Below, one piece after another: positions 1-64,000 of a DNA stretch of 64,000 nucleotides. Origin of the DNA: Stieleria maiorica (lineage in GTDB: Bacteria; Planctomycetota; Planctomycetia; Pirellulales; Pirellulaceae). Each line of letters starts with the position of its first letter. Position 1 is the first letter of the stretch. A program made the translations under genes and the position numbers. The notes beneath the pieces are model-generated. The model saw only the letters and a program-made list of their open reading frames with translations, was not told the origin of the DNA and ran no database searches. Location: the NCBI RefSeq assembly GCF_008035925.1, contig NZ_CP036264.1, forward strand, positions 4,462,402 through 4,526,401, read 5' to 3'.

Positions 1-67
1 TCCGTACCGCCCTGCAGCAGAAGAGCCTTCAACCACAGCGAGCCGTCCCCATTTCATCGTTCGCCCT

Positions 68-463
68 GTGTTCGTGCTTTCTTGGATCGCTGGATGGTGT
101 GCGCTTTCAACCTCGTTGATCTTCATGATTGATTTGGCGTGGCCCATCCCGCTGGTTGACCGAGGGTTCTATTTCCGACTCTACGGCTCGATCGGGGCGG
201 CTTCTGGCCTACTGTCATGGTTTACTGCGCGGTTGGTCGCGCTTTCACGGCTTAAACTTGGGACTCTCGTGATCCTCCTCTTGCCACTTGCCTTTGTCTT
301 TCTCCTTGCCGTACAACTTAACCCAGTGGTCGCCGCACTTACCGCCATCATCGCCGGAACAACACTGGCCTTGTCGTGGTTTGCTCAGTATCGCGTGTCG
401 GAATGGACTCGACCGGACAACGAAATCGACGAACCATCGGTTGCAACGGAGGCCGCGAGTTGA
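68..463 (+). CDS. Small multi-spanning membrane protein, function unknown
   Basis: A 131-residue protein with about four hydrophobic segments (roughly residues 2-22, 37-57, 65-85 and 88-106) and a short acidic tail, so probably an inner-membrane protein. I recognise no family. The first available start is GTG at 68, but the same frame stays open back to base 2, so the gene may begin upstream of the window and this could be its C-terminal part. It is followed by a repeat-rich gap with no convincing gene. Its reality rests on the clean hydrophobic pattern and membrane-protein composition; function cannot be assigned. Confidence 0.55.
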   Translation: MFVLSWIAGWCALSTSLIFMIDLAWPIPLVDRGFYFRLYGSIGAASGLLSWFTARLVALSRLKLGTLVILLLPLAFVFLLAVQLNPVVAALTAIIAGTTLALSWFAQYRVSEWTRPDNEIDEPSVATEAAS

Positions 464-786
464 CGTCCTTGAAGTGGTGAGTCGCTCGCGCGGCCCCGCT
501 GAACCGCACCGTTCGCGCTGCTAGCCGACTCCTGACCGCAACGGCCCACATATTCTCAGTGGCCCTCCGAGACCTCTGTGGTTGCTCATCAATCCACGGT
601 TTGATCGGTGCACTCGAATTGCGCCCACCGGATTTCATCAGACCTCAGTTTCCTAGGATTTGCTCCTGATGTCACGGTTCGATAGGTGCGCGGTCGGCTC
701 GACTGACGAAGACAAACCGACGCCTGATACGCGGGGCAAACGGGAGTCTCTTTATTGACGCTCATCCGCGATAGAGACGGGGGGAG

Positions 787-886
787 ATGTGGCAGACGAA
801 TGATTGGCAGACAAACGGGAGAGAATCGACCAACGTCGGCAGAACGAGCTGCATTCATTCGTCTGCCATCTATTCGTTTGCCACAT
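787..886. repeat. Imperfect inverted repeat with 31-bp arms
   Basis: Left arm 787-817 and right arm 856-886 are reverse complements at 25 of 31 positions by eye, separated by 38 bp. Each arm itself holds two degenerate copies of a GGCAGACGAAT-like word, so the element combines direct and inverted repetition. It lies in the gene-free stretch and could form a long hairpin. Function unknown. Confidence 0.7.
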
Positions 887-1065
887 GGCTTGATGTCGAC
901 AAAAGGCCCGAACTTCCCTGCCCCGAGGTTTTCGATGGATCGCACGGTGTTCCATTGTGTTTGTCAGAAGAGACCAGCCAGCATCCAAAGGGGCACGTTC
1001 CGAGGCAATCCGACGTCCAAAGTGCCGGCCGCAAATTGGGTCACTGGATGCCCCACGGCGACTCC

Positions 1066-1186
1066 AATCGAGTACATTGGCCATCAGCGGCGCTGGTTTT
1101 CACGGTCGTCGTGGCCGATCCGCGTGAACCAAGTGGTGCACCGCAGTCGGCGAGTCGAGTTAGTTTTTGAGTTCCGGTCGATCGCG
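1066..1186. repeat. 121-bp dispersed repeat, copy 1
   Basis: Begins AATCGAGTACATTGGC and ends GAGTTCCGGTCGATCGCG. The same start, end and total length (121 bp) occur at 3355-3475, with a strongly conserved middle containing GCCGATCCGCG and GGTGCACCGC. The initial GAGTACATTGGC word is also found near 4850. The equal length and collinear blocks show a real repeat family; its role is unknown. Confidence 0.75.
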
Positions 1187-1681
1187 TGCACCAGAGTACG
1201 CGAGTCGGGCGGTTCTGAAGTTGATTATCTTTCGCGCGTACCCGATGACGCGTAACGTACGTGCTGCTAACCGATGCCCAACGGCAACGATCCACTTCTC
1301 TGTGTCTCTCCATGGTTGACTCTTCATCCACGGTTTGACGGATGCGCTCGAAGAGCGCCCATCGGATTTTTCAGCCCTCTGTTTCCTGGGATTCGCATTT
1401 GGTTTCGTCGTTTGACTGGTGCGCTGACAAACCGACGCCTGATATGACGACCGTAAAGTGTTTGCTGAATCCAACGGACCGGCTGCCCGGGCGATGTGTC
1501 TGAGGCCCGGAGGGCCGGTAGAGTGTCTGCCGGTGGCGTCAGCCGCCGGGGATGGATTCCGATCGATGCTCAAGGCCCAGCGGGCCGACACAGTATTCGG
1601 GCGTCGATCGCTCCCGGGCCGCCAAGAGAGCCATTGGGCCGGCCCTTCAGGCCTTGGTGGTTCATTGCACTGGAGGCCGGT

Positions 1682-1691
1682 GGCTGACGCC
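1682..1691 (+). repeat. Target-site duplication, left (GGCTGACGCC)
   Basis: The ten bases GGCTGACGCC directly before the left inverted repeat recur directly after the right one at 3251-3260. This is the expected footprint of transposition. An 8-bp duplication is also possible if the element is one base longer at each end, because the bordering bases are complementary. Confidence 0.85.
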
Positions 1692-3250
1692 CTCGTTGTT
1701 ATACACAATTCATTCCCCTGATCTGGTTGCATTTGGACCAAAGCTTCGCCAACAACTACTGATGTCGTAGAGTCGTTCCATGCCGCGCATGACCGTATCG
1801 GTGCCAGGCTCGTCATGTCGTGGTCGGTCGATGTAGCCGCCAAGCCGAGCGATCATGCGGACGATCTCCTTCAACGTCGGTGGTTTCTTTGGCGGATCTT
1901 CCCCGGTGACGATCTTGTATACCGGCTGCCATTCGTCGGCTACGAATACTGCTTCACAGCTGACGTCTGGACATTCGCGACCGATCCGCACGCTGTAGAA
2001 CGTTCGCCACGCCAAGATCATCGAAACAGCGAGACAACGCTCGAATCGTTCGATCTTTTCAAACCGCTTTGCTTCGATGCGAGTGCCTGATTTGAGAGTT
2101 CGGAAGAATACTTCGATCAACCAGCGAATGCAGTAGTAAGACAACACCAGCTCAATCTCTTCCTTGTTCGAAATCGGCATATTGGTCAGCAACAGCCAAC
2201 TGATAGGCGTATCCCCTTCAGGCGGATCGATCTCGTGAGCCCAAATCGCGTTGACTTTCGTGGGCCGTAGGTGTCGATCGGGCCGATAGGGGTTCTTCAG
2301 TGTCAGCGTCGTTGCACGCACCTCGAGTTCGCATTGGCGTGCCTCTCGCGGTTGATTGCGTGCTCGTTTGTCACAGGCTAACTTGGGTTGGTGCGAACGA
2401 ATCGTTATCGCTTTGGTGTAGCGTACTTTGCTCGCGGCGAGTTTTTCATGCAGATTTCCTGATGGCCGACCGTGCTGATCAACGATCGAACGGTCATAGC
2501 AACTGCGAATAATCCACCAAAAGTTCTTTGGAGAATCGGAATTACACTCGATGACTTCAAAGATGTCCGCTTCGCTGTCAGCCACGCAGACAACTTGCGT
2601 TTCGGGGTGCTCGCTAGCGATTAACTGTGCTTCGCGGTGGTTTTCAAGCCATCGCAGAGACTCCTTCTCTTCAATCGGCACTTTCTTTCGATCATCGGCT
2701 TTTGACGGACCTTCCTCGCGAGTCCAAAGTTCCGCTGCAACGGTTCCTAAGGGCGTGCCGGTGGGAGTGAACGCCATCAGCGGGTGAAGCAACTCGCCGT
2801 AGCGTGAACTGCCATCTAGCGGACCGGCCCCTTCTACTTGCGTGTTAGGTTTCGTCAAATCCAGTTCCGTCGTATCGTGAGCCAAGATGACAACTTCTTG
2901 CTCAGCAAGACGCTTATAGCAGGCATCTATATGGGGCGCTAAAATGTCCTCAAAGCAGATCGCATCGTTATCAAAAAGTCGGTAGGCTGCCGTTGTTTCG
3001 TTGTGTCCTGCGCCGACTGCAGCAGGAATGCTCTTGCTCGGCAAACCAGCCATGGCGGAGAGCACTTCGGCAAGTCGTTCATTTCGTCTCTTGTCGCCAA
3101 GATCCACCGTTTCTAATTCGTCAATCACCCATTGGCTCACCATCGCAAACACTCCGTTGCTACCTGTCGTGCACCTGAACTCCCTGTGAGCAACAGTTTG
3201 AGCGATTTCGCGAATCAATACATCATCAAAAATTTGTGTATAACAACGAG
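1692..3250 (-). mobile_element. Intact IS4-family (Tn5/IS50-like) insertion sequence
   Basis: A 1559-bp element with 17-bp perfect terminal inverted repeats (1692-1708 and 3234-3250, reading CTCGTTGTTATACACAA inward), flanked by 10-bp direct repeats and containing one full-length transposase on the minus strand. The inner part of each end, TTATACACAA, equals the core of the outside end of Tn5/IS50 and also matches the DnaA-box consensus TTATNCACA. Removing the element and one target copy rebuilds a perfect stem-loop, GCCGGTGGC-TGAC-GCCACCGGC, so it landed inside an intergenic palindrome. Ends, duplication and open frame are all intact, which suggests a recent and possibly still active insertion. 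Confidence 0.93.
1710..3143 (-). CDS. Transposase, IS4 family, Tn5/IS50-like
   Basis: Cut-and-paste DDE transposase of 477 residues, about the length of Tn5 transposase. The N-terminal region (about 1-60) resembles the Tn5-type DNA-binding domain, with WVIDEL followed by DLGDKRRNERL. Catalytic residues are visible: D90 in AHDTTELDL, D189 in CVADSEADIFE and E344 in the IS4 signature Y337-x2-R340-x3-E344-x6-K351. These lie close to Tn5 positions D97, D188 and E326. The start is taken at the ATG at 3143 because homology begins there; an upstream in-frame extension to 3350 crosses the IS end into host repeats and is spurious. The stop codon sits just inside the left inverted repeat. The start lies 107 bp from the IS end, like the leader in IS50. 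Confidence 0.93.
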   Translation of the reverse strand: MVSQWVIDELETVDLGDKRRNERLAEVLSAMAGLPSKSIPAAVGAGHNETTAAYRLFDNDAICFEDILAPHIDACYKRLAEQEVVILAHDTTELDLTKPNTQVEGAGPLDGSSRYGELLHPLMAFTPTGTPLGTVAAELWTREEGPSKADDRKKVPIEEKESLRWLENHREAQLIASEHPETQVVCVADSEADIFEVIECNSDSPKNFWWIIRSCYDRSIVDQHGRPSGNLHEKLAASKVRYTKAITIRSHQPKLACDKRARNQPREARQCELEVRATTLTLKNPYRPDRHLRPTKVNAIWAHEIDPPEGDTPISWLLLTNMPISNKEEIELVLSYYCIRWLIEVFFRTLKSGTRIEAKRFEKIERFERCLAVSMILAWRTFYSVRIGRECPDVSCEAVFVADEWQPVYKIVTGEDPPKKPPTLKEIVRMIARLGGYIDRPRHDEPGTDTVMRGMERLYDISSCWRSFGPNATRSGE

Positions 3251-3260
3251 GGCTGACGCC
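3251..3260 (+). repeat. Target-site duplication, right (GGCTGACGCC)
   Basis: Second copy of the ten-base duplication, immediately after the right inverted repeat. The bases beyond it (ACCGGC) complete the right arm of the palindrome whose left arm lies before 1682. Confidence 0.85.
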
Positions 3261-3354
3261 ACCGGCAAGCACAGTGTCAGCCCTCCGGGCTTCATCGTGA
3301 CGGTCCAGCGGAAAGATGGTTGTCAGGGAAGTCGGATTTCCCTTGCCCATTCTG

Positions 3355-3475
3355 AATCGAGTACATTGGCAACCAACAAAGATGGCTCAAGCTGTCGTCC
3401 TAGCCGATCCGCGCGAACCAGGTGGTGCACCGCCGTCGGCGAATTGAGTTTGAATTTGAGTTCCGGTCGATCGCG
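3355..3475. repeat. 121-bp dispersed repeat, copy 2
   Basis: Same boundaries and length as the module at 1066-1186. It lies about 100 bp beyond the insertion sequence, in the gap before the next small gene. The remainder of 3261-3548 holds only palindromic fragments and no supportable gene. Confidence 0.75.
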
Positions 3476-3548
3476 CCGACGCGGTGACCACAGGCCGTTC
3501 GCCAGTTGATAAGACGATTTACGTTTCGCCCAACCTGTTTCAGCGCTG

Positions 3549-3869
3549 ATGCGGTCGAATCAATACACACTCAAATGGATTCTCGTGTACACGGCCGTTT
3601 TCGCAATCTTTTGCGCCTTCGTGTCGGTGCATCCAGAGCAAGCGATGTTTGCCGGGATTCTGCCTGTCGCTATCATCGCATGCTCATGCTCACACAGACG
3701 AGCCACGGCTCTTGCAATGATTGCCCTATTTTCAACAATTGCGTTGATCTGGGCAATTTCCTTACTTGGTAAGCACCCTACTCAAGAGCACGGGCTCTGT
3801 GCGACCGTCGGCGCCATGGTGGGCGCATCCGTCGACCATGCTCGTACTTTGGTGCGGGAGTGGATGTAG
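3549..3869 (+). CDS. Small membrane protein, function unknown
   Basis: A 106-residue protein that opens with a short polar stretch and then a hydrophobic segment (YTLKWILVYTAVFAIFCAF, about 6-25), a style common among planctomycete membrane proteins. Two further hydrophobic segments lie at about 33-46 and 53-73, followed by a polar tail. No domain is recognised. The ATG at 3549 is the natural start ahead of the first membrane segment. It lies 61 bp upstream of another small membrane protein on the same strand and might share a transcript. Function unknown. Confidence 0.6.
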   Translation: MRSNQYTLKWILVYTAVFAIFCAFVSVHPEQAMFAGILPVAIIACSCSHRRATALAMIALFSTIALIWAISLLGKHPTQEHGLCATVGAMVGASVDHARTLVREWM

Positions 3870-3930
3870 ACAGTCGCGACCGGGTAATTTTGATCGTTAT
3901 TCGAAGAAAAGAGCAACTTGGAGCGTCTGA

Positions 3931-4317
3931 ATGAGCGAGGTTGGTCAAGCCGTCGTCGGCATCCTCTTCATCGTGTTGTTCATTTGCGCCTATTTCGGTC
4001 CTGCTGCATGGGCTGTCGGTGACGCGCAGAAACGGGGCCAAAGCGGTGGTGCCATCGTTCTGTTGTTTTGGCTTCTAGGCCTGCTGTCCGCATTCATTTG
4101 GTTGGCAATTCGCCCATCTGAACAACTCCGTCGGCGAACGCCTGATTCCTTCGATGATCCTGACGATGCGTTGGCTGCCGCTTCACGACTTGCGACGCTT
4201 GGCGACTGGGAGCAGTCGATCGCATTGTACGTATCGATTCGGGATCGCTGGCCGGATCACACAGACTACGTCAACGCTTGTCTTGACGAGATCAACGAAC
4301 GAAGAGCGTTGGCATAG
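3931..4317 (+). CDS. Membrane protein with soluble helical tail
   Basis: A 128-residue protein. Residues about 5-30 and 40-62 are two membrane helices separated by a short polar loop (VGDAQKRGQSGG), an arrangement like small inner-membrane anchor proteins. The C-terminal half (about 75-128) is soluble and alpha-helical, with an ALAAASRLATLGDWEQSIALY pattern resembling a single TPR-like hairpin. No named family is identified. The ATG at 3931 is well placed before the first helix. It follows the membrane gene at 3549 on the same strand. Function unknown; a protein-binding role for the tail is only a guess from the helix pattern. Confidence 0.65.
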   Translation: MSEVGQAVVGILFIVLFICAYFGPAAWAVGDAQKRGQSGGAIVLLFWLLGLLSAFIWLAIRPSEQLRRRTPDSFDDPDDALAAASRLATLGDWEQSIALYVSIRDRWPDHTDYVNACLDEINERRALA

Positions 4318-5085
4318 TTCCGAATCGCATGACCAGTAAGGATTTGACTTCGCGAGCTTGCAAGCCGAAGTTCAAGTCCTCTATTCAAGAAGCCCGGTAA
4401 CCCTCGCGCGGCCGCCTAGATCGCTGTTGGGTTTTGCTTCGACCGACTGGGCTCGATCCAAATGCATTTAGCAGATGAGGTGAGTCGCGTGTTTTGAAGA
4501 TGGAAGATCTCTCGCGGTGATCGTCGACGTTCGCGCTGCTAACCGACGCCTGACTGCGGTGCACGTCGTCTTTCGTGTTTTTCGCTTCTTTCGTGGTTGC
4601 AATCTCTTCTGCTGTTGCCGGCATTGTCCGACACCTGACATCAGGGCTGCCATTGATGCGCCCGGACTGCGCCCGCCGGAATTCAACGGACCTCTTTTTA
4701 CTGAGATTCGCTTTTGATGTCATCGTTCTTAGTTGCGATGTCGACTCGTCTGGCGATGTGCTTGAGGCCCTGCGGGCTTGATCACGACGGTACAGCGAAG
4801 ACAAATCCAATCCAGGTGTTCGAATTTCCCCGAGGTCATTCTGACGGAGTACATTGGCCATCAGCGTTGTTGGCTGATCAACCTATTGATCTCACGTGGC
4901 CCAACGATTGATCCTGGTACTGACAGGTCGGGTGGCGTCGAAGCTTGTTCAGATTGCCAGGATGGGCAATTTGAATGGCCTGGGGGCTTTTCTTTTCGCC
5001 TCTTTTCGCGGTGACGTGAGCGGACAGGTTTGACATACTCGAGGTTCGAAAGAGGCCCCAAAAACCCTGGTCTGATACGAACGCC
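4318..5085. repeat. Repeat-rich non-coding gap
   Basis: 768 bp with no convincing gene. It contains a third, diverged copy of the repeat seen at 512-730 and 1261-1446 (the TTCGCGCTGCTAACCGACGC word at 4530-4549). Near 4840-4860 there is another ATTCTGA..GAGTACATTGGCCATCAGCG piece like those at 1066 and 3355. Short open frames on the minus strand run through these repeats and share no recognisable family. A GACTT/AAGTC pairing near 4346-4380 looks loosely like a tRNA arm but has no complete cloverleaf. Confidence 0.6.
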
Positions 5086-6039
5086 GTGATCCACGCCGAA
5101 GCTCCTGCTTTAGAGATCGTCAATCTGCGCAAGAATTACCGACGTTTAGAGGCGTTGCGCGGTGTCGATTTTGTGCTTCAGCGAGGCGAGCGTCTTGCGT
5201 TTCTCGGTCCAAACGGCGCAGGAAAGACGACGCTCATCCGTGCCTTGGCCGGGCGAACGCGGCCGACCGCGGGCACGATCAAGGTGTTGGGGCACCCGAT
5301 CCATTCGATCGGCGCCCGGCAGGCGCTGGGGCTGGTCCCCCAAGATCTCGCACTCTACGGCGACCTGACGACGCGTGAAAACCTCTTCGCGTTTGGCAAG
5401 TTCCATGGCGTGCCACGGCGTGAGCTGAAGAAGCGCGTGGCGTGGGCGCTTGACTGGACGGGATTAAAAGACCGAGCGGGCGACCTGGTGGCGGGGTTCT
5501 CCGGGGGGATGAAGCGACGCGTCAATCTGGCTTGTGGAGTCCTGCACCGCCCGAAGATCATTTTGCTGGACGAACCGACCGTCGGCGTGGACCCGCAAAG
5601 CCGCCAACGGATCTTTACGATGCTCGATCAGCTGAATGAAGAAGGGGCTTCGATTCTGTTGACGACGCATCATTTAGACGAAGCCGAACAGCGCAGCGAC
5701 CGGATCGTGATCTTGGATCAAGGCCGCGTGATCGCCGACGGGACCATCGACGAACTGGTGTTGAGCACGGTGGGACACTCGCGATTGGTCAAGGTGCGAA
5801 TTGATCGACCGCTGGTGGCGCCGGTGACGGTCCCCGGCGGTGGCTCGGTTCGATCTTATCAGGTAGGAATCGCCGGCCGAGAAATGATTGAAACACGGAT
5901 CGATGATGTGGCGGTTGATTTGGCGCCGTTTCTGCAAGCGGTCCGAAAGGACGGATACATGGTGTCGGATATGGAAGTGCATGCGCCTTCGCTGCACCAT
6001 GTGTTTCTGCATTTGACCGGCAACGAATTGAGGGATTAA
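5086..6039 (+). CDS. ABC-2 type exporter, ATP-binding protein
   Basis: Cytoplasmic ATPase subunit of a two-component ABC exporter; 317 residues. Visible motifs are Walker A GPNGAGKTT (41-49), Q-loop Q86 (LVPQDLALYGDLT), signature FSGGM (138-142), Walker B IILLDE (158-163) and the H-loop TTHH near 195. The ~100-residue C-terminal extension after the ABC core is typical of the drug/antibiotic-export (DrrA/NodI/CcmA-like) subgroup. The start is the GTG at 5086. Seven bases after its stop the partner permease begins, so the two form an operon. Substrate cannot be deduced. No linked membrane-fusion or outer-membrane gene is present. Confidence 0.92.
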   Translation: MIHAEAPALEIVNLRKNYRRLEALRGVDFVLQRGERLAFLGPNGAGKTTLIRALAGRTRPTAGTIKVLGHPIHSIGARQALGLVPQDLALYGDLTTRENLFAFGKFHGVPRRELKKRVAWALDWTGLKDRAGDLVAGFSGGMKRRVNLACGVLHRPKIILLDEPTVGVDPQSRQRIFTMLDQLNEEGASILLTTHHLDEAEQRSDRIVILDQGRVIADGTIDELVLSTVGHSRLVKVRIDRPLVAPVTVPGGGSVRSYQVGIAGREMIETRIDDVAVDLAPFLQAVRKDGYMVSDMEVHAPSLHHVFLHLTGNELRD

Positions 6040-6046
6040 GACACAC

Positions 6047-7252
6047 GTGATTTGGACGATCATGCACATCAGCCTTCGACGGCTGCTGCACAATCGCGTC
6101 GAACTGTTGTTGACGTTCGTCGTTCCGATTGCCTTCTTCAGCGTGTTTGCGTTGATCTTTGGAAAAGGAATCGGCAGCGGAACGACGCCGAAGGTCAAGG
6201 TGGTGGTGGTCGACGAAATGCAGTCGCCGGTGAGCGCCACGATTGTCGAGTCCTTGCGTGACAGCGCGGGGCTTCGATTGATGCACGACGAAGCAGACGA
6301 CCAGCCGCTGACGTTCGAGCAGGCATCGAAAATGGTGCGTCATGGCAGCGTGACGATCGCAATCGTGCTGAAGGCCGACCAGGGCGATGCGATCCGAGCC
6401 GAGCTGTTGGCCGATGCGTCGGACCAGGTCGCCGGCCAAGTGGTCTCGGCGTTGGTGGGGCGAGAATTGGTGATCGCCAAAACGCGCCAGGCGAGCCGGA
6501 TACGGCAGACCGGCGGAGTGCGACAGGCGACCGTCCGGCGTCCTCCCGTCGACGCATCGCCGGTTCAGTCCAGCGCTGAGGTTGCATCAAGCCTTTCGGA
6601 TCCGGCCGAATTGGTGCAGATCGTTGACGTGATCGGAGAGGACAAGGCCAACCCGGTGGTCAGCATGTATGCCGCCGGCATCGCGGTCATGTTTTTATTG
6701 TTTGGTGCCACCGGGGGCGGCGGCGTGTTGTTGGAAGAACGTGAGAACACGACGCTGGATCGGTTGTTGTCGACCGAGTTGACGATGGACCAACTGTTGC
6801 TCGGCAAGTGGTTCTACCTGACGGCACTCGGGTTCGTGCAGGTCTGCGTGATGTTCCTGTGGGGGCAATTTGCATTCGGCGTCGATTTGCGGGGGCACTT
6901 GGACGGTTTCGTCATGATGACGTTGGTGACCAGTTCCGCCGCGGCGGCGTTTGGACTGTTCCTCGCCACGCTGTGCAAGACGCGGGGCCAGCTGAACGGT
7001 CTGTCCGTGATCTTGATATTGACGATGAGCGCCCTCGGTGGGTCGATGGTGCCCCGGTATGTGATGAGCGAGCGGATGAGAGAATTGGGGCTGTGGACGT
7101 TTAACGCGTGGGCGCTGGATGGGTACGACAAGGTTTTTTGGCGGGATCTTCCCGTCGAGGCGTTGTCGCCGCAGCTAGCCGTGTTGATGATTGCCGCGGT
7201 AGCGTTTCTACTTGTCGCTCGGGCGCTGGCGATTCGATGGGAATTTGATTGA
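6047..7252 (+). CDS. ABC-2 type exporter, permease protein
   Basis: Membrane subunit partnering the ATPase just upstream; 401 residues. The architecture is that of ABC-2/YhfH-like (NatB/DrrB class) permeases: one N-terminal transmembrane helix (about 17-38), a large external domain of about 170 residues, then a cluster of five or six helices (about 200-400). The segment LLEERENTTLDRLLSTELT between the first two C-terminal helices is the usual ABC-2 coupling region. The start is GTG at 6047, giving 7 bp spacing from the upstream stop and implying translational linkage. A strong hairpin follows at 7269-7328. Substrate unknown. Confidence 0.9.
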   Translation: MIWTIMHISLRRLLHNRVELLLTFVVPIAFFSVFALIFGKGIGSGTTPKVKVVVVDEMQSPVSATIVESLRDSAGLRLMHDEADDQPLTFEQASKMVRHGSVTIAIVLKADQGDAIRAELLADASDQVAGQVVSALVGRELVIAKTRQASRIRQTGGVRQATVRRPPVDASPVQSSAEVASSLSDPAELVQIVDVIGEDKANPVVSMYAAGIAVMFLLFGATGGGGVLLEERENTTLDRLLSTELTMDQLLLGKWFYLTALGFVQVCVMFLWGQFAFGVDLRGHLDGFVMMTLVTSSAAAAFGLFLATLCKTRGQLNGLSVILILTMSALGGSMVPRYVMSERMRELGLWTFNAWALDGYDKVFWRDLPVEALSPQLAVLMIAAVAFLLVARALAIRWEFD

Positions 7253-7268
7253 CCAAGCGGTCCGGAAA

Positions 7269-7328
7269 GTGGGATAGGCTTCCAGCCTGTCGAGATCTGG
7301 TCATTGACAGGCTGGAAGCCTATCCCAC
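7269..7328 (+). terminator. Perfect 23-bp inverted repeat, probable terminator
   Basis: Arms 7269-7291 and 7306-7328 are perfect reverse complements (starting GTGGGATAGGCTTCCAGC) with a 14-base loop, followed by C and five T residues. The position, 16 bp after the ABC permease stop and 38 bp before the next gene, suits intrinsic termination. The arm is unusually long for a terminator, and this sequence also looks like a dispersed palindromic element of these genomes, so it may be a repeat doing terminator duty. Confidence 0.7.
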
Positions 7329-7366
7329 CTTTTTCTCGTGTTAATTCCTATTTTTGATCAGCAAGA

Positions 7367-8284
7367 ATGACAGCTATTGAACCCGGCAAAACAAGGATCG
7401 GTTGGATCGGCACCGGAGTGATGGGGCACAGCATGTGTGGCCATCTGATCGACGCGGGATACCAAGCGACGGTCTACAATCGGTCAGCGGAAAAAGCACA
7501 AGGTTTGCTCGACAAAGGCGCCACGTTGGTCGATTCCCCCCAAGCGGTGGCGGAAAACAGCGACGTCGTGTTTACCATCGTGGGATTCCCCAGCGACGTT
7601 CGCGAGGTGATGCTCGGTGACCGAGGCGTGTTGGCCGGTTCGCGCGAGGGGATGATCTTGGTCGACATGACGACCAGCGATCCGAGTTTGGCGATCGAGA
7701 TCGCCGAGGCGGCCAAGGCGATCGGTGCTCAGGCGATCGATGCCCCCGTCAGCGGCGGGGACCTGGGGGCACGCAACGCGGCTCTGTCGATCATGATCGG
7801 CGGTGATGCCGAGACGGTTCGTCGGGTCGATCCGCTGTTTCAACTGATGGGAAAAACCATCGTCTATCAAGGCGGTCCCGGATCCGGCCAGCACACCAAA
7901 ATGGTCAACCAAACGTTGATCGCTAGCGGCATGATCGCGATTTGCGAAGGCCTGCTGTACGCGCACAAGGTCGGCTTGGACATCCCGACTGTGCTGAAAA
8001 GTGTCTCGTCGGGGGCCGCGGGTAGCTGGTCGCTTTCGAATCTTGCTCCGCGGATGATCAACGGCGACTTCGACCCGGGATTCTTCGTCGAGCATTTCTT
8101 GAAAGACATGAAGATCGCACTCGACGAAGCCTCCAAACGAAATCTCGCACTGCCAGGGCTCGCGCTCGGTTACCAACTGTATCATGCCGTTGCCGCCCAG
8201 GGACATCGACGCGATGGAACCCAAGCGTTGATTCTGGCACTCGCAAAACTGAATGGTTTTGACTGGAAGAACGAAAACCGCTAG
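7367..8284 (+). CDS. NAD(P)-dependent beta-hydroxyacid dehydrogenase (3-hydroxyisobutyrate / tartronate-semialdehyde reductase family)
   Basis: Cytosolic oxidoreductase of 305 residues, normal length for this family. The N-terminal Rossmann fold starts with [12 protein letters not shown]. The substrate-binding stretch [11 protein letters not shown] and the family catalytic region [13 protein letters not shown], with its active-site lysine, are both present. Members oxidise 3-hydroxyisobutyrate or reduce 2-hydroxy-3-oxopropionate; sequence alone does not settle which. With uronate and pentose genes elsewhere in the window, tartronate-semialdehyde reductase is plausible. The start is the ATG at 7367 ahead of a short polar leader. 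It stands alone between a terminator-like hairpin and a tandem repeat. Confidence 0.9.
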
Positions 8285-8289
8285 CGGCC

Positions 8290-8470
8290 TAATGGTTTCA
8301 ACAGCCGTACGGCGCGAACCTTCGGTCCCGGGGGCGTTTTGTCCATGGTTGGGGCCCGTACGCTAGGGGGCCCGTACGCTAGGGGGCCCGTACGCTAGGG
8401 GGCCCGTACGCTAGGGGGCCCGTACGCTAGCGCGATACGGCTCACCCCACCTAGGATCGGTAAAAATCTA
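8290..8470. repeat. Dispersed palindromic repeat expanded by a 16-bp tandem array
   Basis: This intergenic block resembles the element at 12992-13122: both contain CAGCCGTAYGGCGCGA, a GCCCGTACGCT core and a GCGCGAWACGGCT return arm. In this copy the GCCCGTACGCT core has been amplified (see 8351-8430). The outer arms (AGCCGTACGGCGCGA and GCGCGATACGGCT) can still pair. The neighbouring gene is intact on each side. Confidence 0.75.
8351..8430. repeat. Five perfect tandem copies of a 16-bp unit
   Basis: The unit GGGGCCCGTACGCTAG is repeated five times without a mismatch at 8351-8366, 8367-8382, 8383-8398, 8399-8414 and 8415-8430. Perfect identity suggests recent slippage expansion. Each unit contains the short palindromes GGGCCC and CGTACG. 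It ends 74 bp upstream of the next start codon, so copy number could affect expression of that gene. Confidence 0.95.
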
Positions 8471-8504
8471 AAGAGTCGCTCACCCATACCATCACGGTGA
8501 TCCT

Positions 8505-9479
8505 ATGAAAGCTGCTTACATCACTCAAACCGGGCCTGCCGAATCGATCCAATTCGGCGACCTGGACGGACCTGCGGTCGGCGACGGCCAGGTATTGATT
8601 CGCAATCACGCCGTCTCGGTCAATCCGATCGACACCTACGTGCGAAGCGGATTGGTGGCGTTCGAGTTGCCCAACCCGTTTATCCCCGGAAGCGACGCGG
8701 CCGGAGTCGTCGAAGCGGTGGGGGCGGGCGTTGATTCGTTTGCGGTCGGCGATCGGATCTGGTGCACCAACCAAGGCCTGTTGGGGCGTCAGGGAACGTT
8801 TGCCCAGCAGATCGCTGTCGATGCCGAGTGGTGTTTTCCCTTGCCCGACGGGGTCGATTTTTCCACCGCCGCTGCCAATGCGTTGGTGGGAGTGACGGCG
8901 CATCTCGGATTGTTCCGCTGCGGCGCGATCCAGGCGGGCGAAACGGTTTGCGTCATCGGTGGGACCGGCGGCGTCGGCGCGATGGTCGTGCAGATGGCCA
9001 AGGCGGCGGGCGCGTCGGTGATCACGACGGCGGGCACTGACGAAAAGTACCAGCGGGCGACCGAGTTGGGCGCCGATCACGTCATTAACTATTCGACCGA
9101 TTCGATCGCCGAAGGCGTCAAACGGCTCGCGCCCGCAGGGGTGAATCTGTTTTGGGAAACACGTCGGATGCCGAACTTCGACGAGGCGGTCGATCTGCTG
9201 GCCCCTCGGGGCCGAATGGTGCTGATGGCCGGTCGCGATTCGAGGCCGGAGTTTCCAGTCGGACCGTTTTATGTCAAAGAGTGTTCGCTGCACGGGTTCG
9301 TGATGTTCAAAGCGTCGCCCCAGGAAATGCGGCGGTGTGCGGACGACATGAACTGCTGGATGGCCGAAGGGAAACTTCAAGCGAACATCGCCCACAGGCT
9401 TGAGTTGGCCGAGGCCGCCGAAGCCCATCGCATTCAAGAAGCCGAAAACGTCGGCGGAAAGATAGTGCTGACGGTGTGA
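8505..9479 (+). CDS. NADPH:quinone reductase-like zinc-independent MDR oxidoreductase
   Basis: Medium-chain dehydrogenase/reductase of 324 residues, full length for the quinone-oxidoreductase (QOR/zeta-crystallin) branch. The catalytic N-terminal domain has VSVNPIDTYVRSG and PFIPGSDAAGVVEAVG. The NADPH-binding Rossmann domain carries VIGGTGGVGAMVVQMAK near residues 147-163. It lacks the cysteine-rich structural-zinc loop of alcohol dehydrogenases. Members reduce quinones or activated alkenes with NADPH; the substrate here is unknown. The ATG at 8505 is 74 bp after the 16-bp tandem array. It is a single-gene unit, followed by a palindromic repeat. Confidence 0.88.
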   Translation: MKAAYITQTGPAESIQFGDLDGPAVGDGQVLIRNHAVSVNPIDTYVRSGLVAFELPNPFIPGSDAAGVVEAVGAGVDSFAVGDRIWCTNQGLLGRQGTFAQQIAVDAEWCFPLPDGVDFSTAAANALVGVTAHLGLFRCGAIQAGETVCVIGGTGGVGAMVVQMAKAAGASVITTAGTDEKYQRATELGADHVINYSTDSIAEGVKRLAPAGVNLFWETRRMPNFDEAVDLLAPRGRMVLMAGRDSRPEFPVGPFYVKECSLHGFVMFKASPQEMRRCADDMNCWMAEGKLQANIAHRLELAEAAEAHRIQEAENVGGKIVLTV

Positions 9480-9516
9480 ACGAAAACGCGTCGCTGCACT
9501 TGACGGCGCGTCGCAA

Positions 9517-9592
9517 ATGCCAGCACGTGGCGTCAGCCAGTGGCCCACGAGGAACAACACACGGGCCGCTCGCTGACGCGTCCCGCTGGCAT
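9517..9592. repeat. Palindromic repeat (ATGCCAGC family), single copy
   Basis: Bounded by ATGCCAGC (9517-9524) and its reverse complement GCTGGCAT (9585-9592). It contains GGCGTCAGCCAGTGGC and GGGCCGCTCGCTGACGC, words that also build the five-copy array at 14969-15460. It lies between two convergent genes (8505 plus strand, 9607 minus strand), where it may act as a bidirectional terminator. Confidence 0.8.
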
Positions 9593-9606
9593 CCCAATCC
9601 CGCACT

Positions 9607-10767
9607 CTAAATCAGCAAGTCATTTTCCAGTAGGTGGCAGTAGGAGTCGTAGCGGCGGGCGTCGATACGTCCGTCGGCGACGGCATCTTTGACGGCGCAG
9701 TCGTCTTCGCTCAGATGCAAGCAGTTGGCATAGCGGCAGGCACCGACGTGGGGACGCAGATCGGGCATCAATCCGGCGACCTCTTCGGCGGTGATGTCCC
9801 ACAGTTGAAATTGTCGAATTCCCGGCGTGTCGAACACCCAGCCCGCGTCTTCGCCTTGCAGCGGGATCAGCGTCGATGTCGTCGTCGTATGACGTCCTTT
9901 CTGGTTGTCTTTACTGACCTCCGACACCGCCAGCCCCAACCCCGGCTGGACGGCATTGAGCAGGCTGCTTTTTCCCACGCCGCTTTGGCCGGACAGCGCC
10001 GTCTGTTTGCCTTTCAGCAGTTCTTTCAAGTAATCGATGTTCGTGCCGCGGTCGGCGCTGGTCAGCAGGACTCGGTAGCCCAGCGAGGCGTAAACGCCCA
10101 GGATCGGCTGCAGCGACGCGGGATCGACCAAGTCGCACTTGTTGATGATCACCACGGGGTTCAACCCGCACTGTTCGGCCGACAGCAGAAACCGGTCGAT
10201 CAACGCCGGTTTGAGGGTCGGTTCGGCGGCGCTGGTGACGATCAACAGGTGATCGACGTTGGCGGCAATGATGTGTTGCTGCCCGCGACTTTGACGGCTG
10301 ATGATGCCGTGCCGCGGGGCGACGAATTCGATCATGCCGGTCAATTCCGACTCGGTCTCCGATTCAGATCGAAATTGAACTCGGTCCCCGGCGACAACGG
10401 TACCGCGTCCGTCAATGCTGAGCGATTTGAGAACCTGGCGGATGGAACATTCAAACGTGCGTCCGTCGTCGGCCAGCACCGTGTTGTGAAGTCCGTGGGC
10501 GCGGAGGACGCGGCCGCTGATCAGCGCCGCATCGTTGGACTCCGTGGTGTCGGCCGACGCCGGCGCATCGGCTTTGACACCGACGACGGTGCGTTTGCGT
10601 GTCAAATCGCCTTTTCCGCTGACCCGTTCGTGCTTGACCGCGTCGGCAAGCGATTCCTGGTCACCGGCGTTGAATTGCCGGGTCAGGTCGCTGTCCCGGA
10701 CGCGACCCTGATGCCGCTTGCGAAAACTGACGCGAGATTGATTCGATTTCGGTTTCTTTCTTGCCAT
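9607..10767 (-). CDS. rsgA: Ribosome small-subunit biogenesis GTPase RsgA
   Basis: GTPase that helps late 30S subunit maturation. The 386 residues show the circularly permuted order specific to RsgA/YjeQ: an N-terminal OB-type domain (about 82-150), then G4 NKCD (209-212), G1 GQSGVGKS (260-267) and G3 DTPG (313-316). A C-terminal zinc finger follows with C344, C349, H351 and C357. A basic N-terminal tail of about 75 residues ([20 protein letters not shown] onward) extends beyond the E. coli protein. The ATG at 10767 fits this tail. It is divergent from acs with a 186-bp gap. The opposite strand is open over the whole gene but that frame is not a gene. Confidence 0.96.
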
Positions 10768-10953
10768 CGGAAAAGTTTAGCCAATGGGACCACTTCGCCA
10801 CAAACGCACTGCTTTCCCGGGAACGGCGTGCCCCGCCCCGGCGGTGTCAATCGAGCGGAACGCTCCCTTGGCGATGCGGTGTGGTGGCCTGGATTTCCGT
10901 TGGTTAAACTAGCGCGTCTCCGAATTTCCTACCTTTTTGCGGATACGCATTGG
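10768..10953. promoter_or_regulatory. Divergent intergenic region rsgA / acs
   Basis: 186 bp separate the two divergent start codons, so promoters for both genes must lie here or upstream. I could not identify a convincing -35/-10 pair by eye. The acs frame is open throughout this gap, which makes the acs start ambiguous from reading frame alone. Confidence 0.4.
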
Positions 10954-12912
10954 ATGTCTGAATCTTCCTCTGGCCAGATCGACCACGTTCTTGACGAAAG
11001 CCGTCTCTTCCCCCCCCCGGCCGAATTCACTCAGAAGGCCGTGATCGGGTCGATCGAGCAATACGACGAACTTTATGCCCGAGCGCGCGACGATCGCGAC
11101 GGATTTTGGCGTCAAGAAGCGCTGGAACATCTGCATTGGTTCCAGCCGTTTGATCAGGTTTGCAAATGGGAACCGCCACACGCGGAGTGGTTCGTCGGCG
11201 GCAAGACCAACGCCAGCTACAACTGCCTGGACCGCAACATCGAACTGGGGCTGGGCGACCGCCCGGCGATCATCTGGGAAGGCGAACCGGGCGATACACG
11301 CACGCTGACTTACAGCGAGTTGAAGACGGAGGTCAGCAAGTGTGCGGCCGCACTTCGTGAGTTGGGAATCGAGGCGGGAGACATCGTCAGCATTTACATG
11401 CCGATGACGCCGGAACTGGCGATCGCGATGTTGGCCTGTGCCCGGATCGGTGCCATCCACTCGGTCATCTTCGCGGGGTTCAGCGCCGAATCGATCGCCG
11501 ACCGTAACCAAGACGCCCAAGCGAAAATGGTGATCACATCCGATGGGCTGTACCGGCGCGGGAAAGTGTTGCCATTGAAGGAGACCGTCAACGAGGCGCT
11601 GGAAAAGTCGCCGTCGGTGGAAACCTGTCTGGTGCTCAAACGCGTCGGAAACGACGTCGTCATGAAAGAGGGGCGCGACGTGTGGTGGCACGACGTCGTG
11701 GACAAGCAATCCGGCGACCTGCCGGCCGAACCGATGGACAGCGAAGCGACGCTGTTCATTCTGTATACCTCTGGCAGTACCGGAAAACCCAAGGGGATTC
11801 GTCATACGACGGCCGGATACAATCTGTGGGCCAAACGCACCTTCCAGTGGGTCTTTGACCATCGTGACGACGATGTTTACTGGTGCACGGCAGACTGCGG
11901 TTGGATCACCGGGCACAGCTACATCGTGTACGGTCCCCTGTCGGCCGGCGCGACATGTTTGATGTACGAGGGAGCGCCGAATCATCCCGCCGAAGACCGT
12001 TTTTGGGATCTGGTCGAAAAGTACAAGGTCACGATCTTGTATACCGCACCGACCGCGATCCGGGCCTTCATCAAATGGGGCGATCAGCACGTCGACAAAC
12101 ACGACTTGTCCAGCCTGCGTCTGCTCGGAACCGTCGGTGAAGGCATCAACCCCGAAGCCTGGATGTGGTACCACAAGAAGATCGGGGCGGAGAAGTGCCC
12201 GATCGTCGACACCTGGTGGCAAACGGAAACCGGTGGCATCATGATGAGCCCTCTGCCCGGAGTCACGCCCACCAAACCCGGTTCATGCACCAAGCCGCTG
12301 CCCGGCGTCGTCCCGACGATTCTGGCCGAAGACGGATCGGCGGTCGACCAAGAGCACGGCGGCAAGCTGTGCATCCAGCAACCTTGGCCGGGAATGTTGC
12401 GCGGTGTGTGGGGCGACGACGATCGCTTTGTCAGCACGTACTGGGCAACCTTCAAGGATGCGTACCTGACCGGAGACAACGCCCGTTGTGACAAGGACGG
12501 TTATTATTGGATCATGGGCCGAATCGACGACGTGATCAACGTTTCGGGGCACCGGCTGAGCACGATCGAAGTCGAAAGTGCGCTGGTCAGCCACCCCGCC
12601 GTGGCCGAAGCGGCCGTCGTCGGTCGTCCCGACGAGTGCAAGGGCGAAGCGATCGCCGCCTTCGTTACCGTGACCGATCCGAATCCCGGCGAAGAGCTGC
12701 GTCAGGAATTGCGGAACCATGTGCGAAAGCAGATCGGCGCACTGGCTCAACCCGATGACATTCGATTTGCCGCGTCGGTTCCGAAGACGCGGAGCGGCAA
12801 GATCATGCGGCGCCTGTTGCGTGACATCGCCGCCGGACGCGAGGCCGTCGGGGACACCAGCACGCTGGAAGATTTCACCGTCCTCGCACAGCTTCGCGAA
12901 GAAGAGTCGTAG
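10954..12912 (+). CDS. acs: Acetyl-CoA synthetase (AMP-forming)
   Basis: Activates acetate with ATP and CoA to acetyl-CoA in the cytosol. From the ATG at 10954 it is 652 residues, the standard Acs length. Motifs include the AMP-binding P-loop [11 protein letters not shown], the adenylate motif [10 protein letters not shown], the hinge and C-terminal motif [18 protein letters not shown], and the [14 protein letters not shown] stretch, whose lysine is the acetylation target in other bacteria. The reading frame stays open 440 codons further upstream, antisense to rsgA, but homology and length support 10954. It is divergent from rsgA. A hairpin at 12937-12957 may end transcription. Confidence 0.96.
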
Positions 12913-12936
12913 CAGGACGATGCCGCGTTGACGTAG

Positions 12937-12957
12937 CCACGCTCGATACGAGCGTGG
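12937..12957. terminator. Short hairpin downstream of acs
   Basis: CCACGCTC (12937-12944) pairs with GAGCGTGG (12950-12957) across a five-base loop, 24 bp after the acs stop. No T-run follows. A related stem with C/G substitutions (CCCCGCTC...GAGCGGGG) occurs at 46690-46709 and a one-armed remnant near 14955, so it is also a dispersed element (GTAGCCACGCTCG type). Confidence 0.5.
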
Positions 12958-12991
12958 TCGCAATCACGGCCGCCCCCGACCGAAAGTCATG

Positions 12992-13122
12992 ACGGCCTGT
13001 TGATTTAATCAGCCGTATGGCGCGAGCCTACGGGCACCGGTGCGTTTTCATGGCACAGGAGGCCCGTACGCTCGCGCGAAACGGCTGATCCCACGGCGGA
13101 TCGGAATAAATCAACAGGCCGT
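12992..13122. repeat. 131-bp multi-arm palindromic element
   Basis: Four nested pairs are visible: 12992-13006 with 13108-13122 (15 bp perfect), 13008-13016 with 13081-13089 (9 bp), 13020-13027 with 13070-13077 (8 bp) and 13031-13035 with 13062-13066 (5 bp). The structure is a long stem with bulges and a ~26-base apex. It is related to the block at 8290-8470. It sits between convergent genes (acs and the small gene at 13193). The remainder of 12913-13192 holds no gene. Confidence 0.88.
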
Positions 13123-13192
13123 TGACGGCTTCCGCTACCGTCAGCAACTTTAGCTTTTTCCACGCTCTGCTGCGCGCCGTTGTGGCAGCCGA

Positions 13193-13399
13193 CTACCGCG
13201 ACGCTCGCTCCTTGGCCAGGATTCGATCCATCATCGGCAGCTCGGTGTAATACATCGCTGCCGGGTCGATCCGGTGATGCTCCAGCCACTGCGTTCGCCT
13301 GCGGACCGTTTCGGTCGTCGCTAAACGCGGCAGCAGCACGCCCCAGATGGCGGTCACCGCAAGGATCACGGCCAGAAACGCGGCCTTGCGACGTTTCAT
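13193..13399 (-). CDS. Small single-pass membrane protein coupled to YeiH-type exporter
   Basis: A 68-residue protein: basic start (MKRRK), one hydrophobic helix (about 6-25), then a soluble charged tail. The ATG at 13399 overlaps the stop of the upstream exporter gene by four bases (ATGA), which points to translational coupling and a related role, perhaps as an accessory subunit. The frame continues upstream, but that part is a shadow of the exporter gene. No family recognised. Confidence 0.65.
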
Positions 13400-14853
13400 T
13401 GCCCTGCCTCGGCGAACAGCACGCCGAACATCAGGTACGCCATGACCAGTGTCAGCAGCAGGTTCAGCGACTGACCACAGACGTACAGGATCATCGGTTT
13501 TCCGCCACGGAAGTAGGGCAGCAACTGACTGAAGTTGGTTTCCAAGCCGATGCAAACGAACGCCAAGCAGAAGAACCAGCCGCGAAGTGTTTTGGTGGAC
13601 CCGCCGATCATCGCTTCGATCATCACGTCGCCGCCGGTCATCGATGCGTGCAGGATCGAAAACAGCACCGACGCCGCGATGAACCCGAGTACGAACTTCG
13701 GGAACCGGTACCAGATCTCGCCCACGCCGGGCGTCGCCGCGTCGCTGCGTTTTTCGACGTACGTGACCCAATAGGTTGCGACGCAGAAGGCGGTCACGCC
13801 GATCAAGATGTTTTGAATCATCTTCACCGTTGCCGCGACTTCCAAGGCTTCTTCGCCCAGGGTCGCACCGGCGACCGCGACCGCGCCGGTGGCGTCGATC
13901 GTCCCACCCAACCAGGCGCCGCCGACGTCATCGGGCAATCCCATCGCTTTGATCGCCAGGGGCAACAAGATCATCATCACCACGGTGAACGACAGCGACA
14001 GCCCGATCGCCAGCGACAGCTCTTCCTTCTTCGCTTTGCATGCCGCTGCCGTCGCGATCGCCGCGGAAACACCGCAGACCGACATGTCGGCGCTGATCAC
14101 CATATTCAGCGACTTCGACGGAATCTTCAGTACTTTTTGTCCAAAGATGAACGTGCTGATCAACACGATCGGGGTGACGACCCAAGCGACGCCGATTCCG
14201 GGGATCCCCAGCGCCATCAAACGACTCATCAAGACTTCCGCGCCCAGCAAGACCAAACCGGTCTTGATGAAAAACTCGGTCATGATTGCCGGACGTAACC
14301 CGCTTGGCGTGCCGATCGTGTTGCTGATCACCAACCCCACCAACAACGCCCACAACGCGTATTCCAGGTTGTACGCCTTGATGACCGTTTGGCCGGCCAG
14401 GACGTAAGCGATGGTGGCCAACAGAAAGACAACGGGAAACGCCTTCAGGAACCCGATCGCGTTTTTGCCTCTCAGCCGCATCGCAATCGTGAACAACACA
14501 CCAATGACCACAAACGCACCGATCACGCCGCGGTAGGTCGTCGTCGCACTCGCTTCACCGCTGCCGGCGACGTAAAAGGCGTCGACGGGGTTTTCTGTCC
14601 ATTTTCCCGGCTTGGCCAGCCAACTTTTCAGCGGGCTGGACAGCGAAACCGTTTCGCCCTGCTGGATCGATTCGGTGAACGTCGCGGGCACGGATGCCCA
14701 AACGGCGGCAAACGCGAGCAATAGAATCAGCCCCGCACACCAGATCGCCCACCAGTCTTCGGCGGTCTTCATCTGTTCCCAGGTGCTCAAGCGGGGCTTT
14801 TCAACGATGTCGGAACTGGATGCTTCGGCGGGACCGTCGGAAGGCGTGCTCAT
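13396..14853 (-). CDS. YeiH/UPF0324 family membrane exporter
   Basis: An integral inner-membrane protein of 485 residues from the ATG at 14853, with about ten to eleven hydrophobic helices. The conserved central region [24 protein letters not shown] and the later [18 protein letters not shown] are characteristic of the YeiH family (annotated as putative sulfate exporters). A soluble N-terminal part (about 1-30) precedes the first helix, and a periplasmic segment of roughly 60 residues lies between helices 1 and 2. The frame is open further upstream through the tandem repeat array, but that extension is repeat-derived peptide. A sulfate-export role would fit a sulfatase-rich organism; this is inference. 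Confidence 0.85.
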
Positions 14854-14968
14854 CTGGGGATCTGAAGGAGGGCGGGACGTGCTGCAGGGGGAGAAAGCCG
14901 TTTCAGGCTGTCGAACGGGCCCACAGAATATCACGCAGAAGGCGTTTGATGTAGCTACGCTCGCCAGA

Positions 14969-15460
14969 GATGCCAGCACGTGGCTAACGCCCGCGTGATT
15001 GGCAACATGGGCCGCTCGCTGACGCTTCCCGCTGGCATGATGCCAGCACGTGGCGTGAGCCAGTGGCGGGCGGTTGCAGTCGGTGAACGCCCGCGTGATT
15101 GGCAACACGGGCCGCTCGCTGACGCTTCCCGCTGGCATGATGCCAGCACGTGGCGTGAGCCGGTGGCGGGCGGTTGCAGTCGGTGAACGCCCGCGTGATT
15201 GGCAACATGGGCCGCTCGCTGACGCTTCCCGCTGGCATGATGCCAGCACGTGGCGTGAGCCAGTGGCGGGCGGTTGCAGTCGGTGAATGCCGCGTGATTC
15301 GCAACACAGGCCGCTCGCTGACGCTTCCCGCTGGCATGAGATGCCAGCACGTGGCGTCAGCCAGTGGCGGGCGGTTGCAGTCGGTGAACGCCCGCGTGAT
15401 TGGCAACACGGGCCGCTCGCTGACGCTTCCCGCTGGCATGAGATGCCAGCACGTGGCGTC
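14969..15460. repeat. Tandem array of a ~100-bp palindromic unit
   Basis: Five units plus a partial sixth start at GATGCCAGCACGTGGC at 14969, 15039, 15139, 15239, 15340 and 15442. Unit lengths are 70 (internally deleted), 100, 100, 101 and 102 bp. Each unit begins with ATGCCAGC and ends with its reverse complement GCTGGCAT, so every unit is itself an inverted repeat; internal words include GGCGGGCGGTTGCAGTCGGT and GGGCCGCTCGCTGACGC. Several frames are open through the array because the unit has few stop codons, but the peptides are periodic artefacts. The array fills the gap between the UxaE stop and the exporter start. Confidence 0.95.
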
Positions 15461-15464
15461 TGCA

Positions 15465-16748
15465 CTACATCCCGCTTCGCAGTATCCCGCTTCGCAGTGC
15501 GTCCAGGTGTCGCCCGAAGTGATCGTCCAGTACTTCGCAGTAGGTTTCCGGGTGGGCGACCAGGCAATCGCGGACGACTTTGCCCCATTTGTCATCGGTC
15601 AACACGGAGCCGAAGGTGCAGTGCAGGATTTGGCGTCCGGGTTTGGTGAACCCTTTGCCTTGGGGGACGTCGGCCCACATCTCCAGATACTCACTTTCCA
15701 GCGTCGCGTCGTCGGCCTGGTCGGTCGTCGGTGCGTCGGCCAGCGTCGCCGAAACGTGATACGTCGCCTTGTCGGTTTCGTAACGATCGCGTGAGAAGTC
15801 GACGATGCCTCGGAAGGCAGCCGCATCGTGACGGGCGACCACGCGGAGTGCTTCCAGATAGCTGGTCCCGGCGGTTTTGACATGGAATTTGCCGGCCGTC
15901 GTGCGAGCCAACGCGGCGTACATCGAAACCTTGTCGCTGCCCGAGTGCAGGCTCAACTTGTACGGCCCGAGCAGATTGGCGACGGCCGCGTGATCGGCCA
16001 ACGAGGCTTCCAAGGCCACCAAGTCGCCTTTGAAATCGACGCCCTTTTCGAAATCACCGATGAATCGAGGAGCCAGACTGACCAGCTTCATGCCTCCCTT
16101 CAAACATTGGTCGGCGATGATGTAGTGTTCCGACAGGGTGGTCGGCTGGTCGGTTTCGTCGACGGACAATTCGATTTCGTAGTCCTGGCCGGCTTTTTCG
16201 TTGACTTGGCGGATGTAGTCGCCCAGCTTGAGTGCTCGTGCGATCGCCGCGCCGTACTTGACTGCCGCACGCATGCAGGCCTGCTCATCCAGTTGGATCG
16301 TCGAACCGGTCGACAGTTCGATCGACTTGCCCACGTAGGAATCGAACCACGGCGCGATGTCGCGTGCTGTAGAAAACTTCTCCCGCAGTGTCGCTTCGTC
16401 GTAATCGTCTGCCTTTTGGTCGACGTCGTCCGACGGATCGATCGTGAAGAACGTGAACCCCGCTGCTGCAGTGATGTCGACGTCATTGTTGACCTTCAAG
16501 TGATCCGCATCGGCACCGATCGGCCCGTCCCATCCGGCCGCCTCGGCAGCCTGCATCGCGTCGGCCATCACGCCCTCGGGCGTCCGCTTGGTCCGTGTCA
16601 TCTCGCGAATGGATTGCTGGGGGAAAATCGCGGTGATGCCTTTGCCGCAACGTTTCATCGCAGCGACATGTCCGGGGGTGGCAAGGCCAGTTCGATCACC
16701 GAATCCGAAGCTGGGCTCGAGCCCGAGAGTCGTGCACTTTTTGGTCAT
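15465..16748 (-). CDS. uxaE: Tagaturonate epimerase
   Basis: UxaE-type epimerase converting tagaturonate to fructuronate in hexuronate breakdown. It is 427 residues from the ATG at 16748. Recognised features are the N-terminal [19 protein letters not shown], the [20 protein letters not shown] segment and the [10 protein letters not shown] motif, all typical of the UxaE family. The frame extends upstream to 16943, but that part is low-homology intergenic sequence. Its stop codon falls next to the last partial unit of the ~100-bp repeat array. No other uronate gene is adjacent, so it works with enzymes encoded elsewhere. Together with the sulfatases it suggests use of uronate-containing polysaccharides. 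Confidence 0.88.
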
Positions 16749-17286
16749 TGCAGTCAAAGTCAGAAGGGAGGGGGAATTGGAAGCTGATTTGAGATTTGGG
16801 GGTAGCTTACGGCGGGAGGTGATCTCGTTGAAGCACCTGAATTGATCGGTCGGCGGCGGTCGAACGGGCTGAATCAGCCATCCGCTCCCGGTGGCCCCTG
16901 ATTTCTGGCGGAACATCAACAATGCACCGGCGTTTGGCACCAAAATCCAGCTCCAGAGCGTAGGGAATCCCGCTCAAGAACGGCGGATTTTTTTCTGGCT
17001 CGTCACGTCAGATTTCTGGCGACCCAGGCGCGCGGGCCGGCGAACAACGGCGCGTGAGCCAGCGGCTGCGGGGGGATCGTTTCGGCGTCCCGCCCCCTCG
17101 GATGATTTTGAAACAGCCGAATTGACACACCGACCGGCGTCCGGGGCATCCCACGAATTCGGCGAACTTTTTGAAATCACACGATGTCTCTCAAGCGAGC
17201 GGGGATCGCGTCCGATACTCCTTCTCACGACGACAACGATTCTCCCAGTCAGCCTCAAATGGCCGGCTTTGCGGTTTTGAGAGTTC
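16749..17286. other. Intergenic region without a supportable gene
   Basis: More than 500 bp between the UxaE start and the tRNA promoter. It contains two copies of GATTTCTGGCG (16900-16910 and 17011-17021) and GC-rich runs, but no open frame with recognisable composition and no clear palindromic element. It presumably holds the uxaE promoter, which I could not pinpoint. Confidence 0.5.
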
Positions 17287-17315
17287 TTGACGATCGCGGA
17301 AAGTTTTCCTAATCT
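17287..17315 (+). promoter_or_regulatory. Sigma-70-type promoter of tRNA-Cys
   Basis: TTGACG (17287-17292) matches the -35 hexamer in five of six positions. TAATCT (17310-17315) is a -10-like hexamer. The spacing is 17 bases, the optimum. Transcription would begin about 7-8 bases later, just ahead of the tRNA at 17330. Confidence 0.7.
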
Positions 17316-17329
17316 TTCCGTCAGCTGAA

Positions 17330-17400
17330 GGCGACTTGGCCGAGTGGTTAGGCAGCGGATTGCAAATCCGTCTACAGCAGTTCGAATCTGCTAGTCGCCT
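17330..17400 (+). tRNA. tRNA-Cys (anticodon GCA)
   Basis: 71-nt cloverleaf. The acceptor stem GGCGACT (17330-17336) pairs with AGTCGCC (17393-17399). The anticodon arm CGGATTGCAAATCCG places GCA in the loop, and the T-arm contains GTTCGAATC. The discriminator base is T (U73), as expected for cysteine tRNAs. CCA is not encoded (CTC follows the acceptor). The gene stands alone with its own promoter. Confidence 0.96.
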
Positions 17401-17414
17401 CTCTTGAGAGAGGC
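17397..17414 (+). terminator. Hairpin overlapping the tRNA 3' end
   Basis: GCCTCTC (17397-17403) pairs with GAGAGGC (17408-17414) over a TTGA loop. The left arm includes the last three acceptor-stem bases of tRNA-Cys, so this hairpin and the mature acceptor stem exclude each other. No T-run follows; it may be a terminator or a processing signal. Confidence 0.35.
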
Positions 17415-17558
17415 AGGATCGATGGGAGCGTTGCCGAGAGTCGTCGGTCGCTGTCACCGATTGAGTTCTGATGGGCACGATTTCTTCCGGCCCGCACCAC
17501 CTCGACCCACCCGAATTGGTACATTGACAGGCATCCTTCCTGTCCAGCGGGTGTTTGC

Positions 17559-18854
17559 ATGTGGAACGCGATTCGTCTTTGCCCAGCCACCGTGTTGCTA
17601 ATGGGGTTTGCGGCTGCGTTTGGTTCGATGGCGTTCGGCCCCGCAGCCTTTTCCCAACAGCCGGTCGATCAAGACGAAGGGCTGATTTTTCGAGATCCGT
17701 TCTCGGGGCTTTCGGCCAGTGAGATCGAATCCAAGCTGGTGGTTTTTCTGATCACCGACGAGGACCCGTTTGAGTGGACGAAGGCCAAGTTGGACCAGGC
17801 GGACAAGAATCGTCTCGGTGGTGGCCCGGATGTCTGGTGCGGTCCCGATTTTCGTCGTTCGTTTCAAAAACTGTTCGTTTCGCGGCCCGATTTGAAGGAC
17901 CGCTGCATTGTCCAGCGCGTCGTCGCCGGACTGCCGAAGAACCTGACCGGAGATGTCGCCCGTACCTTGCCCCCGCGAGCGATCACGGCGATCTGTGACG
18001 GCCAATACCGGTTGCTCAATTTCAGCGTCGGGGTACCGGAACCGAGCGATCTGGTGCGGCTGATCGAAGATGCAGAAGAGACCAAGGCACTGCTTCAATT
18101 GCACCAGGACGATCCGGCGGCACTGTCCAGAGCGGTGTTGGATCGGTCGAACAAGCGTGTTGATCGCGTGTACCATGGTGCCTTGGCTCGATTGACCGAA
18201 CAAGTCAGCTTTGACGGAGCAAGTCTGGACGTCGATGACGCGTGGATTTCCCAGTACGCACGATCGGTGTCGGATCTGAACCCGGTCTATCTGTACGACG
18301 CGGGGCTCCGTTTCGGGCTCAGTGACGGCAGCGATCTGGTGCGTTTGTTGGTCTTGGAACAGCACTGCGAGACGCGACGCAATTGGTGTGATGCATTGGC
18401 CCCGTCTACGATCGCACGCCCGATGCGAGCGATCATGAACCCGTTGATCGATACCGCTTGGGGAATCCCCGCGGTGCTGGAGATCGACCCGCAGGACCAC
18501 GAAGAACCGCTGCGTTGGTTTTCGGCTCGACGTGACAATGCGTTCGTCGTCTTGGCCGTCCAACCGACGTATCTGGATCGGGACATCAGCTGGCCGCCAC
18601 CCAACGTGAGTCGAAATCCGCTCGCCAAACGAAGCTGGAGCGAGCTGGAATCCGTGATGGCAAATCACCCGTTCCGCAGCGTCACAGCGGAACAGTTGGC
18701 AGTGATCCTTCGCGAGAACGACGAATTGGCGATCAATTTGCTGGCCCCGACACGGGCCAGGTACGTGGTGTTTGAACCGGGAAAAAAGAAGCCGGTCGTG
18801 ATCCGCGAATCGGATCTGCCGGGCAAGTTCATCAATCGGCTCGAAACGAAATAA
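17559..18854 (+). CDS. Exported protein of unknown function
   Basis: A 431-residue protein with an N-terminal signal-like segment (basic start, hydrophobic stretch about 8-28, then a small-residue cleavage region before QQPVDQDEG). The remainder is soluble, acidic and helical; a run rich in charged helices spans about 130-240, and four cysteines occur in the mature part. I recognise no catalytic motif or named domain. The ATG at 17559 is supported by the signal sequence immediately after it. The gene stands alone, 158 bp after the tRNA, and converges on a sulfatase gene with a hairpin between them. Probably planctomycete-specific. Confidence 0.78.
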   Translation: MWNAIRLCPATVLLMGFAAAFGSMAFGPAAFSQQPVDQDEGLIFRDPFSGLSASEIESKLVVFLITDEDPFEWTKAKLDQADKNRLGGGPDVWCGPDFRRSFQKLFVSRPDLKDRCIVQRVVAGLPKNLTGDVARTLPPRAITAICDGQYRLLNFSVGVPEPSDLVRLIEDAEETKALLQLHQDDPAALSRAVLDRSNKRVDRVYHGALARLTEQVSFDGASLDVDDAWISQYARSVSDLNPVYLYDAGLRFGLSDGSDLVRLLVLEQHCETRRNWCDALAPSTIARPMRAIMNPLIDTAWGIPAVLEIDPQDHEEPLRWFSARRDNAFVVLAVQPTYLDRDISWPPPNVSRNPLAKRSWSELESVMANHPFRSVTAEQLAVILRENDELAINLLAPTRARYVVFEPGKKKPVVIRESDLPGKFINRLETK

Positions 18855-18988
18855 CCGTTGGTGTCTAGCCTTCAGCCGATCACCCGCCGGTGTACGATGG
18901 CCCTTCCGGGCCGTCGCCCGTGTGGCTCCGCCACACGGGATGGCGCTGCGAGGCGAAGCCTGGGAACAAAATCGAGAGCCAAGCGCGA
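18855..18988. repeat. Repeat fragments and bidirectional hairpin
   Basis: The gap between convergent genes starts with one arm of the GTTGGTGTC(C/T)AG(G/C)CTT family (18857-18878). It then has a GTACGATGGCCCTTCCGGGCC palindromic word, followed by a perfect 10-bp hairpin, CCCGTGTGGC (18917-18926) and GCCACACGGG (18930-18939), with a 3-base loop. The hairpin is well placed to terminate both flanking genes. Confidence 0.7.
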
Positions 18989-20413
<1,425 letters not shown>

Positions 20414-20510
20414 TTTTGGTCAAAGTGGGAAGGGTTTTAGCCCTAGAGTGTAAGGCCCTCGGATCGCGTCGTGGGCCCCGCATCCGGACCGTCGTCCATC
20501 CCGCTCCCCC

Positions 20511-20704
20511 GCGTAGGACATCCCCTCCGGGTTGTCCCCCGTTCAGCCCTCGGCTGAACCCGCGCCGTTCAAAGCGACGGCCCAGAAGGGACCGTCGTAC
20601 ACCCTGCTCCACCGCGTAGGACATCGCTTCCCGGTTGTCCTACCGTTCAGCCCCCGGCTGAACCCGTGGCGTTCATCGCGACGGCCCAGGAGGGACCGTC
20701 GTAC
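20511..20704. repeat. Two tandem copies of a ~91-bp palindromic element
   Basis: Copies at 20511-20600 and 20614-20704 both start GCGTAGGACATC and end GGGACCGTCGTAC, with an internal GTTCAGCC...GGCTGAAC hairpin and a GCGACGGCCC word. A third copy lies at 31571-31658 and fragments at 18891 and 60927-60997. The rest of the 20414-20719 gap holds only a degenerate piece of the same element. Confidence 0.88.
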
Positions 20705-20719
20705 GCGGTAAACCATCGC

Positions 20720-20965
20720 TCAAGTTGCGTCACGATACTCTTGGCGATCTTTCGCGTACTGATCGGCCTCTGGCAGCGTTTCCGATTCGGGGCTTTCGGA
20801 TTCCCAGAGCTGTTTCAAATAAGGTCGACACCAGCCGCACCCGGTGCCCGCCCCGAAGCACTCCGACAGTTGCGAGGGCGTTTTGGGACGCTCGGTGCGA
20901 ATGAATTGAATGACTTTCCGCTTGGGCACGTCGAAACACAAGCAGATCGGTTGGTCGTCGTTCAT
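20720..20965 (-). CDS. BFD-like [2Fe-2S]-binding protein
   Basis: An 81-residue protein with the four cysteines of a bacterioferritin-associated-ferredoxin-like domain: C-x-C in ICLCFDV near residue 8 and C-x2-C in TGCGWCRPYL near residue 42. The remainder is a short acidic tail. The start is the ATG at 20965, which shares its A with the stop of the upstream peptidase (TGATG), so the two genes are translationally coupled. In E. coli, Bfd releases iron from bacterioferritin; here the partner is unknown and a peptidase neighbour is unusual. An in-frame extension to 21007 is unlikely. Confidence 0.82.
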   Translation of the reverse strand: MNDDQPICLCFDVPKRKVIQFIRTERPKTPSQLSECFGAGTGCGWCRPYLKQLWESESPESETLPEADQYAKDRQEYRDAT

Positions 20966-22149
20966 CAGTCGTTTGCTTGGCAGATCAGCATGGTTGCGAC
21001 GCGGCATGCGGCCAGATAGTCGGGGATGTTCAATCGCTCGTCGGCGGTGTGAATGTTTTCTTGGCCGCAGCCGACGGTGACCGCGTTGATTCCGTGTACT
21101 TTCAACCAGTTCGCGTCCAGCCCACCGCCGGCGACTTGGCGATAGGGTTGTCGCCCGATCGATTGGAGTGCCTGTTCGAGGAGTTCGACCGAAGGATCGT
21201 CATCGGCTAAGCAAAAGGCTTCGTAGTCGACACGCGAGTTGAACTCGCACTTGCCGCAGTTCCCGTCGATATTTGCCGTCGACGCGGCGGCCGATTCGAA
21301 TGCGGCGCGCATTTGAGAGATGATTTCGGTTCGGAAGGCAGCGTCATGGCTACGTGCTTCGGCGCGCAGGGTCACGCGTGGCGTGACGACGTTGGTGGCA
21401 TCTCCGCCCTGGATGACGCCGACGTTCGCGGTTCCGGATCCGCCTTGTTGTTCGATTCTCCCCAGCCAGCCGCGGGCGTCCAGGTCTGCGATCGCCTTGG
21501 CGGCCATCACGATCGCACTGGCCCCTTTTTCCGGTGCGGCGCCGGCGTGCGCGGGGATTCCTGTCAATGTGATTTCGGCACGCTCGCCTCCGATCGCGCC
21601 GGTCGTCACCTTTTCGATCGCCCCGCCGTCGAAGTTGAACGCCCGATCGACGTGGCCGATCAATGCCGGGTCCAGGTGCCGCGCTCCTTCCAACCCGATC
21701 TCCTCTTGGATCAGGAACACGATCACGACGGGGGGCAAATCGGTGCGCCCAAGTCGCAGTCGCTCGACGGCGGCGGTCAGAATCGCCGCGCAGCCGCTGC
21801 GGTTGTCGGCTCCCAGACCGGTCTCACCCCGGCTGTAGACTTGGTCGCCATCGACGACTGGGTCGCTTCCCAGACAGATCGGGACCGTATCCATGTGGGC
21901 CGACAGCATCGTCCGGGGGCCCTTGTCACTGCCCGGCAGGTGAACGACCACATTCGAGCAATTCCCGGAAATTCGTGTCCGGGTCTCCGCTCCGTCGTAT
22001 CGGATCGCCGATTCATCCAGTCCGGCCTGGATCAAGGAGTCGACGATTCGGGCCGCGACGTCGCGTTCGTTGCCGCTACCGCCGTTGATGGCGGTTAATT
22101 CGAGGTACCGTGTGAGTGCTTCGTCTTCGTTGACTACGATTTCTTTCAT
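20965..22149 (-). CDS. M20/M42-type zinc peptidase (PepT-like)
   Basis: Dinuclear-zinc aminopeptidase or tripeptidase-like enzyme, 394 residues from the ATG at 22149. Metal and catalytic residues are visible: H85 and D87 in SAHMDTVP, D115 in GLGADNRSGC and E149/E150 in IQEEIGLEG. A dimerisation (lid) domain starts near residue 180, with TGIPAHAGAAPEKG. Cytosolic, no signal peptide. Upstream in-frame codons to 22239 lack homology. It is divergent from rlmN (68-bp gap) and coupled by TGATG to a [2Fe-2S] protein gene. The substrate could be a tripeptide or another small peptide. Confidence 0.88.
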   Translation of the reverse strand: MKEIVVNEDEALTRYLELTAINGGSGNERDVAARIVDSLIQAGLDESAIRYDGAETRTRISGNCSNVVVHLPGSDKGPRTMLSAHMDTVPICLGSDPVVDGDQVYSRGETGLGADNRSGCAAILTAAVERLRLGRTDLPPVVIVFLIQEEIGLEGARHLDPALIGHVDRAFNFDGGAIEKVTTGAIGGERAEITLTGIPAHAGAAPEKGASAIVMAAKAIADLDARGWLGRIEQQGGSGTANVGVIQGGDATNVVTPRVTLRAEARSHDAAFRTEIISQMRAAFESAAASTANIDGNCGKCEFNSRVDYEAFCLADDDPSVELLEQALQSIGRQPYRQVAGGGLDANWLKVHGINAVTVGCGQENIHTADERLNIPDYLAACRVATMLICQAND

Positions 22150-22217
22150 CTTGCGGTTAAATTGGAGGCGCCCCAGAATGCTGACCGTCCCATTAGCGTA
22201 GGGTTCGGTTGGTCGGC

Positions 22218-23351
22218 ATGTCGAGTGCCTGGTCCCCATTTACCGCATTGTTGGTCTGCGTGAATCTTCCCGTCATTCAATCCGAATCTGCATCCAGCTC
22301 GGCACCCGCGCGGGATGACCGCACGCACCTGCTGGATTTGTCGTTGGCCGAGTTCCAGACGTGGTTGACCGAGCACGGACAGCCCAAGTTTCGCGCCAAG
22401 CAGGTATTTGGATGGATCTATGAAAAACGGGTCCGCGATTTTGATGCGATGAGCGACTTGCCCAAAACGCTCCGCGAGCAGCTGGCGAAAGAGTTTGTGA
22501 TCTATCGCTCCCAAGAGGCGGCGGTGCAAACCAGTCGCGACGGCACCGACAAACTGTTGGTCGGACTGGCCGACGGCGGTGAAGTGGAATGTGTGCTGCT
22601 GCGCGACGGGCACCGGCGCAGCATTTGTGTCAGCAGCCAGGTCGGCTGTGCGATGGGATGTGTGTTTTGCGCCAGCGGACTCGACGGCGTCGACCGCAAC
22701 CTGACCCGCGGCGAGATCGTCGAGCAAATGCTGCGTTTGCAGGCTCGATTGGAGCCGGGGGAGCGGCTGAGTCACATCGTGATGATGGGGATGGGCGAAC
22801 CGCTGGCCAACTTGGATCGTGTGCTTGGAGCGTTGGAGACGGCGAGATCGGCCGAGGGGCTGGGGATCAGTCCGCGACGGATCACGATCAGCACGGTCGG
22901 ATTGCCGCCGGCGATCGATCGATTGGCGAAAAACGGCGTGCCCTACAATTTGGCGGTCAGCTTGCATGCGCCGAACGAGGAACTGAGGAGCCAGTTGGTT
23001 CCGGTGAACGAAAAGATCGGGATCGATGCCGTGTTGGCGGCTGCCGATCGCTACTTCGATGCGAGCGGGCGGCGGTTGACGTTTGAATACGTGTTACTCG
23101 GCGGCGTTAACGACGCACCCGAGCACGCTCGAGAGTTGGCCCAGCTGTTACGCCATCGCACCGTCTTGCTCAATGTGATTCCCTACAATCCGGTCGAAGG
23201 GTTGCCATACGTGACCCCCAGTAAGCGGTCGATTGCAGAGTTTCGTCAGATTTTGGAATCTGGTGGCGTCAACGTGATGTTCCGCCAGCGCAAAGGCGAC
23301 GAGATCGACGCCGCCTGCGGCCAACTCCGCCGCAACCGCAACGCCAAGTGA
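22218..23351 (+). CDS. rlmN: 23S rRNA (adenine(2503)-C2)-methyltransferase RlmN
   Basis: Radical-SAM enzyme that methylates A2503 of 23S rRNA (and A37 of some tRNAs). 377 residues from the ATG at 22218; a TTG nine bases earlier is an alternative. The [4Fe-4S] cluster motif is C144-x3-C148-x2-C151. The two further catalytic cysteines of the family correspond to C125 (GEVECVLLRDG) and C367 near the C-terminus. The MMGMGEPLANL motif and the SLHAPNEELR segment are typical. The N-terminal ~35 residues are an extra polar leader relative to the E. coli protein. It is divergent from the peptidase gene and followed by a complex palindromic repeat. Confidence 0.95.
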   Translation: MSSAWSPFTALLVCVNLPVIQSESASSSAPARDDRTHLLDLSLAEFQTWLTEHGQPKFRAKQVFGWIYEKRVRDFDAMSDLPKTLREQLAKEFVIYRSQEAAVQTSRDGTDKLLVGLADGGEVECVLLRDGHRRSICVSSQVGCAMGCVFCASGLDGVDRNLTRGEIVEQMLRLQARLEPGERLSHIVMMGMGEPLANLDRVLGALETARSAEGLGISPRRITISTVGLPPAIDRLAKNGVPYNLAVSLHAPNEELRSQLVPVNEKIGIDAVLAAADRYFDASGRRLTFEYVLLGGVNDAPEHARELAQLLRHRTVLLNVIPYNPVEGLPYVTPSKRSIAEFRQILESGGVNVMFRQRKGDEIDAACGQLRRNRNAK

Positions 23352-23383
23352 CCACGATTCGCCCGCGACCGGTTTTCCCCCTG

Positions 23384-23619
23384 GTGTGGAACCATTGTCT
23401 CAATTGTTCCCCCCTCAGCCGCCCCGGCTGAGCGCATTCGCAATTGGTGCCACCCATCAAACTGTCCGCGCCATGGCAGACAGCGGTTTTGATATCAATT
23501 CATGGATTGATTGATGGGTGGCACCAACTGGTGATGCGATGGGTGGCACCAACTGGTGATGCGAGAGCGGCTGCCCGCGTTGCGGGCAGGGGGAACAGTT
23601 GGGGACAACGGTTCTACAC
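23384..23619. repeat. Inverted repeat carrying a second, nested inverted repeat
   Basis: Outer arms 23384-23413 (GTGTGGAACCATTGTC...) and 23589-23619 (...GACAACGGTTCTACAC) pair imperfectly over ~30 bp and match the element at 56340-56450. In this copy the centre holds another palindrome: arms 23444-23460 and 23511-23527 are perfect 17-bp reverse complements. It also holds a perfect direct duplication of 25 bp (23515-23539 and 23540-23564). The element lies between the convergent ends of rlmN and the DUF1559 gene. Confidence 0.9.
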
Positions 23620-23630
23620 TGCCTTTTCCG

Positions 23631-24869
23631 CTACAGAATCTCGTCGATCAGTTCGTGTTGGTTGCGGGTTCCCAGGGCACCCCAAAGCCCGAAGGGGCTG
23701 GGACTGCCGGGAGACAAGTGGCCTTGGCCTTCCAGCGTGACCGAGCCTTTTAATTCCCCGCACTCGATCGAGTCGGTGATAAAGTGAATCGAGCCGTCGC
23801 CCATCGCCACGTGGCCTCCGCCCTGATGTCGGCTGCTGACCGACAGTGTTCCGATGGTCGTCGAATCGCCTCCGAAGCACAATTGCGTGTTGGGCGGTGA
23901 CGTGGTGTTGCATCCGCTCATCAACGGCATCGCATCGGCCCAGCGGTAGCCGCGGCCCTGGCCCCGCCGCGCCGGTAACGTGACTTGCCCGCGTGCGTCC
24001 CAAAAACGGGGACGTTCGGGATCGATCTGGGGACGACAGATTTGGGCGTCACCCAACAGACCGCCGGCCCAACCGTTTCCGGTCGACGGTACGGTGCGAG
24101 TGTCTTTGTCACCAAGATCCGTCGCGATCTCACCCATCATGATCGTCGTCGACAAGCCGTCGGTCACGTCGTCCAACGAAGTCACCATCCGGGGCACAAA
24201 CATGCCTCGCCCGGTCGCCAACACTTGTGTCTGACCACTGGGCGACCACTTGGAATCTTCGTATCGCCACAGCCCTTGATCCAACCCTTCGATGGCGTCA
24301 CCCAAACAAGCCGCATAGTTGGTCCGCCCCAAGGCAGGGCTGCCGATTCCCGGATCCGACGGACAGCGGTAGGTTCCGATCTCCATCGCCCACGGCAGGT
24401 ACGATCCCATCGACGGCGATGGCCCCATCTTGGGGTAAGGATGGTTCACGTCGCCCAAACCATCCATGCTGTCCATCGACATGTCAAAGAAGTCGTCTTC
24501 GGCGGCCAGCGCATCGCTGCCTGGCACTGGGCCGATCCATTGGCCGCTGATGGTGTTCCAGACCGGTGTCTGTCCTAAAAAGGGAGTGATCGAGACGAGA
24601 AAGCTGAGCCGAAACTGATTGGTTTTTGCAGCGTCGTTGGCGTTGTTGAATGTTCCCGTCCCGTGCGGCGGCAGGAATCCGAACGCGTCATGGTACTGGG
24701 CGACGCCCAAGGCGATTTGTTTGAAGTTGTTGCTGCAACTCATCCGTCGCGCTGCTTCGCGTGACGCTTGGACGGCGGGCAAAAGCAGCCCCACCAAAAT
24801 TCCGATGACGCCGACGACGACCAGCAACTCCAGCAATGTGAATCCGTTATGATACCGGTGACGATTCAT
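23631..24869 (-). CDS. DUF1559 protein with prepilin-type N-terminus
   Basis: 412 residues. Residues 9-10 form a prepilin peptidase site ([16 protein letters not shown], glutamate at +5), followed by the pilin-like hydrophobic helix and the [15 protein letters not shown] region typical of planctomycete DUF1559 proteins. The C-terminus has the expected H-x9-DGS element ([19 protein letters not shown]). After processing it should be a membrane-anchored or filament-associated pseudopilin. The start is the ATG at 24869, which leaves a short basic leader; upstream in-frame codons are unlikely. It is divergent from the secretion-type operon at 24957 with an 87-bp gap, so the two may be co-regulated. 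Confidence 0.9.
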
Positions 24870-24956
24870 GGGCTTTCCACTCGAGCTAGAAAACCACAGC
24901 TTAACGATCTTCAACGCGGCGCGGGGACGCGGGTGCGATTCTTTTCGGATTAACGG
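24870..24956. promoter_or_regulatory. Divergent control region of the pseudopilin / secretion locus
   Basis: 87 bp between the start codons of the DUF1559 gene (minus) and the ATPase operon (plus). All promoter elements for the two divergent transcripts probably lie here. I cannot assign a confident promoter by eye; GGATTAACGG lies just before the plus-strand start. Confidence 0.4.
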
Positions 24957-26129
24957 ATGCAGGTTTCGTTCTCACGATCACGTCGTTCATCGTCCGATCC
25001 GGACTTTGCGATCGCCATGGTCAACGACTGTTTGACAGCGGCACTGCAGCGTGGAGCCAGCGACGTTCATCTCCAGCCCCGCTCGCGGCGCTGGGAAGTC
25101 GCGTTTCGAATCGACGGTGTGCTGCAGCCGTATGAATCGTTCGAAATCAGCGACCATAGCGATCCGGTGTCGCGTTTGATGGCGCTGGCCGCGTTGCCGT
25201 CGTATCGAGCAGGCGTGCCACAAGAAGGTCCGTTGCGGTGGCAAGACGATGCCGGTCAAACGCACGAAATGCGGCTGGGGGTGTTTCCCACTGTGCACGG
25301 AAATCGAGCCGTCATCCGAATCATGGGCGACCGTCAGTCGCTGCGTCAGATCGACGGTCTGGGGTTCGATGCAACGACGATCAGGCGGGTGCGGACCGTT
25401 TGTGACGCACGCGACGGATGGCTGTTGGTCGCCGGGCCGGCCGGCAGTGGGAAGACGACCACGTTGTATGCCTGTCTGTCCTACATCGCCGAAACGGGGT
25501 TCGGACGCAGCGTGTTGACCATCGAAGACCCGATCGAATCGGTGATCGATTCGATCAGCCAAAGCCAATTGCAGCCCAGCAGCGGGATGACGCTGGCGTC
25601 GGCCATGCGGGCGGCCGTTCGGCAAGACGCCGAAGTGTTGTTGGTCAGCGAGATCCGCGACGTCGACACCGCCGAAGCCGTCTTGGCGGCATCGATGACG
25701 GGCCACTTGTGCTTTTCATCGATTCACGCGGGTTCGATCGGCGCGACGCTGCGTCGATTGGTGCAAATGAAGTTGCCGATCTATGCGATCCAAAGTGGAT
25801 TGCGCGGGATTCTCTGCCAACGCCTGTTGCGCAAAACCTGCACCGAATGTCCGGGGCCGTCAGAGTCTTCGGCGGATTCGGATTGCAAACGGTGCCATGG
25901 AACCGGATATCAAGGTCGCCTCCCGGTCGCTCAATTGCTGTGCTTTGATGGATCCGCGGCCGGGCACGCCGTGTTCGACGCCTTGACCGAGGGACGTTCG
26001 GCGATGGAAATCGACGCGATCGCCGCCCGAGCAGGCATCGATTCACTGTATGACCAGGCGACGCGTTTGGTCGACGAAGGCCGAACGGACATGGACGAAG
26101 TGTTCCGGGTGTTGGGGAGGCGAGAATGA
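24957..26129 (+). CDS. GspE/PilB-like secretion ATPase, short form
   Basis: Cytoplasmic hexameric ATPase expected to power pseudopilus assembly. At 390 residues it lacks the N1 domain of full GspE (usually about 500 residues or more) and starts near the N2 motif [11 protein letters not shown] (33-43). Walker A is [10 protein letters not shown] (160-169), the Asp box LTIEDPIE follows near 188, Walker B with EIRD is at 227-235, and the His box contains H250 and H257. A zinc-binding motif C295-x2-C298...C310-x2-C313 is the GspE tetracysteine. First gene of an eight-gene operon; its stop overlaps the next start by four bases. The missing N1 domain suggests its inner-membrane partner differs from GspL. 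Confidence 0.92.
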
Positions 26130-27178
26130 TGTCGGCCGACCGACCCGAGACGACGCTGGACGACGAATCGTTGGCGATGTTGCTGGACGAAGTCTCTGCG
26201 ATGGCGACGTCGAAGCGTCCTCTAATATCCGGGCTGGAGGACCTTGATGACGCGTCGATGGGCACGATCGGCCGTGCGGCGAATGCGGTACGGGCTGGTT
26301 TAACGGGAGGCAAATCCGCGGCAGAATCGGTCGCGGCGGTGGCCGGGAGCTACCAAAGTCCGATCAGATTGGCGATGGAAGTGATGGCGACCACCGGTTC
26401 GACCGAACCGATCGATGAAGCGGCGCGATTGATCCGCCAGACGAACGAGGAACGGCGTCGAGTTTTTCTCGCGTCGATCAACCCGATTCTAAACGTGATC
26501 GTGGGCGCGACGGTCGTGTTTTTTGTCATGCCTTGGATCCTGGTGTCCTTGTCCCAAGCCGAATTGATCAAACCCGCGTTCGCGCCGTCGATCACGGAAA
26601 TCTGTCAAGCCTTCGCACAAGACTTCATGCTCGCGGCAATCGCCACGATTGTGGTCGTGGGGCTGTTTTCGTCGGCGCTGGCGTGGGGACTTTCACGGTC
26701 CCGCCGCGGCGGTGACGTGTTTCGCGATTACGCGACCTTCTGCCGCTGGATGGCGTTGCAAATCAGTCCGACGGGACGAACGCAAGGATCAATCACTGCC
26801 ATCGAACCGGGACGTTTGATCCAGACCGCGGCCGAAGCCGTGGGGCCGGCGTGGTCGTCATCGTGGGCAAGGGTGATTGACAGCGTTCGCGGCGGGGCAA
26901 CTTCCCAAGACACATTGGCCATGCCACCGGACACGCCCGAACCGGTTCGACGATGCGTGCTGGACCTGGTCACCGGTCGTCGCGAAGGCGATCGAATCGC
27001 TTTTGATTTACGGCGGTTGGCCGAGCTGTATGTCCAAAAATCAAAACGCTTCCGAAGCCTTTGGACCGAGGTCTTGCCGCGTGCGATGACGTGGGTGTTG
27101 ATGATCATGATGATGGTGATCTTGTTGCAAGCCATCCTGATGCCACTGTTGAAAGTCGTCGGGGAGGTGGCACCGTGA
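26126..27178 (+). CDS. GspF-like inner-membrane platform protein 1
   Basis: 350 residues, with ATGA overlap with the ATPase gene. It shows a degenerate GspF pattern: helical soluble part (about 50-110), then a membrane helix NPILNVIVGATVVFFVMPWI (about 116-135) that corresponds to the YPxxL..VVVFLLxFVVP segment of GspF, a second helix near 165-190, a second soluble part, and a C-terminal helix ending in LMPLLKVVGEVAP, like the ILLPLFQ end of GspF. Family assignment rests on this topology and local similarity, so it is moderately secure. It is the first of three different GspF-like genes in a row. Confidence 0.72.
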   Translation: MMSADRPETTLDDESLAMLLDEVSAMATSKRPLISGLEDLDDASMGTIGRAANAVRAGLTGGKSAAESVAAVAGSYQSPIRLAMEVMATTGSTEPIDEAARLIRQTNEERRRVFLASINPILNVIVGATVVFFVMPWILVSLSQAELIKPAFAPSITEICQAFAQDFMLAAIATIVVVGLFSSALAWGLSRSRRGGDVFRDYATFCRWMALQISPTGRTQGSITAIEPGRLIQTAAEAVGPAWSSSWARVIDSVRGGATSQDTLAMPPDTPEPVRRCVLDLVTGRREGDRIAFDLRRLAELYVQKSKRFRSLWTEVLPRAMTWVLMIMMMVILLQAILMPLLKVVGEVAP

Positions 27179-27987
27179 CGCACCCGCACGAAAACCACGC
27201 AATCGGTATCGCGGAACAGGCTGAACTGGAGATTTGGCAGGGCATTCGCGACGACACCCGACGCCGGCTGCTGAAGACGGTGACCGTCGGCGTCATCTAC
27301 CTGATCGCGGCGTTGGCAGTCGGAGCTTACTTGATTGTGACGATCGCCGACGTGGGGCGCGAGAATGTTGTACTTCGCGGTTGGCAACCGGTTGTGGTCG
27401 ATGTCGGTTGGATGCTGACCATTGCGACGGGCTATGGAGCTTTGGCGGTCACGGCGTTTGTCGGCTATTTGGTGACGTTGCTGTGGATTCAGGACAAGCT
27501 TCCTGCCGCCGCGTTCCAGATCGTCGACGGCGTACCCTGGATCGGATCGACCATCCGAGTGGTGGCGATGGGCGAGTTCTGTCAATCAATCTTTCAATCG
27601 CTGCTTCGCTCCCAACCGATCGGAGTGGCGTTGGATCAGGCATCGTCTGCGGTTGGACATGCGGGGATGCGTCGCTGGTCGGCATTGGCGTCCAAACGGA
27701 TCGAGTTCGGGCATCCGCTCGCGCACGTCTTACAATCGTCGCCGATCCAAGATCCACCGCTGTCGGCGGTGGCGGCCTTTGCGATGCAGAAATTACCGGC
27801 CAGTGACAGCGTCGACGTCTGGCGCCGGGCGACTTCGGAATGTCACCTGCTGGCCCAGTCGCGGCTGGACCGGACGGCGATGGCCGTCTCGGTCTGCTGT
27901 CTGTTGGCATCGGTGTTCATCGCATTCTTCGCCTTGCTGCTCTCGGGCATCGCGATGCGGACCATGTTGCAGGGGCTGACGTACTGA
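27175..27987 (+). CDS. GspF-like inner-membrane platform protein 2
   Basis: 270 residues, starting with GTG at 27175, which overlaps the previous stop (GTGA). Two helices lie near 36-58 and 75-102. The soluble region (about 115-225) reads like one GspF cytoplasmic repeat: VPWIGSTIRVVAMGEFCQS, then LLRSQPIGVALDQAS and the later LSAVAAFAMQK. A C-terminal helix (about 235-265) closes the protein. So it has roughly one GspF repeat rather than two. The next gene overlaps its stop by one base (TGATG). Upstream in-frame codons back to 27061 belong to the previous gene's shadow. Confidence 0.7.
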   Translation: MTHPHENHAIGIAEQAELEIWQGIRDDTRRRLLKTVTVGVIYLIAALAVGAYLIVTIADVGRENVVLRGWQPVVVDVGWMLTIATGYGALAVTAFVGYLVTLLWIQDKLPAAAFQIVDGVPWIGSTIRVVAMGEFCQSIFQSLLRSQPIGVALDQASSAVGHAGMRRWSALASKRIEFGHPLAHVLQSSPIQDPPLSAVAAFAMQKLPASDSVDVWRRATSECHLLAQSRLDRTAMAVSVCCLLASVFIAFFALLLSGIAMRTMLQGLTY

Positions 27988-29285
27988 TGAATCCCGTCCT
28001 TGGCCTGATCACATCGATCATCGTCGTCGCATTCCTGGCGATTGCGGTACGAGTGATCACACGACAGATGGTTCGTCGACCCGCGGTCGAAGTGCGTTCG
28101 TTTCTGATCGCTTTTCTGGAATTATTCGAGTGGCTTCTTTGGGCGGTCTGTCTGGTGTGCCTGGTAGTTACGGCGCCTCATCCGGTCACGCTGGTGCTGT
28201 TGGCGCTGTTGGTCGTGTCGGTCGTCATCGCGCATCGATTGCGATATCGCGAAGAGTTGCAATCGCTGAATCGATGGCTGCGGATGGCGGTCGAGAAGGA
28301 CGTGTCGCTGCCGGAGTTGCTTGAAAACATTGCGATGGGGTGTCGCAGCCGACTCGCCCGCCGAATCAAAGCCTGCGTCAAACGCTTGTATCGCGGTGAA
28401 TCGATCGTCGATGCCGCCCGCAGAGCGAAACTGGCGTTGGATGCCGACGCGCTCGGTGCGATGATCATCCCGCCTCCCAAAACGGCCTTGCAGGGCGAAG
28501 CGGCGTTGCCCGGGGAAGAGATTGGTTCCGGCCAGGCTCTTGATTCGACCGCTGCGTCGGAGATTGGTCATGAATCACCGCGCGCGATGGCGTTGGTCGG
28601 TCAGCAATTCACCTATGTCGTGGCCACGATCATCCTGGCCTGGCTGATCGGGATTTACATCCGCTCGCATTTGATCTCCCTGTTTGATGAAATTTACGAT
28701 GGAATGTTCTCCAGTAGTCGAGTCGTCCATCGTGGACTTGACATGGTTGCCGGGGTGGGGGACGTCGTCGCGGTGACGGTTCTGGTTTGGTTGTTGTTGG
28801 TGGTCGTACTGCGGTGGCTTCCGCTCTGGTTGGCGCCTTGGGTTCCGTGGTTCGGCGGCAAGGCGGTCGATCAATGGCGCTGCGAGGTCCTGCGGACGCT
28901 CGGGCGTGGGATGCGTGTCGGACTGGCGGAAACAGCGGTTTTGCAGGCAGCGGCAACATCCACGCGGATCCGATGGATTCGATCCCGTTGCCGATCAGCC
29001 CAGCGGCTCGTCGACGCCGGCACCCCTTTGGCGACGGCCTTGCGATCGGCAACGTTGGTGACGAAACGCGAACAGGTTTGGTTGACGTGTGCGGCAAAAA
29101 ACAGCAACCTGCCTCACGCGATCGAGCACTTGTGCCGTGACATCGGGCGACGCCAGACACATCGCTGGAGAATCCGCATGGCATGGTTCGTGCCCTTGGC
29201 GACGGTGTTGGTCGGCATCTTCGTGCTCGTCCACACCCTGTTCCTGTTCCACTTTTTGTACGGTTTGATCGGCGGGCTGGCCTAA
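27987..29285 (+). CDS. GspF-like inner-membrane platform protein 3
   Basis: 432 residues, ATG at 27987 in a TGATG junction. Helices occur near 4-22, 44-63 and 66-81, then a soluble section of about 120 residues, helices near 207-228 and 257-280, and a C-terminal helix near 400-425. The part LPLWLAPWVPWFGGKAVDQW...LRTLGRGMRVGLAETAVLQ...RLVDAGTPLATAL matches the second GspF repeat in layout. A polar insert with a PPPKTALQGEAALPGEE stretch (about 165-190) separates the halves. The operon encodes three such proteins where canonical systems have one. Six bases separate it from the first pseudopilin gene. Confidence 0.7.
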   Translation: MNPVLGLITSIIVVAFLAIAVRVITRQMVRRPAVEVRSFLIAFLELFEWLLWAVCLVCLVVTAPHPVTLVLLALLVVSVVIAHRLRYREELQSLNRWLRMAVEKDVSLPELLENIAMGCRSRLARRIKACVKRLYRGESIVDAARRAKLALDADALGAMIIPPPKTALQGEAALPGEEIGSGQALDSTAASEIGHESPRAMALVGQQFTYVVATIILAWLIGIYIRSHLISLFDEIYDGMFSSSRVVHRGLDMVAGVGDVVAVTVLVWLLLVVVLRWLPLWLAPWVPWFGGKAVDQWRCEVLRTLGRGMRVGLAETAVLQAAATSTRIRWIRSRCRSAQRLVDAGTPLATALRSATLVTKREQVWLTCAAKNSNLPHAIEHLCRDIGRRQTHRWRIRMAWFVPLATVLVGIFVLVHTLFLFHFLYGLIGGLA

Positions 29286-29291
29286 CGGAAA

Positions 29292-29672
29292 ATGATGCAA
29301 AAGAAATCGAAAGATGCTCGAAGATGCCGGCAAGGGTTTCTGCTGTTTGAGTTGCTGGTCGCGACGGCGTTTTTGGCAGCCGCTACCACGATCGTGTTAC
29401 AAATGCATCAGGCCTGTTTGGATTATGATCGGGTCGCTGCAGACCGATTGCGTCACCAATTGAACATCGAGAATCTGGCCGAGCAATTGCGCGACGTGGC
29501 CTACGACGACGTCAATTCAGCCGTCGCCGAACTGCGTGCCCAGTCACAGATTGAGATTGTGGTCGACCCGTTTGAATCGGATTCACGCAAGGGCATGCAT
29601 GTGATCCTGAGAGATCCGGCACGCGAGCGACCACTGGTCCATCACCTCTGGCGTTTGGAGCCTCGCTCATGA
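29292..29672 (+). CDS. Pseudopilin, GspI/J-like
   Basis: 126 residues with a prepilin leader of about 15 basic residues, cleavage site G|FLLFE (glutamate at +5) and a pilin helix continuing to about residue 36. The C-terminal domain (about 45-126) is short and polar with an LAEQLRDVAYDDV start, reminiscent of minor pseudopilins. It needs a prepilin peptidase, which is not encoded here. It overlaps the next gene by four bases (ATGA at 29669-29672). Assignment as I- or J-type is tentative. Confidence 0.8.
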   Translation: MMQKKSKDARRCRQGFLLFELLVATAFLAAATTIVLQMHQACLDYDRVAADRLRHQLNIENLAEQLRDVAYDDVNSAVAELRAQSQIEIVVDPFESDSRKGMHVILRDPARERPLVHHLWRLEPRS

Positions 29673-30187
29673 AACGGCCGCATCAATCGGCGAATGATGG
29701 AGCCCCGATTCGACGCTGCTCCGGTTCTTCCCGTGGCTACACGCTGATCGAATTATTGCTCGTGCTGGCACTCGCCAGCGCGCTTTTGGGAGGCGTGATC
29801 GGGTTGATGACGATCGCGAGGAAGAGCGATGGTGCGGCCGAGGAGAACCTGTTTCGTCGTCAGGAGATTCGCCGATTCGCCGGTGACCTGCGTCGCGACG
29901 TCCGCGCAGCGGGGGAGATCGATTTGGATGCCGACGAACTCGTGCTCGCTGACGCCTCTTCCGATGCGGTCACTCGGTACCAGATCGAGTCCGGGGCGAC
30001 GGTGGTGCGCCGAGTCAGCGAGGGCGATTCAAAGCGATCAGCGATCGATCACTATGATATCGGAAGTGCAGCAACAATGGAGTTTCAATTGATCGATGGC
30101 AACGCTGCGGTCCGCTGCACTGTGTCGGATGGTGACGGGCATGGGGAATCGATTCAGATCCTTGCATTCCAGAGGCCGACATCATGA
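29669..30187 (+). CDS. Pseudopilin, GspJ-like
   Basis: 172 residues. The leader contains about 24 residues and ends at G|YTLIE (glutamate at +5), followed by the hydrophobic helix LLLVLALASALLGGVIGL. The next stretch, with FRRQEIRRFAGDLRRDVRAA, is typical of GspJ-like minor pseudopilins, whose helix runs into a basic amphipathic segment. The C-terminal domain is beta-rich. It overlaps both neighbours by four bases. In secretion systems GspJ is part of the tip complex of the pseudopilus with GspI and GspK. Confidence 0.82.
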   Translation: MKRPHQSANDGAPIRRCSGSSRGYTLIELLLVLALASALLGGVIGLMTIARKSDGAAEENLFRRQEIRRFAGDLRRDVRAAGEIDLDADELVLADASSDAVTRYQIESGATVVRRVSEGDSKRSAIDHYDIGSAATMEFQLIDGNAAVRCTVSDGDGHGESIQILAFQRPTS

Positions 30188-30561
30188 ACGCGACAACAGC
30201 CCGGCGGGCTGTCGCACCGCAGCGTCCCGCACGAACCGGCATGATCGGTTGGATGGTGGTGCTGATCCTGACGCTGTTAGTCGGGACTTTCGCGATCACG
30301 GTGACGCGACGCGCAACGCATGAGCGAAATGATCAGTTGCACCGCCAGAGGATCATGATTTTGGAATCCGCGATTGATGCGTTGCGACAATCGGAAATGG
30401 ACGTCGGGGAACGCATCCGATTGCCCCTGGGCGACGCGACGCGTTGGGTCGTCGTGGAGGCGGTGGACGGGGCGCCGATAGGACGTCAGTATCAGGCAAC
30501 GCTGTACCGCAACGACCGGCCGGGAGTATCCATTCGGCGAGCAGTGGAGAACGATCTGTGA
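30184..30561 (+). CDS. Pseudopilin-like protein lacking Glu5 (GspK/PilX-like)
   Basis: 125 residues: basic leader, then TG|MIGWMVVLILTLLVGTFAITV, a pilin-type helix without the +5 glutamate. GspK, the tip pseudopilin, is the family member known to lack that glutamate, and here the gene occupies the position after a GspJ-like gene. However, it is far shorter than GspK (about 300 residues), so only the N-terminal logic matches. The remainder is a soluble domain with an RIRLPLGDATRWVVVEAVDG strand region. It overlaps its neighbours by four bases on both sides. Confidence 0.68.
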   Translation: MNATTARRAVAPQRPARTGMIGWMVVLILTLLVGTFAITVTRRATHERNDQLHRQRIMILESAIDALRQSEMDVGERIRLPLGDATRWVVVEAVDGAPIGRQYQATLYRNDRPGVSIRRAVENDL

Positions 30562-31475
30562 CGGTTAATCTTGAAATGAGTTGTTCGCAAACACGATCCC
30601 ATTCACCCTTTCAACCCTCCGTGCATCCAATGTCTTCCATCCGTCGTGCATTCACCTTGGTCGAGCTGTTGGTTGTCATCGCGATCATCGGAATCCTGGT
30701 CGGGTTGGCCGCGCCGGCATTGCAAGCGATGCGAGAATCGTCGCGGCGGGCGATTTGTCAATCACGGCTGACACCGATCGGCATGGCGATGCAAAGTTAT
30801 CACGATCGTTGGCAGCATTTCCCGGTCGGTACGGTGGCGGATTCAGGTCCGGTTGTCAGTGAAGCGGAGGGGGACCACCACAACTGGATCGGGCGGTTGT
30901 TGGACTTGCTGGACCAGCCGGTGATCGCGTCGCAGATCGATCGGTCGGTCAGCATTTACGCGACCGCCAACGAACCGGTCTTGCAACTCGCCTACCCCGG
31001 GGTCAAATGCCCTTCGGCCGGTCATTTTCCGGCCAACGCCAGCAGCTATGTCGGACTGCATCATCCGAGCGAAAAGGCGATCGATGAAACCGACCACGGT
31101 GTGTTCGTGTTGAATCTGCAGATCAGCCGCGACGACGTCCCAGATGGCCTGTCCAACACGGCGTTCGTTTCAGAAAAGTTGATTTCCGTCGATGACCTCG
31201 GGTGGCTCAGTGGGACACGTGCGACGCTGCGAAACGTCGGTGGCGGGATCGAGACGTCGGAGGATCTGTTCGGCGAGTTGCCCCCAATGGCGGTCGGATC
31301 CATCGGCAGCCGACACCCCGCCGGCGTGCATGTACTGTTTGGTTCCGGCGAAATCCGCTTCCAGTCGGATCAAACTGACCATCGCGTCTTAGAACAGATG
31401 GTCGATCGCCGTGACGGCGGGCTTCCGATGCAGTTTCAAACGTTGGACCAACAGCGCCGCGCGAGCGCTCAATGA
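30558..31475 (+). CDS. DUF1559-type pseudopilin, last gene of the secretion operon
   Basis: 305 residues from GTG at 30558, which overlaps the preceding stop (GTGA) and has GGAG eight bases upstream. The alternative ATG at 30630 would give a 281-residue protein with a more usual short leader (MSSIRRA|FTLVELLVVIAIIG). The pilin helix is followed by PALQAMRESSRRAICQSRL, the planctomycete DUF1559 signature. The body is DUF1559-like, with a C-terminal HPAGVHVLFGSGEIRFQ that corresponds to the usual H-x9-DG element but with SGE in place of DGS. This closes the operon; a dispersed repeat pair follows. Confidence 0.85.
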   Translation: MTVNLEMSCSQTRSHSPFQPSVHPMSSIRRAFTLVELLVVIAIIGILVGLAAPALQAMRESSRRAICQSRLTPIGMAMQSYHDRWQHFPVGTVADSGPVVSEAEGDHHNWIGRLLDLLDQPVIASQIDRSVSIYATANEPVLQLAYPGVKCPSAGHFPANASSYVGLHHPSEKAIDETDHGVFVLNLQISRDDVPDGLSNTAFVSEKLISVDDLGWLSGTRATLRNVGGGIETSEDLFGELPPMAVGSIGSRHPAGVHVLFGSGEIRFQSDQTDHRVLEQMVDRRDGGLPMQFQTLDQQRRASAQ

Positions 31476-31495
31476 ACAGGTCGCAGGGGGTGGGC

Positions 31496-31658
31496 TGGTG
31501 TCCAGGCTTTAGCCGCATCTGCGTCGCTGCGTTGCAGCGACGGGGGATCGCCTAAAGGCTAGACACCAACGTAGGACATCTCTTCCGGGTTGTCCTCGCG
31601 GTCAGCCCACGGACGAACCCGTCGGGTTCAAGCGACGGCCCGGAAGGGACCGTCGTAC
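31496..31658. repeat. Two different dispersed palindromes side by side
   Basis: 31496-31568 is an inverted repeat with arms TGGTGTCCAGGCTTTAGCC and CCTAAAGGCTAGACACCA and an internal GTCGCTGC...GCAGCGAC hairpin. Two bases later, 31571-31658 is a copy of the GTAGGACATC...GGACCGTCGTAC element seen twice at 20511-20704. They fill the gap between the end of the secretion operon and the convergent HEAT-repeat gene. Confidence 0.88.
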
Positions 31659-31683
31659 CATTTGGAATTGCCCCGATTCTGTT

Positions 31684-33570
31684 TCAGGCTCCTTCGCCGG
31701 ACAGGATTCGGCTGATGTCGACGCCTTTCTTACGCAGCGTTTGTGCGATTTCCGCTGTCGCGTCTGTTGCTTCCTCCTTCAAAGCCGGAATCCGCTTTGC
31801 CTGGATCGCCAACTTCAACGCTGCGACGCTGGGGTGCAGTTTCAAGACATCCAGGACCAACTTTTGCTCATCAATGCGACTTGCTTGATCGAGTGCCCGT
31901 TGGCACATTTCCACCCGATCTCGTTCCGGCATGTTGAACTTACGCGCCAAACCGATGTAACCTCGCAGTGCGCGAACCTGGTACTTTTCCTCCGGCGCCG
32001 TCTTGGCCAGATCGATCAGCACCGGAGCGGCGTCGAGATTATTCCATTTGCCCAACAAGCGACTTCCGGCGTCCTGCAACTCTGCGTCGTCGCTCTTCGC
32101 CGACATCGCAAGCGTTTGCAGGGCCGTTGTGCCACCGACCTCGCTAAGGGTTTCCAGCAGCCAGGTTTTGGTCGTTGCCGGCGCCTGTTGCATTGCAACA
32201 GCGAGTTTGGCTGCGCAGGCGTCGCGATCGGGCATCCGCACACTCGCGGATTTGAGAGCTTGTTGAGCGGTCGCAACATCTTCGGGACGACTGGGGGCAA
32301 GGACCTGAGTGATCAGCAGGTCCAGCTTTTCGAGCGAGACGGTTTCGCCGAGTGCGATCAATGCCGCACTACGGACGGCGGGATCGGAATGCTGGAGCGC
32401 GTTGACCAAATCCGGCACGGCATCGATCCGTCGGCGGCCGACCAGTTCGATCAACAGGGGATAGCGGTTGCCTTCGGCTTCCGGCAACAGTGCGACAAGC
32501 CGGGCGTTAACGCCGTCACTGGGAATCTCCGCAAGCGTGTCTTTCGCGGTCTGCGATAGTTCCGCATCTTGTCCGGACGCGATGTCCAACAGCACTGGTA
32601 ACGAAGAGACATCACCGACACGCTTCAGTGCGTCGATCGCGGACAATCGAATGTGTTTGTCACCGGATCGAGCGGCCTGTACCACTGCCTCCAAAACAAC
32701 GGTTTGCGGTCGATCGGCCATCGCCTGGACGATCAAGGCGGCCCGAGACGGCGCGGCGCGGGTGAGTTCGTCGGCCAAGGCCAAGTCGACTTCGCCGCCG
32801 GGGAATTCCCGCGCGGTCGACAACGCCAATTGAAACAGTTTCTTGTCGTTGGAGCGAAACGTTTCCAACAGCAACGGGATGCCATCTTGATCACGCGACA
32901 GAATCGCCCCGCGTGTGGCTTCGACGATTCGTTGCAGGGGCAGATCGGCGCTGCGAATTTCATCGAAAATCTCGGTCGCCGCCCCCGACTTATCCTCTGC
33001 TTGCAATCGTTCGGCGCACAACAGGTAGCCTTCGGCCACCGCGTTCCGTGTCGTGCCGGAGGTCGAGACCAACGATTGTTGAAGCGATTTCGTTGCGGCA
33101 TCGTTTCCGATGCGTCCCAGCGCGACTGCGGCGGCCGAGGCGACTTCGGAATCGCTGTCCTGTAATCGAGCGGCCAGCGCCCCGACGGCGGCGGCATCGC
33201 GGCGAACACCGATCGAGTTGATCACGCCGACAAGCAACCGGCCATCGAGTGATTGCGTGGCCTGTCGCAGCGCTTCGTCCGCTTCTTGGCCCGGAATCAC
33301 TTCCAGAGCGATCCTGGCCCAAGAGGACAAGCGTGGATTTGAAAGCAGCTTGGCCAATTCGCCGACGGCCGCAGGGGATCCTTCGATCGCAAGCTTTTTG
33401 CACACCACGGCTTTCTCAGCCTCCGGTGCGTCCGAACGAAGGACCGCGATCAGGTCGGATTCCGATTCGGCGGCGACGCTGCGTACAGGGGGGAGCGTCA
33501 TGGTGGCGAGGATGACAGACGCCAACAGGAAACATGCCAGAGGGGGACGATAGGTGAGATGGTTTTGCAT
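31684..33570 (-). CDS. Secreted HEAT-repeat protein
   Basis: 628 residues from the ATG at 33570, with a signal peptide (about 1-34, hydrophobic FLLASVILATMTL, cleavage near VAAES). The mature part is almost entirely HEAT-like alpha-helical repeats: pairs of helices with motifs such as SSWARIALEVIPG, SEVASAAAVALGRIGND, IRLSAIDALKRVGDV and PAVRSAALIALGET, from about 40 to 600. Such solenoids serve as protein-binding scaffolds; in planctomycetes they often accompany secreted haem or oxidoreductase proteins. It sits 73 bp downstream of a Gfo/Idh/MocA gene on the same strand, so an operon is likely. No catalytic motif is visible. Confidence 0.88.
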   Translation of the reverse strand: MQNHLTYRPPLACFLLASVILATMTLPPVRSVAAESESDLIAVLRSDAPEAEKAVVCKKLAIEGSPAAVGELAKLLSNPRLSSWARIALEVIPGQEADEALRQATQSLDGRLLVGVINSIGVRRDAAAVGALAARLQDSDSEVASAAAVALGRIGNDAATKSLQQSLVSTSGTTRNAVAEGYLLCAERLQAEDKSGAATEIFDEIRSADLPLQRIVEATRGAILSRDQDGIPLLLETFRSNDKKLFQLALSTAREFPGGEVDLALADELTRAAPSRAALIVQAMADRPQTVVLEAVVQAARSGDKHIRLSAIDALKRVGDVSSLPVLLDIASGQDAELSQTAKDTLAEIPSDGVNARLVALLPEAEGNRYPLLIELVGRRRIDAVPDLVNALQHSDPAVRSAALIALGETVSLEKLDLLITQVLAPSRPEDVATAQQALKSASVRMPDRDACAAKLAVAMQQAPATTKTWLLETLSEVGGTTALQTLAMSAKSDDAELQDAGSRLLGKWNNLDAAPVLIDLAKTAPEEKYQVRALRGYIGLARKFNMPERDRVEMCQRALDQASRIDEQKLVLDVLKLHPSVAALKLAIQAKRIPALKEEATDATAEIAQTLRKKGVDISRILSGEGA

Positions 33571-33643
33571 GGGAAACAGCCAGGAGGTTGGACGGGATGT
33601 GAACGGGAAGGGCGCAGGCTGGGGGGCCCGAGTCACAAAGGAA

Positions 33644-34954
33644 TCACAGACGCCACGGCTCTCGTAGAGCTTCCGAGCGCATCCGGTTGGCTTGATCATC
33701 ATTGACAAACAGGTGCGTCTGGTTGTCGTAGTTGACTTGGCGGTCCAGGTACAACGCGATATTTGCCGCGTGGCAGGCGATGTGGGCGTTGCAGGCCGCA
33801 TCGGCATTTCCCTTCGGTTGCCGCCTCGTTTTGACACAATCCAAAAAATCGCGAACATGGAAGGTCGCCGGGTAGCCACCGATTTCAGCAACGTCGCGTC
33901 CGGCCAACAATTCTGGCGAGCTGAGCACCATCTTGCCGCTGTCGCCGGCTTCCACCCAACCCGATTCGCCTTCGAACCGAACCGGGCACGAGCCGAGGGG
34001 AATCCAACCTTTTTCGCGGAAGATCAATTCGGTACCGTTTTCATAGCGTGCGACCAGCTCGCCGTCTTTGGGCGGGTCGTATTGAACCGGCGGCGGGCAA
34101 TCCCCCACGGCCCATTGGCAAAGGTCCACGCAGTGCGATCCCCATTCCAGCACGCCACCGCCGGAGAATGCACCGACAAACCCGCCACCTTTTTCGAAGT
34201 TGAAACCGTCCAACAGCTTGGGATTGAAGGGACGCCATGCGGCCGGTCCCAAGTACATGTCCCAGTCGACGATCTCCGGATCGGGTTCGGGTTCCGGCCC
34301 CAACCACTCGCTCATCAACGCTCGCATGCCCATCGGATGAGCATAGACCTTAGTCAGCTTGCCGAGTTTTCCGGTCCGAGCCAATTCGCAGGCGAACGCG
34401 AAGTGGGGCAGGTTTCGGCGTTGCGTCCCTGCTTGGAACACACGGGCGGTGCGTCGCATCGTTTCGGCCAGGATCAAACTTTGCGCGATGTTCTTGGTGA
34501 CAGGTTTTTCGCAGTACATGTCCTTGCCGGCTTTGGCAGCCATCATCGCTGCGGTCGCGTGCCAGTTGGGACCGGTCGCGATCAGCACCGCATCGATATC
34601 ACTGCGATCGAGCAATTCACGAAAGTCGCGGTGGGTGCCGCAGTTCTGGTTGCCGTAGTGATCGTCGACGATCTTTTTCACTTCGTCGCGGCGTTTTTGC
34701 TTGATGTCACAGACCGCAATGAACTGAACGTCTTTCTGCGGCAGGAAACAACTCAGGTCGTAACCGCCGCGACGTCCGATCCCAATGCCGCCCATGACTA
34801 CGCGTTCACTGGGCGGAACGGCACCGTCCAACCCGAGGGCTGAACCGGGAATGATGGTCGGCGCCGCGATGGCAGCACCGGCGCCGGCGACAGCGGTTTT
34901 CAAGAAACGCCGGCGTGGCGCCTTTGCGGGGGAAGGAATTGTTGGACGCGTCAT
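33644..34954 (-). CDS. Gfo/Idh/MocA family oxidoreductase, TAT-exported
   Basis: 436 residues. A twin-arginine signal (R14-R15-R16-FLKTAVAGAGAAIAAP) predicts export in a folded, cofactor-bound form. The Rossmann domain starts with GGIGIGRRGGYDLSC, and the conserved CEKPVTKN segment (EKP lysine) lies near residue 155. The C-terminal alpha/beta domain has GGGVLEWGSHCVDLCQW, similar to the family's catalytic histidine region. These enzymes use NAD(P) on sugars or sugar derivatives; the specific reaction is unknown. The ATG at 34954 directly precedes the TAT signal. It probably heads a two-gene operon with the HEAT-repeat gene downstream. Confidence 0.9.
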   Translation of the reverse strand: MTRPTIPSPAKAPRRRFLKTAVAGAGAAIAAPTIIPGSALGLDGAVPPSERVVMGGIGIGRRGGYDLSCFLPQKDVQFIAVCDIKQKRRDEVKKIVDDHYGNQNCGTHRDFRELLDRSDIDAVLIATGPNWHATAAMMAAKAGKDMYCEKPVTKNIAQSLILAETMRRTARVFQAGTQRRNLPHFAFACELARTGKLGKLTKVYAHPMGMRALMSEWLGPEPEPDPEIVDWDMYLGPAAWRPFNPKLLDGFNFEKGGGFVGAFSGGGVLEWGSHCVDLCQWAVGDCPPPVQYDPPKDGELVARYENGTELIFREKGWIPLGSCPVRFEGESGWVEAGDSGKMVLSSPELLAGRDVAEIGGYPATFHVRDFLDCVKTRRQPKGNADAACNAHIACHAANIALYLDRQVNYDNQTHLFVNDDQANRMRSEALREPWRL

Positions 34955-35169
34955 AACCTACCTACCTGAATGTATGGGGGCCCCGGATCACAGAGACAAC
35001 TCGTCACGCGGAAATATGATTTCCCGTGTCGTTAGGATATCCGTGTTGGATCGGGCATTCTACGGACGGAAGCGATTTGTCATCGCAAACACAATGCTTT
35101 TTCCGATCGGACCCCGGGACCGTGCGGTGGTCGCGCGCGACCACGTGCACTATCGCGCAGCGAGACGAT
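34955..35169. other. Intergenic spacer upstream of the oxidoreductase gene
   Basis: 215 bp between the stop of the large dockerin gene and the oxidoreductase start, both on the minus strand. No palindrome of the dispersed families is present. It presumably contains a promoter for the oxidoreductase and HEAT-repeat genes, but none was identified with confidence. Confidence 0.4.
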
Positions 35170-38100
35170 TTAGAACGGTAACGTTTTGAGAAAACGTTGT
35201 CCGAAGCGGGCGTAGTCTTGCCCATCGACGTCCCCGTCACCATCGCTATCCAGATCGGGATTATATCCCGCGGTACCTTCAGACTTCAAAAACGACAAAC
35301 CGAAGCGGCCATAGTCCTGGCCATCGACATCACGGTCCCCATCGGTGTCTCCGAAGAACGCGAAGAACCGGTCGGTCGCGGCGGCGCCAAAGACAAAATC
35401 GCCGCCTTGCCTTCCATCGTCGTTTCCGTCCAGCGTGACAGAGGTGCCGGCCCGTCGCACTTTGGACGGATCGATGGTCAATTGATAGTTTCCGTCGACA
35501 AGTGCGGCCGAATTGCCGCGTGTCAAATCGCCGCTGAAGCGAAGCGACGCGACGGAGTTGCCCTGGGAATCGCTGGCGAGCGAGAAGGATGTTGTGACGA
35601 TTTCGCCATCGCCATCGCGCCGACGCAATTCGAAGGCATCCGAATCGATGTCCACCTGTCCTTCAAACACAACGTCAACGGTCGTGATCTGAGATCGTTG
35701 GTTGCTATTGCCGGCATGGGCAGGTGCGACGGCGGAGACTTGCGCCAGATCCACTAGCACCAAACGCAGTTGAGTCGCCTGCCGGTTCAGGTCCCAGTCC
35801 GTCCCGACAGCCGGTGCCGGAAGATTTTGGTTTTCAAACGAACCGTTCAATGTCGGCGCGGTGACTAATACGGTGGAGTCACCGACCTCCGGGGACACGC
35901 CGGGACGAGGTTGGACGATCAAGGTCCCGGCGAGCGTGATCGGACCGGACGATTCGATCCGTCCACCGGCGAATTCAGTAACGCTGCCGAGTGTGACCGG
36001 GTTTGATGCGTCCAGGGACAACGTTTGGTCGGCCAGGTTTAGTGGACCGTCGATCTCAATGGATTGCATCGCGCGGAGGCTGACAGCGCCGGCATCGTTC
36101 CATCGGATCGTGGTGACCGTCGATGCATCGCGAACATTCACCATGCCGCCTGAAAGCGCGCCCTCGGTCGACGACAATCTTGTTGTCGAAGTGCCGGTAC
36201 CTTCGACAGTGATCGATCCGCCGCGCAGATCAAAGGCGGCGCCATCGGGAAACGCAAAGAAACCGTCAGCGGCATAATCGATGACCAAGTCGCCGCTGTT
36301 TCCGCCCGTGTCGATCAACAGGGATTGCGTGGTCGCGAGCGGTTTGGACATCAAAATCAGATTCGCCGTACTGTCGACCAATTCGACGTTTTCTCCGACC
36401 CGTCGCAGCGAGAGTTGTCCGTGCGGGGCTGAAACGGCAAAGGCGACGTCTTCGCGGATCGTGATCCGATAGTCCTCCACCTCGCCGTCGGCGGCCGGAC
36501 CGGTCGGTTGCAGCCCGCCGGCCGAACTGACTCGGACGCGAGCGAACGTCTCGCCAAGCGTCATCGTCGTTGGAACGGCATAATTGAGTGTTTGCAGGCC
36601 GGCGACCACGTTCGCACTGTTGAGAATCTGCTCGTTCGGTGCCCAGATTCCATCGGCGTCGAAATCGATCCAGGCGTCGACTTTCGCTTCGCTGGCCCCT
36701 TGCAAGTCGATGTTGACCCCGGCGGTTGATTGCCCCTGTTTGAGTGTTCCGAATAACACGCCGTCTTCGTCGCTTAGGTCAGCATGGTCGTCGCCAGTTG
36801 CGTCGCTCGTGGGCGTCGCGTCGATTTCGTCATCGCGGTGGTCTCCCAATCGCGGGCCAACCGCGAGATGATTCGCACCATCGTCAGCAACTCGACTCGG
36901 GTACGGCGCCGGGGCATCTCCGAATTCGGCGCGATCGTTGTCGATCCTTCGAATCGGCAGCATCACGCTGCCTCGATAGGCGCTGTCGGCGCTAAACGTG
37001 TTGTGGGAAAGTTGCGTGTCTTGAACGCCGTTGACCAAATCATCGTCGGCGGCACTCAACCGAACGGCCTGCGGCGTGTTCCAGTTCTCTGCGTTGAAGG
37101 TCAAGAACGCGTTGCTGACTTGCGCATCATCGACCGCGCCCACTTGGGCATGGTGGCTATTCAAAAACACTTTGACGTCGGCTTGCGGTTGACTGTTCAG
37201 CGCGACCCAATACGTCGCCTGACTGCCCTCGTGAATCTCAATCGTCGGCGTTGCCGAAGAACTTTCAGTCGACGTTGCCGCCGACGCCATGACTCCAAAG
37301 TCCGTGGCATCCTGTTTGGGCGGCGGGGCAGCGGGAGCCACCGGCGAAAAACTCAGCCCGGCGGTTTCGTTGTCCAAGATCGTCGCCATGGCCGAATCGA
37401 TGGGCAGATCGACGGGGTAGCGTGAGTCAGTGACCGGTGCGGCGACCGTGTGTGTGATCCTGGCGAAGTGCGTGTCTTCGGCGATGGCATCGTCAATGGC
37501 TCGAACGGTGACCGTCTGTGCGGACGCGTCGGCAAACGTCAGCACACGCGAGCCACCAAACGTCAGCCCGTTGTCGGTGCTGACAAGCGTTTGCGCGTCA
37601 GCTTGGATGGTGATGTGAACCTGTTGGCCGTTGCGAGGCGCCAAATTCAGCGAGACTTGGTAGCTGTCGGTAGACCCCGATTCACTCAGTTGCAGATTTC
37701 TGTTGGGGGTGATCGACACGACACCGCGGTCGTCGTCGGTGATGTTGACGACCAACGGGGTTGCGCCGACGGTGATCAGATCGAACGGATCTCGGCCGTC
37801 GATCACGGTATGCACCATTCGAGAGGTGTGGGGACCTTCTTTCGCGGCGTCATCGACGGCCGACAGCGCGATTTGCTGGGGCAGGTTCCAGTTGCCGCTA
37901 TTGAATTCGAGGATTTGACCGAACAGTAAATCTCGGTCGGGTAACCGAATCGCGGAAGTTTGTTCGCTGCTGTCGGCGAAGGCGACGTAGGTCGCGCCGG
38001 GCGGTTGTTCGCTGAGGGCAACCCAGTAAAACACTTCCTCGCCGCCTTCGATGGCGTCGATCGACGAGATCGGATTCAAGCCTGCCTGATCCCGCGTGAT

Positions 38101-39675
38101 CTCCAACAGATTCAGATCATCGTCGATGATCCGCACCGACACATCGGCGACGGATCGGTTGTGATAACCGGGATCGATGCTGCGGACCGAGTGCGTGATC
38201 AACGTGCTATGGTTGCCTTCGGCGGCCAAGTCGTTGACGGCTTTGACCAAAACGGTTTGGACCTGGTCCCAGTTGTCTGGCGTGAAGACCAAGGTGTTGC
38301 TGCCATCGGCGGCATTTTCCGCCGTCACTTGGCCGGCGTCGTTAGCGAGAGTCACGACCACGTCCGCCGTCGGCGCACCGCTCAGCACAATGTTGTACGA
38401 ATCGTTTTCTCCGCCTTCGACAACATCCGTGGTACTGAACGATTGGCGGATGATGAACCCGGGACCGGGCAGGATCACATGGTCGAAATCCGGGTTCAGA
38501 TCAAAATGAAGCTTTGCCGTCCCATCGGTTTCGATGGTCCGAAAGTCCATGTGCACCTGGTTGATGTACCCGTCGGGCTGACCGGGGCTGAAGAACGCGT
38601 GGAACCAGCCGCTGGTCAACAAATCCGATCCGAACACGCCGTCCAAACTGGCGTCCTGACCGGGGATATCGATGTCCAAGATCAACCATTGCAGATCGGT
38701 CCAAACGATGTCGACTCCCGAATCGGTCGGCAAGTGAAATTCGTCAAAGCCGAAGACGGGAACACTGATCTGGCCGCCGACGCCGCCGACAACTTGTTGC
38801 GTGACAAAGTTGGCGTCGTTTTGGTCCAGGGTGCCGTCGCCGTTGCTGTCCAAGCCTAACTGCAACGCCAGCCGCTCCGATAACACACTGATTTGGGCGC
38901 CGGTGTCGAACAGAAAATTCCCCGGCTGGGCGATACCGTTGTGCTCCGGGATCCCGGTCATAAAGGGGACGTCACCCCAAACCGGTGGCTCGCCGAAGAC
39001 CATCTGGTCCAACGGATCGAATGACAAGCGATTGTCCATTGAGATCGTGTATCGATGCCCAGCGCTGACGGGCACGTCCGTGCTAAATTCTGTTTCCATG
39101 TAGATGCTGTCCAAATCGACCCCGCCACCGGACCAACCGGTGAAATCAAGTGAGACGACTTGGCCTTCCATCGCGGGCATCCCCGCCAAGCCCCACGGCC
39201 CGAGTTGGCTGAAATCTTTGGTCGCGTCGGACATCACTCGCGCATCGAGTATTGTGTGCCGCTGGCCATTGCTGCCGGCATAGTCAAAACGATACGGCAC
39301 CGAGACATCCAACAAGTGCGTCCCCGCGACGCCGCCTTCAAGCAATTGGCCTTGGACGTCATACCCCAACCGCGAATCTTCCATATCGGCAATCGCGGTC
39401 GCCATGGTCAAGATACTGCTGGCACCGGTGTCCAATAGGAACGTGTTGAACAGGTCCGGCCCCAAACTCTCCCAGCGGATACCAGGTCCGGGATCGACGT
39501 CGGCGGCAAACTCCACCGCGACGCGCGGCTGGTCCAAGGCGATGTTGTCCGAGGCGCCCAGTTCGACAAAGCCTGCCGCGAGCAAATTGCGCCGTTCGAG
39601 CCGCTCCAAGCAATGTCGCCGACGTCGGCAGAGACGACCGCCTGCACCTTGATGGACGTGAGAAATAAATCGCAT
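35170..39675 (-). CDS. Giant secreted protein: aspartic-protease-like domain, Calx-beta-like repeats, GEVED, dockerin
   Basis: 1501 residues from the ATG at 39675. The N-terminus is basic and carries LERLERRNLLA (about 23-33), an LEPR-XLL-like planctomycete export tag. Residues about 70-400 contain two aspartic-protease motifs, FLLDTGASS (D82) and FLFDTGAQI (D257), 175 residues apart as in a bilobal pepsin-like fold; a DGVFGSDLLTSGWFHAFF stretch near 346-363 resembles the pepsin C-terminal strand region. A DSNGDGTLDQND calcium-type loop interrupts the second lobe. Four or so Calx-beta-like repeats (about 410-960) follow, then a GEVED domain (about 965-1105) starting EFGDAPAPYPSRVADDGA, a beta-rich region, and a dockerin type I pair (1440-1501) with two DxDGDxDVDGQDYxRFG loops. 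Probably surface-bound and calcium-stabilised. Proteolytic activity is predicted, not shown. Confidence 0.88.
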   Translation of the reverse strand: MRFISHVHQGAGGRLCRRRRHCLERLERRNLLAAGFVELGASDNIALDQPRVAVEFAADVDPGPGIRWESLGPDLFNTFLLDTGASSILTMATAIADMEDSRLGYDVQGQLLEGGVAGTHLLDVSVPYRFDYAGSNGQRHTILDARVMSDATKDFSQLGPWGLAGMPAMEGQVVSLDFTGWSGGGVDLDSIYMETEFSTDVPVSAGHRYTISMDNRLSFDPLDQMVFGEPPVWGDVPFMTGIPEHNGIAQPGNFLFDTGAQISVLSERLALQLGLDSNGDGTLDQNDANFVTQQVVGGVGGQISVPVFGFDEFHLPTDSGVDIVWTDLQWLILDIDIPGQDASLDGVFGSDLLTSGWFHAFFSPGQPDGYINQVHMDFRTIETDGTAKLHFDLNPDFDHVILPGPGFIIRQSFSTTDVVEGGENDSYNIVLSGAPTADVVVTLANDAGQVTAENAADGSNTLVFTPDNWDQVQTVLVKAVNDLAAEGNHSTLITHSVRSIDPGYHNRSVADVSVRIIDDDLNLLEITRDQAGLNPISSIDAIEGGEEVFYWVALSEQPPGATYVAFADSSEQTSAIRLPDRDLLFGQILEFNSGNWNLPQQIALSAVDDAAKEGPHTSRMVHTVIDGRDPFDLITVGATPLVVNITDDDRGVVSITPNRNLQLSESGSTDSYQVSLNLAPRNGQQVHITIQADAQTLVSTDNGLTFGGSRVLTFADASAQTVTVRAIDDAIAEDTHFARITHTVAAPVTDSRYPVDLPIDSAMATILDNETAGLSFSPVAPAAPPPKQDATDFGVMASAATSTESSSATPTIEIHEGSQATYWVALNSQPQADVKVFLNSHHAQVGAVDDAQVSNAFLTFNAENWNTPQAVRLSAADDDLVNGVQDTQLSHNTFSADSAYRGSVMLPIRRIDNDRAEFGDAPAPYPSRVADDGANHLAVGPRLGDHRDDEIDATPTSDATGDDHADLSDEDGVLFGTLKQGQSTAGVNIDLQGASEAKVDAWIDFDADGIWAPNEQILNSANVVAGLQTLNYAVPTTMTLGETFARVRVSSAGGLQPTGPAADGEVEDYRITIREDVAFAVSAPHGQLSLRRVGENVELVDSTANLILMSKPLATTQSLLIDTGGNSGDLVIDYAADGFFAFPDGAAFDLRGGSITVEGTGTSTTRLSSTEGALSGGMVNVRDASTVTTIRWNDAGAVSLRAMQSIEIDGPLNLADQTLSLDASNPVTLGSVTEFAGGRIESSGPITLAGTLIVQPRPGVSPEVGDSTVLVTAPTLNGSFENQNLPAPAVGTDWDLNRQATQLRLVLVDLAQVSAVAPAHAGNSNQRSQITTVDVVFEGQVDIDSDAFELRRRDGDGEIVTTSFSLASDSQGNSVASLRFSGDLTRGNSAALVDGNYQLTIDPSKVRRAGTSVTLDGNDDGRQGGDFVFGAAATDRFFAFFGDTDGDRDVDGQDYGRFGLSFLKSEGTAGYNPDLDSDGDGDVDGQDYARFGQRFLKTLPF

Positions 39676-39988
39676 CGATTCGTTGGATGCCGGAAAAGAG
39701 CATGGAAAAGGAGGATGCGTGGGATGCAACGTATCAGTTGCTCGGGCCGCGTCAACTGAAAAACACATCCGAGAGACTCATCAGAGTGCAACGCGGTGTC
39801 GCTCCGCAAAAACCGCTCACCGAGATGCAGAAGAACCCACTGTGGGGACCATGGCCACCCGTGCGGCATCGTCATGGTCTATCGACGGCTGGCGTTTCAT
39901 CGCCAGCCGTCACGTGATCGCAGCCGGGCGGGGCACACGCTGAACCAAGAAAGGGAATCACAGTGAAGTCATTCCGGCAATCGATCAT
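39676..39988. other. Intergenic region with one perfect hairpin
   Basis: 313 bp between the large secreted protein start and the Lnt stop (both minus strand). A perfect 11-bp stem, GACGGCTGGCG (39884-39894) with CGCCAGCCGTC (39901-39911), and a 6-base loop lies 78 bp beyond the lnt stop; no T-run follows on either strand. Nothing else recognisable; it presumably also contains the promoter of the large gene. Confidence 0.55.
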
Positions 39989-41440
39989 TCAATCAGTGGT
40001 GCAAGGGATGTTCGCAACCAGAACACCTTCGACACCGCACGGAAGTCGTTGGACGACTCGCCCCGCCGGATCGATGATACAAGTGATCCCGGTCGATGAG
40101 CAGCGGAGGAACCATGTTCGGTTTTCCACGGCCCTCAATCGCGCCAGCCGCAGGTGCTGTTCGAGCGTGATTTCACTGGAGAATGCCGATGCATTGATCA
40201 AACCGACCAAAACATTCGCGCCGCAGCGGAAATTCGCCGCTGCAATACTCGGGTCGGTGTCTTCGTAGCAAACCGTCACGCCGATGTTGATCCCGCCCGG
40301 CAGGATCAATGGTGCGAAATCGTTTCCGCGAACCAGGTCCATGTCCACGGCCAACCACTCGCGAATCCACGGCAGCAGAGGCTCCATCGGCACATACTCG
40401 CCGATCGGCATCAACGTTCGCTTGGACGTCCGCGCGACGATGCGATTGTCGGCATCAATCAAAAACGCACAGTTACGATAGGGCCCTCGGTCTCGTCCGC
40501 CTTCGTCATACGTCTTCGCTCCGGCTAACAAGTGCGCGCGATTGTTGGCATAGGGAACCAGTGCCGGATTCGGTGCTTCGGAAAGCTCGGTTGTACGTTG
40601 TTCATCGCGAAAATCCGCAAGTGCCGAGTGATAGATTCCGAGGGAGGATTCGGGCCAGACGTACAAGTCCACCGGATCGCGGATCGAATCGGACAGCTCT
40701 CTCAGCCGTTCAACCGCCCCAACCTTGGTCGGATCGACTTGGACGATCGCGACGCGGAACAGGCTGGAACCGCATTGAAGTTGGGCAACTTGATCCGCAC
40801 GCCGCTCGCCCCAAATGAAACAGCCGACGAGTATGACGCCGACGATCGCTAATGGCAGCTGTCCTGGTGGAGCGATAGCGGATGCAGGGCGTACGGCGGT
40901 CATTCCCGTCGACCACGATGCCAAGAGTACGCTGCCTGCCATAGCCCAGGCCGCGATCAACGGCGTGCCGCCGAGTTCCGCCAATTGGACGACCGGCGGA
41001 TCATCCAAATACGTGTGCGCAATCGACCAGGGAAAAACCCTCGGCCACAACGTTTCCATCGCGACCCAAATCGGAACGACCACAAAAACCCAAACGCGAC
41101 CGATGCGCCAGAGGATCGAGGCTGAGCCTGCAAAGGCCGCAAAGGGAATGGATTCCCAAACCAGAAACAACAGGAATCCGGCGAACGAGCCGACGATGCC
41201 CAGGTTGGTCGTTTCATAGATCGTTCGCGGCACCCAATGGAATGCGAATAGCAAATGAATCAGTCCACAGATCAAGCCGAGCCGCGCGGCCGGACGGACG
41301 GTTCTCGCGATCGCCATGCGAACCAAGATGGCCCAGCCGAGCGTACTAAGGACTCCGCTGTCTGGCATGAGCCAGGCGACGCTCATCAGCAGTGCCGGTA
41401 CCAGAATCAACCAGGGAGATAGGATCATCGAACCTGTCAT
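39989..41440 (-). CDS. lnt: Apolipoprotein N-acyltransferase
   Basis: Transfers an acyl chain to the N-terminal cysteine of apolipoproteins in the inner membrane, the last step of lipoprotein maturation. 483 residues from the ATG at 41440. About six to seven N-terminal helices (up to about residue 220) precede a periplasmic nitrilase-fold domain. The nitrilase Glu-Lys-Cys triad is visible: E in VWPESSLG, K in TSKRTLMPIGEYVP and C in VTVCYEDTDP. A GTG at 41518 would add 26 residues and create a one-base overlap with the upstream secreted-protein gene (TAGTG), so coupling of the two genes is possible; the shorter form starts nearer the first helix. Confidence 0.9.
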   Translation of the reverse strand: MTGSMILSPWLILVPALLMSVAWLMPDSGVLSTLGWAILVRMAIARTVRPAARLGLICGLIHLLFAFHWVPRTIYETTNLGIVGSFAGFLLFLVWESIPFAAFAGSASILWRIGRVWVFVVVPIWVAMETLWPRVFPWSIAHTYLDDPPVVQLAELGGTPLIAAWAMAGSVLLASWSTGMTAVRPASAIAPPGQLPLAIVGVILVGCFIWGERRADQVAQLQCGSSLFRVAIVQVDPTKVGAVERLRELSDSIRDPVDLYVWPESSLGIYHSALADFRDEQRTTELSEAPNPALVPYANNRAHLLAGAKTYDEGGRDRGPYRNCAFLIDADNRIVARTSKRTLMPIGEYVPMEPLLPWIREWLAVDMDLVRGNDFAPLILPGGINIGVTVCYEDTDPSIAAANFRCGANVLVGLINASAFSSEITLEQHLRLARLRAVENRTWFLRCSSTGITCIIDPAGRVVQRLPCGVEGVLVANIPCTTD

Positions 41441-41517
41441 GGGGCCGCTCGAAAAAAGAGGTCCGCGAGACGGCTTTTGATTCCGTCCCGCGAACTCCAC
41501 GACGCTGGGGTGCACCA

Positions 41518-41883
41518 CTAGAGGTTGATCTGCGTTCGTTTGCCTTTGGCGACCGACACACTGGTCACGTTGAACGAGGACACGTCGACGGTGGTGGAGT
41601 CGGGATCGACCAACGCCGTCGCAACCGTGTGTGATCCGGTCCTCAGGTTCTTAAACTCGGTCGATTCGCCGGGGTTAAGAATCTTTCCTCCGCGAGCGGT
41701 AAATTCGCTGGCATTGGTGGACGCTTTGAGCGACTCACTCGGATTGACCGCGACCAGACCGATCTTCGTGGACGACTTGTTGGTGAACCGGATCGATCCG
41801 TTCGACTTGCTACCGCCGCCTGCTTCGGCGACTGAGCCCAGGACAACCATCAAAGCCATCGACAGAACAACATGCTTGAACAT
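41518..41883 (-). CDS. Small secreted protein, function unknown
   Basis: 121 residues with a clear signal peptide (MFKHVVLSMALMVVLGSVAEA, cleavage near residue 21). The mature part has a glycine/serine-rich start and predicted beta-strands rich in Ser, Thr and Val (NGSIRFTNKSSTKIGLVAV, TEFKNLRTGSHTVATALV), suggesting a small beta-sandwich domain such as a carbohydrate- or surface-binding module. No family recognised. It precedes lnt on the same strand and its TAG stop overlaps a potential GTG start of lnt by one base. No lipobox cysteine is present, so it is not an obvious Lnt substrate. Confidence 0.78.
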   Translation of the reverse strand: MFKHVVLSMALMVVLGSVAEAGGGSKSNGSIRFTNKSSTKIGLVAVNPSESLKASTNASEFTARGGKILNPGESTEFKNLRTGSHTVATALVDPDSTTVDVSSFNVTSVSVAKGKRTQINL

Positions 41884-41966
41884 TGAGTGTTTACTCCATC
41901 AGAGACAAAGGTGAACGAATACCGAGAAAGTTAAGCAACCGTTGGATTTGTTTGATGTGTCTCCTT

Positions 41967-42821
41967 TCAATCGTGTGATTCAATCGCTGGCGTGATTTCG
42001 CGACCGTTACGAGAACACAGTGCACCGATCAGCGATGGATCCATGGATTCGGTCATGAAGTGCACTGAACCATCCGCGAAAGCGACTTGAGCCCCCGCGG
42101 GATGGAGGCTGAAGATCTCGCCGCTGCCGTCGACGTTGATGCCGCCGTTGTCATGAGAAATGGCGCTACGGCCATCAGCCCAAAGACCATGTTCGGAAGA
42201 CAATCGATCGACGACTTCAGCAATCATCAGGGTTTGGCTGGTGCCGTCGACGATTTCCGTCAGCGTCACCGCAGTTCGGCGTTGGGGGGACGACCCGATC
42301 AGGACGCCGTTGTTGATGTCCAGTCCGACCAACGATCGTGCGCTCGCCAGTGCGCTGCCCATCACGCCGGCGTAGTCGGTGTCGCCCGGAAAGTCATTGA
42401 CGGACGTGGGGCAACGAAACACAGGCAACACGGTCACCGAGAGTTGCAGATTGCGTGTGGCGTCATTCCAAGCAACCTTGCGGTCCCAAAGGCCGGCGAT
42501 CTCAGGCTGTTCCAATTGCCCCAGCACCGCGGCGGCCCACGATTGATTCCTGCCGGCGCCGCGATCATTACCGAAGGGAAGTCTGCCGAACTGGTCGTGA
42601 AACTGATGCAGTGCCAGCGACTGTTGACGCAGGTGATTCGCACAGCTGATACGACGCGACTGTTCCCGAGCGGCTTGAACGCCGGATGATAGCAACGAGA
42701 CGAGGACTCCCATCATGCTGATGACCACCAGCAATTCGATCAACGTAAACGCGCGGTGTATCCGCAGGGGGCGCCGCTTGCTGCGATTCAATCCAATCGA
42801 CTGATCGTCTCTGATGGTCAT
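41967..42821 (-). CDS. DUF1559 protein with prepilin-type N-terminus
   Basis: 284 residues, a short member. Prepilin site at RA|FTLIELLVVISMMGVLVS (glutamate at +5) after a 23-residue basic leader, then SGVQAAREQSRRISCANHLRQQSLALHQFHD, the diagnostic DUF1559 stretch. The body contains the usual DGTSQTLMIAE element, and the C-terminus has HPAGAQVAFADGSVHFMTESM. It should be processed by prepilin peptidase and anchored in a pseudopilus or membrane. The gene lies 83 bp upstream of the small secreted protein gene on the same strand. Third DUF1559 gene of the window; the three are clearly different in length and loop content. Confidence 0.9.
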   Translation of the reverse strand: MTIRDDQSIGLNRSKRRPLRIHRAFTLIELLVVISMMGVLVSLLSSGVQAAREQSRRISCANHLRQQSLALHQFHDQFGRLPFGNDRGAGRNQSWAAAVLGQLEQPEIAGLWDRKVAWNDATRNLQLSVTVLPVFRCPTSVNDFPGDTDYAGVMGSALASARSLVGLDINNGVLIGSSPQRRTAVTLTEIVDGTSQTLMIAEVVDRLSSEHGLWADGRSAISHDNGGINVDGSGEIFSLHPAGAQVAFADGSVHFMTESMDPSLIGALCSRNGREITPAIESHD

Positions 42822-43184
42822 CTTGTTGATCTCGATTGCTTTGTCCGACTCGAAACCTCGTTTGAGTGCGATGATCGTATCGAGCGTTTGGTGGCATCCA
42901 AGGGCCGGATTAGGAACGCAGGCGGAACGCCTTGGTAGAGGCCAATCAGTACAGCGATGATTGAAACCGTCATGAGTGTTGGTGTCCAGGCTTTAGCCGC
43001 CTTCGGTCGCTGCGTCGCAGCGACGGGGAATCGCCTAAAGGCTAAACACCAACCGGTTGCGGATGGCGTTGCAGTTCTTTGGCCTGCCTCTCTTGTCGTT
43101 CAACCCAACCGCTCGGATAATCCGCGTCGGGGCTGCGGTGACTTGCGAACGAAATCGGCTTTCCCTGTGGCATAGGCGACCGTC
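42822..43184. repeat. Gap containing a palindromic repeat (42978-43053)
   Basis: 363 bp between divergent genes. 42978-43053 is a copy of the GTTGGTGTCCAGGCTTTAGC family: the outer arms pair, and GTCGCTGCGTCGCAGCGAC forms an inner hairpin. It is almost the same as the copy at 31496-31568. The remainder has no supportable gene and should contain the promoters for the DUF1559 gene and the regulator at 43185. Confidence 0.8.
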
Positions 43185-43883
43185 ATGACTTTGCTGGATC
43201 ACACCTCTTACCGTATCCGCTCCAACCGTCTGCGAGCAGTTCGCGTCGGGATCGGTTTAAGTCAAACTCAACTCGCCGCAGCGGCGGGGTATTCGTCACG
43301 TTTGATTCGCAAGGCCGAATCAGTCGGCCGGCTCTCCGGGGCGGCGGTCAAGGACATCGTCCAGGCGCTTCGCGAACGTGGCGCCGACGTCGACACGGAC
43401 GACTTGCTATTTGATGACTTGTTGACGGGAAAGCGGTTTGTCGAGTGCTTTGAGGAGTACGGCGAATGCTGCTTGGATCGCTGCGGGGATCTTTTGGCCG
43501 ACGGCTTTAGATTTCATGCAGCGGGAAGTTTTTGCCATCCGCTGTATGTTGCCAATTATGACAAATCAGGACTTCAGCTCTGGCTGAATCGCTTTTTTTC
43601 ACTCTTCCAGTGCGAGACGAACGATCCGATGTCGCCCCGGTATTTGATCGGGGACCACGCGATCACGGCCCGATGCAGCTTGGTCCTGATCCGCGACGGA
43701 CAAACCAGTCCAAGAATCTGGATGAATTTTCATTTCGAGATCCGGCACGGTTTGATTCACCGTCTTGACAGCGAATACGACACGCAGGCGGTGTTAGAAT
43801 TTGCCAACCCGGTCAGACGGCCCCGGTCTGCATCCGAAGTGTCGCAATCAACCGTTTTTAATCATTCGGATCGACCAAGTTGA
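43185..43883 (+). CDS. XRE-family regulator with C-terminal SnoaL/NTF2-like domain
   Basis: 232 residues. The N-terminal helix-turn-helix (about 14-65) reads LRAVRVGIGLSQTQLAAAAGYSSRLIRKAE, a Cro/C1-type DNA-binding domain. The C-terminal part (about 80-205) has the length and strand pattern of a SnoaL/NTF2-like pocket, for example ITARCSLVLIRDGQ and IWMNFHFEIRHGLIHRLDSEYD. So it is probably a one-component regulator that binds a small ligand. The last 26 bases overlap the end of the convergent sulfatase gene. Target genes unknown. Confidence 0.8.
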   Translation: MTLLDHTSYRIRSNRLRAVRVGIGLSQTQLAAAAGYSSRLIRKAESVGRLSGAAVKDIVQALRERGADVDTDDLLFDDLLTGKRFVECFEEYGECCLDRCGDLLADGFRFHAAGSFCHPLYVANYDKSGLQLWLNRFFSLFQCETNDPMSPRYLIGDHAITARCSLVLIRDGQTSPRIWMNFHFEIRHGLIHRLDSEYDTQAVLEFANPVRRPRSASEVSQSTVFNHSDRPS

Positions 43884-45297
43884 TCCAATCCGGATAGAGC
43901 GGCCGAACTTCGGTGTCTCGCGTTCCCAGCCCGGTCGGCGCCGGTGGGCAGCGTTCGATCACTTCCACCAGTTGTCGGCGACTCTGTGTCGCTTGCGGAT
44001 CGAGACGCTGATCGGCCAGATCATTCGATTCCCGCAGATCGACCGGAACGTTGTAGAAGCGTCCGTCGCGGTAAAGCTTGAAATCCTGGTTGCGGACAAA
44101 TTGGCCGGGAGTCTTGTTCCAATAGGGTTGATAGTGGCACAACACCCATTGCCGCGGAGTCCCATTCTCGCCCCGCAGCTGTGGAAGAAAGCTGCGTCCA
44201 TCGATCGGATCGTCGGCTCCCAGGGATTGCCCGGAAGCGGCGGCCAGGGTCGGGAACAGATCGGTGAATTCGATCAAATCGTCGAGAACCGTTCCCGGCG
44301 GTGTCGTGCCTTTCCAAGACGCGACCATGGGAACGTGGGTACCCATGTCGGTCATACCGCCCTTTCCCCCACGAATCGTCTGGCCGTTCCAGCGCGAGCT
44401 GATGGATGTGTTGGTACCGTTGTCGGCTGTGAAGATGATGATGGTGTTTTCCAGCTGGTCGAGCTCGCGAACTTGGGCGACAATTCGGCCGACGATCTTG
44501 TCCATGTATTGAACCATCGCGACGAAGTTCTCCTTCCGCTCAGCCTTGTCTTTGGGCGCTTTGTTGGTGGACTGGTCACGTGGTGCATCGCCGATGGTGT
44601 CTGGAGTTTTGACGAACGGGTCGTGCACCAACATCATCGGGTAATAGACGAAAAATGGATCGTGTTGATTTCGCTGCATGAACTCACAGATGAAATCACA
44701 CAGCAGATCCGGTCCATACTTTCCATGATTGTCCTGGACACCTTGCATCTGCCCGTTGCGTTCCAGCGGCGGGCTCCAGAAGCGTTCGCCGCCGCCGTCT
44801 TTGATCTGCTTTCCCGTCGTGACCTGCCACAAGTACGACTCGTCAAATCCGGCCTGCTGCGGTCGCGTCGGGTCGTCGTGACCTGGCAATTGGTTGTACA
44901 GCCCGTTCAGTTGCCATTTTCCGGCGATCGCGGTTTTATAGCCGGCCACCTTCATTAGATGGCCGAAGGTTTTTTCGTTGGGATCCAGATAGCCGAAGTG
45001 CGTGTAGTTGCGAAAGTTGTACTTGCCGGTCATCAATTTGACGCGACTGGGAGTACAGATCGGTGTCGAGTAGCAATGGGTGAATCGCACGCCATCGGCG
45101 GCTAGGGCATCGATGTGCGGCGTCGCGTAGTCTTCGGCCCCATAGCAGCTGAACGCTTCCCAGCTGACGTCGTCGGCCATGATCAGGATCACGTTCGGCT
45201 TGTCACCGATTTCCCTGGCTGTTGCGGTCTCGGTTGCAACGGCGGTCAAGAACCCGATCCAGCATAAAGTGCCGACGACGTTGACGATCAGTTTCAT
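43858..45297 (-). CDS. Secreted sulfatase
   Basis: 479 residues with a signal peptide (about 1-28, cleavage near TATAREIG). Metal-binding ADDVSWE (D42, D43), the sulfatase signature C81-T-P-S-R with C81 as the formylglycine precursor, AGKWQLNG and FTADNGTNTS are present. Sequence and loop lengths differ from the sulfatase at 18989-20413, so the two likely have different substrates. Its 3' end overlaps the regulator gene on the opposite strand by 26 bp. A small zinc-ribbon gene lies upstream on the same strand 51 bp away. Confidence 0.93.
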   Translation of the reverse strand: MKLIVNVVGTLCWIGFLTAVATETATAREIGDKPNVILIMADDVSWEAFSCYGAEDYATPHIDALAADGVRFTHCYSTPICTPSRVKLMTGKYNFRNYTHFGYLDPNEKTFGHLMKVAGYKTAIAGKWQLNGLYNQLPGHDDPTRPQQAGFDESYLWQVTTGKQIKDGGGERFWSPPLERNGQMQGVQDNHGKYGPDLLCDFICEFMQRNQHDPFFVYYPMMLVHDPFVKTPDTIGDAPRDQSTNKAPKDKAERKENFVAMVQYMDKIVGRIVAQVRELDQLENTIIIFTADNGTNTSISSRWNGQTIRGGKGGMTDMGTHVPMVASWKGTTPPGTVLDDLIEFTDLFPTLAAASGQSLGADDPIDGRSFLPQLRGENGTPRQWVLCHYQPYWNKTPGQFVRNQDFKLYRDGRFYNVPVDLRESNDLADQRLDPQATQSRRQLVEVIERCPPAPTGLGTRDTEVRPLYPDWINLVDPND

Positions 45298-45348
45298 AAC
45301 GGGTTTTCAGCGAGAATCGAGCGTAAGTTGAGAGATGTCCCTGACACC

Positions 45349-45558
45349 CTAACTTAGCCGGCCACCGCTGCTGGTCGCCAGTAGTGAATCCGCTCGATCC
45401 ATCAGCTCCGATTCATTGGCTCGATTGCCCGTCGGGGCGGTGGCGCGAAAATCGGAATGGCAATGGCCACACGTGATTTCCTTTCCAAAGCATTGGATCG
45501 GGATCAGCGTCTTTCGGCCGCAAATCGGACACGTTTTGCAGAATTTCAATTGGGTCAT
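45349..45558 (-). CDS. Small zinc-ribbon protein
   Basis: 69 residues. Two C-x2-C pairs, CPICGR (near residue 10) and CGHCHSD (near residue 30), form a probable treble-clef or ribbon zinc site in the first half; the rest is polar. The ATG at 45558 has GGAG seven bases upstream and is preferred over a GTG at 45597. It lies upstream of the sulfatase gene on the same strand. Planctomycetes have many such small zinc proteins with unknown roles. Confidence 0.68.
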   Translation of the reverse strand: MTQLKFCKTCPICGRKTLIPIQCFGKEITCGHCHSDFRATAPTGNRANESELMDRADSLLATSSGGRLS

Positions 45559-46070
45559 GCCATCACTCCGTTGTTTTATTCGTTCAAACCACGACACGCT
45601 GCGTCACGCTGATCCATTGCACGAGCTGTCCCACGATGGCCTGTCGCACGAGGGCCCCACGCAAATGAGTCTTTGCCAAAGTGAACGCATCAACGTTTTT
45701 GATCGAAACGGTGGACGTGTTCGCTACGGCCGATTGCTGAACTCTCCAGGGACGATGCTGTCCCGAGGTGCCCGAGGAATCGGGCGCAAGAATCGTTCTT
45801 TGATAAGAGAGGTCCACGATTGGTCGCCAATCGCGATGGGGACGATTCTAGATGATGCTCGCCCCCCGTCAACTGAAGAGAGTTTCACTATCGCGCGATT
45901 TTGCAGCAGTTCATCGGATCCTCACCGATCGACAACCAACCCGTCGCATGAGCAGTCGGTCGCGGAAGCCGCCAAGGCTTTCGGCGCTAACGGACGCGTC
46001 TTTGGCCGCGTCGCGAAACTCTTGGCGAGTTCCGCTACGGTCATTCTCGGGCAGTACGATGAGAACTGCG
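45559..46070. other. Non-coding gap, no supportable gene
   Basis: 512 bp. Short open frames occur on both strands, but none has domain-like composition. One dispersed word, CGGAAGCCGCCAAGGCTTTCG (45963-45983), recurs at 56304-56324 and in a degenerate form near 59160. Promoters for the zinc-ribbon gene would lie at the low-coordinate end. Confidence 0.55.
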
Positions 46071-46580
46071 TCAGGAACTCGCTTGCGTTTTTTGGGGCAA
46101 GACCCAATTCGGTCGAACGAAATGACAGGTGTACCCGCCGGGATGACGTATCAGGTAATCTTGGTGCTCGGGTTCGGCTTCCCAGAAATCTCCCGCCGCC
46201 GCGACCTCGGTGACCACCTTGCCCGGCCACAGCCCCGAAGTGTCGACTTCGGCGATGGTTTCTTCCGCGATGCGTTTCTGATCGTCGTTGGTGTAATAGA
46301 TCGCCGACCGATACGACATCCCACGGTCGTTGCCTTGTCGATTCAAGGTCGTCGGATCATGGACCTGGAAAAAGAATTCCAAAAGTTTACGAAAGCTGGT
46401 TTGACTGGGATCAAACAGCACCTCGATTGCTTCGGCATGCGTGCCATGGTTGCGGTAGGTCGCGTCGACCACGTCGCCACCGGTGTAGCCGACTCGGGTG
46501 GACGTCACACCAGGTTGCTTGCGAAACAGGTCTTCCATTCCCCAGAAACATCCGCCCGCCAAAATGGCTCGTTCAGTCAT
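46071..46580 (-). CDS. msrA: Peptide methionine sulfoxide reductase A
   Basis: Reduces methionine-S-sulfoxide in proteins; 169 residues from the ATG at 46580, normal for the core MsrA domain. The catalytic motif GGCFWGMED has C11. The family regions [23 protein letters not shown] and YRSAIYY are all present. No signal peptide, so cytosolic. No MsrB domain is fused and none lies next to it. Upstream in-frame codons to 46646 look unlike a signal sequence and were rejected. Single-gene unit, divergent from the DUF1592 gene. Confidence 0.95.
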
Positions 46581-46689
46581 CGCTACGGCTCCTTGTCTTT
46601 GAACGATTGGTTGCGGTGGTCGGGGGCAGCCCAGACAGCCGCGCACCCGAATCTAGTATACCGGGTCGGACAGCGCTCGATGGACGTAG

Positions 46690-46709
46690 CCCCGCTCGCC
46701 AGAGCGGGG
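46690..46709. repeat. Short palindrome, GTAGCCCCGCTC type
   Basis: CCCCGCTC (46690-46697) and GAGCGGGG (46702-46709) with a GCCA loop, preceded by GACGTAG as in the related element at 12937-12957. It lies in the divergent gap between msrA and the DUF1592 gene, so it is not a terminator there and argues for a mobile or dispersed origin of the motif. Confidence 0.65.
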
Positions 46710-46803
46710 AATCTCCAGGGGATCACCGTCTAACGAAGGTAGCTACGTCTGGGTGCCGAATGATGACGATTTGGGCATTGGACAATCGTCGATCGCTGCT
46801 AAA

Positions 46804-49215
46804 ATGAGGGGTATGTACACTCCCGCCTTCCCGTGCACCCGCATGGGCTTGCTGCTGACTTTGGTCTTCGCAGCCGCTTCGAGCCTTTCCGCCGACGAAA
46901 TCACCTCTTCCGCGGAAGAACTACGCGCCCTGCGTACAGATGCCGTGCGAACAGAGTTCGTGCAGCAATTCTGCATCGATTGTCACGACCAATACACCCA
47001 AGAGGGCGGATTGAATCTGGAGGAATTGGCGTTTAATCCCTCCGACGCGTCCAATCGTCGACGATGGGTGACCGTTTTCGACCGAGTCCGGGCCGGCGAA
47101 ATGCCACCGGAAGACGGCGACCGCCCCGATCAAACCTCGCTCGAAGGCTTTTTGTCAACGATCGATGCGCCGATCATCCAAGTGTTGCGTGATGAAACTC
47201 AAACGCTCGGTCGCGTCCGTGCCCGTCGACTGAACCGGACGGAGTACGAGAACACGATGCACGATTTGCTGGGCATCGACATTCCGCTGCGCGACTTTTT
47301 GCCCGAGGACACTTACCACGACGGATTTGCGACGGTCGCCCAAGCACAGCAGGTGTCGCATCATTTGCTGGAAAAATACCTCAATGCGGCCGACGCGGCG
47401 TTGGACGAAGCATTCGGGCGCGCTCTCGACGGCGAACGTGAGCCGTTCTCGCACACCTACACCAGTGCCGAGTTGGGCCGAAAGGTTGGACAACGCGATC
47501 CCTGGCATGTCGGTGACAAGACGATCGCGTGGTCGGCCACCCAGGTGTACCACGGGCGAGTTCCGGAAACGGAGGTGAAACGCACCGGTTGGTATCGGAT
47601 CACCTTGCACGATGCCCACGCCGTCAACATCAATTCCAATCAAGGGGTTTGGTGCACGGTCCGTACAGGCGTGGGATTTGCCACGGCGCCGATGATGTAT
47701 CTGGCGGGCGTCTTTCGCGCCGACGACACGCCCCGCGACGTCAGTTTCGATGCCTGGATTCGCAAAGGACATTTGATCGAAGCGCGACCGACGGACCACA
47801 CCATCGAACGCGTGCGCGGAAACAAGCTGAACAATTACCGGGGTTCGGCTCGCGACAAACGGCCGCTGCCCAAGGTGCCGGGACTCGCCTACACGTCGAT
47901 CACGATGGAGTCGATTCACAAGTCACCGCCGCCGGATGAGGTCGCCAAGAGGTTGTTCGGCGATGCGAATGTCGACGTGGAAATGCCCCGTGACGAAATC
48001 ATGGAGTTGGTCAAACGATTCGCGACGCGAGTCTTTCGTCGCCCGTTGACCGAAGACGAACTGGCGCCGTATGTGTTGTTGGTCGACGAAGATCTGAAGG
48101 CGGGAGTCAGCCCACGCGAGACGTTGAAGCGAGGGTACCGCACGATTCTGTGCTCGCCGCGGTTTCTGTTTTTTAACGAGACGCCCGGCGAACTCGATGA
48201 CTTCGCCATCGCGACGCGACTGAGCTATTTCCTGTGGTCGACGATGCCCGATGAGACGCTGATCGCGGCGGCCGAGGCCGGGGAGCTGACCGGCAAACGG
48301 ACTCGGCAAAAGCACGTTCAGCGGATGCTCGACGACCCGCGTGCCGAGCGTTTGGTCGAAGCGTTGGCCGACCAGTGGCTGAATCTTCGCGAGATCGATT
48401 TCACCACCCCCGACGCGGGACTTTATCCCGAATTCGACGAAACGCTACAGCAGTCGATGGTTGATGAAACCCACGCCTTTTTGGCGAAGCTGATTCGCGA
48501 CGACTTGCCGGCCGCCAACCTGGTCGATTCCGACTTTGCGATGCTGAACGAGCGGTTGGCAAAACACTACGGAATCCCCGATGTCCACCACGAACAAATC
48601 CGCCCGGTGTCACTGACGCCAAAGTCACATCGCGGCGGGCTGATCACTCAGGGTTCGATTTTAAAGGTCACTGCTAACGGGACGACAACGTCACCGGTGA
48701 TCCGTGGTGCATTCATCAACGAACGGATTCTCGGTGTCGAAATCCCACCACCGCCGGACAACGTCCCGGCCATCGAACCGGACATTCGCGGCGCCGTTTC
48801 GATTCGTGAGCAGCTGGAAAAGCACAGCAATCAGACCTCCTGTGCGGCGTGTCACATCAAGATCGACCCGCCGGGATTCGCGTTGGAAAACTATGACGTG
48901 ACCGGCGGCTGGCGGACCCGCTATCGCAACTCCAGAAACAAAACATCTGGACTGCCCGTTGACCCGCACCACCAGACGGCCGATGGGGAAATGTTTCAGG
49001 ATATCGAACAGTTCAAACAGATCGTCTTGCGTGATCCAGAACAGATCGCTCGAAATTTCACGCACCAATTGACGACGTACTCCACAGGCGCCCCGGCCTC
49101 GTTCAGTGACCGAACGGTGGTCCAGGAAATCCTTGAACAAACTCGATCGCAACAATTCGGCATCCGTTCATTGATTCACGCCGTGATCGACAGCTCGCTC
49201 TTTTTGCACAAATAG
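46804..49215 (+). CDS. Exported DUF1592-type cytochrome-domain protein
   Basis: 803 residues from the ATG at 46804 (ATG 46813 also possible), with a signal peptide (hydrophobic MGLLLTLVFAAASSLSA, about 14-30). A c-type haem motif C57-x2-C60-H61 (FCIDCHDQ) opens the mature protein. The domain order fits the planctomycete DUF1587/DUF1595/DUF1592/DUF1588/DUF1585 series: RRLNRTEYENTMHDLLGID near 155, RVFRRPLTEDELAPY near 415, RFLFFNETPGELDDFAIATRLSYFLWSTMPDE near 470, and a second CxxCH (C680, C683, H684) in the DUF1588 region with HIKIDPPGFALENYD. The next gene is the DUF1552 partner that accompanies this family in planctomycetes. Redox role likely, substrate unknown. Confidence 0.9.
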   Translation: MRGMYTPAFPCTRMGLLLTLVFAAASSLSADEITSSAEELRALRTDAVRTEFVQQFCIDCHDQYTQEGGLNLEELAFNPSDASNRRRWVTVFDRVRAGEMPPEDGDRPDQTSLEGFLSTIDAPIIQVLRDETQTLGRVRARRLNRTEYENTMHDLLGIDIPLRDFLPEDTYHDGFATVAQAQQVSHHLLEKYLNAADAALDEAFGRALDGEREPFSHTYTSAELGRKVGQRDPWHVGDKTIAWSATQVYHGRVPETEVKRTGWYRITLHDAHAVNINSNQGVWCTVRTGVGFATAPMMYLAGVFRADDTPRDVSFDAWIRKGHLIEARPTDHTIERVRGNKLNNYRGSARDKRPLPKVPGLAYTSITMESIHKSPPPDEVAKRLFGDANVDVEMPRDEIMELVKRFATRVFRRPLTEDELAPYVLLVDEDLKAGVSPRETLKRGYRTILCSPRFLFFNETPGELDDFAIATRLSYFLWSTMPDETLIAAAEAGELTGKRTRQKHVQRMLDDPRAERLVEALADQWLNLREIDFTTPDAGLYPEFDETLQQSMVDETHAFLAKLIRDDLPAANLVDSDFAMLNERLAKHYGIPDVHHEQIRPVSLTPKSHRGGLITQGSILKVTANGTTTSPVIRGAFINERILGVEIPPPPDNVPAIEPDIRGAVSIREQLEKHSNQTSCAACHIKIDPPGFALENYDVTGGWRTRYRNSRNKTSGLPVDPHHQTADGEMFQDIEQFKQIVLRDPEQIARNFTHQLTTYSTGAPASFSDRTVVQEILEQTRSQQFGIRSLIHAVIDSSLFLHK

Positions 49216-49234
49216 CTTTTCGTAGGACCAGGCC

Positions 49235-50512
49235 ATGAAGTTTACCAACACAAAACTCGATCGACGCACGGTTCTGCGAGGTTCCGGTCTGGCTGTCGGG
49301 CTGCCGTTCCTGGACGCGATGATTCCGGCGGTCGCAACGGCTGCGGAAACAGAATCCCCGCGCCGGTTTGTCAGTTTCAGCCTGGGACTCGGTTTGCATG
49401 GTCCAAATTTGTTTCCCGAGGAATCGGGGGCCGATTACACGCCGTCACCGTACTTGGCCGAATTCACCGATCTTTTACCGGACCTGACGGTTTGTTCGGG
49501 CGTCTCTCACCCCCAGGTCGCCGGCGGTCACCGCGCCGAAGGCACGATTCTGACGGCCGCACCGCTCAGCCGATCGGACGCGAACTTCCGAAACTCGATT
49601 TCACTCGATCAGTTGATGGCCAAGCATCTTGGCGATCAGACACGGTTTCCATCGTTGGTGCTGAACGCGTCGGGTGACAACTCCAGTCCGTCGTACACCG
49701 AAAACGGCGCGATGATTCCTCCGGAAATGTCGCCGTCACGATTGTTCGAACAGCTGTTTGTCCCCGATCCGCCGAAAACACGACAGCAGGACTCGCAACG
49801 GATGCGACACGGCCGGCGGGTGATGGACTTGGTTGCCGAAGAAGCCAAGACGTTGCAACGGACGTTAGGCGCCGGGGACCGCGACAAACTGGACAGCTAC
49901 TTCACGGCCGTCAACGAACTGGAAAAACGGCTCGCGGCCAACCAGGACTGGATCAACCGGCCCAAGCCAACGGTCAGCAAGCCCAAATCGCTGGCCCAGT
50001 CGGTTGCCGATGGCATTGAAAAACAACGCGCGATGTTTGACGTGATGGCGCTCGCGCTGCAGACCGATTCAAGCCGCTTCATCACGCTGCACCTGGGCAA
50101 CGGCGGCAAGGTCGAACTGGACGGGGTCACCGAGGCGCACCATGCCCTCAGCCACCACGGCCAAGATGAAGAAAAGCTGCGGCAGCTGGCGATCCTGGAA
50201 AACGCTTTGCTCGCCGAGTGGGCCAACTTCGTCCGGAAACTGAAGTCCGTGCAGGAGTCGTCCGGATCGCTATTGGACCAAACGATGGTGTTGTTGACGT
50301 CCAACCTGGGCAATGCGTCCAGCCACGACAACAAGAATATGCCCGTGTTGTTCGCCGGCGGCGGATTCAAACACGGCCAGCACCTGGAGTTTGACACCAA
50401 GAACAACTATCCCCTGCCCAACCTGTACCTTTCCGCTTTGCACCGACTGGGGCTGCACGAGGACAGCTTTGCGACCAGCACCAGCACGATGACCGGGTTG
50501 GAATTGGCCTAA
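49235..50512 (+). CDS. DUF1552 protein, TAT-exported
   Basis: 425 residues with a twin-arginine-type leader (LDRRTVLRGSGLAVGLPFLDAM, arginines 10-11). The DUF1552 body includes SFSLGLGLHGPNLFPE, SGVSHPQVAGGHRAEG and the late SSHDNKNMPVLFAGGGFKHGQH element. Its role is unknown; it is almost always encoded beside a DUF1592 protein, as here 19 bp downstream, so the two presumably form one exported complex. AGGA lies eight bases before the ATG. The stop codon lies inside a CCTAAAGCCTAGACACCAAC repeat arm (50507-50526), so the 3' end of the gene seems to have been set by a dispersed repeat. Confidence 0.9.
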   Translation: MKFTNTKLDRRTVLRGSGLAVGLPFLDAMIPAVATAAETESPRRFVSFSLGLGLHGPNLFPEESGADYTPSPYLAEFTDLLPDLTVCSGVSHPQVAGGHRAEGTILTAAPLSRSDANFRNSISLDQLMAKHLGDQTRFPSLVLNASGDNSSPSYTENGAMIPPEMSPSRLFEQLFVPDPPKTRQQDSQRMRHGRRVMDLVAEEAKTLQRTLGAGDRDKLDSYFTAVNELEKRLAANQDWINRPKPTVSKPKSLAQSVADGIEKQRAMFDVMALALQTDSSRFITLHLGNGGKVELDGVTEAHHALSHHGQDEEKLRQLAILENALLAEWANFVRKLKSVQESSGSLLDQTMVLLTSNLGNASSHDNKNMPVLFAGGGFKHGQHLEFDTKNNYPLPNLYLSALHRLGLHEDSFATSTSTMTGLELA

Positions 50513-50563
50513 AGCCTAGACACCAACGATGCCCGCCCAACCCGTCTCCCTGATTCACCCGCA

Positions 50564-52183
50564 ATGAAAAATTTTTTCCGTTTCAATTTGATCATCGCGG
50601 TATTGACAACTTTGGTGTTGCAGTCGCACGCGGCGGATACGATCGACCACCACGGCGACCAGGTTCTCTCGGCCACACAATGGGACGTCCTCGACGTTCG
50701 GTTTCTTGTCGACACCCTTTCAGATCGACCGACGGATGTCGAATTTGCAGCCACGTTCACTGCCGAGTCCGGAGAACGCTTCGACGTGCCGGGTTTCTAC
50801 AACGGGAACCAGGAATACCGCATCCGTTTCACGCCAGCCTCGCCCGGGCGTTGGACTTACCGTACCAATTCTTCAAAAACGGAACTGGATGGCAAAGCGG
50901 GAGCCTTGAATGTCAAACCTGCGCGGAACGGACGTCAAGGCGGCATCGTGATCGACGCCCAATCGCCTCGTAAGTTTCGCTACGAAAATGGCGAGCACTA
51001 CTACCCGATTGCCTTTGAATGCGATTGGCTGTTCGCACTCGATGCCGACAACCCCGACAATCTTCCGAAGACGCGCAAGTTGGTCGACGCGCTGGCCGAT
51101 AACGGATTCAATCAGGTGGTGATGAACGTCTTTGCCTATGACGTGAACTGGAAAAAAGACCCGCGTTTGACGGCCAAAGACGACTATGGCAGCCCGAATG
51201 CGTTTCCGTTCGCGGGGACCAATGAATCGCCGGATCACTCACAGCTGAACATCGAGTACTTTCAACGACTCGATCGAGTGATCGAATACCTCGATCAAAA
51301 GGGAATCGTCGCCCACCTGATGGTCTATGTCTGGAACAAAGGCGTCAACTGGCCCGAAGCCGACTCGCCGGACGACAACCGCTATTTCGATTATGTCGTC
51401 AGCCGCTACCAAGCGTATCCGAATCTGGTCTGGGACATTTCGAAAGAAGCGTTGGGGTACGGGCACACGGACGTCACTTACATCCACAAACGCATTGAAC
51501 GGTTACGGCGTTCGGACGCGTTCAAGCGGTTGATCACGGTGCACGACTACGGCTACTGCCGACGGTTCCCGGAAAACATCGACTTTGTTTCGGTGCAATT
51601 GTGGAGCTCAGAACTCTTCAGCGTGATGCGCAACGTCTGGGACAACATTCCCGGAAAACCGATTTTGAATATTGAGCACGGCGGCTACGAACGCGGCCCC
51701 TACGTCGTCTTCACCGGCAACTACACGTCGCCGGAGGTATGTTTGGAGCGGGCCTACCAATGCGTCTTTGCGGGAACGTTTCCGACTCACTATTGGCAGG
51801 GCGCGGCATGGAACGTGGTCATTCCCGATTTTCAGTCGCTGCCGGCTGAATCTCGGCCGCGATTGGATTACTATCGTCATCTTCGCACCCTGGTCGACCG
51901 GTACGACTTGGGCAACCTGATCGCGGGCGACAAGAAGAGCAACGCGGGGTTCTGTCTTCACAATGGCAAAGGACTGCACGTCTACTATGTGCCGCGAGAA
52001 TGTGATTTCATCGGACTTCGGTTGCCCCAGGAAGCTCGCGGGAAGACGATGACCACCACGTGGTTCAATCCGTTCGACGGGTCGTTCGGCGAACCGACTG
52101 AACAAACGATCGTACAGTGGCCGGCCGCAGCCAAACCCGGCGAGGGATTCCGCATCCTGATCCTGGAAGTACAACCGGACTAG
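50564..52183 (+). CDS. Secreted glycoside-hydrolase-like protein with DUF5060 domain
   Basis: 539 residues with a signal peptide (about 1-23). Residues about 25-120 are a DUF5060-type beta-domain (FYNGNQEYRIRFTPASPGRWTYRT). From about 135 the protein follows a TIM-barrel glycosidase pattern (DUF4038/apiosidase-like): YYPIAFECDWLFAL, FNQVVMNVFAYD, AHLMVYVWNKGVNWPE, LVWDISKEALGYGH and KPILNIEHGGYE. The acidic residues in the last two are candidate acid/base and nucleophile. A C-terminal beta-domain (about 460-539) ends the protein. Likely acts on a plant or algal polysaccharide outside the cytoplasm. The gene lies 51 bp after the DUF1552 gene on the same strand. Confidence 0.82.
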   Translation: MKNFFRFNLIIAVLTTLVLQSHAADTIDHHGDQVLSATQWDVLDVRFLVDTLSDRPTDVEFAATFTAESGERFDVPGFYNGNQEYRIRFTPASPGRWTYRTNSSKTELDGKAGALNVKPARNGRQGGIVIDAQSPRKFRYENGEHYYPIAFECDWLFALDADNPDNLPKTRKLVDALADNGFNQVVMNVFAYDVNWKKDPRLTAKDDYGSPNAFPFAGTNESPDHSQLNIEYFQRLDRVIEYLDQKGIVAHLMVYVWNKGVNWPEADSPDDNRYFDYVVSRYQAYPNLVWDISKEALGYGHTDVTYIHKRIERLRRSDAFKRLITVHDYGYCRRFPENIDFVSVQLWSSELFSVMRNVWDNIPGKPILNIEHGGYERGPYVVFTGNYTSPEVCLERAYQCVFAGTFPTHYWQGAAWNVVIPDFQSLPAESRPRLDYYRHLRTLVDRYDLGNLIAGDKKSNAGFCLHNGKGLHVYYVPRECDFIGLRLPQEARGKTMTTTWFNPFDGSFGEPTEQTIVQWPAAAKPGEGFRILILEVQPD

Positions 52184-52208
52184 CGCTGTTTCGCAAAACA
52201 ACTTGATC

Positions 52209-54707
52209 ATGATGTCGTGCACTTCCGTGTGTCTTTTGCGCGGATCGCAAACTGGGAATGTCAATTTGAAATCGAGAAGAGAAAGAGAGTCTTGGGGCTG
52301 TTGTTGGCGGCAGGCCTTATGCGCCCTTGTCATGACGGCAGCATGGGGCGCGGGCGTTGTGACGCAGTCATCCGTGGCCGACGATGCAGCCGCGAGCGTC
52401 TCACCGATGGTCAGCGGGTTTGACCGTTTCGCACGCCACCAGGAGCTTCCCGATTCCGTGGCCGGCTCGCTGCTGATCAGCGAACTGAGTTGCGTCGCGT
52501 GTCACGCCGCGGACCACCCGTGGCTTCAACCGAAACGTGGACCGCGGTTAAGTGGTGCTGGGTTTCGGTTGCGTCCAGATTGGGTCAGGGCTTACTTGGC
52601 CGACCCGTCAGCGGTGAAACCTGAAACGACCATGCCGCACGCCTTGGCGCAGCTTCCCGCTTCGCAGCACGACGAAGCGATCGACGCGTTGGTGGCGTTC
52701 TTGGAAACCCAGCAACAACCGTTTCCTGTCATCAAAGCGGGCGGGGCGTTGCCGGTGATTCATGAGTTTTGGAAACGGGGCGATGTCGATCGCGGCAGCA
52801 AACTTTATCACACCGTCGGTTGTGTCGCCTGCCATGACGCCGATCCGGACTATGAAACGGTTGAGTCCAAACCGTCGGCGATCGACGAACTGCTTGAACA
52901 GCTGGATCCAGAAGAGATCGAAGACCTGGGGTTGGCCAGCGAGGCGAGACGAGTTGATTCGGTGCCGCACAGCGACTTGCCGAACAAGTATTCGCTGCGG
53001 TCGTTGACGATGATGCTGTTGGATCCGGCAAAAACACGTCCTAGTGCGCGGATGCCTTCGTTGCGACTCTCCCCGCTCGAGGCGGCCGATATCGCGTCGT
53101 ATCTGCTTCGCGATCAAGCGTCTCGGTCGACCGAGATCGAGCCCTCTGGGGCTTCACAGGAGTTGATCGAGAAAGGGCGCGCGTTGTTCGTTCAGCTCAG
53201 CTGTGTTGCCTGTCACGATGCAACCGGTGTCCAGCGTGTTGCGGTTGGAAGACCATTGCGAGACTTAAATCCCGGTGCTGCGGCAAGCTGTCTCGATGCC
53301 CCCGTCGGTCAAATGGCTCGGTATACGTTGGACGACGAGCAGCGTTCGGCCATCCGTGCGCGGCTTGGCGATCATGATATCGCGTCACCGACTACCACAG
53401 CGGATGTCGATTATCGGATGCTGCAACTGAATTGCTACGGTTGCCATCGCCGTGACGACCGCGGCGGCGTGGGACGCTATCGCAAAGCGTACTTCGAGAC
53501 CGTCGGACACGTCGATTTGGGGGACGAAGGAAAACTGCCGCCGACGCTTGGAGGGGTGGGGCGAAAGTTAACGCCGAAAGCACTCGCCGCGGTGTTCCAT
53601 CCTAAAACGCCGTCGCATCGCCCGTTCATGACCGCTCGAATGCCCTCCTATTCCAGCGAAACGGTCAGTCCATTGATCGCCGGCTTTCCCGCTGCCGACC
53701 GCAGTGACAACGCTGACACGATGGATCTATTGCCACCGGATGAAGCGATGGCGGAAGCCGGACGCGATCTGGTCAACACGGGCTGCGTCGGATGTCACGC
53801 GTTTCGTGGTGAAAGTCTGCCGGGCGTGGTCGGGATTGACTTGGCCGGAACCACCAACCGGGTCGATTCGAAATGGTTTTATGAGTTCGTGCTCAATCCT
53901 AGCGCGGTAAAAAAGCGGACGCGGATGCCGACGTTCTTCCCCGACGGAAAGAGCAACCGCCCCGAATTGCTGGGCGGCGACGTGCAACGTCAGATTTCTG
54001 CGATCTGGGCGTACTTGAAGTATCTGGACAAGCAACCGCTGCCGGAAAAGATCGAAACCGTGCGTTCGGCGAATTACGAATTGTCACCGAGTGAGAAACC
54101 GATCGTGTTGCGGACGTTCATGCAACAAGCGGGGACGCACGCCATCGCGGTCGGGTTTCCCCAAGGCGTTCACTACGCCTTTGATGCCGAACGCGTGCAA
54201 TTGGCGGTGGGGTGGAAACAACGGTTTCTGGATGCCCGCGGCACCTGGTTCGAACGATTCACGCCACCGGCAGACCCGCTGGGCGAGGACGAGGTCACGA
54301 TGCCGGCCGTACCGCTGCTAGTGCGTGATGAGGATTCCGGCGAAACACCGGAGTCTCGATTCGGCGGCTTTCGATTGGACAGCGTGGGAGTGCCAACGTT
54401 CTTGTACGACGTCGATGGCGTCCGCATCGAAGATCGAATCGAAGCCACCGGCGACGGGTCACTCAAACGCACGCTCACGTTTCGAGGCCCGACCTCCGGC
54501 AAGTCGTTTGTCCTGGTGCCCCATTCCGCCGAGCGATTACAGCCCCACGGGCGATCCGGGTTTACCGATCCCCAAGGATTGACGATCACGTTGAGTGATG
54601 ATTTGGCACAGACCGGGACGCTGATTCAGACCGATCAGCAGACGCAATGGCGGATCCCTTTGGTTCGCAACCCTTCGAAAACCGTTGTCATGGAGTACCG
54701 TTGGTGA
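52209..54707 (+). CDS. Exported five-haem cytochrome c protein
   Basis: 832 residues from the ATG at 52209 (TTG at 52203 possible). Five CxxCH haem-c sites occur: CVACH near residue 95, CVACHDAD near 205, CVACHDATG near 335, CYGCH near 410 and CVGCH near 525. Methionine- and proline-rich MPHALAQL, MPSLRLSPLEAADIASYL and MPTFFP stretches supply likely distal ligands. The last ~180 residues form a beta-rich domain without haem sites. The N-terminus has a hydrophobic export segment (about 34-52). Probably periplasmic electron transfer for a co-expressed dehydrogenase; the next gene overlaps its stop by four bases. Confidence 0.9.
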   Translation: MMSCTSVCLLRGSQTGNVNLKSRRERESWGCCWRQALCALVMTAAWGAGVVTQSSVADDAAASVSPMVSGFDRFARHQELPDSVAGSLLISELSCVACHAADHPWLQPKRGPRLSGAGFRLRPDWVRAYLADPSAVKPETTMPHALAQLPASQHDEAIDALVAFLETQQQPFPVIKAGGALPVIHEFWKRGDVDRGSKLYHTVGCVACHDADPDYETVESKPSAIDELLEQLDPEEIEDLGLASEARRVDSVPHSDLPNKYSLRSLTMMLLDPAKTRPSARMPSLRLSPLEAADIASYLLRDQASRSTEIEPSGASQELIEKGRALFVQLSCVACHDATGVQRVAVGRPLRDLNPGAAASCLDAPVGQMARYTLDDEQRSAIRARLGDHDIASPTTTADVDYRMLQLNCYGCHRRDDRGGVGRYRKAYFETVGHVDLGDEGKLPPTLGGVGRKLTPKALAAVFHPKTPSHRPFMTARMPSYSSETVSPLIAGFPAADRSDNADTMDLLPPDEAMAEAGRDLVNTGCVGCHAFRGESLPGVVGIDLAGTTNRVDSKWFYEFVLNPSAVKKRTRMPTFFPDGKSNRPELLGGDVQRQISAIWAYLKYLDKQPLPEKIETVRSANYELSPSEKPIVLRTFMQQAGTHAIAVGFPQGVHYAFDAERVQLAVGWKQRFLDARGTWFERFTPPADPLGEDEVTMPAVPLLVRDEDSGETPESRFGGFRLDSVGVPTFLYDVDGVRIEDRIEATGDGSLKRTLTFRGPTSGKSFVLVPHSAERLQPHGRSGFTDPQGLTITLSDDLAQTGTLIQTDQQTQWRIPLVRNPSKTVVMEYRW

Positions 54708-56260
54708 TTCGAGTTCTGATCCTCGCCCTGTTGGCGTGCGCACTTCCCGCCGACCGGCTGCGGGCTGGCGAAGAAGAGTATTACCGGCTGATCGACGTGT
54801 CGGTTGCCAAGGCGGCCACGGATTCCAGATCCAAGAACTGGAAACCCGCGCCCGATGGATTGGCATTGGAAGTCGGCGGGCTCGCCTTCTTGGACGACTC
54901 GCGATTGGCCGTGGCGATTCGCAAGGGCGAAGTCTGGATCTTGGACGGCGTGTACGATGATCCGCCGAACAATGTGACCTACAAAAAGTTCGCCGGCGCG
55001 CTCCACGAACCACTGGGATTGCTCTATCACAACGGAGACTTGTACACGACTCAGCGGAGCGAATTGACTCGGCTGCGCGATGTCGATGGTGACGACGTCG
55101 CCGATGAATACCTGACCGCAGCGAAAGGCTGGGGCGTCACCGGACACTATCACGAATATGCCTACGGTCCCAAACTGGATGGTGATGGAAACCTGTGGAT
55201 CACGCTGAACATCGGCCTGGGACTCAAAGCTGAGCAGCTCGATCGCGTGGTTCCCGACGCGGCGCTCGGATACCGTCAAGGGCGTTGGCGCGGCTGGGGC
55301 ATGAAAATGACTTCGGCGGGCGAACTGGTGCCGGTCTGTGCAGGCATGCGTTCACCGTCCGGATTGGGAGCCAACGCCGCCGGCGACATGTTTTACACCG
55401 ATCAACAAGGCAATTGGGTGGCGACCAATTCGCTGCACCACATGCGGCCCGGCGTCTTTTTTCACCATGCCGAAGCCTTGGCGTCGATGAACGAGCCGGG
55501 ATCGACGATCAGCGGCGTTGATAAGGTGCCCAGCGGACTGCCGCTGCCACAAGCGCTTGAACAATTCAAAGCCTTGCGTCCGCCGGCGGTCTGGTTTCCG
55601 TACAAGAAAATGGGGCAATCCACGACCGACATCATGCTGGACGAAAGCGGCGGTGCGTTCGGCCCATTCGCCGGCCAATTGTTTATCGGTGAATTCACAC
55701 AGGCCGGCGTCAATCGCGTCTTTCTGGAAAAGGTCGACGGGGAATACCAGGGTGCCTGTTTCCCGTTCCGCCTGGGCTTCGCGTCCGCTGTCTTGAGAAT
55801 GACCCAAGGCGCCGACGGCAGCATGTTCGTCGGATTAACCAATCGCGGTTGGAGCAGCTTGGGGCGAGCCAGCTATGGGTTGCAGCGATTGGTGTGGACC
55901 GGGAAAACGCCCTTCGAGATCAAAGAGATGCGGGCCATGCCCGACGGGTTCGAGCTGACGTACACCTTGCCCGTTGATCCAGCAACGGCCGGCGATGTGA
56001 ATTCGTATCAGATGAGCAGTTACACCTACCTTTATCACGCGACCTATGGCAGCGACGAGATTCAAACGAAGACTCCGTCGATCGTCGCAGCCGAAGTGTC
56101 GGAGGACCGGATGCGCGTGCGACTGCGGATCGAGGGTCTGCGTCCATTGTTCGTGCACGAATTGAACGCATCAGGCGTCCGCGACGCAATCGGACAACCG
56201 CTTCTGCATTCCGAAGCTTACTACACGCTGAACCGGATCCCGCCAAAACAGCTCGACTGA
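54704..56260 (+). CDS. Exported beta-propeller protein (sugar dehydrogenase / membrane-bound-dehydrogenase-like)
   Basis: 518 residues starting with GTG at 54704 (GTGA overlap with the cytochrome gene). Signal peptide about 1-20 (VIRVLILALLACALPADRLRAG). The body has repeated beta-propeller blades: LALEVGGLAFLDDSRLAVAIRKGEVWIL, LYTTQRSELTRLRDVDGDDVADEY, YAYGPKLDGDGNLWITLN, LGANAAGDMFYTDQQGNW and MTQGADGSMFVGLTNRG. These resemble PQQ-type sugar dehydrogenase propellers in planctomycetes. The pairing with a five-haem cytochrome suggests an oxidoreductase that passes electrons to it. Cofactor and substrate are not shown by the sequence. Confidence 0.82.
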   Translation: MIRVLILALLACALPADRLRAGEEEYYRLIDVSVAKAATDSRSKNWKPAPDGLALEVGGLAFLDDSRLAVAIRKGEVWILDGVYDDPPNNVTYKKFAGALHEPLGLLYHNGDLYTTQRSELTRLRDVDGDDVADEYLTAAKGWGVTGHYHEYAYGPKLDGDGNLWITLNIGLGLKAEQLDRVVPDAALGYRQGRWRGWGMKMTSAGELVPVCAGMRSPSGLGANAAGDMFYTDQQGNWVATNSLHHMRPGVFFHHAEALASMNEPGSTISGVDKVPSGLPLPQALEQFKALRPPAVWFPYKKMGQSTTDIMLDESGGAFGPFAGQLFIGEFTQAGVNRVFLEKVDGEYQGACFPFRLGFASAVLRMTQGADGSMFVGLTNRGWSSLGRASYGLQRLVWTGKTPFEIKEMRAMPDGFELTYTLPVDPATAGDVNSYQMSSYTYLYHATYGSDEIQTKTPSIVAAEVSEDRMRVRLRIEGLRPLFVHELNASGVRDAIGQPLLHSEAYYTLNRIPPKQLD

Positions 56261-56339
56261 TCCGGCGGCACCTAAAGCGACTGGCGAGCGATTCAACCCG
56301 TAGCGGAAGCCGCCAAGGCTTTCGATCCCGCAATTCGCA

Positions 56340-56450
56340 GTGTAGAACCATTGTCCTCAATTGTTCTCCCCTCAGCCGTTCCGGCTGAGCGGTGCAATCG
56401 GGTGACCGCGGGGCGGTCAGGGGGAACAGTTGGGGACAACGGTTCTACAC
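56340..56450. repeat. Inverted repeat, GTGTAGAACCATTGTCC family
   Basis: Arms 56340-56369 and 56420-56450 pair imperfectly over ~30 bp with a CAGCCG...CGGCTGAG hairpin inside. It is the simple form of the element at 23384-23619, which carries an additional nested palindrome. The minus-strand histidine kinase uses TAG at 56445-56447 as stop, which is part of the repeat arm (GTGTAGAACC read on the minus strand). The CGGAAGCCGCC word at 56304-56324 precedes it. Confidence 0.88.
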
Positions 56451-58520
56451 TTTGCGAGGGTGGGAGAGCAGTTCGCGGATCTGGTCGATGCCGGGAGGTT
56501 TGACCAGGTGCTCGTCGAAGCCGGCCTGTTTCGATTTTTCGCGATCACCTTGTTGCCCGTAGCCGGTCAACGCGACCAGCCGACAAGGCGTCCCGGTTTC
56601 GAGCTTCCGGATCTGACGTGCGATTTCGTACCCGTCTTGCCCCGGCAGACCGATGTCCATAAAGACGAGTTCGGGTTGAAACTCGACGAAGATCTCGATG
56701 GCCGACTGCCCATCGCCGGCCGTCTTGACTTCATGGGGCCCCAGCTTCTCGAGCAGTTTCTCCATCATGAAACGCGCCGCGCGGTTGTCGTCCACGGCCA
56801 GGATGCGGAGCGGCGCGTTGGTCGGCGGCGGCAGCTGCGCCTCGGTGTCGGCATCGTCCTGGGGCGCGGCACAAATCGGCAGTTGGACCGTGAACGTCGT
56901 ACCGGTCCCGAGGCCCGCGCTGCTGACTCGGATCGACCCGCGATGCATTTCAACCAAGTTCTTGGTCAGTGTCAGTCCGATCCCCAATCCGCCTTGGGCG
57001 CGGTCGAGCGTGCGGTCGGCCTGAGTGAAAAGGTCAAAGACTTGGGGCAGCAAATCGCTATCGATTCCGATTCCGTTGTCTTCCACCGCAAGTGTCACTT
57101 GATTCCCGGCAGTGTTCACGTTGATGGAAATGTCCCCGCCGGAATCGGTGTACTTGCAGGCGTTCTTTAACAGGTTCTCAATCACCTGAATGATCCGCAC
57201 CGAGTCGGCGTTGATCCAAACCGGTTCGGGCGGCAGGCGGACTTCAAACCGATGCCCCGCGTCCTTGATCATTTCTTGCAGCGTTTCGTGGGCTTGTTCA
57301 ATCAGTGACCCGAGCGTCACGGGACGCTTTCGCAGATCGACTTTGCCCAACATGATCCGGGAAACGTCCAGCAGATCATCCACCAGTCGGACCAAATGTT
57401 CGATCTGACGCTGCATCATTTCGATGGTGTCGCGATGCTGGGTTTCCGAGATCGCCAGCAGGTCCAGTCCCGAACGCACCGGGGCAAGCGGGTTGCGAAG
57501 TTCATGCGACAGCATCGCCAGGAATTCATCTTTCCGTCGATCGGCTTCCTTCAATGCTTGAGTCTGTTTGGCCAGCCCGTCTTGGATCGTTTGCTTGCGG
57601 ATTCGCAGCGCGATGCTGTTGGCGACCGATCGCAGTGCGGTGGACACCGCGTCGTTCAATGGGTCGCGGGCAAACATTCCGATGACACCGACGGTCGTGC
57701 GGCCGTCGATCAATGGACAGCCGATAAAGGCGACGATACCTTCGCGTTCTGCCCAATCTTTGTCGTGGATCGCCGGGTCGGAGAGGACGTCATTGGTGAC
57801 GTGCGTCTGCTGCTCTTGAGCGATTCGACCGATCTTGTAATCGCCGAACCGGATGCGACCGTGTTCACCGTTCAGGTGAGTGTAAAGGCCGCTGCTGGCG
57901 ACCAGATGCAGCAGAGTACCTGCGTCATTGGCCAACCAGATTCTGGCCAGCGCGATATCAAGATGACGCACCATCAATTGCGTGCAGTCCTGCAGGGCTT
58001 CGTTGAGATCATGGCTTTCGACAAGTGTCATTCCGATGTCACGTCCGAACGCGGCGATGTCGCGTTCGATTCGGAGCTGTGATTCGACGATCCGGCGGCG
58101 TGAAATCTCGCGATCCAGCTGGCCAACTTTTTCGTTGAGCGCGGTGAATTGCTTCAACGCAACCGCGTACTCCTGCAGACGCAACAACAAGAAATAGCTG
58201 CGGCCGCTGTTGATGCGATGGGCGATCACACGCAACGCTTCGTTCCGGTTTTGAAACTTCAGCATGCCGAGAGTGCCGTCAGAGGTTCGTCTGGCCAAGC
58301 GGAACCATTCGTCCAGCTCAGTGTGCGATTGCTCGACAAACTCCAGCAAGCTGCGTTGCATCACGTCGGCCTTCTTTAGCCCGCCCATGGCCCGTACCGC
58401 CGGAACATTGGCGCCCAGGATTACACCGCCGGGCGAGAGCAGCACGAGCGGGTCACCGAGGGTCGATGCCAGCGCTTCGAATGATTCAGGCGTCAATGGA
58501 TTCATCCAAATCAGCGTCAT
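56445..58520 (-). CDS. Hybrid sensor histidine kinase
   Basis: 691 residues: PAS-like domain (about 12-115), a helical linker, a GAF domain (about 165-310), HisKA with [14 protein letters not shown] (phospho-acceptor H339), HATPase_c (N-box [10 protein letters not shown], then DNGIGI and [11 protein letters not shown]), and a C-terminal receiver domain from about 571 (AVDDN, phospho-acceptor D622 in [12 protein letters not shown]). No membrane segments, so a cytoplasmic sensor. It overlaps the upstream sensor-type gene by 35 bases in another frame, implying co-translation. The final codons RKV-stop lie in a dispersed repeat. Output partner unknown: the receiver has no fused effector. Confidence 0.93.
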
Positions 58521-59049
58521 CGCCGAAATACTCGCGCCCGTCGGTGGCGTCGGATTCCGGCGTCCTTTTTAGATACACCACCACGCGACACCCGGCATCT
58601 CCATGGGCGATGGCCTGTTCGATCACGACTTTAGCGTAACCGAGATTCGTTGACGCGATCACACCGAAAACGTTGGAGGTCATCATGCAAAGTGCGGGGC
58701 GATCGCGGACCTTGTCCCCGAAGGGGCAGACACGGTTGCCCAACACGATTTTTTCGTCGTCTTGCGAAATGATGTAAAAATCACCTTCGATGCGACGCTT
58801 CAGATCAACCAACACCTCGCCTACCTGTCGGGCGTCGAAGCGGTCTTGTCCGGTTTTTTCGCGGTAGATCTGGTTGATCCGCTCCCCCATGCGTTGGCCG
58901 ACGATGGAAACGAATCCGGCGGCTTCGTCCAACCCGACGACATCTTGCAACGTTCCCGATAGCTCCCGCAACAATGTTCGCATGAAATTGTCGCGATCGA
59001 GATCGACCGGAAGGCGGTGAATTACCGGAAGCGGCGGTTTCTGGTTCAT
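58486..59049 (-). CDS. Sensor-type protein, methanogen output domain 1-like
   Basis: 187 residues, cytosolic, no signal. The segment [29 protein letters not shown] fits the C-terminal half of the MetOD1 (methanogen output domain 1) family, with two conserved cysteines (in CPFG and LCMMTS). The N-terminal half contains an [26 protein letters not shown] helix region typical of these proteins. It overlaps the following hybrid histidine kinase by 35 bases in another frame, so the pair probably forms one signalling unit in which this protein binds a ligand or cofactor. Ligand unknown; family assignment is moderate. Confidence 0.75.
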
Positions 59050-59243
59050 GGTCCCCTCGCGTCGATAGGTCTCGTCGTTGGCCGCTGGATTCCATTTTAC
59101 CGTTCCCGCCTCACGCTCGCTATCATTCCCGAACGACTCGGCTAAGATATCTGCTCGGTGCCGCCAAGGTTTTCAAGATTGACGGTTGCCGATCCCGCCT
59201 TCCCACCCCACCCAACCGTTTGCGACGGATCGATTCTGCAGCT

Positions 59244-60896
59244 ATGTCGATGCACTTCCCTCCCCTGCGCTGTTTGCCGCTGGTCGCGGTCCTTGTCCTG
59301 GCGATTCCCAGTCACCCGTGCATGGGGCAAGTGCCCGACGCGATCGCCAGATTGCAAGAGCAGGCCGTGCGAACCAATCAAGCTGACTGGGGGCACTGGG
59401 GCCCCAATCCGGACAGCTACTCGAGCTGGAAAAACCACAGCAATCGGCTGATCCCGATCTACACCTTCGGAATCGACCTGAAGTCGGTATCCGGGGAGAA
59501 CAGCGTGTACCGCGACGGCGTGGCATTGGAGAATCTGTACGGCCGAGTTCCCGAGAAAACGCTCAACCCTGAAGCGGAATACTTTGACCAGACCGACGTC
59601 TATCGGTTGCAAACGGCGGCCTTGGCGGCCGGCAAGAAGCGGATCATCCTGTTCGTCTTTGACGGCATGGACTGGGACACGACGCGCGCCGCCGCGATTG
59701 CAAAACAGGGCAAAGTCACGTACGAACACGGGCGTGGAAACGGACTCAGCTTTCAAGATTACCGGGGAACGACGACGGACTTCGGCTTCTTCGTCACCAG
59801 CCCGCACAACGACGGAACCACCGTCAACGTGGACAAGCAAACGGTCAAGTCGATCGGCGGCACCGTTCCCGGCGGTTACGACCCCGCCTTGTGTGGCACC
59901 GCGCCCTGGGATCCGATCACCGACGCCGACTATCCGATCGGCAAAAGCAAGCAGACCAAGCACGCCTTTACCGACTCTGCGTCCTCGGCGACCTCCATGA
60001 CGTCCGGCATCAAGACGTACAACGGTGCGATCAACGTCGATCCGCTGGGCCGCGAAGTCCTGCCGATCGCCCGCACGCTTCAGGACAAGGATTTTGCCGT
60101 TGGCGTTGTCACCAGCGTTCCGGTCAGCCACGCCACGCCCGCGTGTGCTTACGCGAGCAACGTGCACCGCAGCGACTACCAAGACCTGACGCGTGACCTG
60201 GTCGGGCTTCCGTCCAGCTATCACCCCGGCGGTCTGTCCGGGCTGGACGTCTTGATCGGTGGCGGCTGGGGAACGGACAAGGAAAAGGACGGGTCACAGG
60301 GTGAAAACTTTGTCCCCGGGAATCGATACATCACCAACGATGATCTGGCGGAAATCGATGTGGCCAACGGAGGCCGCTACGTCGTCGCGCAACGAACAGC
60401 GGGGATGCCCGGCGGCGAGGTGTTGAAAAACGCGGTCGCAAGCGTCATTTCCGGCGGAGAGCGATTGTTCGGCTACTTCGGCGTCCAGGGCGGACACCTG
60501 CCGTTTCGCACCGCCGACGGGAATTATGACCCGGTGATCAGCTTCGACACCCCAGCGCCGGAACCGGCCGAGGTCTACAGCGAAGCCGACCTGCGTGAGA
60601 ACGTTCAACTGAGCGAGATGGCGATCGCCGCGTTGGACGTGCTCGATGCCCGCTCGGATCAATGGTGGTTGATGATCGAATGCGGCGACGTCGACTGGGC
60701 GAACCATTCCAACAACATCGACAACTCGATCGGTGCGGTTCACAGTGGCGACGATGCCTTCGCCGATGTCGTCACATGGATCGAGCAACATGGCGGCTGG
60801 GACGAAACCGTGCTGATACTGACCGCCGACCACGGGCACTACTTTCAATTGGAACGCCCCGAAGCGCTCATTGCTCGACCCAAAACCAACCCCTGA
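59244..60896 (+). CDS. Exported alkaline phosphatase (PhoA-type)
   Basis: 550 residues from the ATG at 59244 with a signal peptide (hydrophobic LPLVAVLVLAIPS, cleavage near MGQVPD). Metal/nucleophile landmarks: FVFDGMDWD near 140, FTDSASSATSMTSG with the probable nucleophile S245, PVSHATPACAYA, IECGDVDWANHSNN and LTADHGHYF near the C-terminus. The protein ends only about 18 residues after TADHGHYF, so the segment that carries the last zinc histidine in E. coli PhoA (H412) is not visible; either another histidine serves or the C-terminus is short. Upstream in-frame TTG at 59220 is an unlikely start. Releases phosphate from organic esters. Confidence 0.88.
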   Translation: MSMHFPPLRCLPLVAVLVLAIPSHPCMGQVPDAIARLQEQAVRTNQADWGHWGPNPDSYSSWKNHSNRLIPIYTFGIDLKSVSGENSVYRDGVALENLYGRVPEKTLNPEAEYFDQTDVYRLQTAALAAGKKRIILFVFDGMDWDTTRAAAIAKQGKVTYEHGRGNGLSFQDYRGTTTDFGFFVTSPHNDGTTVNVDKQTVKSIGGTVPGGYDPALCGTAPWDPITDADYPIGKSKQTKHAFTDSASSATSMTSGIKTYNGAINVDPLGREVLPIARTLQDKDFAVGVVTSVPVSHATPACAYASNVHRSDYQDLTRDLVGLPSSYHPGGLSGLDVLIGGGWGTDKEKDGSQGENFVPGNRYITNDDLAEIDVANGGRYVVAQRTAGMPGGEVLKNAVASVISGGERLFGYFGVQGGHLPFRTADGNYDPVISFDTPAPEPAEVYSEADLRENVQLSEMAIAALDVLDARSDQWWLMIECGDVDWANHSNNIDNSIGAVHSGDDAFADVVTWIEQHGGWDETVLILTADHGHYFQLERPEALIARPKTNP

Positions 60897-61151
60897 GCCG
60901 AATGGTTAAGAGGTGGTCGGTGAATGGGTGTACGACGTCCTTTCTAGGTCGTCGCGCTGAGCCCCACGGGCGACGGCCCGGAAGGGCCATCGTACCCAAG
61001 AAAAGCATCGCCCTAGCCTGGACGGTCCCTAAAGGCGAGACACCAACGGTTGCAAAATCCTTCCCCTGCGTACACGTCTGCCCCCGGTCCTTATAATGGG
61101 CGGGACCGTTGAGAGAAATCACTGGGAAACGTTCACTTGGGAGTCAGGGCG
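60897..61151. repeat. Gap with two dispersed repeat fragments
   Basis: Contains a GTACGAC...GCGACGGCCCGGAAGGGCCATCGTAC palindromic piece (60927-60997) and a single arm ending in GGCGAGACACCAACGG (61034-61051), both related to elements at 20511 and 31496. No gene is supportable. A promoter for the oxidoreductase downstream should lie at its end. Confidence 0.7.
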
Positions 61152-62555
61152 ATGCGTCAAGAAATACCTTCCGATCAGAAGACATCAGCCGCGGCAACGA
61201 CAGGGATCGCGCGGCGGCGTGTGCTCCAAGCCGGCGCGGCGTCGATCGCTTGCAGTGCACTGGGTGTAAACGCGTTTGCGGCGACAGACGGGCCGACAAA
61301 ACGCGTCGGATTGATCGGAGCCGGGTGGTATGGCAAGAGCGATCTGTGGCGATTGATTCAGGTGGCACCGGTCGAAGTCGTCTGCATTTGCGATCCCGAC
61401 CAGAAGATGCTGGACGAAGCGGTTCAGATCGCCAGCGAACGTCAGAAATCCGGCAACAAGCCGTCAACCTATGTCGATTACCGCAAGATGCTTGCGGAAA
61501 ACCGATTGGACATCGTCGTGATTGGGACGCCAGATCATTGGCACGCCCTGCAGGCGATCGAGGCGATGGAAGCCGGCGCGGATGTCTACGTTCAAAAACC
61601 GATCAGCGTTGATGTGCTGGAGGGCGAAGCGATGGTCGCCGCGGCGCGTCGGCTGGGTCGCGTCGTCCAAGTCGGCACCCAACGCAAGAGCACGCCGCAC
61701 TTGATCGATGTCAAAAAACAAGTCGTCGAAGCGGGATTGCTGGGCAAGATCGGTCACGTCGAAATGTGCTGCTACTATCACATGCGAGCCAACGGCAATC
61801 CCGACGTGATGCCGGTGCCCGATCATCTGGATTACGAGATGTGGACCGGTCCGGCGCCGATGCGGCCGTATGACGGATTGCCGCACAAACGCTGGTGGCG
61901 CACCTTTACCGAGTACGGCAACGGCATCATGGGCGACATGTGTGTCCACATGCTGGACACGGCGCGCTGGATGCTAGGGCTCGGCTGGCCGAACCGAATT
62001 TCATCGACCGGTGGCATCTTGGTCCAAACCGAGGGAAAGTCGAATATCGCGGACACGCAAACGGCAACCTTCGAATTCGATGATTTTAACGCCCAGTGGA
62101 CCCACCGCACTTGGGGTTCGCCGACCGATCCCGACTATCCCTGGGCGCTGTTTATCTATGGCGACAAGGGGACGTTAAAGGCCAGCACGATGCGGGCGGA
62201 CTATATCCCGCAAGACAACCGCGCCGAGCCGATCCACTTTGACTGTTTCTTTGAACGCGAAAAGTACCCCGAAGATCTGACGGAAAAGGACATCGAGCTG
62301 AATGCCGCGCCTGCAACCCGGCTTCACATGCTTGATTTTCTACAGGCGATCGAAGACCGCAGTCGTCCGGTGGCGGACATCGAAGAAGGCCACATATCGA
62401 CGGCCAGCTGCATCTTGGCAAACCTTTCGATGCGGTTGGGCGGGCGGCCGCTGCAATACGATCCGCAGAACCGCCTGGTCATCGGAGACGAGGAAGCAAC
62501 CGAAATGCTCCGTCGCGGCTATCGCGCCCCTTGGAAACATCCGTTTGTGGGATGA
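61152..62555 (+). CDS. Gfo/Idh/MocA family oxidoreductase, TAT-exported
   Basis: 467 residues from the ATG at 61152. A twin-arginine signal (R21-R22-R23-VLQAGAASIACSALG) predicts export. NAD(P)-binding motif GLIGAGWYGKSDLW begins near residue 56; YVQKPISVD replaces the usual EKP with QKP, keeping the lysine. The C-terminal domain includes GNGIMGDMCVHMLDTARWMLG with the conserved histidine. Sequence differs strongly from the oxidoreductase at 33644-34954, so the two likely act on different sugars. AGGG lies three bases before the start. It is followed 136 bp later by ribulokinase on the same strand. Confidence 0.9.
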   Translation: MRQEIPSDQKTSAAATTGIARRRVLQAGAASIACSALGVNAFAATDGPTKRVGLIGAGWYGKSDLWRLIQVAPVEVVCICDPDQKMLDEAVQIASERQKSGNKPSTYVDYRKMLAENRLDIVVIGTPDHWHALQAIEAMEAGADVYVQKPISVDVLEGEAMVAAARRLGRVVQVGTQRKSTPHLIDVKKQVVEAGLLGKIGHVEMCCYYHMRANGNPDVMPVPDHLDYEMWTGPAPMRPYDGLPHKRWWRTFTEYGNGIMGDMCVHMLDTARWMLGLGWPNRISSTGGILVQTEGKSNIADTQTATFEFDDFNAQWTHRTWGSPTDPDYPWALFIYGDKGTLKASTMRADYIPQDNRAEPIHFDCFFEREKYPEDLTEKDIELNAAPATRLHMLDFLQAIEDRSRPVADIEEGHISTASCILANLSMRLGGRPLQYDPQNRLVIGDEEATEMLRRGYRAPWKHPFVG

Positions 62556-62691
62556 TTTCGCTGCCGAGGGAATCGGAACCGGAGGCTTGCCCGTCGTCGC
62601 TCTGCCGGCAGCTTGCTAGACTGTCGGCCATTTGGCGCACACCGATTGTCTGGGATGGCGCCTCATTCGTAGCTCGATCGAACGGAAACCG

Positions 62692-64000
62692 ATGACCGCT
62701 GTAAACGAACCCGTTGCGTTGGGACTGGACTTTGGGACCGAGTCGGTGCGAGCCGTGCTCGTTGATCGCAACGGACGCGAGTTGGCTGTCTGTGAAAGTG
62801 CCTATCGTCATGGGCAAATCACTGACACCCTGCCGACCAGCGGTGCGGTGCTGCCGACGCACTTCGCGTTGCAAAACCCCGCCGACTGGATCGAATCGGC
62901 GGCCGAAGCGACACGCAACGCAATCGAGCGTTCGGGGATCGACGTGGACCGTATCGTCGGCATCGGAGTCGACTTCACCAGCTGCACGATGTTGCCGACT
63001 TGCGTCGACGGCACGCCGCTGTGCGAACTAGATCGATTTCGGCAGACACCGTTGGCGTGGCCCAAGCTGTGGAAACATCACGGAGCGATCGAACAAACCG
63101 AGCGGATGAATCGGATCGCCAAAGAACGTAACGAACCGTTCATGGACCGATACGGTGGAACGATCGGGTTGGAGTGGTTCTTTCCCAAGTTGCTGGAAAC
63201 GATCGACAAGGCGCCCGACGTTGCCGAAGCCGCGGAGGTTTGGGTCGAAGCGGGAGATTGGTTCGTCTGGCAGCTGGTCGGCTGCGACGCCGCGGATTTG
63301 CCACGGTCCACTTGCCAAGCCGGATACAAGGCGTTGTGGTCCGCGGATTCGGGTTACGCATCCGATCAGTACTTCGCCGCGGTTGATGCGAGGCTCGCTG
63401 AAGCGGCGCGGGAGAAGATGCCCGGGCGAATGTTGTCGCCGGGACAATCGGCCGGGCCGCTGTGCGGGGAGCTTGCCGATCGGCTGGGATTACCCGCGGG
63501 AATCGCGGTCGCCGCGGCCACCATCGACGCCCATTCCGCCGTGCCGGGCGTTGGTGAAGCGGAACCGGGAACGCTGGTGATGGTGATGGGAACCAGCAGC
63601 TGCCACATGCTCAATGCGATCGAGGGCAAGCCGGTCGACGGGGTCGCGGGAATCGTCGAAGGCGGCATTTTGCCCGGGCTGTTCGGTTATGAAACCGGAC
63701 AAGCTGCGGTCGGAGATGCTTTTGCGTGGTTGTTGAAACTGTTGAACCTGGATTCCTTCGAACAGCTCGGCAAGCACGCGATCGCCTTGCCGGCCGGCGC
63801 CGAAGGCGTGATGTGTTTGGATTGGATGAATGGCTGTCGCACGCCGTTGATGGATGGGGCGGTCAAGGGCGCGTTCAGTGGATTGACGCTGGCGACGACA
63901 CCGGCACACATGTACCGGGCACTGCTGGAAGCATCTGCATTTGGAGTGCGTTGGATCGTCGATGTGCTTCGCGAGGGTGGAATACCGGTGCAGCGATTCG
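62692..64000 (+). CDS. araB: Ribulokinase, C-terminus beyond window
   Basis: FGGY-family kinase phosphorylating ribulose (usually L-ribulose) with ATP; 436 codons are visible and the frame runs off the window end. The N-terminal ATPase motif is LGLDFGTESVRAVLVD. GVDFTSCTMLP and GLEWFFPKLLE are typical of ribulokinases. The second half has MVMGTSSCHML and LDWMNGCRTPLMDG, matching AraB signatures. The ATG at 62692 gives the usual start. Its only visible neighbour is a Gfo/Idh/MocA gene on the same strand. Identification as AraB rather than another FGGY kinase is based on the TSSCHM and DWMNG motifs. Confidence 0.9.
   Translation, partial: MTAVNEPVALGLDFGTESVRAVLVDRNGRELAVCESAYRHGQITDTLPTSGAVLPTHFALQNPADWIESAAEATRNAIERSGIDVDRIVGIGVDFTSCTMLPTCVDGTPLCELDRFRQTPLAWPKLWKHHGAIEQTERMNRIAKERNEPFMDRYGGTIGLEWFFPKLLETIDKAPDVAEAAEVWVEAGDWFVWQLVGCDAADLPRSTCQAGYKALWSADSGYASDQYFAAVDARLAEAAREKMPGRMLSPGQSAGPLCGELADRLGLPAGIAVAAATIDAHSAVPGVGEAEPGTLVMVMGTSSCHMLNAIEGKPVDGVAGIVEGGILPGLFGYETGQAAVGDAFAWLLKLLNLDSFEQLGKHAIALPAGAEGVMCLDWMNGCRTPLMDGAVKGAFSGLTLATTPAHMYRALLEASAFGVRWIVDVLREGGIPVQRF

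Follow-up and report, generated by a model that had tools for sequence, protein, structure and literature searches.

Three different GspF-like proteins in a planctomycete cassette suggest a lopsided type IV filament platform

Genes for the extension ATPase, the platform protein and the pilins of the Com pilus lie in one operon, as do those of the cassette described here, and the type II pseudopilin GspK typically lacks Glu5. The Com pilus of monoderms (ComGA-GG, type IVd) is reported to assemble with core components only, namely a single peptidase, ATPase and platform protein together with a few pilins (PMC10790768). The copy number of the GspF/PilC platform protein is disputed, with two, three or four copies suggested, and a role as an ion channel has been proposed (PMC10790770). 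According to the same account, cross-linking and modelling make PulF a trimer in a 6:3 ATPase:platform model, and residues of TMS1 and TMS3 are said to line its channel (PMC10790770). The Tad/Flp platform (TadB-TadC, CpaG-CpaH) is described as built from different T2SSF proteins in a C3-symmetric model on the CpaF hexamer (PMC12019362), and its two single-domain proteins have been explained by gene fission (PMC6668835).

The 64,000-nucleotide stretch of Stieleria maiorica DNA that we analysed (the window) carries a plus-strand operon of eight genes, E-F1-F2-F3-p1-p2-p3-D, at positions 24957-31475 (Table 1). Its junctions are, in order, overlaps of 4, 4 and 1 bases, a 6-base gap and three overlaps of 4 bases; the layout of eight genes with short junctions given in a preliminary description of this DNA is correct in coordinates, strand and junctions. 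The cassette belongs with the type IV filament superfamily: it has a VirB11/PilT-like ATPase, T2SSF platform proteins and prepilin signals, and the genome encodes a prepilin peptidase. What sets it apart is the presence of three different platform proteins where related machines use one.

Table 1. Genes of the cassette and the divergent neighbour, with positions in the window
Gene	Product	Position	Strand	Evidence
D0	Divergent DUF1559 prepilin-like protein	23631..24869	-	PF07596 4.9e-52 and N_methyl
E	GspE/PilB-type extension ATPase without N1 domain, 390 aa	24957..26129	+	PF00437 5.4e-79
F1	GspF/PilC-type platform protein, 350 aa	26126..27178	+	PF00482 1.2e-16, two T2SSF stretches
F2	Short platform protein with one T2SSF-type cytoplasmic domain, 270 aa, GTG start	27175..27987	+	Fold
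F3	Platform protein with extra N-terminal hydrophobic part, 432 aa	27987..29285	+	PF00482 7.6e-17, two T2SSF stretches
p1	Minor pseudopilin with Glu5 (GspI/ComGE place), 126 aa	29292..29672	+	Glu5 motif
p2	Minor pseudopilin with Glu5 (GspJ/ComGF place), 172 aa	29669..30187	+	N_methyl 2.6e-05
p3	Small pseudopilin without Glu5 (GspK/ComGG place), 125 aa	30184..30561	+	Invariant Gly19
D	Cassette-type DUF1559 prepilin-like protein, 305 aa, GTG start	30558..31475	+	PF07596 8.8e-41 and N_methyl

ATPase, pseudopilins and the missing type II components

The Pfam T2SSE domain covers residues 15-384 of E, and residues 7-385 align to residues 193-583 of solved PilB. Since this alignment begins at PilB residue 193, the N1 domain is absent from E, as had been proposed for a GspE-like ATPase at this locus. 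E is closer to GspE (TIGR02533, 284 bits) than to the TadA family (TIGR03819, 27 bits), and scores 184 bits against a cut-off of 300 for the NCBIfam equivalog of ComGA; the cassette as a whole scores far under the cut-offs of the Com equivalogs (ComGA, ComGB, ComGC-GG). Walker A and four zinc-type cysteines are invariant in a 19-row alignment of E (A4). Cassette ATPases and two other planctomycete ATPases form one clade (starred support of 100, stem 1.06) in a tree that leaves out three outgroup rows with very long branches (L185, L199 and L193) as well as L140 and L204. L185 and L199 had branch lengths of 10 in an earlier tree and are probably wrongly picked ORFs; L140, dropped after that tree, had grouped there among the outgroups.

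The three short pseudopilins differ in how readily they are recognized. Although p1 matches no Pfam family, it has a weak NCBIfam match to ComGE (0.0044) and a prepilin motif visible by eye, and a crude motif finder places Glu at +5 in 24 of 26 relatives. The N_methyl match of p2 exceeds the Pfam cut-off, its ComGF match (1.7e-05; 25 bits against a cut-off of 80) falls under the NCBIfam one, and an hmmsearch with p2 returns mostly pilin helices. Glu28 of p2, at the Glu5 position, is invariant (17/17 aligned rows). No pilin family in Pfam or NCBIfam matches p3, in which Gly19 is invariant and, by eye, Glu is absent from +5 in 15/15 aligned rows. This agrees with the earlier reading of three pseudopilins of which one lacks Glu5. 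The trio occupies the places of ComGE-GF-GG, with p2 weakly matching ComGF; the Com pilus differs in having one platform protein, the small major pilin ComGC and a monoderm host, against three platform proteins and DUF1559 here.

N_methyl matches above cut-off in p2, D and D0 indicate class III prepilin signals on the pilins. The longest ORF of D0 begins with TTG at 24914; the ATG at 24869 is a possible start and lies 87 bp from E, the spacing first described for a second, divergent DUF1559 gene, and PF07596 is found in both D and D0. A divergent D0 match accompanies 25 of 26 close-type loci (L065 lacks it), and 174 of the 411 columns of a 27-row D0 alignment are at least 90% conserved. In the source genome we count 71 DUF1559 matches, some being fragments of the same gene; no more than one or two of its DUF1559 genes are part of the cassette. 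These numbers do not support DUF1559 proteins as general clients of the cassette, and the suggestion that the system is dedicated to DUF1559-type pseudopilins is not sustained in that general form. The cassette is nonetheless a candidate machine for assembling one or more proteins of this large planctomycete family. Prepilin peptidase (PF01478) is encoded at two places outside the cassette (39.8 kb and 2.4152-2.4159 Mb).

Could the locus be part of a reduced type II secretion system, with the secretin and GspC/L/M supplied in trans and the extra platform genes being drifted duplicates that add nothing? The ATPase and platform families are common to both, and the Glu5-less p3 resembles GspK. 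Secretin profiles match 10 times in the source genome, with one match below the curated cut-off, and three canonical E-F loci there have a secretin no more than about 7 kb away; elsewhere, a lone platform gene accompanies an ATPase of the cassette clade. However, the cassette differs from type II systems in having three GspF proteins, an ATPase without N1, DUF1559 in place of GspG, and no GspC/D/L/M at the locus. A scan of six genes neighbouring the operon found no secretion genes, and GspC, GspL and GspM are absent from the operon proteins and these neighbours. All secretin matches lie away from the locus, the nearest about 243 kb from the operon, and in 15/15 further genomes the cassette has no secretin within 60 kb, the nearest being about 69 kb away. 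The absence of a secretin noted in the preliminary description thus holds for the locus and not for the cell. Moreover, E lacks the N1 domain that GspL would hold, and drifting duplicates should not have kept their positional lineages across nine families and the gene order in 76/85 loci. We consider this explanation very improbable.

Three platform lineages in a fixed order

F2 is the sole doubtful GspF of the three, reaching only E 0.39 by PF00482 alone. Its AlphaFold2 model is confident (pLDDT 86.5) and shows a single domain flanked by three long helices. In Foldseek, 3jc8 (PilC model) ranks first, and the cytoplasmic domains of OutF, EpsF and PilC match with probability 1.00 and target TM 0.71-0.81, none under E 0.001. 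In several cassettes of distant relatives, two-domain, full-length proteins occupy the F2 place. By predicted fold and by these relatives, F2 looks GspF-like, and the three dissimilar GspF-like membrane proteins first described are all recovered by GspF family (F1 and F3, by the PF00482 profile) or fold (F2). A phmmer search of F1 against PDB gave no matches.

Separate F1, F2 and F3 genes occur in fixed order in 76/85 untruncated loci and F1 with an F2-F3 fusion in 3/85; the order therefore recurs beyond chance in 79/85 loci, a count that includes the three fusions and excludes the split-ORF loci L080 and L110. The triple-platform cassette is no local oddity. A single gspF, split or frameshifted, is rejected as its origin, since the synteny search finds three separate genes in distant relatives, several with two domains each. 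Two close-type loci from a single genus carry such fusions, as do one locus from a different genus and an orphan copy; the one at L072 folds with pTM 0.75, and its model matches the same GspF/PilC domains in Foldseek, none under E 0.001. The three platform genes are not always present, since L131 and L234, of one genus, have F2 and F3 and lack F1, and L087 and L150 have F3 only.

The other genes are less regular. The ATPase gene lies directly upstream of F1 on the same strand in only 51/85 loci, with 4 more elsewhere in the fetched stretch. A D-type match is present at 81/85 loci, whereas p1 and p3 were detected in 52/85 and 39/85, with models trained on close relatives. Distribution was taken from the A3 search at E 1e-50, which undercounts; a class-wide A1 search at E 1e-10 also catches canonical GspF and is of no use for this purpose.

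In a platform tree of nine sampled families, which has many long branches, F1 and F3 group into single clades, each with 31 rows and apart from canonical platforms, with SH-aLRT support of 92 and 90, below the starred level. F2 falls into three pieces in the best tree, and a single F2 clade is not rejected (p-AU 0.233); nine single-platform controls form one clade at a starred 97. The three lineages also differ at the channel positions. By one MAFFT alignment of diverged membrane helices, the TMS1 Pro is found in 41/42 F1, 23/42 F2 and 0/42 F3 rows, and the TMS3 Glu in 0/42, 3/42 and 1/42, respectively, against 8/9 controls. The Glu is thus kept in 4/126 cassette platform proteins and missing in 122/126, which is relevant to the proposed role of this residue in lining an essential channel.

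One possibility is that F1, F2 and F3 each form their own homotrimer on one shared ATPase, serving different pilins or extension and retraction. F1, F2 and F3 match one another's models about as weakly as canonical platforms match them, and contact of the Tad pilin with one or other platform protein is raised as possibly going with extension or retraction (PMC12019362). However, the operon has one ATPase and one minor-pilin set, the platform genes keep a fixed order with 4-base or 1-base junctions, and F2-F3 fusions exist. F1 and F3 have also lost different conserved residues; because the TMS1 Pro is absent from F3, an F3 homotrimer would lack any TMS1 proline ring. We regard separate homotrimers as unlikely.

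The cassette resembles Tad/Flp systems in that its platform genes encode different T2SSF proteins. With two T2SSF stretches in each of F1 and F3, it is not a TadB/TadC-type pair of single-domain proteins. Another pair of adjacent F genes lies next to an ATPase gene in the source genome (9.545-9.548 Mb), and we take these to be Tad. The Tad model stays three-fold symmetric, whereas with three paralogues, two of them with two domains each, the symmetry of the cassette platform would be broken. We know of no other type IV filament machine with a platform of broken three-fold symmetry.

A proposed machine

What might such a cassette build? From genes read in the sequence, we infer a complex and a filament, which might serve secretion, uptake or adhesion. 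We propose, at a probability of roughly 0.6, a compact planctomycete type IV filament machine with an F1:F2:F3 heterotrimer as platform, assembling a periplasmic or surface pseudopilus. Of the hetero-oligomeric platform of three GspF proteins suggested earlier, the three families or folds and the separate genes in relatives stand, and the complex itself remains our interpretation; the position-specific clades, channel-residue losses and F2-F3 fusions lend it further support. Since PulF is reported as a homotrimer, a fixed F1:F2:F3 heterotrimer is the best reading. The same trio in the same order in many related genomes suggests a lopsided three-part platform.

A GspE-type ATPase hexamer would grip the T2SSF domains of one F1:F2:F3 heterotrimer, in the position where three copies of a single GspF/PilC are presumed for type II secretion systems and type IV pili. 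As F2 of the window has one T2SSF domain, the platform would offer the ATPase five domains instead of six. The p1-p2-p3 set, whose order and Glu5 pattern are those of GspI-GspJ-GspK, would start the filament, and D (with D0) would form its body or tip. Lacking N1, the ATPase would have no GspL/PilM-type coupling; that the Com pilus assembles with core components only makes a machine without GspC/L/M workable. Outer-membrane passage, if any, would need a secretin encoded elsewhere. We give about even odds to a stricter form, in which the asymmetric heterotrimer is obligate within a symmetric ATPase hexamer, its channel positions differently specialised and the Glu ring gone.

A different hetero-oligomer, for example with F2 in an accessory or gating role next to an F1-F3 platform, or with two of each protein, would fit the single cytoplasmic domain of F2 in the lineage of the window and the genus without F1, and older work is reported to have proposed GspF dimers or a tetramer (PMC10790770). 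Against this, F2 keeps three long helices round its one domain and the TMS1 Tyr in 35/42 rows, and several distant cassettes encode a full-length, two-domain F2; we think such an arrangement improbable.

Three genes that each keep one place over nine sampled families are natural evidence for three copies, and if the F1:F2:F3 heterotrimer is real, the number of genes would by itself favour the trimer model of GspF. Separate genes would also let each protomer be tagged, deleted or mutated singly, which is impossible in a homotrimer. A genome that we take to be Planctopirus limnophila has the triple cassette L232 at about 4,381,419-4,390,288 of contig C1; this genome gave no match at E 1e-50, and its F3 scores 175 bits with a later model. 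Planctopirus limnophila thus appears to carry the cassette, and a transposon-insertion study of this species exists (PMC10632474). That study calls Plim_0410-0401 a secretion-related locus, the first four genes being annotated "Type II secretion protein" (PMC10632474). We rejected this essential operon as a cassette orthologue since its map position reads PilB-PilT-PilB-PilC (L114, in the same genome), a link that rests on map position and gene order. Like the cassette, L114 encodes ATPases, a platform protein and prepilin-like proteins in a single run; it differs in having one platform gene, and two long ATPases with a PilT-like one, as named by size and order.

The operon and its three platform proteins

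The window lies in a single contig of 9.89 Mb and carries an eight-gene cassette, E-F1-F2-F3-p1-p2-p3-D, encoding a GspE/PilB-type ATPase without N1 domain (E), three different GspF/PilC-type platform proteins (F1, F2 and F3), three minor pseudopilins (p1, p2 and p3) and a DUF1559 prepilin-like protein (D). The first three junctions overlap by 4, 4 and 1 bases, the fourth is a gap of 6 bases, and the last three overlap by 4 bases each. Pfam assigns E to T2SSE (5.4e-79), F1 and F3 to T2SSF (1.2e-16 and 7.6e-17), p2 to N_methyl, and D and its divergent neighbour D0 to DUF1559 (8.8e-41 and 4.9e-52); no Pfam family was matched by p1 or p3. E starts with the N2 domain, and its residues 7-385 align with PilB 193-583.

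F2 reached T2SSF only at E 0.39 in Pfam. Its AlphaFold2 model, based on 19 F2 sequences (pLDDT 86.5, pTM 0.75), gave zero Foldseek matches under E 0.001. The best-ranked match is the PilC model of a type IVa pilus machine; OutF, EpsF and PilC cytoplasmic domains also rank near the top, with probability 1.00 and target TM of 0.71-0.81. Furthermore, several distant relatives encode a protein with two T2SSF domains in place of F2. Judged by its predicted fold and by the two-domain proteins in its place, F2 is a GspF-type protein. The preliminary description of three GspF-like proteins would have failed if two of them lacked a GspF fold; this is not the case.

Coordinates of the cassette, related loci and other features
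Feature	Location	Strand	Remark
Eight-gene cassette	window 24957-31475	+	E-F1-F2-F3-p1-p2-p3-D
Aspartyl-protease-like and GEVED domain protein, 1532 aa	window 35170-39768	-	
Another DUF1559 gene, open frame 341 aa	window 42036-42677	-	two of the genome's 71 matches
Second cassette, F1-F2-F3-p1-p2-D	own genome ~9.313-9.319 Mb (L021:3326-8750)		no adjacent ATPase
Cassette-clade ATPase (487 aa) and single platform gene	own genome ~4.6305-4.6330 Mb (L022:5499-8044)		
Orphan fusion, 786 aa	L096:7427-9787		
F2 and F3	L131:7983-10352		
F2 and F3	L234:7039-9460		
Close-type cassette	L068:2209-8800		
PilB-PilT-PilB-PilC-like genes	L114:3952-17545		

Conservation and distribution of the trio

The F3 of the window has matches in 53 of the 199 genomes of its own family (E 0.001), and cassette surroundings were fetched for matches of this and two later searches. 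The locus set (n=90) consists of the window, the second cassette of the same genome and 88 loci chosen by F3 similarity; cassettes without F3 were therefore not findable. Five loci, cut off on the F side, were dropped. Separate F1, F2 and F3 genes occur in 76 of the 85 untruncated loci, F1 with a single F2-F3 fusion in three (L070, L072 and L104) and split ORFs in two (L080 and L110). The four exceptions have F3 only (L087 and L150), F2 and F3 (L131) or an orphan fusion (L096). Both p2 and D were detected in 81/85 loci, p1 in 52/85 and p3 in 39/85, and the ATPase gene is directly upstream on the same strand in 51/85. Of ten control loci around strong canonical platform genes (L114-L123), nine have one platform gene; the tenth, L121, is cut off.

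L070 and L072 belong to one genus and L104 to another; no F1-F2 fusion was seen in the 85 loci. In the predicted fold of the L072 fusion (738 residues, pLDDT 79.1, pTM 0.75), the F3 part opens with three long helices. We infer that a chain crossing the membrane three times beyond the F2 C-terminus would have the cytoplasmic domain of F3 on the correct side. The orphan fusion has F2-type then F3-type parts with four T2SSF domains, and shares its contig with a complete cassette (L097). F2 and F3 are present at L131 and L234, from two genomes of one genus (code g170), with neither F1 nor ATPase within the fetched stretch. L068 is a close-type cassette that lacks its ATPase, and its D0 ORF directly overlaps the start of F1.

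An F3-alignment match of at least 200 bits is present in 62 of the phylum's 393 genomes, all in the class of the window (hand count); the one match listed outside the class, at 174 bits, is at the level of canonical platforms. We set the 200-bit line within a small gap in the scores, from 200.7 to 192.6, and canonical platforms reach at most 191; similar models in a half-and-half test on 42 cassettes scored F3 proteins at least 199 and all others at most 161. The line undercounts cassettes, since one genome without a match at E 1e-50 (G268) has E-F1-F2-F3-p1-p2-D by model search and, by eye, a p3-like ORF between p2 and D. We take this genome to be Planctopirus limnophila DSM 3776. Named carriers include Rhodopirellula baltica BR-MGV, R. 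rubra, Stieleria sedimenti, Neorhodopirellula pilleata and Paludisphaera soli. Among 71 loci found by their ATPase, the F1-F2-F3 run was absent from those of other phyla, though many of these loci are short.

Positional lineages and channel residues

In a tree of platform proteins from 31 of 42 cassettes, spread over nine family codes, and 9 single-platform proteins, F1, F3 and the single-platform controls each form one clade (92, 90 and 97*, respectively). F2 falls in three pieces, but grouping all F2 proteins in a single clade is not rejected (p-AU 0.233). On this sequence evidence, F1, F2 and F3 are three lineages rather than three random copies. Cassette ATPases and two other planctomycete ATPases (L022 and L180) form one clade (100*, stem 1.06).

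Cross-linking and modelling support a PulF homotrimer; the channel constriction is defined by a Tyr-Pro pair of TMS1 and a Glu-Pro pair of TMS3, residues called conserved in all GspF/PilC homologues (PMC10790770). We aligned 42 cassettes (10 of 26 close relatives and 32 others), leaving aside fusions, splits, cut-off loci, L081, L087, L090, L093, L105 and L131. The TMS1 Tyr is found in F1, F2 and F3 in 28/42, 35/42 and 40/42, the TMS1 Pro in 41/42, 23/42 and 0/42, and the TMS3 Glu in 0/42, 3/42 and 1/42 (the one in F3 by eye), against 8/9 controls. Pro follows the TMS3 Glu position in 38/42 F3 proteins, and lies one column earlier in 40/42 F1 proteins. By alignment, F1 and F3 each have their own channel-residue pattern and F2 is mixed. 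The patterns of F1 and F3 are as expected if each protein keeps a fixed position in one ring.

The component families are already known; the arrangement is, as far as we have seen, new. Among the open-access papers covered, none has both "Planctomycet" and "GspF", and the matches listed for pseudopilins and pili, heterotrimeric platforms and DUF1559 include no description of the trio. The accessible text of a type IV filament survey lacks "Planctomyc" (PMC6668835).

Proposed mechanism and genomic surroundings

What might such a platform do? Gene set, order, families, lineages and motifs are observed here; we infer a complex, its stoichiometry, a filament, its direction and its role. Most likely, the prepilins p1, p2, p3, D and D0 would be cleaved by a peptidase encoded elsewhere, p1-p2-p3 would prime a filament in the manner of GspI-J-K, and E would turn or lift an F1:F2:F3 platform such that DUF1559 subunits are added. 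The preliminary description proposed a machine dedicated to DUF1559-type pseudopilins; the 71 DUF1559 matches in the genome, some of which are pieces of one gene, speak against a service to such proteins in general. In the Tuwongella immobilis proteome, 91 proteins have a prepilin motif and a DUF1559 domain, there SBP_bac_10, and those detected are mostly in detergent fractions S2 and S3, according to PMC8567305.

Six neighbour genes encode a peptidase, RlmN, a HEAT-repeat protein, an oxidoreductase, a GEVED/aspartyl-protease protein and a BFD-type ferredoxin. The genome has 10 secretin matches, the closest ~243 kb from the cassette, and three canonical E-F loci with a secretin within ~7 kb. 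Fifteen further genomes have 2 to 11 secretin matches each, and the nearest to the fetched cassette, by hand, is between ~69 kb (G130, across contig ends, if circular) and ~2.1 Mb (G224) away. As a guess, the L022 ATPase may drive the L021 cassette in trans. The canonical locus L114 has PilB-PilT-PilB-PilC-like and prepilin-like genes and, by map position, is likely the Plim_0410-0401 region discussed in a transposon study.
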